Assembly: GCA_022566715.1 (NCBI GenBank)
Contig: JADFIH010000010.1
Span: forward strand, 1 to 32,362
Length of the DNA stretch: 32,362 nt
Direction: 5' to 3'
Origin: Pseudomonadota bacterium
Lineage (GTDB): Bacteria > Pseudomonadota > Alphaproteobacteria > SHVP01
Position 1 is the first letter of the stretch. Every line of letters starts with the position of its first letter. Of this stretch, positions 1 through 32,362 are shown one piece after another. Under the pieces are notes generated by a model, which did no database searches, was not told where the DNA came from, and was given only the letters and a program-made list of their open reading frames with translations. Both the position numbers and the translations under genes were made by a program.

Positions 1-780
1 ACGTCAAAACGCCGATGGCAGGGATTCTCAGGCCATCAGTTCACACCACTCGGCCAGGGCGGCTGCGCGGTTCTGCTTGAAGATATCTCGGCGGTTGAGG
101 TGGCGGTCCTGATTGAAGTGATTGTGGCTCGAGGCATGGACGGAGGCAAACTTCTGAAGGGTCTTGATGCCCCTGAACTTCGCCATCGCCCTCTCTCGTC
201 GTCGGAACGGCTGGTGTGAGTTTTCGGCCCGGTTGTTGAGCCATTGTCCACATACCTGACGATCCACGACCCCAATGACTTTCATCGCGGCACCGTACGA
301 GCGAAGTCGGTCGGTCACGAGCAATTTCGGCTGACCGTAACGCTTCATCACGCGCTTCAGGAACTTCAGCGCGGCCCTGCGATCCCGGCGCTTCGTGGCG
401 AAAACTTCGAGGACCTCGCCTTCGTGGTCCACGGCGCGCCAGAGGTAATGTGTTTCACCGTTGATCCGGACGAAAACCTCGTCTAGGTGCCATCGCCAGT
501 TCGAATACCATCGATGACGAATTCGCTGCTTCCGGATCTCCGAAGCGAACATTGGACCGAACCGGTTCCACCAGAATCGCACGGTCTCATGGCATATATC
601 GATCCCGCGTTCGAACAGCAGATCTTCGACCTGCCTGAGCGACAGCGGATAACGGATATAAATCATCACCGCGAGGCGGATCACCTCGGGCGAACTGTTG
701 AAATAACGGAAGGGATTTTGCATCGCAGGAAGCTACGGAATGCTACACCCAGGCTCAAGCCGATTTAGTCTGACAATGCC
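1..780 (-). mobile_element. IS6-family insertion sequence, left end cut by the contig edge
   Basis: The element carries one full-length IS6-type transposase gene. Its right boundary is placed near 780, where reading inward on the minus strand gives GGCATTGTCAGACTAAATCG, a plausible terminal repeat. From about 781 the sequence becomes coding for a replication initiator truncated at exactly this point. Only 27 bases precede the transposase stop on the left and I found no matching repeat there, so the left end is probably missing. A contig that starts in an IS is expected, because multicopy elements break assemblies. Confidence 0.75.
28..723 (-). CDS. IS6-family DDE transposase
   Basis: This 231-residue transposase would catalyse replicative transposition of the IS6 element. 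An N-terminal helix-turn-helix region (about residues 10-55, containing YPLSLRQVEDLLFERGI) is followed by a DDE core. The probable catalytic residues are D81 (WHLDEVFVRI), D138 (VTDRLRSYG) and E167 (NNRAENSHQPFRRRERAM). The NNRAENSHQP block is a hallmark of the IS6/IS240 group. The length is normal and no frame is broken, so the enzyme could be active. The start is ATG at 723, giving the typical MQNPFRYF N-terminus. It is the only gene in the element and is transcribed towards the contig end. Confidence 0.93.
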   Translation of the reverse strand: MQNPFRYFNSSPEVIRLAVMIYIRYPLSLRQVEDLLFERGIDICHETVRFWWNRFGPMFASEIRKQRIRHRWYSNWRWHLDEVFVRINGETHYLWRAVDHEGEVLEVFATKRRDRRAALKFLKRVMKRYGQPKLLVTDRLRSYGAAMKVIGVVDRQVCGQWLNNRAENSHQPFRRRERAMAKFRGIKTLQKFASVHASSHNHFNQDRHLNRRDIFKQNRAAALAEWCELMA

Positions 781-1750
781 CACCGGCGCCAGCGGCGGCT
801 ACGCCTTCATCTGCGACACCGGCCCGACCGGCGAAACCTGGCTGTTCAAGGACAACGACAATCCCTCCAATTGGAATGGGTTCGTCAACGTCAACGCAAA
901 GGCCCTATTGGTATCAGGATATGCGGAGACCCGGCGGCGCCTGTTTCTAACACTGGAACACATGGGTTTCCGGATCGGCGCACACGCCATCAACAGAATT
1001 GACTACGCGATGGACTTCCTTGCGCCGAACTTCGAACCAAATCTTGACCTGTTCGTCACCCCGCCGGGGGCAAAGGTGAAACCCTATTGGGGTGACAAGG
1101 AATGCCAGGACCCGGACCGGCCGTCAGCCGTCTTCGCCAACCGACGCATTCAGACCATAACGATCGGCTCGATCAAGGGACGCCAAATCATCCTTTACGA
1201 CAAGCGCCGAGACAGTCTCGACAAACGGAAGTTCTATTGGTTCAAGGCCTGGGGCATCGATCCGAAGGACCGCTCCAAGCAGGTATGGCGCGTCGAGCTC
1301 CGAGCCGGAAAGAAGGAGCTAAAGGACCGCTTTCGCATATCCACGTTCGACGACCTCGAGGCCTCGATCGGCGACGTGTACAAGTTGATGGTTGAGCAAA
1401 TTCGTTACGTCGCGGAAGGGCAGACCGACAGCAATGTCACCCGCCAGGCCCTACACCCGCTTTGGCACAACGTGAGCCGGCACGTCCAGTTCGTCATGGC
1501 CGACAAACGATCCGGCCTCACGCGCGACCAGATTAAGGAAGTCGAGCGCGAAGCGGCGATCGCCAACGCCACCAACATGATAACGGCCTATGCCATTCAC
1601 CTGGGGGTCGCCATGGGAATGCAAAACGCGCAAATCACACACCGACTTCCAGAACTGGTGATTGAGGCGCTTACCACCCAATCCGATCACGACGATGCAC
1701 GATTTCAGCGGCGGTTGAGACGCGCCAGGGAGAGGTTGCATTTCGTCTGA
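740..1750 (+). pseudogene. Replication initiator (Rep_trans/PF02486-like), 5' end replaced by IS6
   Basis: The reading frame resembles replication initiation factors of the PF02486 type found in filamentous phages, plasmids and integrative elements. Visible landmarks are INRIDYAMDF (the R-x-D-x-x-x-D block), TITIGSIKGRQIILYDKRRD and WRVELRAGKKELKD. These proteins start rolling-circle-type replication of their element. The first ~13 codons of the ORF (740 to about 778) lie inside the IS6 terminus, so the native protein has lost its N-terminus and the true start is absent. The C-terminal ~320 residues are intact. It converges on the helicase remnant at 1808. Family assignment is from motif style only. 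A mobilisation or ICE Rep is the main alternative to a phage Rep. Confidence 0.62.
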
Positions 1751-1807
1751 CGGCTCTCGAGCGGTAGTTTGAATTCTTTAGAAATTGGCACACTCGGCCC
1801 AATGCCG

Positions 1808-2388
1808 CTACAGGCGCAAAATTTCCGACGGTTCAAACCAGCCATTGCGAACAACTGCAGACTCAAGCTGATCTGGAGCACTGGTGTATGCCATGAGTGC
1901 GAGACTTTGCTTGGTGCGCGTGCAGGTCACGTAAAGAAGCCGGCGGGTTCTGTCGATGCCGGTTTCTTCGTCCTGGGCGATCTCAATTTTATCACCATCC
2001 GAAAGGGGCGTCGCACCGAAGAACTTTTCGTAGGAGAACAAAAATCCCCTCGCTTCGCTATCGTCCATGACGACAAGGACGCGATCAAATTCGAGACCTT
2101 TCACTCCCTGGTGGGTGCTAAAAGCGCCAACATCGGCAACGTACTCAGCATAGGGTCCAATCTGACCATAACGTGATTCGAGAAAGTCACGCCAGGCTCT
2201 AAGGCTCGCCGGCGACACCTCGACATTCGCTTCTTCTTCAGCCTCTACACCCACCGATTCGACCTCCGCCTCCTCAGCTGTACCCAAAAACGGTTGGAGA
2301 CTCTCGGGAATTTCGAACAATCCGTGAGCTCCAACGCACTCCAAAACGTTCATGAAAGTCGTCGCCGGATCAGTCGCATCAATGCTTA
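1808..2388 (-). pseudogene. UvrD-like superfamily I helicase, C-terminal remnant
   Basis: The frame is open from the IS5-type junction (about 2388) to the stop at 1808, roughly 193 residues. The C-terminal half has UvrD_C motifs: STHQGVKGLEFDRVLVV (motif V region, a THQ-x-KGLEF signature) and RTRRLLYVTCTRTKQSLALM (motif VI). The N-terminal ATP-binding domain is absent. Its expected position, right of the IS, holds no helicase frame: the matching minus frame meets a stop at about 3434-3436. The call is therefore a remnant left by insertion plus deletion. Helicases of this style, with an FLFSYEKFFGA insertion, resemble partners of OLD-family nucleases such as GajB of Gabija, but no nuclease is present here. 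The first Met (2353) is not a real start. Confidence 0.72.
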
Positions 2389-2411
2389 GTGTCCGTCCGG
2401 GGACTTTATGA
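2389..2411 (+). repeat. Left terminal inverted repeat of the IS5-type element
   Basis: The 23-base sequence matches the reverse complement of 3336-3358 with one mismatch. It marks the outer end of the element and the break point in the helicase gene. Confidence 0.88.
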
Positions 2412-2502
2412 GTCGGACGAATCGGTTAGCCGATGGCCCCTCTTGAAGGGCTGGATCACCTGTGATTCTCTGGCGGTACCGAATTCCCTCTTGAGGTGCC
2501 CC

Positions 2503-3341
2503 ATGTGGACCGCCGAAAACCGCCCGCGCTACAACCGCGACACGCTGCGCTATCCGAGCGACCTGACCGATGCGGAATGGGCGCTGATCCAGCCGCTGAT
2601 CCCGCCGGGCAAGTCCGGCGGCGGCAAACGGCGCGTCGATATCCGCGAGGTGGTCAACGGCGTGATGTACTTGCTCAGCACCGGCTGTCAGTGGCGCGCG
2701 CTGCCCAAGGACCTGCCGCCCAGAAGCACCGTGCACGATTACCTCGGCCTGTGGAACTGGGATGGTACGCTCGATCGCATCCATCATGCGCTCTACCTCA
2801 AGTGTCGCGAGAAGGCGGGGCGCGAAGCCAGCCCCACGGCCTGCATCATCGATAGCCAAAGCGTGAAAAGCGTCGAAAAAGGGGGGTCCGCATTGACCCG
2901 GCCGGCTTCGACGCGGGCAAGCTGATCAAGGGCAAGAAGCGCCATGTCCTGGTCGACACGCAGGGCTTGCTGTTGGGCGGCATCGTCACCGCCGCCGACA
3001 TTCAGGATCGCGACGGCGGCCTCGCTCTGCTGGCGACAATGTTCGGTCTGTTTCCCTTTCTCGGGAAATTGTTCGCCGACAGCGCCTATCAAGGGCCGAT
3101 CTTTCACGGCGCCTTGGCCCGCGTCCTGCCCCACATCGAAATCGAGATCGTCAAACGATCCGATCGGGTCAAGGGCTTCGTCGTCCAGCCCAGGCGTTGG
3201 GTGGTCGAACGCACCATCGCCTGGCTCAACCGCTGCCGGCGATTGGCCAAGGACTGGGAAAACCTCAACCGCAACGCGGTCGCCTTCCTCAAGCTCGCGT
3301 CCATCCGCCTCATGCTCCGAAAACTCTGTAATCCTTCATAA
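2503..3341 (+). CDS. IS5/IS427-type transposase, split by a -1 frameshift at A5G6
   Basis: The first frame runs from ATG 2503 (MWTAENRPRYNRDTLRYPSD) through the N-terminal DUF4096-like region and CIIDSQSVKS, which contains the first catalytic Asp. At 2876-2886 the sequence AAAAAGGGGGG occurs. Continuing in frame gives a short wrong tail (SALTRPASTRAS, stop at 2925). Slipping back one base gives VRIDPAGFDAGKLIKGKKRH and the rest of the enzyme, with LFADSAYQG (second Asp) and VVERTIAWLNRCRRL (Glu). The combined product is about 279 residues, normal for the group. IS427 relatives often express the transposase by programmed frameshifting, so this may be functional. A sequencing error or inactivating indel in the homopolymer is the alternative. 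The stop overlaps the right terminal repeat. Confidence 0.85.
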
Positions 3342-3358
3342 AGTCCCCGGACGGACTC
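3336..3358 (-). repeat. Right terminal inverted repeat of the IS5-type element
   Basis: This is the partner of 2389-2411. The last codons of the transposase (ending TCATAA) lie within its inner edge, as is common in compact insertion sequences. Confidence 0.88.
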
Positions 3359-3402
3359 TAAGACAAAATGTAGCTGACCACGTGGCCGTGCCAGAAGATG
3401 CA

Positions 3403-3564
3403 ATGCGTTCCTACGAGCACGAAATCGGCCAGATTAGAGGTTGGCCCTTTAAGGCCATCAGAGCTTTGACCGGCGTGGCCTTTCTTTGCTTTATTGCGGG
3501 TGTCGCGGTCGGTTTTTTGTGGACGCTACCGTCGCTCAGTGGAGCGATCCAGCCCTTGCGTTGA
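3403..3564 (+). CDS. Small membrane protein, 53 residues, unknown
   Basis: An ATG at 3403 opens a 53-residue frame (MRSYEHEIGQIRGWPFKAIR...). One clear hydrophobic segment spans residues 21-43 (ALTGVAFLCFIAGVAVGFLW), after a short basic and aromatic N-terminus. In the ORF track this frame is hidden in a longer ORF that starts inside the IS. The IS ends at 3358, so only the part after it is considered here. A weak GAAG lies ~8 bases upstream. GTG codons at about 3382 and 3388 could extend the product. I do not recognise the family. It could be a genuine small protein, or a truncated end of a gene cut by the IS, because the frame is open back to the IS junction. Confidence 0.4.
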   Translation: MRSYEHEIGQIRGWPFKAIRALTGVAFLCFIAGVAVGFLWTLPSLSGAIQPLR

Positions 3565-3599
3565 ATTGATTAGCAGTGAGATCACGATGGATGTGGCAT

Positions 3600-3715
3600 G
3601 GCGTCGGCGCTCGGGGTGGTCGGGGCTAGGAAATAAGGCCTCAAAAGGCCCGTTTCAGCGCCGCTTATTACCCAAAAAATACCTAAATTTTGGGCTGCCG
3701 TCCTGAGACCCGCAG
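3600..3715 (-). terminator. Possible terminator region downstream of tRNA-Glu
   Basis: Downstream of the tRNA on the minus strand are two hairpin-forming stretches. The first is CCCAAAATTTAGGTATTTTTTGGG (imperfect, AT-rich). The second is GGGCCTTTTGAGGCC followed by TTATTT. The second has terminator form with a short stem. Neither is strong, so the call is tentative. I see no convincing gene in this stretch. Confidence 0.3.
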
Positions 3716-3721
3716 AAACGC

Positions 3722-3797
3722 TGGCGTCCCCTAGGGGACTCGAACCCCTGTTTTCGGCGTGAGAGGCCGATGTCCTGGACCGCTAGACGAAGGGGAC
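3722..3797 (-). tRNA. tRNA-Glu (anticodon CUC), CCA encoded
   Basis: On the minus strand the gene reads GTCCCCTTCGTCTAGCGGTC and ends GGGGACGCCA. The acceptor stem is GUCCCC/GGGGAC. The T arm has CAGGG-GTTCGAG-CCCCT. The anticodon arm has stem UCGGC/GCCGA and loop CUCUCAC, giving anticodon CUC, which decodes GAG. Length is 76 nt including the encoded CCA. It closely resembles the E. coli tRNA-Glu outline. The 3' end faces the decayed mobile region at 1-3720, the usual side for integration of tRNA-targeting elements. Confidence 0.96.
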
Positions 3798-3927
3798 CGG
3801 CGCCGCCCCTGAGATAGCGGGGGCGCGAGCCCGGAGTCAAGGGGCGCGGGCGGCGGGCCGAGGGGGCGGCTGGGGCGCTGGCTGAGTCCGCCGCCACCAG
3901 CCCCCGTGGCGCTAGCGGGCCTTTGCG

Positions 3928-4974
3928 CTAACTGGCCTCCGCTTTTGCCGCTGTCTGGGCCGACGCAATAAAGGCGTCGAGTTCGCTCGCGTCGGTGTTG
4001 AAGGCGGTGACGAAGCGCGCCACCGAGTCCTCGGGGTCACCCCACAGGCCGACCGCGTGGCCCTCGGCCCGGAGCGCGCGCACGACGGCGGGCGGCAGGT
4101 GGATGAAAATCTCGTTCGCCTCGACCGGATGGCAGAGGCGCGCGCCGGGAATCGCGCTCAACCCCTCGGACAGGCGCCGCGCCATGGCGTTGGCGTGCTC
4201 CGCGTTGCGCCGCCACAGGCCGTCTGCCAGGTACGCCTCGAGCTGCGCCGAGAAAAACCGCATCTTGGAGAGCAGATGGCCCGCGCGCTTGCGCCGGAAC
4301 AGGATGGTCTCGGCGTACTCCGGCTTGAAGAACACCAGGGCCTCGGCCGCGACCGCGCCGTTCTTGGTGGCGCCGAACGACATCACGTCGATCCCGGCGC
4401 GCCAGGTCACGTCGGCGAAGGAGCAGCCAAGGTGTACGACCGAATTGGCGATGCGCGCGCCGTCCAGGTGCGTGACGAGCCCGTGACCGTGCGCGATCCC
4501 GCACAGGGCGGCGACCTCGTCCGGCGTATAGGTGGTGCCGAATTCGGTGGCCTGGGCGAGGCTGACCGCGGCGGGTTGGGCGTTGTGCTCGGCGTGCGGG
4601 GTCGCCGTGGCGATGGCCGTTTCCAGAACGTCCGCGTCGATCTTGCCGCCGGCGCCCGGCAGGGGCACGACGCGCGCGCCGCCCGTGTAGAACTCGGGCG
4701 CGTTGCATTCGTCGACGGCGACGTGCGAGTTCTCATGGCAGTAGATGGCGCCGTAGGGCGGCGCCATGACGGACAACGAAAGCGCGTTCGCCGCGGTGCC
4801 GGTCGCCACCGGAAACACCCGCACCGGCGTTTCGAAGAGCTCGGAGAAGGCGCCGTCGAGCCGCGCCGTAATTTCGTCCGCGCCGTAGGACTCCGCCGTC
4901 CCAACATTCGCGCGCACGATGGCGTCGATGATTTCGGGCGAGGCCCCGGTTACGTTGTCGCTGCCTAGGTTCAT
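3928..4974 (-). CDS. ltaE: Low-specificity L-threonine aldolase
   Basis: This PLP enzyme cleaves L-threonine or allo-threonine to glycine and acetaldehyde in the cytosol. The 348-residue length is typical for the beta-eliminating lyase/threonine aldolase family. The Schiff-base lysine is K204 in MSFGATKNGA. D171 in THLDGARIAN should contact the PLP pyridine nitrogen. N-terminal MNLGSDNVTGASPEI and CHENSHVAVDE (about 79-89, with the PLP-stacking His) are family landmarks. The start is ATG 4974. It lies 33 bases downstream of the JAMM peptidase gene and is probably cotranscribed with it. GlyA is the main alternative source of glycine, so this is likely a threonine-degrading side route. Confidence 0.93.
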   Translation of the reverse strand: MNLGSDNVTGASPEIIDAIVRANVGTAESYGADEITARLDGAFSELFETPVRVFPVATGTAANALSLSVMAPPYGAIYCHENSHVAVDECNAPEFYTGGARVVPLPGAGGKIDADVLETAIATATPHAEHNAQPAAVSLAQATEFGTTYTPDEVAALCGIAHGHGLVTHLDGARIANSVVHLGCSFADVTWRAGIDVMSFGATKNGAVAAEALVFFKPEYAETILFRRKRAGHLLSKMRFFSAQLEAYLADGLWRRNAEHANAMARRLSEGLSAIPGARLCHPVEANEIFIHLPPAVVRALRAEGHAVGLWGDPEDSVARFVTAFNTDASELDAFIASAQTAAKAEAS

Positions 4975-5007
4975 GTTTAGCTACTCTCCATCTGCGGCCT
5001 TCGCCGC

Positions 5008-5499
5008 TTAGCGCAAACCAGCCCCCGCCAGGGCCGCGCGCGACTCGTAGGGCCGCCAGTCGCTGGTGCGGAGCGGCACCTGACTGAACCGCATCGTCCC
5101 CCCTTCGGTCACCAGCACATGCGCGCTAGTGTGCACCGCCTGGCCGCCGATCACCGAGGTCACGAGCCACACGAGATCGGGCTCCCAGGCCGCCTCCAGA
5201 TCGGTCCGCGAGGGCTGAGCGCCCGAATTGGGGTGCGAATGAAATAGCCCGATCACCCGCTCCGGTCCGCCGCGCAGGTCCTTTTGCAGGCGCAGGTGCA
5301 GCGCCGGGTCGACTTCGAAGTGCGACCGGGTGTCGCCCTCGGCGACGTTGGCGCTCGGTTCGACCCGGGACACGGTGACGCCGCGCGCCGCATCCCCGGA
5401 GCCGTCACGGCCGACCAGAAGGCCGCAGGCCTCGCTGGGGTACGCGGCTTCACAGAGATCGACGATCCGCCGCAGATCGGAAGAGGTCACGACGATCAT
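5008..5499 (-). CDS. JAMM/MPN-domain (M67 family) metallopeptidase
   Basis: A single-domain 163-residue MPN+/JAB protein, likely a zinc isopeptidase-like hydrolase. The complete JAMM motif is present: an early Glu in YPSEACGLL (about residue 23), then HSHPNSGAQPSRTD, which fits H-x-H-x7-S-x2-D. In bacteria such stand-alone proteins are linked to removal of C-terminal residues from sulfur-carrier proteins, or have unknown substrates. No ThiS/MoaD-like partner is adjacent here, so the substrate is open. Its ATG (5499-5497) overlaps the TGA of the DUF6476-like gene as ATGA, which suggests translational coupling. threonine aldolase follows 33 bases downstream. Confidence 0.85.
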   Translation of the reverse strand: MIVVTSSDLRRIVDLCEAAYPSEACGLLVGRDGSGDAARGVTVSRVEPSANVAEGDTRSHFEVDPALHLRLQKDLRGGPERVIGLFHSHPNSGAQPSRTDLEAAWEPDLVWLVTSVIGGQAVHTSAHVLVTEGGTMRFSQVPLRTSDWRPYESRAALAGAGLR

Positions 5500-5885
5500 G
5501 GTTGGGGAACGAGGGTCACCGTCCCGGCCCTACGGCCCGTCGCCTGATCGACCAGAACCAGGCGCTCGCCGCCGTCGGGCCCTCTGTAGCGCAACACGAT
5601 CTGGCCGCCGCCTACCGTCACCTCCAGCAACTCGCCCGCCGGCACCGCGACCTCGGTGCGGAAATCCCCGGCGCCGAAATCCCCGGCGCCGAAATCCGCG
5701 GTACGCACATCCCCGGTTTGGCCGGCGGAATCCCGGGCGCGAGTGTAAATGGTAACGGCAACGAAGATGAACCCCGCGACGATGACGAGACCCATCAAAA
5801 TGACCACGGTCTTGAGCACGCGAAAGGACGGCGCAGCTTCTATACTTGCGTCATCCTGGTTTTGATTTTCACCGCGAACGGACAT
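5496..5885 (-). CDS. DUF6476-like single-pass membrane protein
   Basis: The chosen start is ATG 5885 (MSVRGENQNQDD), giving 129 residues. The track extends three codons further to a TTG. A cytoplasmic N-terminus of ~25 residues leads to one membrane helix (VVILMGLVIVAGFIFVAVTIY) and then a ~75-residue exported domain with VGGGQIVLRYRGPDGGERLVLVD. This pattern resembles the alphaproteobacterial DUF6476 family, often found beside rluD and rpoH. Function is unknown. A 15-bp tandem repeat encodes a FGAGD-FGAGD stretch just after the membrane helix. Its ATG overlaps the ATG of divergent rluD, and its stop overlaps the start of the JAMM gene. Confidence 0.7.
   Translation of the reverse strand: MSVRGENQNQDDASIEAAPSFRVLKTVVILMGLVIVAGFIFVAVTIYTRARDSAGQTGDVRTADFGAGDFGAGDFRTEVAVPAGELLEVTVGGGQIVLRYRGPDGGERLVLVDQATGRRAGTVTLVPQP
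5661..5700 (+). repeat. 15-bp tandem repeat, 2.7 copies, inside the DUF6476-like gene
   Basis: The unit GAAATCCCCGGCGCC occurs at 5661-5675 and 5676-5690, with a partial third copy to 5700. In frame it adds five residues per unit (GAGDF), so copy-number change would not break the protein. Confidence 0.85.
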
Positions 5886-6879
5886 GGTCGGCAAAACCGC
5901 GAATAAAAAAAGCGGCGAACGGGTTCACCGCGTGGTGATCGGCGCGGACAGCGCGGGCACGCGCCTGGACAAAGCCCTCGCGGCGGCCCTGACCAGCCTC
6001 TCGCGGTCGCGCATCAAGGGATTGGTGCAGGCGGGCTGCGTCCAGGCGGACGGCGCGACGATAACGGACCCCTCTTATGGGGTCAAACCGGGTCAGACCC
6101 TGATCCTGATCGAGCCCGCCGCCGTCGACGCGGTCCCGGCGCCGCAGGAGCTCGCGCTCCATATCCTCCATGAAGACGCCCATCTCGTCGTCCTCGATAA
6201 ACCGGCGGGCCTGGTGGTTCATCCCGCGCCCGGCAACCCCGACCGCACCCTGGTCAACGCCCTGATCGCCCATTGCGGAGACAGCTTGTCGGGTATCGGC
6301 GGTGTGCGGCGCCCCGGCATCGTACACCGGCTCGATAAGGACACCAGCGGCCTGATGGTGGTTGCCAAGACGGACACGGCCCACCGGGGCCTGGCGCGGC
6401 AATTCGCCGCGCGTGAGGTCGAGCGCGCCTATTTGGCCCTGGTTTGGGGTATACCGTCCCCAAGGCGCGGGGAGATCAGTGGCAACATCGGCCGCAATCG
6501 CGCAAACCGCAAGAAAATGGCGGTGGTCGGGAGGGGTGGTAAACCCGCTCTAACTAGGTATACTGTCCTAAAGACGTTCGGGGAGACCGCCTCCCAGGTT
6601 GAATGCCGCCTGACGACGGGCCGGACCCACCAGATTCGAGTTCATTTAGCGGCAAAGGGCCATCCAGTGATCGGGGACTTGGTGTATGGACGGAGCCGCC
6701 GGAAGGGCCTCAAGGACCTTCCAGGGGGTGTTCAGGAAGCCCTCACGGGACTTCACAGGCAAGCGCTTCACGCCCGTTTGATTGGCTTCACCCACCCAGA
6801 AACCGCAGAATACCTGAAGTTTGAAAGTGAACTCCCGCCGGATATTAACCATTTGTTGATAAATTTGGCGCTCATATGA
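5884..6879 (+). CDS. rluD: 23S rRNA pseudouridine synthase RluD/RluA family
   Basis: Converts specific uridines of 23S rRNA (helix 69 in RluD) to pseudouridine. The 331-residue protein has an N-terminal S4 RNA-binding domain (about 18-75, TRLDKALAAALTSLSRSRIKG) and a catalytic domain with GIVHRLDKDTSGLMVVAKTD, where D151 is the nucleophile. Other landmarks are LDKPAGLVVHP and GRTHQIRVHLAAKGHPVIGD. ATG 5884 is the first start in the frame and shares two bases with the ATG of the divergent DUF6476-like gene. Shine-Dalgarno support is weak. It lies directly upstream of rpoH, as in many alphaproteobacteria. RluC is the alternative subfamily, but length and neighbours favour RluD. Confidence 0.9.
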   Translation: MVGKTANKKSGERVHRVVIGADSAGTRLDKALAAALTSLSRSRIKGLVQAGCVQADGATITDPSYGVKPGQTLILIEPAAVDAVPAPQELALHILHEDAHLVVLDKPAGLVVHPAPGNPDRTLVNALIAHCGDSLSGIGGVRRPGIVHRLDKDTSGLMVVAKTDTAHRGLARQFAAREVERAYLALVWGIPSPRRGEISGNIGRNRANRKKMAVVGRGGKPALTRYTVLKTFGETASQVECRLTTGRTHQIRVHLAAKGHPVIGDLVYGRSRRKGLKDLPGGVQEALTGLHRQALHARLIGFTHPETAEYLKFESELPPDINHLLINLALI

Positions 6880-6917
6880 TAGTTAGGTTGTTTGTCCGAC
6901 TAATTTAGTCAGGTATG

Positions 6918-6948
6918 CTTGATTTAGACGTAGGGAGGACCCACGTAT
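6918..6948 (+). promoter_or_regulatory. Candidate sigma-32-type promoter for rpoH
   Basis: CTTGATT (6918-6924), 15 bases, then CCCACGTAT (6940-6948) resembles the heat-shock promoter pattern CTTGAAA-N11-16-CCATNT. If real, transcription would start at about 6955, inside the CIRCE-like operator, so bound repressor would block it. This is a visual match with two mismatches per box at most. A housekeeping promoter cannot be excluded. Confidence 0.3.
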
Positions 6949-6976
6949 TGGCACTCGTGGGAGGAGAGTGCCAATA
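6946..6976 (+). promoter_or_regulatory. CIRCE-like HrcA operator upstream of rpoH
   Basis: TATTGGCACTC (6946-6956), a 9-base spacer, then GAGTGCCAATA (6966-6976) form a perfect 11-bp inverted repeat. The core fits the CIRCE consensus TTAGCACTC-N9-GAGTGCTAA in spacing and sequence, except for one symmetric change per arm (A to G and T to C) that preserves dyad symmetry. CIRCE is the binding site of the HrcA heat-shock repressor. It lies 27 bases upstream of the rpoH ATG. A GTG at 6968, which the ORF track uses as the rpoH start, lies inside this element. That argues for the downstream ATG. Confidence 0.82.
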
Positions 6977-7003
6977 TCCTCGACACTAACACTGAGAGAT
7001 TCC

Positions 7004-7882
7004 ATGGCGCGCACATCGATACCAACAATTTCCGAAGGGGGCCTGTCCCGCTACCTGCAGGAGATCCGCAAGTTCCCGATGCTGGAACCGGAGCAGGAGT
7101 ACATGCTCGCCAAGCGTTGGCGCGAGCATAACGACACCGAGGCCGCCCACACCCTGGTCACCAGCCACCTGCGGCTCGTCGCGAAGATCGCCACGGGCTA
7201 CCGCGGCTATGGTCTGCCGCTGAGCGAGCTCATCTCCGAAGGCAACGTCGGCATGATGCAGGCGGTCAAGCGCTTCGACCCGGAGCGCGGCTTTCGTCTG
7301 GCGACTTACGCGATGTGGTGGATCCGCGCGTCGATCCAGGAGTACATCCTGCATTCCTGGTCCCTCGTGAAGATGGGCACCACGGCCGCGCAGAAGAAGT
7401 TGTTCTTCAACCTGCGTAAGCTCAAGGGGAAGATACACGCCATCGAGGAAGGCGACCTTCACCCCGACCACGTGACCACGATCGCCACGACGCTCAATGT
7501 TTCGGAGACCGACGTCATCAACATGAACCGCCGGCTCGCCGCGGGGGATCACTCCCTCAACGCGCCGATGCGGGTCGATGGCGACGGCGAGTGGATCGAC
7601 TGGCTGGTCGACGACTCCCCGAACCAGGAGACCACCCTGGCCGAGTCGGAGGAACTGCAAGGACGCCGCGCGCTTCTAGCGGACGCCATGAAGGGCCTCA
7701 ACGACCGCGAACGCCATATCCTGACCGAACGGCGCCTCAAGGAAGAGCCCTCGACCCTCGAGGACCTGAGCAAGGAATACGATATCAGCCGCGAACGCGT
7801 GCGGCAGATCGAGGTCCGCGCCTTCGAGAAACTCCAGAAAGCCATGAGAAACTCGGCGTTGGAAAAGCGGCTCAGTTCCTAG
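7004..7882 (+). CDS. rpoH: RNA polymerase heat-shock sigma factor RpoH (sigma-32)
   Basis: Directs RNA polymerase to heat-shock promoters. I chose ATG 7004 (MARTSIPTISEGGLSRYLQE), giving 292 residues. It follows a GAGAG about 4 bases upstream, and the track's GTG 6968 lies in an operator. Region 2 is seen in LRLVAKIATGYRGYGLPLSE and RFDPERGFRLATYAMWWIRA (2.3-2.4). The RpoH box is QKKLFFNLRKLK, diagnostic of heat-shock sigmas. Region 4.2 is EYDISRERVRQIEVRAFEKL. It follows rluD by 124 bases that hold the CIRCE-like operator, suggesting HrcA control. FtsH, the protease that degrades RpoH in studied bacteria, is encoded elsewhere in this window. Confidence 0.97.
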   Translation: MARTSIPTISEGGLSRYLQEIRKFPMLEPEQEYMLAKRWREHNDTEAAHTLVTSHLRLVAKIATGYRGYGLPLSELISEGNVGMMQAVKRFDPERGFRLATYAMWWIRASIQEYILHSWSLVKMGTTAAQKKLFFNLRKLKGKIHAIEEGDLHPDHVTTIATTLNVSETDVINMNRRLAAGDHSLNAPMRVDGDGEWIDWLVDDSPNQETTLAESEELQGRRALLADAMKGLNDRERHILTERRLKEEPSTLEDLSKEYDISRERVRQIEVRAFEKLQKAMRNSALEKRLSS

Positions 7883-8068
7883 GGCGTTTCCGGTTCGTCT
7901 GGAGTCGCTCAAGGCTGCTGGAATCGCCAAAGGCCGCGTGGCGGCCCGCCGGTTATCCGGCGCGCCCGCGCAGGCGCGGCCATCCTTAATTCATCCGAGA
8001 TGGGCTGGTCCGCTGCCGTGAGCGATAAAATCTAGAGTGGTTCCGGCCAAGCCGGAACGACTCTAGAT
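7879..8068 (+). repeat. Dispersed 3' repeat family, copy A (after rpoH)
   Basis: From the last bases of rpoH (TCCTAG) to 8068 the sequence aligns along its length with the reverse complement of 18157-18328. The best block is GGCGGCCCGCCGGTTATCCG and the following GC-rich palindromes. A variable part lies around 7980-8010. The unit ends with a hairpin (8030-8047 pairing with 8051-8068, one mismatch, loop CAA). Both copies start at the stop codon of the preceding gene and point away from it. The function is not known. It may act as an RNA 3' end or as a terminator-like element. Confidence 0.85.
8030..8068 (+). repeat. 18-bp-arm hairpin closing repeat copy A
   Basis: ATCTAGAGTGGTTCCGGC, loop CAA, then GCCGGAACGACTCTAGAT. 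One mismatch in 18 pairs. No U-tract follows, so it is not a classic intrinsic terminator by itself. Confidence 0.85.
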
Positions 8069-8095
8069 CGGACCAAAATTCAAAGAGACGGCCGG

Positions 8096-8130
8096 CCGGC
8101 CCCACCTTTTACCTGGGGCCGGTCTTTTTC
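8096..8130 (+). terminator. Rho-independent terminator after rpoH (plus strand)
   Basis: The stem CCGGCCCCA (8096-8104) pairs perfectly with TGGGGCCGG (8114-8122) over a 9-base loop, followed by TCTTTTTCTT. This is a strong intrinsic terminator for plus-strand transcripts, 215 bases past the rpoH stop. In the minus direction the hairpin is followed by GTCTCTTTGAATTTT, so it may weakly serve the converging membrane-protein gene too. Confidence 0.85.
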
Positions 8131-8160
8131 TTGCGATCCGCCGCCGGGCACTGTTGCAGG

Positions 8161-8718
8161 CTATGGCCCGGGCTTTGCCCCGGGCGCTGGCCCAGGCTGT
8201 GGCTCAGGCTTGGGCGACGACTTTTTGGGCTCCGTCTCGCCCTGGACGCCGCTGCCCCATTCCGTGATCAGCTCCTTCTGCTGGACCTTCAACTTGTGGA
8301 CCCGTTGCTGGGCGGCGCGTTCCATCACCGAAATGGCGGCATTCGGCAGAACGCTTTGCAACATGACGGCGATTCCCGCCGCGCCCAGCATCAGCATCCA
8401 GGGTAGTGGCTCCCCCAGAAGCTGCATCGCATTGTTGAGGTTATGTCCGCGGCTAAACAGCATGGCCAACACCGGCAGGACGCCGGCAAAGTTCAGCATG
8501 GCGACCGCCAGCGCACCGCGCTTCTGGTCCGGCGTGGCCGGCAGGGCGCGCGCCAGCACGGTCGGGATCATGCCGGCCGCAATGATGATAAAGCTCGGCA
8601 GCGCGAAGATCAGTACGAGCAATCCGAACATGAGCCCGCCAACCATGAACGGCGCCTGCGCCGAGGCGCGGGCGGCGCGGGGGTTGGGTGCGCCGCCGGG
8701 GTTTGCCGAGTCGCTCAT
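8161..8718 (-). CDS. Hypothetical membrane protein, partner of the pseudokinase
   Basis: 185 residues. After a short polar N-terminus there are three or four hydrophobic segments: MVGGLMFGLLVLIFALPSFI continuing into IIAAGMIPTVLA, then VAMLNFAGVLPVLAMLF, then MLMLGAAGIAVMLQSVLP. The cytoplasmic tail has a helical stretch (MERAAQQRVHKLKVQQKELI) and ends in a Pro/Lys-rich low-complexity segment. I do not recognise a named family. The start overlaps the stop of the upstream pseudokinase gene as TGATG, so the two are almost certainly translated together. The shared operon and the tail-anchored kinase suggest a membrane complex, which is inference. Confidence 0.7.
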   Translation of the reverse strand: MSDSANPGGAPNPRAARASAQAPFMVGGLMFGLLVLIFALPSFIIIAAGMIPTVLARALPATPDQKRGALAVAMLNFAGVLPVLAMLFSRGHNLNNAMQLLGEPLPWMLMLGAAGIAVMLQSVLPNAAISVMERAAQQRVHKLKVQQKELITEWGSGVQGETEPKKSSPKPEPQPGPAPGAKPGP

Positions 8719-10778
8719 CAGGGCGACACTCCAATGATTAGAAGAGCGGCCGACATCAGAAGCATGATGAACGAGATCAATCTTGCCGCCTTGGCGCCCA
8801 TGGCGCGGCCCATGTCGACGACCTTTCGGCTGCCGGAGGCGAGTTCGCCGATCTCGACCCGATTGTCCGCGAACTTCGTCTTGGCGGCCCCGAACTGGGT
8901 CTCATCGGAGGAATCACTCCGGAGCGAGTTCACGAGCTCCAGGAGCAAGGTGATATCGCCCTTCTGCTGAGCCACGGCGATGCGCGCCCTGGCATAGTCG
9001 CGCCGGGTCCGGCTGTGGAAACCCGCCACGAAAGGTTCCAACTGGACCCCGAGCCAGCGCGTGAGGTTCTTCATGTTGGGCATATCGAGCCGGGCTTGCA
9101 ACATGGCGAACAATTCCAGGGACAGCATCGCCTTGTCCTGGTTCGCCGTATTCGAGAACGTCATCATCATTTTGTCCGACTGCTGGAGGTAGGTGCCGAT
9201 GAAGGCGGCGATGTGACGGTCCAGCAGGTCGGTGGATTTGTCCGCGGTCGCCGCGGCGTCGTCGAGCGCCGTGAGGAGCCTCGGCAATTCCGACACCCAG
9301 TACTTGGCGACAAAGGGGCTCAGGCAAGGATATCCGGCGTTCAATTCATAGAGGCAGCGCTCGGGACCGAATCCCAATGCCTTGCTAGAGCCCACGACCA
9401 GCAACCGGGAGAAAATACCGGTCGAGGAGCTAAGATCGCTATTGACCTCGCGGCGTTGTTTTATCCATTCCTTGGGCGCTTCGCTGGCGAGCAACCTCAT
9501 GATGGAGGTCTTGAGATTTTGGTCCTTTTTGGTGAAAGCAGTGGCGAGGACCGGCCCGAAGCCGTCGATGGCAATCGACACCTCATCGCGGCGCAAGGGC
9601 CCCATCGGGTCAAGCAGGATCGTGCCGATCGTTACCGGATCGATCTTCCCGGGCAAGGTCGGCCCGTCCCGCTTTCCCTGCGGCTGGGTCCCAAGCATCT
9701 CGATCAGCGTGTCGCCCAGCCTCGGCCGCTGCAAGCCAACGCGCAACCAGTCCAGGAACTCCTCGCTGGCGATCGCCTTTGCCGCCTCCTTAGGGTGACG
9801 CGCAAAAGCGGCGGCAAGCGCGAGATCGTAAGTGTGATCGCGCGACTCGAACGCGAAGGGACGAATGGCCCGTTGCGACAGCACGGCGCGTTTTGTTGCA
9901 AAGCGGCGTCCGCGCAACCAGGCGTCAATCTCGTCAAGTCCCCAGCGCTCGGATATGTCGTCGCACATCAGCCCGCGCAACAGATCCAGGATGGTCGCCG
10001 CGGCCTTGAAACTGCCGGCCAGGGCCGTGAACGAGCTTTGCGTCAGCCGCTCGTCCATGAGTTCGACCGGGTCTCGTCCTTCACCCGGAACCGATCCCGA
10101 TAGCATTGAGAGCAGGGTAACCCCCAGAGCATAGGTGTCGTGCAGCATTGTGCCGATGCCGCGGCCGTCAGGCATCGCCTGCGCGCTTTCAATGGGTTCG
10201 AACGCCGACGGCTGGCGCGAGCCCGCCGGCGAGGTAATGAACTCGCCCAAGAGGAGTGTTTCCTGCTTGGCGTCGGTGAAGAACACATTGTCCGGCCGAA
10301 TGGCGCGGTGGGTCACCCCGGCTGCCTCCAACTCACGCAGCGCCACCACGAACTGTGTCAGATATTCTTGGCCGACCGTGCGCTCGTCGAACGGCTTGCC
10401 ACGCTCGGCCACGGCCTCGGCGGCCGACACGCCCTTGGGCTTCTCGAGAACGACGGCGAAAAGCAATTCGTCCGAGCCCGGCACGGGGATGAGACCGTCC
10501 GTGACGACGGAGAGAAGATTTCTGGGCATTTTTCCTTTGAATGCGGCCAGGGGCTTGTTGCGGACCGGCACGCCGCACCGGCAGACATAGGCCATCATGG
10601 GCCGGCCTGGATCCTGCTGATCCAAGGTCGCGAACACGCGCGTATCGCCCGTTTCGAACTCGCGCAGGCGCGCGCCCAGATCGATCTCGATCCGGCCGCG
10701 CAGGAGCGCCGTGCCGCCGGGTGACGGCGGCGGAGACGGTTCCTGCTCAGGCGATTGCTCTGCTTCCGCCACACTCAT
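8718..10778 (-). CDS. Tail-anchored protein kinase-like protein with degenerate catalytic motifs
   Basis: 686 residues from ATG 10778 (MSVAEAEQSPEQ). The track's GTG is two codons earlier. Residues ~30-290 look like a protein kinase fold. The catalytic loop reads THRAIRPDNVFF where active kinases have HRDLKPxN, so the base Asp is Ala and Lys is Arg while the Asn is kept. The magnesium loop reads LLLGEFITSP instead of DFG. YALGVTLLSMLSGSVP matches the kinase F-helix block. I see no clear VAIK lysine. A long alpha-helical region follows (about 330-650). A C-terminal hydrophobic helix (LISFIMLLMSAALLIIG) suggests tail anchoring in the inner membrane. The likely role is pseudokinase scaffold or sensor. 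A divergent active kinase is possible. It is coupled to the membrane gene downstream. Confidence 0.75.
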   Translation of the reverse strand: MSVAEAEQSPEQEPSPPPSPGGTALLRGRIEIDLGARLREFETGDTRVFATLDQQDPGRPMMAYVCRCGVPVRNKPLAAFKGKMPRNLLSVVTDGLIPVPGSDELLFAVVLEKPKGVSAAEAVAERGKPFDERTVGQEYLTQFVVALRELEAAGVTHRAIRPDNVFFTDAKQETLLLGEFITSPAGSRQPSAFEPIESAQAMPDGRGIGTMLHDTYALGVTLLSMLSGSVPGEGRDPVELMDERLTQSSFTALAGSFKAAATILDLLRGLMCDDISERWGLDEIDAWLRGRRFATKRAVLSQRAIRPFAFESRDHTYDLALAAAFARHPKEAAKAIASEEFLDWLRVGLQRPRLGDTLIEMLGTQPQGKRDGPTLPGKIDPVTIGTILLDPMGPLRRDEVSIAIDGFGPVLATAFTKKDQNLKTSIMRLLASEAPKEWIKQRREVNSDLSSSTGIFSRLLVVGSSKALGFGPERCLYELNAGYPCLSPFVAKYWVSELPRLLTALDDAAATADKSTDLLDRHIAAFIGTYLQQSDKMMMTFSNTANQDKAMLSLELFAMLQARLDMPNMKNLTRWLGVQLEPFVAGFHSRTRRDYARARIAVAQQKGDITLLLELVNSLRSDSSDETQFGAAKTKFADNRVEIGELASGSRKVVDMGRAMGAKAARLISFIMLLMSAALLIIGVSP

Positions 10779-10789
10779 GCGCACACCCC

Positions 10790-10863
10790 GGCCAGCCCAG
10801 GGTTGGGCCAGTCAACCTTAGATCACAACAGATTTGGGTTAAGGTTTTGTTAGGACACGCGGC
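10790..10863 (-). repeat. 74-bp direct repeat, copy 1 (5' of the pseudokinase gene)
   Basis: Matches 12361-12434 at 68 of 74 positions without gaps. All six differences are transitions. It lies 12 bases upstream of the pseudokinase ATG, so it must hold or overlap that gene's leader and perhaps its promoter. On the minus strand the shared core reads ACAAAACCTTAA then TTGTGATC. I do not recognise a known operator in it. Confidence 0.92.
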
Positions 10864-10883
10864 GCCGGAGGGCGGAATCGGCC

Positions 10884-12290
10884 CTATGCGGCGCGGGAGG
10901 GCGGTGCGGCAACCTCGGACTTGAAGTCCTCGAACTTGCCGCTTCGGGTTCTTTCGAGGTCCTCGTGATAGGTGAACTCAATGCCGAAGGGGTAGCGAAG
11001 CCTATCCTGGAGAAGACCGCGCAGGGCATCCTCTTCGCCATCGGTCAAGGGAACGCGGCTCACCAGCCGAACTTCCAGGTTCTCGAGCGTTTTCTGGATG
11101 ACTTGATAACGCTCGACGGATTCGACGGTGTGGAAGATTCGGTCCAGCACTGGCCAGACCGTGTTTCCGCCGGGCAACCGCAGCATATTCCGCACCCGGC
11201 CAAAAACCTGTTTGATGACCGGCAGGCCGCGCCCGCAAGGACATGGGGGCCCCACTTCCGCGAGGTCCCCGACATCGTATCGGATCAAGGGGGTCGCCAC
11301 ATTGTGCAGGGGCGTCACGACGACGCGGCCGGTCTGACCCGGCTCACAAGGCCGGTCCTCGCCGTCCAGTATCTCGACATAGGCGATTTCACTCTGAATA
11401 TGATAGTGCTCGAACTCCGGACACTGAAGGGCGAGGTAGCCGATCTCCGCGGCGGTATACATGTCGGTGATCGTCAGGCCCCAGGCCTCCCGCACCGCGG
11501 CCCGAATCCCCGGCGTCACCACCTCGCTAACGGTGTCGACACTCTTCAAATTTTCGAACGTGATCCCTTCTCGAACGCAGTACCTTGCGATCTCGCGCAG
11601 GTTGGAGGGAAACGTGAGCAGCACGCTCGGGTTCTTACGCCTGAGCCACTTCACTTGATCCGCGATCGGCGTGTGAATGTGAAGCAACGCGGCCTTCCCG
11701 GTGGGAAAGACCATATTGCCGCTCCAGCGGTCCCAATTCTTTCCGTTCGGGTATTTCGCTTTGTCGGCATTGCCCGCGCCGAGAACCGTCTCCGCGTCCC
11801 GTATGGCGCAGTAGACCCCGGAGAAGTCTCGCCGATGCCATAGGTGGTGGCGCAGCCTCGCCGCGTTGAAAAAATTGTCGCATAGCCCGGTCTTGACGAC
11901 CTTCACCGGCGTGCCCGTCGATCCGGAGGTGCGGATGACAAATGTTTGCCCGTGGTCATCCGGAACCGGCTCGTGCGTCAGTCCATCTCCCGCGTCCTGG
12001 ATATCGCGCCGGGTCAGTATGGGTATCCGCCCCCAAAGATCATCCGTGACTTTTTTCCCGGGGTTGAACCCCGCCGATTTCAACCGCTTGCGGTAAAAGG
12101 AAATCCTTCGATAAGCGTAGTCCAGGAGCTGACGAAGTTGGCTGAATTGATGCCGCTTCAGGTCTTCCGGCGGCCACCACTGGCTCTGCTCGAACTGATA
12201 TTGCAGCGCGAGCCGCATTGCATCGTGGGCGTCCGGAATCGCCGGCCACGCAAGGTGAGACCTTTTCGGTTGAACGAGATTTGGCGCCAT
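10884..12290 (-). CDS. PaaK/CapK-like AMP-forming ligase
   Basis: 468 residues of the phenylacetate-CoA ligase-like (COG1541) adenylate-forming superfamily. These enzymes activate a carboxylate with ATP, then usually form a CoA thioester. Landmarks are FVIRTSGSTGTPVKVV (P-loop-like motif, about 115-130), DMYTAAEIGYLALQC, TPLIRYDVGD (the Asp that binds ribose) and a C-terminal RTRSGKFEDF lysine segment. The substrate is not visible. It is not in a phenylacetate operon, so capsule- or siderophore-type CapK homologues are equally likely. It sits alone between purA and the pseudokinase gene and is bracketed by the 74-bp repeats. The start is ATG 12290, with GGAAGACA about 13 bases upstream. Confidence 0.85.
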   Translation of the reverse strand: MAPNLVQPKRSHLAWPAIPDAHDAMRLALQYQFEQSQWWPPEDLKRHQFSQLRQLLDYAYRRISFYRKRLKSAGFNPGKKVTDDLWGRIPILTRRDIQDAGDGLTHEPVPDDHGQTFVIRTSGSTGTPVKVVKTGLCDNFFNAARLRHHLWHRRDFSGVYCAIRDAETVLGAGNADKAKYPNGKNWDRWSGNMVFPTGKAALLHIHTPIADQVKWLRRKNPSVLLTFPSNLREIARYCVREGITFENLKSVDTVSEVVTPGIRAAVREAWGLTITDMYTAAEIGYLALQCPEFEHYHIQSEIAYVEILDGEDRPCEPGQTGRVVVTPLHNVATPLIRYDVGDLAEVGPPCPCGRGLPVIKQVFGRVRNMLRLPGGNTVWPVLDRIFHTVESVERYQVIQKTLENLEVRLVSRVPLTDGEEDALRGLLQDRLRYPFGIEFTYHEDLERTRSGKFEDFKSEVAAPPSRAA

Positions 12291-12360
12291 GGTTGCCGCC
12301 CATGTCTTCCGGAATTCGACGCGGCGTATCCAGCAAGCGCGGTAGGTCCGCCCGCCCCCA

Positions 12361-12434
12361 GGCCGGCCCAGGGTTGGGCCAGTCGACCTTGGATCACAAC
12401 AGGTTTGGATTAAGGTTTTGCTAGGACACGCGGC
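12361..12434 (-). repeat. 74-bp direct repeat, copy 2 (5' of the PaaK-like gene)
   Basis: Partner of 10790-10863 in the same orientation, 92 percent identical by hand alignment. It lies 71 bases upstream of the PaaK-like ATG and 26 bases past the purA stop. Confidence 0.92.
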
Positions 12435-12462
12435 CCGGGTTCTGAGTGGGGCCGCGGGAGCC

Positions 12463-13755
<1,293 letters not shown>

Positions 13756-13823
13756 TTATGTATCCGTATCCCGGCGGTGTCCGTATCCCGGCCGCGGCCG
13801 CGAGCGAGAGCCGCCCGCCGTGG

Positions 13824-14963
13824 TTAAGAAAGTTCCCGCGGCTTTCCGTCGCGCAGGACGTGCGTGCAGTTGAGCCGTTCCGCTTCGGCGCCGTCATCAT
13901 CCGTGGCCGACAGGCCCGCGACCGTGCGCCATCCGTCGGCCCGTAACTCGTGGCCCGCCTCGGGCGGGGCGCCGAAGGGAAGAAAGACGCTCTCGCCGGA
14001 CGCGGCCTCGGGCACGGCGCGCAGCAGCGTGTCGAGATAGATCGTCACGCCCACCGCCGGCTCGCCGTTCTCGAGGCGGTAGCGGCCGCCGCGGCCAAGC
14101 TCGCCGCGGACCCCGCGCGAAAAGATCGTGAAGCTCGTGCCGGTCTGGTACTCGAACCCACGGAACTCGCCGGGATCGACGGTTAGCGTCAGATGACCGG
14201 CCCGCGACTCGAGATGGACGAGGAGATCGCCGAGATCGTTGCGCAACTGGGCCGCCTCGCCCTCGAGGTCGAGTTCCCGCAAACGCGCCCGCGCCGTGTC
14301 GGCCGGTCCCGCGGCACGCAGGATCGTCTTCAAGACGCTACCCGCGGGCTCGCCAAAGCGAAGCAGCGCGGTTGCATCCTTGCGGTCGAGCAAGTCCCGG
14401 GCGATCTCGGCATCCTCGGCGTCAAGGCCCAGGCCGCGGCACACCGCCGGTACAAAGGTCGGCAGCGCCAGGTCGAGCGAAAGGGTCTTGACGCCCACGA
14501 GTTGAAGCGCCTCCGCCACTACCGTGATGACCTCGGCATCGCCCTCCAGGCTGTAGCCGCCGATCAGCTCGAAACCGGCCTGGACGAACTGCCGTTCCGG
14601 GCGCAACTGCGTGCCGTGGACGTGCAGAACCTCGCCCGCGTAGCTCAGGCGCAAAGGCCGCGGCGCGGCCGCGAGGCGCGTTGCCGCGATGCGGGCCACT
14701 TGCCCGGTCATGTCGGGCCGCACGCCCATCATGCGATGGGACTGTGGGTCCATCAGTCGGAAGGTTTGCGCCGTGAGCGCCGCGCCAGGGCCGCTCAACA
14801 GGCTGTCTTCGAATTCGACCAGCGGCGGCTTGACGCGCTCGTAGCCATAGCCCGCGAAGACGGCCAACAGCCGTTCGATCACGGCGGCCTCGAACCCGGC
14901 GCGGGGCGGGAGTTCGTCGCCGAGCCCCGCGGGCAACAGCGCTTTCGCTGCCTTTATTTCCAT
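13824..14963 (-). CDS. hisZ: ATP phosphoribosyltransferase regulatory subunit
   Basis: A histidyl-tRNA synthetase-like paralogue that forms a hetero-octamer with short-form HisG and is needed for the first step of histidine synthesis. 379 residues, the usual length. The class II fold is visible in LLPAGLGDELPP, RLMDPQSHRMMGVRPDMTGQVARIAATRL (motif 2-like) and GRGGRYRLENGEPAVGVTIYLD (motif 3-like). The tRNA-binding C-terminal domain of HisS is missing, as expected. hisG is not in the window. It sits between serA and purA with gaps of 56 and 68 bases, consistent with one transcript. Confidence 0.93.
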   Translation of the reverse strand: MEIKAAKALLPAGLGDELPPRAGFEAAVIERLLAVFAGYGYERVKPPLVEFEDSLLSGPGAALTAQTFRLMDPQSHRMMGVRPDMTGQVARIAATRLAAAPRPLRLSYAGEVLHVHGTQLRPERQFVQAGFELIGGYSLEGDAEVITVVAEALQLVGVKTLSLDLALPTFVPAVCRGLGLDAEDAEIARDLLDRKDATALLRFGEPAGSVLKTILRAAGPADTARARLRELDLEGEAAQLRNDLGDLLVHLESRAGHLTLTVDPGEFRGFEYQTGTSFTIFSRGVRGELGRGGRYRLENGEPAVGVTIYLDTLLRAVPEAASGESVFLPFGAPPEAGHELRADGWRTVAGLSATDDDGAEAERLNCTHVLRDGKPRELS

Positions 14964-15019
14964 GGCGGACGGAGTTTAGCCGCTGCCGGCGGGCTTGTCC
15001 CCACCGCGCCGGGGCCGCT

Positions 15020-16597
15020 CTAACCGAAATGCAGGGACTTCGCCTCGTTCACCTGCGGCAAGGCCCGGATCTTCGCCAAGACCCGGTCGCTCAGGGCCCC
15101 ATCGAGGCTGACCAGGGCCAGCGCCTTACCGCCCCGTTCCTTGCGGCCGAGATGGAAGGTCGCGATGTTGACGCCGGCTTCACCCAAGGTACCGCCCAGT
15201 TGGCCGATGAAGCCCGGGACGTCCTCGTTCGACGTGTAGAGCATGTCGCCGCGCAGCTCGGCCTCGATGCTGATGCCGTTGAGCTCCACGAGCCGTGGGC
15301 GGCTGTCGGCGAAAAGGGTGCCCGAGACGCATTGCTCACCGGAGCCGCCCGCGACGGTCAGCCGCAGAAGGGTCTGGTAATCCGCGCAGCGTTCGTTCGT
15401 GGCCTCGGTCACGTCGATCCCGCGCTCCTTCGCCACCACGGGGGCATTCACCATGTTGACCGACTCCATCAGCGGCGACAGCAGCCCTTCGAGAACGATC
15501 GCCGTCAGGGGCCGCGTGTTGAGGGTCGCGACATGGCCCTCATAATCGATGCGCACCGAGGTGAAGCTGTCGGCGACTTGGCCCAGGAAGCTGCCCACCT
15601 GTTCGGCGAGTTGCATATACGGCTTGAGCTTCGGCGCATCCTCGGCGCTGACCGACGGCATGTTCAGTGCGTTGGTCACGGCGCCCAGGGTCAGAAAGTC
15701 CGACATCTGCTCAGCCACCTGGATCGCCACGTTCTCTTGCGCTTCGGTCGTGCTGGCCCCCAGGTGCGGTGTCGCCACCACCTGTTCCAGCCCGAACAGG
15801 ACGTTGTCCTTCGCCGGTTCCTCGGAAAAGACGTCCATCGCCGCACCGGCGACCTGCCCGGATTCGAGGGCCGCCCGCAAGTCTTCTTCGATCACCAAGC
15901 CGCCTCGCGCGCAATTCACGATGTAGACGCCGCGTTTCATTTTGGCCAAGGCCGCCGCATCGATGATGCCGCGGGTCGCGTCGGTCATCGGGGTGTGCAG
16001 CGTCACGAAGTCGGCGCGCGCAAAGAGATCGTCGAGTTCGACCTTTTCCACGCCAAGGTCGGCGGCGCGTTCGGGCGACAAATACGGATCGTAGGCGATG
16101 ACGCGCATCTTCAGACCCTGCGCCCGGTCGGCGACGATGGAGCCGATGTTTCCGGCACCGATAATGCCGAGAACCTTGCCGTAGACCTCTGAACCCATGA
16201 AGCGCGACTTCTCCCACTTACCGGCGTGGGTCGAGGCGTTGGCCGCCGGGATTCGCCGGACCACGGCCAAAAGCATGGCGATCGCATGTTCCGCCGTGGT
16301 GATGGAGTTGCCGAACGGCGTGTTCATGACGGCGATCCCGCGCGCCGTGGCCGCCGGTAGATTCACGTTGTCGACGCCGATGCCGGCGCGGCCGATCACC
16401 TTGAGGTTCTTGGCCGCGTCGAGAACTTCGACCGTCACCTTGGTCGCCGAGCGAATGGCGAGGCCGTCGTAGCCGCCGATGCAGGCGATCAGCTCCTCGG
16501 GGCTCATACCGGGTTTTTCGTCGGCTTGCACGCCGCGCGCCTCGAAGATGGCGGCGGCGGCGGGGCTGAGCTTGTCGGAAATCAGAACTTTGGGCAT
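15020..16597 (-). CDS. serA: D-3-phosphoglycerate dehydrogenase (long form)
   Basis: Oxidises 3-phosphoglycerate to 3-phosphohydroxypyruvate, the first step of serine synthesis. I use ATG 16597 (MPKVLISDKLSPAAAAIFEA), giving 525 residues. The 104 codons the track adds upstream are out-of-character Arg/Gly-rich sequence, and GAGGACGC precedes this ATG. Domain order is substrate-binding, NAD Rossmann (GIIGAGNIGSIVADRA, about 143-158), catalytic VNCARGGLV and HLGAST, then the ASB domain and a C-terminal ACT domain (VPGFIGQLGGTLGEAGVNIA) for allosteric control. It follows serC by 62 bases. Confidence 0.97.
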   Translation of the reverse strand: MPKVLISDKLSPAAAAIFEARGVQADEKPGMSPEELIACIGGYDGLAIRSATKVTVEVLDAAKNLKVIGRAGIGVDNVNLPAATARGIAVMNTPFGNSITTAEHAIAMLLAVVRRIPAANASTHAGKWEKSRFMGSEVYGKVLGIIGAGNIGSIVADRAQGLKMRVIAYDPYLSPERAADLGVEKVELDDLFARADFVTLHTPMTDATRGIIDAAALAKMKRGVYIVNCARGGLVIEEDLRAALESGQVAGAAMDVFSEEPAKDNVLFGLEQVVATPHLGASTTEAQENVAIQVAEQMSDFLTLGAVTNALNMPSVSAEDAPKLKPYMQLAEQVGSFLGQVADSFTSVRIDYEGHVATLNTRPLTAIVLEGLLSPLMESVNMVNAPVVAKERGIDVTEATNERCADYQTLLRLTVAGGSGEQCVSGTLFADSRPRLVELNGISIEAELRGDMLYTSNEDVPGFIGQLGGTLGEAGVNIATFHLGRKERGGKALALVSLDGALSDRVLAKIRALPQVNEAKSLHFG

Positions 16598-16659
16598 TGC
16601 GCGTCCTCGTCCCTCAGTGGGAGAAATAGGGGTTGAATGTCTTTCGCCGGCGGGGTGGT

Positions 16660-17835
16660 TTAAGCGGCCGCCGCCACGGTCTTCTTCACTTCGGCGTAGG
16701 CCCAGTCGAGCCAGGGCGTCAGCGCGCGAAGGTCGGAGGTCTGCACCGTTGCGCCCGCCCAGATGCGAAGACCCGGCGGCGCATCGCGGTAAGCGCCGAC
16801 ATCGAAGGCCGCGCCCTCCTGTTCCAGCAGGGCGGCGATCCGCTTCGCCGCATCGGCCCGCGCCGTTTCGCCGAGCGCCGCAAACCAGGGATCGACGATC
16901 TTGAGACACACCGAAGTGCTCGACCGGGTAGCCTTATCCTCGGCGAGAAACGAAACCCACGGGGTCTCGTCCACCCATGTTTCGAGCACGGCCAAGTTCG
17001 CTTCGCTGCGCCCGGTGAGACTGGTGAGACCGCCCTCCCCCTCGGCCCAGCGCAGCGAATCGAGAGCGTCCTCGACGCACAGCATGGAGGGGGTGTTGAT
17101 GGTCTCGCCCTTGAAAATCCCCTCGATCAGCTTGCCGCCCTTTGTCAGGCGGAAGATCTTGGGCAGGGGCCAGGAGGGCTGATAGCTCTCCAAGCGTTCG
17201 ACGGCCCGTGGGCTCAGGATAAGCATCCCGTGCTGGGCCTCGCCGCCCAGCACCTTTTGCCAGGAGTAGGTGACCACGTCGAGCCGATCCCAGGGCAGGT
17301 CCATGGCGAAGACGGCGGAGGTCGCATCGCAAATCGTGAGACCCTGACGGTCCGCGGCGATCCAATCGCCGTTCGGCACACGCACACCCGAGGTCGTGCC
17401 GTTCCAGGCGAATACCACATCGCGCGTGAAATCGACCTGCGAAAGGTCGGGCAGCGCGCCATAGTCGGCCTTAAGGACACGCACGTCCTCGAGCTTCAAC
17501 TGCTTGGTCACGTCGGTGACCCAGCCCGAGCCGAAGCTTTCCCAGGCCAGCACATCGACGCCGCGCGGGCCGAGCAACGACCACAGGGCCATCTCCACGG
17601 CGCCCGTGTCCGAGGCGGGAACGATGGCGATGCGGTAATCCGCCGGCACGCCGAGGATGGCGCGGCTGCGCTCGATGACCTCGGCGAGCTTGGCCTTGCC
17701 GGCTTTGGAGCGGTGCGACCGGCCGAGGCACGCATCGGCCAGCACGCCGGGCGACCAGCCGGGCCGTTTCGCGCAGGGACCTGATGAAAAATGGGGGTTT
17801 TGCGGCCTGACGGCCGGTCGGGAAGCGTTGCTCAT
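16660..17835 (-). CDS. serC: Phosphoserine aminotransferase
   Basis: PLP enzyme converting 3-phosphohydroxypyruvate and glutamate to phosphoserine, the second step of serine synthesis. ATG 17835 ([20 protein letters not shown]) is preceded at 8 bases by GGAAGGAA, a strong ribosome site, so the track's 43-codon extension is rejected. The product is 391 residues, typical of the alphaproteobacterial/archaeal-type SerC. The PLP lysine is in [33 protein letters not shown] precedes it. serC-serA is a conserved pair. serB is not present here. Confidence 0.95.
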
Positions 17836-18323
17836 GTGCCTATTCCTTCCAGAATAGTTGCGGCCCGTTGGGGGGCCGTGACCCGCGGCGGATACTAGGG
17901 AGGGAAGCCCGGCTGTCAACGGACCAAAAGCCGCATTGCGGCGCGGCGGGCCCCAGAGCAGCATCCGTTCCGGTCGAATCGCCTTCAGCGATCGCGGAAC
18001 GGATGCTGCTCTAGCATCTTGAAAAATAGAGCAATTTTATCCGAAGTGATCGAACCGCCCCGCTTCGATCAATTCGGATATTGCTCTAGGACGGTGCGAA
18101 TCCGCGCGGAGATGGCGGCGTTACCCCATTTGCCCCACCGGGGGCCGTGCGCGTTTCCAGAGTCGTTCCGACTTGGCCGGAACGACTCTAGTTTTTGTCG
18201 CTCACGGCTGCAGACCTACGGTCCGCGCCTGCGCGGGCGCGCCGGACAACCGGCGGGCCGCCTCGCGGCCTTGGGCGATTCCATCCAGCAGCCTGGAGCG
18301 ATTCCAGATGAACTGGAGACGCG
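17836..18323. other. 488-bp intergenic region made mostly of palindromic repeats
   Basis: No gene is supported here. From right to left relative to serC it holds the serC leader and ribosome site (17836-17950), a double-hairpin repeat (17953-18090), about 65 bases with no visible structure, and copy B of the stop-codon-anchored repeat (18157-18328), which runs up to the thiD stop. Confidence 0.8.
17953..18090 (+). repeat. Double-hairpin dispersed repeat, copy 1
   Basis: Hairpin 1 has perfect 18-bp arms AGAGCAGCATCCGTTCCG (17955-17972) and 17995-18012, with an inner ATCGC/GCGAT stem. A CTAGCATCTTGAAAAA linker follows. Hairpin 2 has ~25-bp arms (18027-18053 and 18064-18088) with a two-base bulge and one mismatch. 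A degenerate second copy is at 25230-25370. The unit looks like a REP/MITE-type intergenic element. No ORF of its own is present. Confidence 0.85.
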
Positions 18324-18328
18324 CTAGG
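18157..18328 (-). repeat. Dispersed 3' repeat family, copy B (after thiD)
   Basis: On the minus strand it begins at the thiD stop (TCCTAGCGCG) and ends in the hairpin 18157-18191 (AGAGTCGTTCCG/CGGAACGACTCT). It aligns with copy A (7879-8068) over its whole length, apart from a 3-base indel and a variable segment. Shared blocks include GGCTGCTGG, GGCGGCCCGCCGGTT and CGGCGCGCCCGCGCAGGCGC. Confidence 0.85.
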
Positions 18329-19121
18329 AATCGCCTATCGTATGCGCATGGTTGAGCGGGCCGTGGCCGGCCCCAAACCCGGGCGCGCTTTTAATGGCTT
18401 CGAAAACGTAGGCCCGCGCGCGCATGATCGCGGCCTCCAGTTCCATGTCCTGCGCGATCCCGGTTGCGATCGCCGAAGCCAGCGTGCATCCCGTACCGTG
18501 CGTGTGCCGCGTCTGTATACGCGGCGATTCGAACTCCTTTACGCCGTGGGTGTGCGCGAACACGTCGACGACCGTATCGCCGGGCATATGGCCGCCCTTG
18601 AGCAGCACATTCTTTGGCCCCAAGGTGAGCAGCATTGCCGCGGCGTCGGTCATGTCGTCCCGCGTGGCGATGGTCATGCCCGTTAGAAGCTCGGCTTCGG
18701 GCACGTTCGGCGTAAGAACCGTGGCGTGGACGAGAAGGCGCCGCCTCAAGGCCTGGCGCGCTTCGGCATCGAGCAAGGGATCGCCGCTCTTCGCCGCCAT
18801 GACGGGATCGAGAACCAGGGGCATGCCGCCGCCCTTCGCCTCGTAGACGTCGGCGACGGCGTCCACGATTTCGGCGTTGTGCAGCATGCCGGTCTTGAGG
18901 CAGTCGGCGCCGATGTCGTCGAGTACGGCATCGATCTGCTGGACCACGAAGGACGCGGCGACCTCGCTCACGCCGTGAATCCCTTGGGTATCCTGGGCGG
19001 TGAGCGCCGTGATCGCCGTCGCCGCGTAACCGTTGAGCGCCGTCACGGTTTTGATGTCAGCCTGGATACCGGCGCCGCCGCCGGAATCCGACCCGGCGAC
19101 GATCAATACGCGCCCTTTCAT
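18324..19121 (-). CDS. thiD: Hydroxymethylpyrimidine (phosphate) kinase
   Basis: Phosphorylates HMP and HMP-P to HMP-PP for thiamine synthesis. 265 residues, the family norm, ribokinase-like fold. Landmarks are LIVAGSDSGGGAGIQADIKT at the N-terminus, LVLDPVMAAKSGDPLL, TPNVPEAELLTG, NVLLKGGHM and the catalytic THGTGCTLASAIATGIA. No TPP riboswitch is visible upstream, and no other thiamine gene is adjacent. Instead it follows glmM. The last codon and TAG stop coincide with the start of a dispersed 3' repeat. Confidence 0.95.
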   Translation of the reverse strand: MKGRVLIVAGSDSGGGAGIQADIKTVTALNGYAATAITALTAQDTQGIHGVSEVAASFVVQQIDAVLDDIGADCLKTGMLHNAEIVDAVADVYEAKGGGMPLVLDPVMAAKSGDPLLDAEARQALRRRLLVHATVLTPNVPEAELLTGMTIATRDDMTDAAAMLLTLGPKNVLLKGGHMPGDTVVDVFAHTHGVKEFESPRIQTRHTHGTGCTLASAIATGIAQDMELEAAIMRARAYVFEAIKSAPGFGAGHGPLNHAHTIGDS

Positions 19122-19143
19122 GACGACCCTACCGGGGCCTCCC

Positions 19144-19188
19144 CTTCGACAGGCTCAGGGTGAGGCCCTCATGCTGAGTTTGTCGAAG
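19144..19188 (+). repeat. Hairpin repeat (CTTCGACA...TGTCGAAG) between glmM and thiD
   Basis: CTTCGACAGGCTCAGGGTGAG (19144-19164) pairs with 19168-19188 over 21 bases with four mismatches and a 3-base loop. This CTTCGACAxGCTCAG palindrome is familiar as a scattered intergenic repeat in many bacterial genomes. It might attenuate transcription between glmM and thiD. Confidence 0.8.
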
Positions 19189-19228
19189 CATGAAGCACAT
19201 AAACGTCGTCACTGTTTTGCTGGCTGGC

Positions 19229-20581
19229 TTAGCTTTGCCGCGCGGCCTGTTCCAACGCGCCGACGATGTTGTCGACGACTTCGCCGACCAGAGCCTCGTC
19301 GCGCCCCTCCGCCATGACGCGGATGACGGGCTCGGTTCCCGACTTACGAATCAGCAGACGGCCCCCTTCGCCAAGACGGGCCGTTCCGTCGTCGATGGCC
19401 TGGCGCACCCTCGAATCCTCGAGCGGCGCCCCGTTCACGCAGCGCACGTTCCGCAGGGTCTGCGGCACCGGATCGAAGGTCCGCCCGACTTCGCTGGCGG
19501 GCCGCTTTTCCTCGACAAGAACGGCGAGCACCTGAAGCGCCGCGATCAGTCCGTCGCCCGTCGTCGCGAAGTCGGACATGATGATGTGGCCCGATTGCTC
19601 GCCGCCGAGGTTGTAGCCGTTGCGGCGCATGTGTTCGACCACATAACGGTCGCCCACAGCGACGCGATGCAGCGAAAGCCCGATTCCCGACAGGTATTCC
19701 TGAAGACCGAGATTGGACATGACGGTCCCGATGACGCCGCCACCCCGCAGGCGGCCGGATTTCTTCCACCGCGTGGCGATCATCCCCATCAGCTGATCGC
19801 CGTCCAACAGGGCGCCGAGCTCATCCACGATGACCAACCGGTCCGCGTCTCCGTCCAGCGCGATCCCTATGTCGGCGGATTGGTCGACGACGGCATCGCG
19901 TATGGTTTGCGGCGAGGTCGAGCCGCACCCCTCATTGATGTTGAAGCCGTCCGGCGAGACGCCGATCGGCACCACCTCGGCGCCGAGTTCCCATAGCACC
20001 GTCGGCGCCACCTTATAGGCCGCGCCATTGGCGCAATCGATAACGACCTTCAGGCCGTCAAGGCTGGCGCCGCGGGGAAAGGTACTCTTGACGTATTCGA
20101 TGTAACGGCCCTCGGAGTCCGTCAGGCGCTGCGCACGTCCAAGTTTGTCCGGCGGCGCAAGATCGTCCTGCGCGCCCGCCGCCATGCGGTTCTCGATGGA
20201 AAGCTCGACCGCGTCCGACAGCTTGTACCCGTCCGGACCGAACAGTTTGATGCCGTTGTCCTGGTAGGGATTGTGCGAGGCGGAAATGACCACCCCCAGA
20301 TCCGCCCGCAGACTTCGCGTCAACATGGCGACCGCGGGCGTCGGCAAGGGGCCGACCAATATGACGTCCATGCCGACCGAGATGAATCCGGCCGTCAGGG
20401 CGGGCTCGAGCAAATAGCCGGAAAGACGGGTGTCCTTGCCGATCACCGCCCGGTGGCGGTGCTCCCCGCGGTAAAACTCGGCGCCCGCGGCCATGCCGAC
20501 GCGCAGCGCGGTTTCCGCCGTCATCGGTTCGGCATTTGCCTTGCCGCGAATTCCGTCGGTTCCAAAGAGGTGTCGTGTCAT
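19229..20581 (-). CDS. glmM: Phosphoglucosamine mutase
   Basis: Interconverts glucosamine-6-phosphate and glucosamine-1-phosphate for peptidoglycan and LPS precursors. ATG 20581 ([20 protein letters not shown]) gives 450 residues, the family length. The 67-codon upstream extension in the track overlaps folP and is rejected. The phosphoserine is S102 in [15 protein letters not shown]. The metal loop is [13 protein letters not shown]. The sugar-binding loop is [12 protein letters not shown]. The phosphate-binding loop is [15 protein letters not shown]. It starts 19 bases after folP, in the ftsH-folP-glmM order conserved across proteobacteria. Confidence 0.97.
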
Positions 20582-20600
20582 GGGCGTTAGGCGGGCAATT

Positions 20601-21695
20601 CTAAGCGCCTTTGTCCGCGCCGGATAGTCTCGACAAAACCCCAAATGCGCGGTGGGTATCCGCGACATCGTGGACGCGCAAGATCTGCACGCCTTGCGAT
20701 CCGGCCCACAGCGCGCCGGCAAGGGACTCCGGCAGGCGTTGCGCGGGATCGTACCGGCGGCCCAGCTTGCGCGAGACGCCAATCAGAAGCGGACAGCCCA
20801 GGCCGTGAAACAGCGCGGCTTGGCGTAGAAGTTCCAGGTTTTGTGCGGCGCTCTTCCCAAAGCCCACGCCCGGGTCGATGATGAGCCGCCGTTCGTCGAT
20901 CCCGGCCGACCGGCAGGCCGCGATACGCTCTCGAAGATCGTCGTAGACCGCAAGAACCGCCTCATTTGGGGCAAGCCCCGCGCCCCGCTCATCCGTAAAC
21001 CCATGCGTCAGGACAATATGCGCGCCGCTGGCGGCGGCGGTTTCAATGCTGCCCGATTCTCCCGTCAACGCCGTCACATCGTTGATGATGGTGGCGCCGG
21101 CCGCGGCCGCCCTGCCCATCACCTCGGCATGGCGCGTATCGATGGAGAGCGGGCGCAACCCGCGCAAGCCCTCGATAACCGGCAGGACGCGGACCAATTC
21201 CTCGGCGGCCGGCACCGCGGCGGCGCCCGGCCGGCTCGATTCACCGCCGATATCGAGGATATCCGCCCCGGCATCGGCAAGGGCGCGGCCATGGGCGACC
21301 GCCGCCGAAGGGCCGGCAAATCGCCCGCCATCGGAAAACGAGTCGGGAGTGACGTTGACGACGCCCATGAGCAACGGACGCTCGAACGACAAGCCCTGGA
21401 TCGGTGAGCGCGGCGCCGTCAGAGCGTCCAGAACCGCCGAAATCTTCCCGCCCGCATGGCCGCCGGCGAGTGTGGCGGCGGACACGGGGTAGACGGCCTG
21501 ACCGCCAGAGGGTTCGCGCAGGATGATTTCGCACAGGGTGAAGGCGCGCGGACCCCCGGCAAGGGGCAGCGCCACGCCATCCTCGATCGCGCGGGCCGCG
21601 GTGGCGCCGTCCAAAAGGCCCGCCGGGCGAATATAGGGCGCTCCGGTCAACGAAAGACCCCGCGCAAAGGCAGGGTCCTGCAAATCAGTCAGCAA
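20601..21695 (-). CDS. folP: Dihydropteroate synthase with N-terminal extension
   Basis: Condenses pterin pyrophosphate with p-aminobenzoate in folate synthesis and is the sulfonamide target. The core starts at about residue 105 with [16 protein letters not shown], then [53 protein letters not shown] and IGVSRK. The ~100-residue N-terminal extension ([11 protein letters not shown]...) is common in alphaproteobacterial FolP. The first codon at 21695 is TTG, and no ATG or GTG is available before the core, so a TTG start is the best choice. The stop lies 19 bases before glmM. Confidence 0.93.
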
Positions 21696-21757
21696 AGCCG
21701 CGATCCCGCTAGTGGTTCAACTCTGACATTCCGATTCCTCGATGTCAGCCCGCGGCG

Positions 21758-23707
<1,950 letters not shown>

Positions 23708-23793
23708 CCCGAAAAGACCCTCTCTTGCACCGCCGCCCGCACTTGATTGTTCGCAAAGGCCCCCTCCCGGCCGCCCGAGGAGCCGCGCCCCGA

Positions 23794-23837
23794 CACCTTA
23801 TTAGCTCCGGCACCTTATTGGGCCCCAACACCTTATT
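23794..23837 (-). repeat. Three spaced CACCTTATT repeats between tilS and ftsH
   Basis: CACCTTATT occurs at 23794-23802, 23811-23819 and 23829-23837, with 17-18 base periodicity. On the coding (minus) strand each copy reads AATAAGGTG, with an AAGGTG that resembles a Shine-Dalgarno core. The first copy overlaps the tilS TAA stop. Confidence 0.75.
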
Positions 23838-25134
23838 AGATAGTGCCGACGCGCGCCCTGGCAACAGTAAAGTAGGGTGGCACAAAAGGTTGAAGGGGTT
23901 GGAAAGAAGCCAAAAATTTGGCCCCGTCCACGGTTTGGTAACCTATGTGAGGCGCCGCCAAAAGCCGGTCGCCGCACCATAGGGCCGGCAGGACGAACCG
24001 CGCTGGACCCGGAATGGCCGGTTTCCGCGTCAGATGGCCCTTCGCCACGATCAGGTCCCAGCCCCGGCGCCCCAGGGCCTGGACGTGCATCCCACATCTC
24101 GAGCCCTCGTCCACCATCGCCACATCGATCGCAAATCGCCCATCCCACAACGCGGTTGGGCTAGGCCGGCCAGGGCGCACGGCCAGCGCGGGTAAGGTTC
24201 CGCGCGCTTCGCGGCACACCAGAACCCGCCCGCCCCGGGGCGTCAGCAGGCATCCCCCGAGTGTCGTCCGCCGCGGAGCCTCTCCGGCGAGCGTCCCGTA
24301 AATCCGGGCCAGGCCCCGCCGCCGCGGTGGGTAGGCTCGGCCACCGATGCAAGTCACCGTCCGCGACAGCATGCGCAGGGCCAAGCCACGGGGAGCACGG
24401 CGCAGCCCCTCGAGGTCGAGCCAGGCGTACCCGGCCGGGTGAAGAACCGCGTAGCGGGCGAGCCATTCGTTCGTGAGCGCTTCGTCGAAGGCGCGGATCG
24501 CCCCGATGCGCGCCGCGATGCCGGCCAGTTCGCCCGTATCCCAGGCCCCACCTTCCAGCGCGGCGCGAACGCGCACGCGGGCAAAGCGCGGATCGCGGTT
24601 ACTGGGATCCTCGATCCAAGCCTGTCCCCGCAACCTTAGGGTCGCCCGGAGCCGCGCCCGGCCCAGGCCGAGCAAGGGACGCAGCAGCCGCGGCGTGTCC
24701 GTGTCCGTCAGCGCCGCCATCCCCGCCAAGCCATCGAAGCCGCTGGCCCGTCCCGCCCTCATCAGCAGGGTCTCCGCCTGGTCATCTTCATGGTGCGCGA
24801 CCAACAGGTGGAGAACCGCGTGCCCTCGGCACCAATCACGGAGCAGGCCATAGCGCGCCTCCCGCGCCTTTGCTTGTACGCCACGCAGGGGTTTCTCGCC
24901 GCGCCACGGAAGCACACGATGTTCGATACCCCGCGCGCGCAGCCAATCGCCGACCCGGGCCGCTTCATCGGCCGAGCCGGCGCGCAGGCCGTGATCGACC
25001 GTCAGGGCCGTGACCGCGCCGCCGCGCGCCACGGCCCATTCCTGGGCACTCAGGCACAGGGCAAGACTGTCGGCGCCGCCAGACACGGCGACGGCGAGCG
25101 CCGGTGACGCCTCGAAGGGGCCAAGGGGCGCCAT
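23836..25134 (-). CDS. tilS: tRNA(Ile)-lysidine synthase
   Basis: Adds lysine to C34 of tRNA-Ile(CAU) so that it decodes AUA. ATG 25134 (MAPLGPFEASPALAVAVSGG) gives 432 residues. The PP-loop SGGADSLALCLSAQEW follows at residue 18, the usual distance. The track's 71-codon extension runs through a dispersed repeat (25230-25370) and is not family-like. A short extension through IGAAEFSAL looks native, but no ATG, GTG or TTG was found there, so an ATT-type start is a minor alternative. Other landmarks are LTVDHGLRAGSADEA, HHEDDQAETLLMR and RLLRPLLGLGRARLR. It sits between cpoB and ftsH. Confidence 0.9.
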   Translation of the reverse strand: MAPLGPFEASPALAVAVSGGADSLALCLSAQEWAVARGGAVTALTVDHGLRAGSADEAARVGDWLRARGIEHRVLPWRGEKPLRGVQAKAREARYGLLRDWCRGHAVLHLLVAHHEDDQAETLLMRAGRASGFDGLAGMAALTDTDTPRLLRPLLGLGRARLRATLRLRGQAWIEDPSNRDPRFARVRVRAALEGGAWDTGELAGIAARIGAIRAFDEALTNEWLARYAVLHPAGYAWLDLEGLRRAPRGLALRMLSRTVTCIGGRAYPPRRRGLARIYGTLAGEAPRRTTLGGCLLTPRGGRVLVCREARGTLPALAVRPGRPSPTALWDGRFAIDVAMVDEGSRCGMHVQALGRRGWDLIVAKGHLTRKPAIPGPARFVLPALWCGDRLLAAPHIGYQTVDGAKFLASFQPLQPFVPPYFTVARARVGTI

Positions 25135-25229
25135 CAGGGCGGAAAACTCCGCCGCCCCAATGGCTTGGCACGTTACCGGTGAAGCGGCGAGGGTCCCACG
25201 CGGGCCTGAAGAGCCCGAACTCCGGGACG

Positions 25230-25370
25230 GCCTGGAGCGGCGTCCGTTCAGGAGGGATCGCTTTTGACGGTCACCGGACGGATGAAGCTGCGCTAGCATC
25301 TTGAAGAGGTGAGCAATATCCGAAGCGAATGAGCCGCGCCAGTTCAATCACGCGGGCACTTCGGAACTTA
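25230..25370 (+). repeat. Double-hairpin dispersed repeat, copy 2 (degenerate)
   Basis: GAGCGGCGTCCGTTC ... GGACGGATGAAGCTGCGCTAG and the linker CTAGCATCTTGAAGAGGTGAG match 17953-18045. AGCAATATCCGAAG then corresponds to hairpin 2 of that copy, with a worn right half (CACTTCGGAA). It lies between cpoB (stop 25388) and tilS, and it accounts for the spurious N-terminal extension of the tilS ORF. Confidence 0.78.
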
Positions 25371-25387
25371 CCCGGGCCGCGGCCGGT

Positions 25388-26326
25388 TCAGCAATTGAGG
25401 CGCGCTTGCTCTTGATTCGCGCGGCGTATGAGGTTTTCGTCTGCATCTTCGAAGCGCAACAATAGTTCCGCGAAGGTCGCACAGGCATCCGATTTCTGAT
25501 CCAGGGCGCCGAGCGACATCCCCAGCTTCAGAAGATTGTCCGGGGCCTTACTGCCCTCGGGGAACTTTTGATATCCCTCGATGAAGGCGCTGGCGGCTTC
25601 GGAAAAGTTCCGCCGGACATAAAATGTCTCGCCCAACCAATATTGGGCGTTCCCGGCCAGGTCATGGTCCCCGTGCTCGGCGAGAAACTCGGTGAACGCC
25701 GCCTCGGCGGCATCGTAGTTGAGCCTGGTGAGTAACGCCCGGGCAAAGGCATAGCGCTCCTCCGGCGTGCCGTCGGGCAAAACGCCGCCGGTGTCCTCGG
25801 TCTCGATCACGGTTTCCGGTGCGGCGGTAGGAGTCTGAGTCCCGGCCGTTGGTGCGGCGGCGGCGGGCGCGGGCGATCCCCCTGTCCCGGCGCCAAGCGC
25901 ATTCAGGCTTTGTTCAATTCGCGACAGGCGAAAGTCGATGTCACCGACCAGCTTGTCGAACCGGTTCTCAAGGACGTCCACCTGGCGCCCGATCAACTCC
26001 ACGGCGGCCGTCAGTTCAGCCATGGCCCCTTCTATCTCGCTCACGCGCACCTCGCTGGCGCCGCTCCCACGCCGCGGCGCGTCGCCGGATGCGCTCAATG
26101 ACCGGCCGCCACCCAGGCTAAACACTTCGCGCTGAACGTCCTGCATGGCGGATTCGATGCTTTGGAGGCGCCGGGTCAGCTCGCGCAACTCCGCGTTCTG
26201 CGCCCAAGCGGGCCGCATGAGTGGACCCACGACGAGGATCAGCACAAATAGTGGAAGCAAAAGGGTGAGGAAGCGCCAACCATCCCGGGGAGGGCGGACG
26301 GAAGCAAAGCGTTGGGGAAGTGTCAT
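25388..26326 (-). CDS. cpoB: Tol-Pal system protein CpoB (YbgF)
   Basis: Periplasmic protein that links Tol-Pal with peptidoglycan synthases at the division site in studied bacteria. 312 residues. The signal segment is at about 18-42 (FLTLLLPLFVLILVVGPLMRPAWA, cleavage near AWA-QN). A coiled coil follows (LRELTRRLQSIESAMQDVQREVF and a second at about 100-145). After an Ala/Thr/Pro-rich linker come C-terminal TPR-like repeats (ERYAFARALLTRLNYDAAEAAFTEFLAEHGDHDLAGNAQYWLGETFY). It is the last gene of the tol-pal cluster, 204 bases after pal. Confidence 0.94.
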   Translation of the reverse strand: MTLPQRFASVRPPRDGWRFLTLLLPLFVLILVVGPLMRPAWAQNAELRELTRRLQSIESAMQDVQREVFSLGGGRSLSASGDAPRRGSGASEVRVSEIEGAMAELTAAVELIGRQVDVLENRFDKLVGDIDFRLSRIEQSLNALGAGTGGSPAPAAAAPTAGTQTPTAAPETVIETEDTGGVLPDGTPEERYAFARALLTRLNYDAAEAAFTEFLAEHGDHDLAGNAQYWLGETFYVRRNFSEAASAFIEGYQKFPEGSKAPDNLLKLGMSLGALDQKSDACATFAELLLRFEDADENLIRRANQEQARLNC

Positions 26327-26530
26327 TGTCGGGTGTCGGGCGCCGTCTGTCGGTATCGGATGTTCCTGCGCGCCGCACCGCGTACGGCGCAGCGCACTAT
26401 CGATACATCATTGAGGCGTACGATTGTGGCAGAAATACGTTTTGCGCAAAAGAAACGCCCGCCGCCGGTCCAAGCCAGGCGCGCAGGCGTTTCAATCTTC
26501 GGTAGGCTGCGGAGAAACCGCGGCGCCCAA
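26327..26530. other. Intergenic region between pal and cpoB
   Basis: 204 bases without a supported gene. I see no strong terminator or named operator. The short plus-strand ORFs here are not family-like. Confidence 0.6.
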
Positions 26531-27031
26531 TTAGTTAATCGTCGTTACACCGCGACGGTTCTGCGACCATGAGACCTCGCTCGAACCGACCGCCACGGGC
26601 CGCTCCTTGCCGAAGCTGATCGTCGTAATCCGGGTCGCGTTAATGCCTTGCTCGATCAAGAAATTCTTGACCGCGACGGCGCGCCGTTCCCCGAGTGCAA
26701 TATTATATTCGCGGGTGCCGCGCTCGTCCGTGTGACCTTCAACCGTCACGGTCACGTCCGGGTTCGTGCGAAGCCAATCCGCCTGGCGCGCGAGAGTGCG
26801 GCGGGCCTCGGACCTGAGTTCGAACTTGTCGAAATCAAAGAAAATCCGGTCGCCAACGTTGACGACGAGATCCTGTTGCGTGCCCCCGCGAACGGTGTCC
26901 TGCGGCTGCGAGGTGACGCTGGTACGTGCTTGAGCGCCCTGGCCGCCTGCTGATGCCAGTTCTTCCGACGCCGTCGTACAGGCCGCCACGAGGAAAAGGG
27001 CTCCAAAAATAGTCCAATACTTTAGGCGCAT
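26531..27031 (-). CDS. pal: Peptidoglycan-associated lipoprotein Pal
   Basis: Outer-membrane lipoprotein that binds peptidoglycan and TolB, helping the outer membrane constrict during division. 166 residues. The lipobox LVAAC has the lipidated Cys at residue 18, after a short signal peptide (MRLKYWTIFGALFLVAAC). A Ser/Gln-rich linker leads to the OmpA-like domain (about 60-166) with IFFDFDKFELRSEARRTL and TVEGHTDERGTREYNIALGERRA, the meso-diaminopimelate-binding signature. The start is ATG 27031. It is separated from tolB by 209 bases and so may have its own promoter. Confidence 0.97.
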   Translation of the reverse strand: MRLKYWTIFGALFLVAACTTASEELASAGGQGAQARTSVTSQPQDTVRGGTQQDLVVNVGDRIFFDFDKFELRSEARRTLARQADWLRTNPDVTVTVEGHTDERGTREYNIALGERRAVAVKNFLIEQGINATRITTISFGKERPVAVGSSEVSWSQNRRGVTTIN

Positions 27032-27240
27032 TGAGATTCTCCAATCCGGCGATTTTTTGTGGGGCGCGGGTTGTATCCACGGACAATGTCGTCTCGTCGC
27101 CCACAGGGCTGCCGAGAGTCACAACCACCTTACATAAAAGGCGCAAACCCTTTGTGGTCCCCAAATTACGATGGCCGGACTATATTGTCCAGTCCTTAAC
27201 GAAACTTTAACAGCTATTCTAAAGGCTTACGCCGCCCCAA
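27032..27240 (-). promoter_or_regulatory. tolB-pal spacer, probable pal promoter region
   Basis: 209 AT-richer bases. On the minus strand TTCGTTAAGGACTGGACAATATAGTCC includes a TATAGT that could be a -10 box, inside a small GGACT/AGTCC dyad. No convincing -35 box is visible at 17 bases. The gap in an otherwise tight cluster suggests separate control of the abundant lipoprotein Pal. Confidence 0.3.
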
Positions 27241-28602
27241 CTAACGGTTCACACTCGATAGGGGCGACCATGCGGGATCGGATGCATCGACCGGCGTAAT
27301 CATTAGCCGTTCGTTGAATCCGGTGAGATCAATCGACCAAAGCCGAACGGCACCACCGGTACCCCCTTCGCCCCGTGGCTCCTGGCGGAAGAACATCAAA
27401 ACGCGGCCATTCGGGGCCCAGGTTGGCGCTTCATCAAGAAAACTCTCGGTGAGAAGGCGCTCTCCCGAGCCGTCGGGCCGCATGATGCCAATGTGGAACC
27501 GGCCGGCCCGGAACTTGGTGAAGGCAATAAGATCCCCGCGCGGCGACCAGACCGGCGTGGCGTAACGGCCGCGGCCAAAGCTGATCCGCTTCTGGTTCCG
27601 CCCGTCGGCATCCATCACGTAGAGTTGCTGCGTGCCGCCACGGTCCGAGTTGAACGTGATGCGCCCGCCATCGGGCGAAAAAGACGGCGAGGTATCGATC
27701 GCCGGATGGCGCGTCAAGCGCTCCACGCGCCGGGTCAACACGTCCATCGCATAAATGTCGGAGTTGCCGCCGATGGACAGGGTCATGATTACCTTGTTGC
27801 CGTCGGGCGAAAACCGCGGCGCGAAGGTCATGCTCTGAAAATCGCCCAGCACTTCCTGCTGCCCGGTGTCGATGTTGTAGATGTAGACCCGCGGCTTGTT
27901 GCCGACATAGGAGAGATACGTGATCTCCTGACGCGTCGGGGAAAAGCGCGGCGTCAGGACAAGGTCGCGCCCGTCGGTCAGAAACCGGTGGTTTTCCCCG
28001 TCCTGGTCCATGATCGCGAGACGCTTGATGCGTTTATCCGCGGGGCCGGTTTCGGAAACGTAGACGATGCGGGTGTCGAAGTATCCTTCCTCGCCCGTCA
28101 GCCGCTTGTATATGGCGTCCGAGATCAAGTGGGCGACGCGCCGCCAGTTGTCGAACGCCGTGGTATAGCGCGTGCCTTCCATCTGCTGTTCGGCCAGGGT
28201 ATCCCAGAGCCGGAACTCGGCCCGGAAGCGGCCGTCCTGCTCCACGGAGATGCGGCCGGTTACCAGCGCCTGGGCGTTGATCAGCCGCCAATCCGAAAAC
28301 CGTGGCCGAACCGTGATGGTGGCGGGATCTTCGATGAAGGCCGCACTGTCGATGGGCCGGAACAGGCCCGACCGCTCGAGATTCTCCGCAATCACGCGCG
28401 CCACGTCCGCGCCAAGCTCGGCCCCGCGGGGTGTCGAGCCGACGAAGGCGGTGATGGCCACCGGCAGGGGATCGATATTGCCCCGCGTGATATCGATTTC
28501 CAGAACCGCCAGCGCCGGGCGCGCCAGCGCAAGGAGGATAACCGCGCCAAACAATAATGCGAACAGGCCACCCGTTGGGCGCCCAAAGTGTCTCGTTTTC
28601 AT
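27241..28602 (-). CDS. tolB: Tol-Pal system periplasmic protein TolB
   Basis: Periplasmic beta-propeller that binds Pal and TolA. ATG 28602 ([20 protein letters not shown]) gives 453 residues and overlaps the tolA stop as ATGA. The track start 30 codons upstream overlaps tolA and is rejected. The signal peptide ends near [13 protein letters not shown]. The N-terminal domain (about 35-170) is followed by six propeller repeats, with Asp-box-like [30 protein letters not shown] and [15 protein letters not shown]. Confidence 0.97.
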
Positions 28603-29537
28603 CCGCCCAACAATTCCCTTGGATTGAAAGTTAGTTCGATGTCTCGCCACTGCTCGTAACTGGCTTGCGGCAGTTGTGCAAGCGGCGAGCATTTCAGCAC
28701 CGCGCGCCGGGCGCTTTCCGCCGCCGCACGGTAAAAGGCCTCACGCATGCGCGATTGATCCACGATGCGCGGTTGACTGCGCAGGGACCCGTCGGGGTTG
28801 AGGCTGAATTGGATCCGTATGATCAGGTTCTCGGCGTCGCGCGCGCCGGCGGGCACGCTCCAGCAGCGCTGTATTTGCAGCCGGATGGCGTCAATCTGAC
28901 TGAGCGTCAACCGGCTGGAGATTCGCGTCGATTGATTCACCGGTTTCGGCGGCACGAAGGGTTTCCTTTCGGCCTGCTGTTCTTTCTTCTTTTCTTCCTC
29001 GTCGTCCCTTTTCGCTTGCGGCGCTTGGGTTTCCTTCGACTTGTCGATCAGCGCGGCGATCTGGGATAGATCGAACTTCGGGTGTTTCTTCGGCGGCTCC
29101 GGCTTGCGGTGGGGCTTCGCCGAAACCTTCGGCGGCGGCTTGGGCTCGGGCTTGGGCTCGGGCTTCGGCTCCACGACAGGCTTTGGTTCGGGTTCGGGCT
29201 CAACGACCGGCGCCGGCTCCGGCTCAAGCGCGGCGACTTGAGGCGGCGGGGGGGCCGGTTCCGACGGCGGCGGCGGTAGCTCCGGCTCAGGCTCCGGCTC
29301 GGGCTCGGGTTCCGGTTCGGGCTCCGGCTCCGGTTCGGGCTCAGGTTCCGGTTCATGATCAGGCGGCGGCGCCGGCGCCGCGGCGGTGAAGGACCTCGTG
29401 AACTCCTCGACCGTAACGAGCTCCACCAGGATCGGAGTCTCCTTGAAATCGTCCCGGAACAAAGTCGGCAAACCGAACCAGCCTACCGCCACGATGACGG
29501 CATGGAAGCCGACCGATACTGTCACCGCGCTACGCAA
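28599..29537 (-). CDS. tolA: TolA-like protein with Glu-Pro repeat linker
   Basis: Inner-membrane protein spanning the periplasm to connect TolQR with TolB/Pal. 312 residues. The single N-terminal membrane helix is [20 protein letters not shown]. Domain II is not the Ala/Lys helix of E. coli. It is an (EP)n stretch (about 61-90), then Pro/Lys-rich [11 protein letters not shown] and a charged [15 protein letters not shown] segment. The C-terminal domain has [38 protein letters not shown] and a conserved Cys. The start appears to be TTG 29537, with AGGTC about 6 bases upstream. An in-frame TAG a few codons earlier leaves no ATG. Confidence 0.93.
29281..29357 (-). repeat. Hexanucleotide-like repeat coding for (Glu-Pro)n in tolA
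   Basis: The plus strand reads repeated GGYTCM hexamers (GGCTCC, GGCTCG, GGTTCC, GGTTCG, GGCTCA). They encode alternating Pro and Glu in TolA. Third-position variation suggests selection for the peptide rather than recent slippage. Confidence 0.85.
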
Positions 29538-29567
29538 AGGTTCTGACCTAACTTTTCCGGTTGCCGT

Positions 29568-29999
29568 TCAATTCGACGACGGCCGTTCCGTCACCAAGGC
29601 GACCCGCCGGAATCCCGCTTCGGTGAGGGCGCCCATGACCTCCATGACGACGCCGTAGGCGATGGCCTTATCGCCCCGTATGAAAATCCTCGTGTCGGGC
29701 TTGTTCAGGGTGATGGCGGTGAGCCGCGGCACAAGCTCGCTCAGTTCCACCTCGGTCTCCTGCAGGAAGATCTGCCCGCTGGCGCTGACCGTAACCGCGA
29801 GCGGTTCATCCTGCCCCGCAATAATCGGGGCGGACGTTTCGGGAAGATCGACCTTCACCCCCACGGTGAGGAGCGGCGCCGTGATCATGAACACCACCAA
29901 GAGCACCAGCATGACGTCCACGAAAGGCGTCACGTTGATTTCCGCCATGGGGCGGTACTTGCCGGTTTGGCTGGACCAGTCGTTCAAGAGGGCTGCCAT
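29568..29999 (-). CDS. tolR: Tol-Pal system protein TolR
   Basis: ExbD/TolR family proton-channel partner of TolQ. 143 residues, the normal length. The membrane helix (about 24-42) is in NVTPFVDVMLVLLVVFMITAPLLTVG, with the conserved Asp (FVDVMLVLL) needed for proton use. The periplasmic domain ends AYGVVMEVMGALTEAGFRRVALVTE. The ATG (29999-29997) lies 3 bases after the tolQ stop. tolA follows 30 bases downstream. Confidence 0.97.
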   Translation of the reverse strand: MAALLNDWSSQTGKYRPMAEINVTPFVDVMLVLLVVFMITAPLLTVGVKVDLPETSAPIIAGQDEPLAVTVSASGQIFLQETEVELSELVPRLTAITLNKPDTRIFIRGDKAIAYGVVMEVMGALTEAGFRRVALVTERPSSN

Positions 30000-30002
30000 G
30001 GC

Positions 30003-30734
<732 letters not shown>

Positions 30735-30748
30735 CGCTTCACAGGTTC

Positions 30749-31204
30749 CTATTGGGTCGTGACGGTAAGGGGCGCGAGCTCGAGAAGCGCCGCGCGGATT
30801 TCCTTGGGCAGCCGCCGGGCCCGGCCGCCGGAATCGATGCACGCTATCTGTAAATTAGTCGACACGAGGTTGTCGGCGCCGCGCCGGACGTTCTGCTCCG
30901 CGTCGAGCGACGCGCCCCGGACGTCCAGAATGCGAGTCACCACCTCGATCTCATCGTCGAGCCGTGCCGGCATGTGATAATCGATGTGACAATGGCGCAC
31001 CGCGAATGCAAGGCCCGAGGTCCGCACCATTTCGGAATGGGTGATCCCGACGAGGCGCATCAGGTCGGTGCGGGCGCGCTCGATGAACTTCAAGTAATTA
31101 GCGTAATAGACGATGCCCGAGGCGTCCGTGTCTTCGTAGTAGACCCGCAAAGGCATGTAATGCGCACCATTTTCAATGCGGCCCCTGGTGGCGGTCTCAG
31201 GCAT
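30749..31204 (-). CDS. ybgC: Acyl-CoA thioesterase YbgC, Tol-Pal cluster
   Basis: Hotdog-fold thioesterase acting on acyl-CoA or acyl-ACP in the cytoplasm. ATG 31204 ([20 protein letters not shown]) gives 151 residues. The long upstream extension in the track is ruvB read in the wrong frame. The 4HBT signature [20 protein letters not shown] carries the catalytic Asp. It ends [15 protein letters not shown] start at [11 protein letters not shown], 16 residues in, is possible. Its ATG overlaps the ruvB stop by 8 bases (ATGCCTGA), so the ruvB-ybgC-tol order is preserved. Confidence 0.93.
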
Positions 31205-31679
31205 CCTCCTCCTCCATGGTGAGGCCGAGTTGCGCCGAGGCCCGCCCGGGCGCCTCAAGCCCGAGATGGGCAAAGGCCGCCGGGGTGAGAAGGCGGCCGC
31301 GCGGGGTCCGCTGCAACAGGCCCTGCTGGATGAGGAAGGGTTCGACGATATCTTCGAGGGCGTCGCGGGGTTCGAACAGGGCCGCGGCCAGGGTTTCCAC
31401 GCCGACCGGACCGCCGCCGAAGGAGCGCGCGATGACCGAGAGATAGCGGCGGTCGAGCGCGTCGAGCCCGCGTTGATCGACCTCCAGCCGTTCCAGCGCC
31501 CGGTTCGCGACCTCCGAATCGATCTGGGCAGCGCCGCCGATGGCGGCGAAATCGCGCACCCGGCGCAGCAACCTTCCCGCGATCCGGGGCGTGCCGCGCG
31601 AGCGCTTGGCGATCTCGGTCGCGCCGTCCTCCGATAGCGCAATACGCATCAGGCGCGCGCCGCGGCGGACGATCGCAAG
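31197..31679 (-). CDS. ruvB: Holliday junction helicase RuvB, 3' part only (cut at contig join)
   Basis: The last ~160 residues of RuvB, the motor that drives branch migration with RuvA. The frame is open past the track's first Met: [20 protein letters not shown], then [20 protein letters not shown]-type sequence (residues [19 protein letters not shown]), the lid/winged-helix part, with [20 protein letters not shown] and [22 protein letters not shown]-like DNA-binding helices. The AAA+ core that should lie beyond 31680 is missing. That side instead codes for a GspE protein on the other strand. The break is most likely an assembly join rather than a real truncation, because ruvB is normally intact upstream of ybgC. 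Confidence 0.9.
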
Positions 31680-32177
31680 ATTTATATGGGGATGGACGCG
31701 AAAGACTCATTCGACGCCCTGAACAAGTTTCTGACTCTGCTGGGCGACAACAAGCTCGCCGCCAAGGCGATCGTCGGGGTGATGAATCAGCGGCTGGTGC
31801 GCGTGCTCTGCGACGAATGCCGTGAGGCGTTCGAGCCTGATGCGGCCACACTCAAGAAGCTCAACCTGCCCGCGGACAAGATCGATCGGTTCTACCGCCC
31901 GCCGACGGAAAAGAAGCTTGATCGCAAGGGGCGCGAAATCCTCTGCTTGACCTGTCAGGGAACCGGTTATGTCGGACGGACGGGAGTCTTCGAACTCCTG
32001 GTGGTCGACGAAGGCGTGACGAAATTGATCGAAGCGGGCGCCCCGATCGATCGCATCAAGGCCCACAGCCGCAAGAACAGAATGTACTACTTGCAGGAGA
32101 CCGGGCTGCTGAAGGTCATTGACGGCAGGACGAGCATGAACGAAATCCTCCGGTGCCTGCGCACCAGTGAAAAGTAA
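31674..32177 (+). CDS. GspE/PilB-type secretion ATPase, C-terminal part only (foreign, planctomycete-like)
   Basis: About 167 residues of the C-terminal region of a type II secretion or type IV pilus ATPase. The frame can be read back to about 31674 ([20 protein letters not shown]), so the track's Met is internal. Landmarks are [16 protein letters not shown] and [20 protein letters not shown]. These two CxxC pairs form the zinc-binding tetracysteine site of the family. [27 protein letters not shown] end follows. The wording resembles planctomycete, especially Phycisphaerae, homologues as I recall them. Alphaproteobacterial GspE reads differently. It meets truncated ruvB head-on at about 31671-31680. 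Confidence 0.82.
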
Positions 32178-32192
32178 CGCGGAGTCGGACCC

Positions 32193-32362
32193 ATGTGGTT
32201 GACGCTCATTCTGATGGCCCTGCTGCTCGGTATCACCCTGCGCCAGTCGATGCAGGGGTTTTTCAGCGCGCTGATTCTTGCGGTGCTTTCCATCTGCTGT
32301 GCGGCCGGGGCGCTGGGCAACTACGAATGGGTGGCGGTGAACTGGGTCGCGCCCATGTTTTG
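32193..32362 (+). CDS. Small membrane protein, 5' part only (runs off the window)
   Basis: ATG 32193 (MWLTLILMALLLGITLRQSM) starts 15 bases after the gspE stop, with GGAG about 10 bases upstream. The visible 56 residues hold two hydrophobic segments (residues 2-15 and about 24-42). They may be the beginning of a CvpA-like multi-pass membrane protein. The gene is incomplete. It probably belongs to the same foreign fragment as the GspE gene. Confidence 0.6.
   Translation, partial: MWLTLILMALLLGITLRQSMQGFFSALILAVLSICCAAGALGNYEWVAVNWVAPMF

Follow-up and report, generated by a model that had tools for sequence, protein, structure and literature searches.

A class-wide family of predicted pseudokinases encoded beside a membrane protein partner in Alphaproteobacteria

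A 32,362-nucleotide stretch of alphaproteobacterial DNA (hereafter the window) encodes a kinase-like protein, K, whose gene overlaps that of a multi-pass membrane protein, M. Comparison of K with its relatives leads us to favor, with a probability of roughly 55%, a reading in which K represents a class-wide pseudokinase family that has an obligate membrane partner in M, is catalytically dead for phosphotransfer and acts as a switch or scaffold. Loss of both the HRD aspartate and the β3 lysine is fixed across a family that spans the Alphaproteobacteria, its hosts ranging from Azospirillum and Magnetospirillum, which are free-living, to a Rickettsiales lineage.

Results

The reading frames of K and M given in a preliminary description of this DNA are both right (Table 1), with an in-frame GTG at 10784 lying near the K start codon. 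That description had M translationally coupled to K; the K stop and the M start overlap, and a GGAG motif precedes the M start by about 10 nt. The Pfam Pkinase model matches the single K sequence at 2.7e-7 and 30.7 bits, just below its cut-off of 31.7, and also matches 38 of 53 K relatives, while a profile of the K family matches kinases in the Protein Data Bank with an E-value of 2.4e-14. An AlphaFold2 (AF2) model of K adopts a bilobal kinase fold (pLDDT 91, pTM 0.86) with best Foldseek matches to Mycobacterium tuberculosis PknB (TM-score 0.73–0.77 on the target). K is thus predicted to have a protein-kinase fold joined to a helical domain; the proposed kinase homology is borne out, and structure prediction, from which the absence of a kinase fold would have counted against the proposal, returned a confident one. 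The only strong hydrophobic helix in K is at the C-terminus (KD 2.56), where a membrane helix had been described, and a C-terminal hydrophobic segment is present in 86 of 91 relatives. Pfam and NCBIfam scans contain no family of its own for K, and public records annotate the protein as a serine/threonine protein kinase, a label that is probably wrong as to activity. Membership of a defense system was considered from matches of K to LanL, MAD6 and PD-T4-6 and rejected as generic kinase similarity: PADLOC defense kinase models match K only partially, within the kinase domain (best 9.7e-10), and none matches it over its full length.

Table 1. Features of the K–M locus and its flanks in the window
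Feature	Position	Strand	Description
rpoH	6968..7882	+	Convergent gene bordering the conserved locus downstream
M gene	8161..8718	-	185 aa, multi-pass membrane protein
K/M stop/start overlap	8716..8720	-	TGATG, one base shared
K gene	8718..10778	-	686 aa; ATG at 10778, stop at 8718-8720; predicted tail-anchored pseudokinase
K C-terminal membrane helix	8727..8786	-	Residues about 665-684; G661xxxA665 just before
K helical domain	8829..9881	-	Residues about 300-650; from AF2 secondary structure and profile alignment to L234-L236
Most conserved block, GFGPERCLYELNAGYPCLSP	9315..9374	-	K residues 469-488
K kinase-like domain	9888..10715	-	Residues about 22-297; from Pfam/PDB profile matches, AF2 and Foldseek
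EFI replacing DFG	10236..10244	-	K residues 179-181
Catalytic-loop Asn	10287..10289	-	N164, retained
HRA replacing HRD	10302..10310	-	K residues 157-159
purA	12463..13755	-	Upstream flank of the conserved locus

We next examined the pseudo-active site in an alignment of 91 class sequences, to which named loci from a scan for a conserved DNA pattern were added to give 207 rows; these loci comprise the listed matches only and are biased to members carrying ERCLYELN. A scan of genome contigs with the single K protein found no relatives. As described from the window alone, HRA stands in place of HRD, no lysine occupies the β3 position and the catalytic-loop asparagine is retained. An alignment of homologs had been suggested to determine whether such losses are family traits, and in it the HRD aspartate (residue 159) occurs in 1 of 199 relatives, most of the others having Ala, Ser, Gly or Asn there, and a lysine at residues 62–66 in 1 of about 192. 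H157 is kept in 192 of 198 sequences and N164 in 193 of 198, and no other acidic residue is conserved in the catalytic loop. The F-helix block is likewise kept as described, its aspartate (D214) being near-invariant, and R278 and W279 are also near-invariant. Replacement of DFG by GEF-I had also been reported, and here the letters hold and the register does not: E-F-I lies over D-F-G, such that the metal-binding aspartate is changed to glutamate and not missing. Comparison against canonical relatives and MK2 ruled out G178 as the DFG aspartate position in favor of E/D179, and likewise corrected an assignment of C66 as the β3 lysine position. Residue 179 is acidic in 183 of 197 sequences (93%) and is usually followed by Cys; about half of the family has Glu here and many relatives have Asp, and the glycine of DFG is lost. 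N164 and an acidic residue 179 are kept together in 180 of about 198 relatives, a basic R73 is conserved in 179 of 192 and R161 in 180 of 198. The family thus looks to have kept its metal site and lost catalysis, and because residue 179 is conservatively acidic, K could still bind nucleotide or metal.

These active-site data bear on two readings in which K would be an enzyme. It is very unlikely that K remains an active kinase whose catalytic residues have moved elsewhere, for instance with a WNK-like lysine on another strand and a substitute base. WNK1 and WNK3 rank among the better matches of K by profile and by structure, and WNK kinases lack the β3 lysine; they keep HRD and DFG, however, whereas residue 159 is Ala, Ser, Asn or Gly in most K sequences and the loop offers no conserved acidic substitute. 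Alternatively, the kept metal-site residues might mark an unusual catalytic activity, with K resembling SelO (AMPylation) or SidJ (glutamylation) in keeping metal-binding residues and drawing on nucleotide to modify a membrane client by another kind of transfer. SelO and SidJ are kinase folds that lack the usual catalytic aspartate, and the catalytic-loop sequence of SelO, which is without Asp, keeps Asn along with DYG (PMC12599244, table 1). The joint retention of N164 and D/E179 after loss of the HRD aspartate parallels SelO, and the conserved basic residues R73 and R161 could contact phosphates. Against this parallel, SelO and SidJ keep the β3 lysine (PMC12599244) that the K family lacks, and the acidic residue of K is Glu in about half of its members, leading us to regard an atypical enzyme as unlikely. 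Slightly more doubtful still is the extended form of this idea, in which K and M would constitute a class-wide membrane enzyme complex whose kinase fold, without the catalytic Asp and the β3 Lys, relies on its kept metal site for a nucleotide-dependent reaction other than kinase chemistry, directed at a client in the membrane.

K relatives occur in 131 of 385 sampled Alphaproteobacteria genomes, and their association with M is close. Among the first 190 genomes sampled from the class, all 67 that encode M also encode K and none has M without K; one further genome has a K match only, a weak kinase fragment (E 3.6e-7). Among 72,556 plasmid records, the same five Azospirillum replicons carry K and M. 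In 79 of 91 K loci, M follows just downstream of K in the same orientation, mostly at a distance of 30 nt or less, and some of the remaining loci are truncated by contig edges; among the pattern matches listed, 104 of 117 named loci contain M together with K. These counts confirm the fixed partner that had been proposed from one locus. Tandem K-M-K-M arrays at three loci (L057, L080 and L090) indicate that the pair duplicates as a unit. Distance matrices of K and M from 32 species remain correlated with purA, hisZ and rpoH controlled (partial r 0.43, Mantel p 0.0005), a modest mirror-tree signal given that the K–purA partial r of 0.32 is only slightly below it. The pair is also kept at L183 in Candidatus Arcanibacter lacustris (Rickettsiales), so that the module persists in that order. 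Extra M genes without an adjacent K (L278–L283) occur in one genus, three per genome, with no shared neighbors around them and in genomes that also carry a K–M pair, and they indicate that M can be encoded apart from K.

M has no Pfam or NCBIfam family in scans of both collections, and its AF2 model (pLDDT 84) has no significant structural match. The model comprises a broken segment at residues 21–58, a helix at 63–90 and a third that extends into a long C-terminal helix at 104–154, in keeping with the multi-pass protein described, and P52, W154 and G155 are near-invariant. Mean counts per protein of K+R versus D+E in M relatives are 5.6/1.1 at the N-terminus, 2.5/1.5 in loop 57–68, 0.7/1.8 in loop 90–105 and 5.3/4.3 in the tail. 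These charges fit a topology in which both ends of M would be cytoplasmic, which would require the first segment to cross the membrane twice.

Counted from anchor genes, 69 primary contexts have purA upstream on the same strand in 51 cases, rpoH convergent downstream in 45 and both in 38, and an annotated Azospirillum record preserves the gene order hisZ-purA-K-M-rpoH. A survey of gene neighbors between purA and rpoH had been suggested, and it places the locus there, with the qualification that the window also carries a PaaK-like adenylate-forming gene (10884-12290, minus strand) between purA and K, which are usually adjacent in relatives; its PaaK-type (phenylacetate-CoA-ligase-like) name was assigned by eye from the sequence. 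The rpoH–M intergenic region of the window also contains a long inverted repeat at 8032-8068 (about tctagagtggttccggc / gccggaacgactctaga). Seven genomes from the family to which the window belongs lack K and M and have both flanks visible; in these, purA and rpoH are convergent and lie about 25 to 88 bp apart, indicating that K and M are gained or lost together. Second copies lie elsewhere in nine of ten cases, and no neighbor beyond housekeeping genes of the purA/rpoH region recurs in the primary contexts and the 10 second-copy contexts. The purA/rpoH neighborhood probably reflects ancestral location and not function. The closest of the relatives identified (50% identity across the N-terminal half; L100, 5531-7700, genome G008) has K spread over several frames with an intact M downstream, through either decay or assembly error.

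Both genes are under purifying selection, with dN/dS of 0.03–0.24 for K in the eight close pairs that gave a usable estimate and 0.04 to 0.24 for M in five pairs, some of the dS values being rough from saturation. It is scarcely credible that K is a decaying kinase gene without function: its patchy presence in the class, its absence from 8 of the 10 genomes belonging to the same order as the window and its disruption in G008 could be read in this way, but such decay is at odds with these dN/dS values, with residues that stay invariant at 20–33% identity and with the conserved pairing and location. Outside the class, a search of 399 genomes of the phylum with the K family profile yields just three partial matches (L234–L236, from other Pseudomonadota; profile E about 1e-33 to 1e-37). 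All three are canonical kinases with the lysine, HRDIKPGN and DFG intact, two of them matching Pfam Pkinase at 5.7e-36 and 1.4e-39. Homologs with intact HRD and DFG had been named as evidence that would overturn a pseudokinase assignment, and they exist only as these three distant relatives outside the class. The three proteins are homologous to K up to about residue 455, with a different C-terminus that does not match the C-terminal GxGxER domain of K, and the flanking stretches examined around them show no M gene. As this homology covers the kinase domain and the first post-kinase part, K is most readily viewed as a derivative of a canonical architecture. The post-kinase region of the three proteins partly matches itself in tandem, and no Pfam family covers the repeats.

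Judged by residue conservation, the most conserved region of K is its C-terminal helical domain and not the pseudo-active site. A GxGxERxxYxxxxxxxCxS block in this domain is near-invariant, Y477 and C485 occur together in 204 of 205 K sequences, and the other most invariant residues of the protein are G469, G471, E473, R474, D520, Q561 and D625. Placement of the most invariant block in the helical domain would also suit K and M as structural parts of a membrane machine for secretion or envelope assembly, in which nucleotide has no role. The analogy is with EssB/YukC, which K resembles in combining a cytoplasmic pseudokinase, one membrane helix and membrane partners. A machine of this kind is possible though improbable in our estimate, as no other recurring neighbor appears in the primary or the 10 second-copy contexts and the kept metal-site residues would then be needless.

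Discussion

Our analysis supports a working model for the favored reading of K as a pseudokinase switch or scaffold. K would be anchored in the inner membrane by its C-terminal helix with its bulk in the cytoplasm, and would pair with M, a product of the same operon, in a complex probably held together by packing of membrane helices. The retained Asn and D/E residues may continue to bind metal or nucleotide and serve as a conformational switch, and the near-invariant surface of the helical domain may dock a client. Output would then take the form of scaffolding or allosteric regulation at the membrane in place of chemistry, in line with the "scaffold or sensor" role that we, like the preliminary description, infer for K. 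Few families of bacterial pseudokinases are known, and functions are known for fewer; with a fixed partner and canonical relatives outside the class, K makes the role of a dead bacterial kinase testable.

The K–M family is probably undescribed, in that no account of the locus was found in the literature searched, a search whose scope excluded most subscription journals and preprints and which leaves room for a prior description. A 2025 review of bacterial pseudokinase families covers ActPs1-3, GLW, CP1, DYD and DLHK (PMC12599244). By motif definitions K falls outside GLW and DLHK, the two families against which it was checked. In the GLW family, GLW replaces HRD (PMC12599244), whereas K keeps H157 and usually reads HR[ASNG]. 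DLHK proteins are like K in being proteobacterial and in keeping the histidine with divergent Lys and DFG motifs (PMC12599244), but they keep the HRD aspartate and have no membrane region, and K is the reverse on both counts. SelO and SidJ differ from K in their β3 lysine and in having demonstrated AMPylase and glutamylase activity, and neither is among the best sequence matches of the K family. A system that resembles K in layout is EssB/YukC of the T7SSb, a membrane-bound pseudokinase with degraded motifs and membrane partners (PMC12599244). EssB/YukC belongs to a Firmicute secretion cluster and has all three motifs degraded; K, which does not occur in a T7SSb gene context, instead resides at a purA/rpoH housekeeping locus, keeps its metal-site residues and carries a long helical domain.
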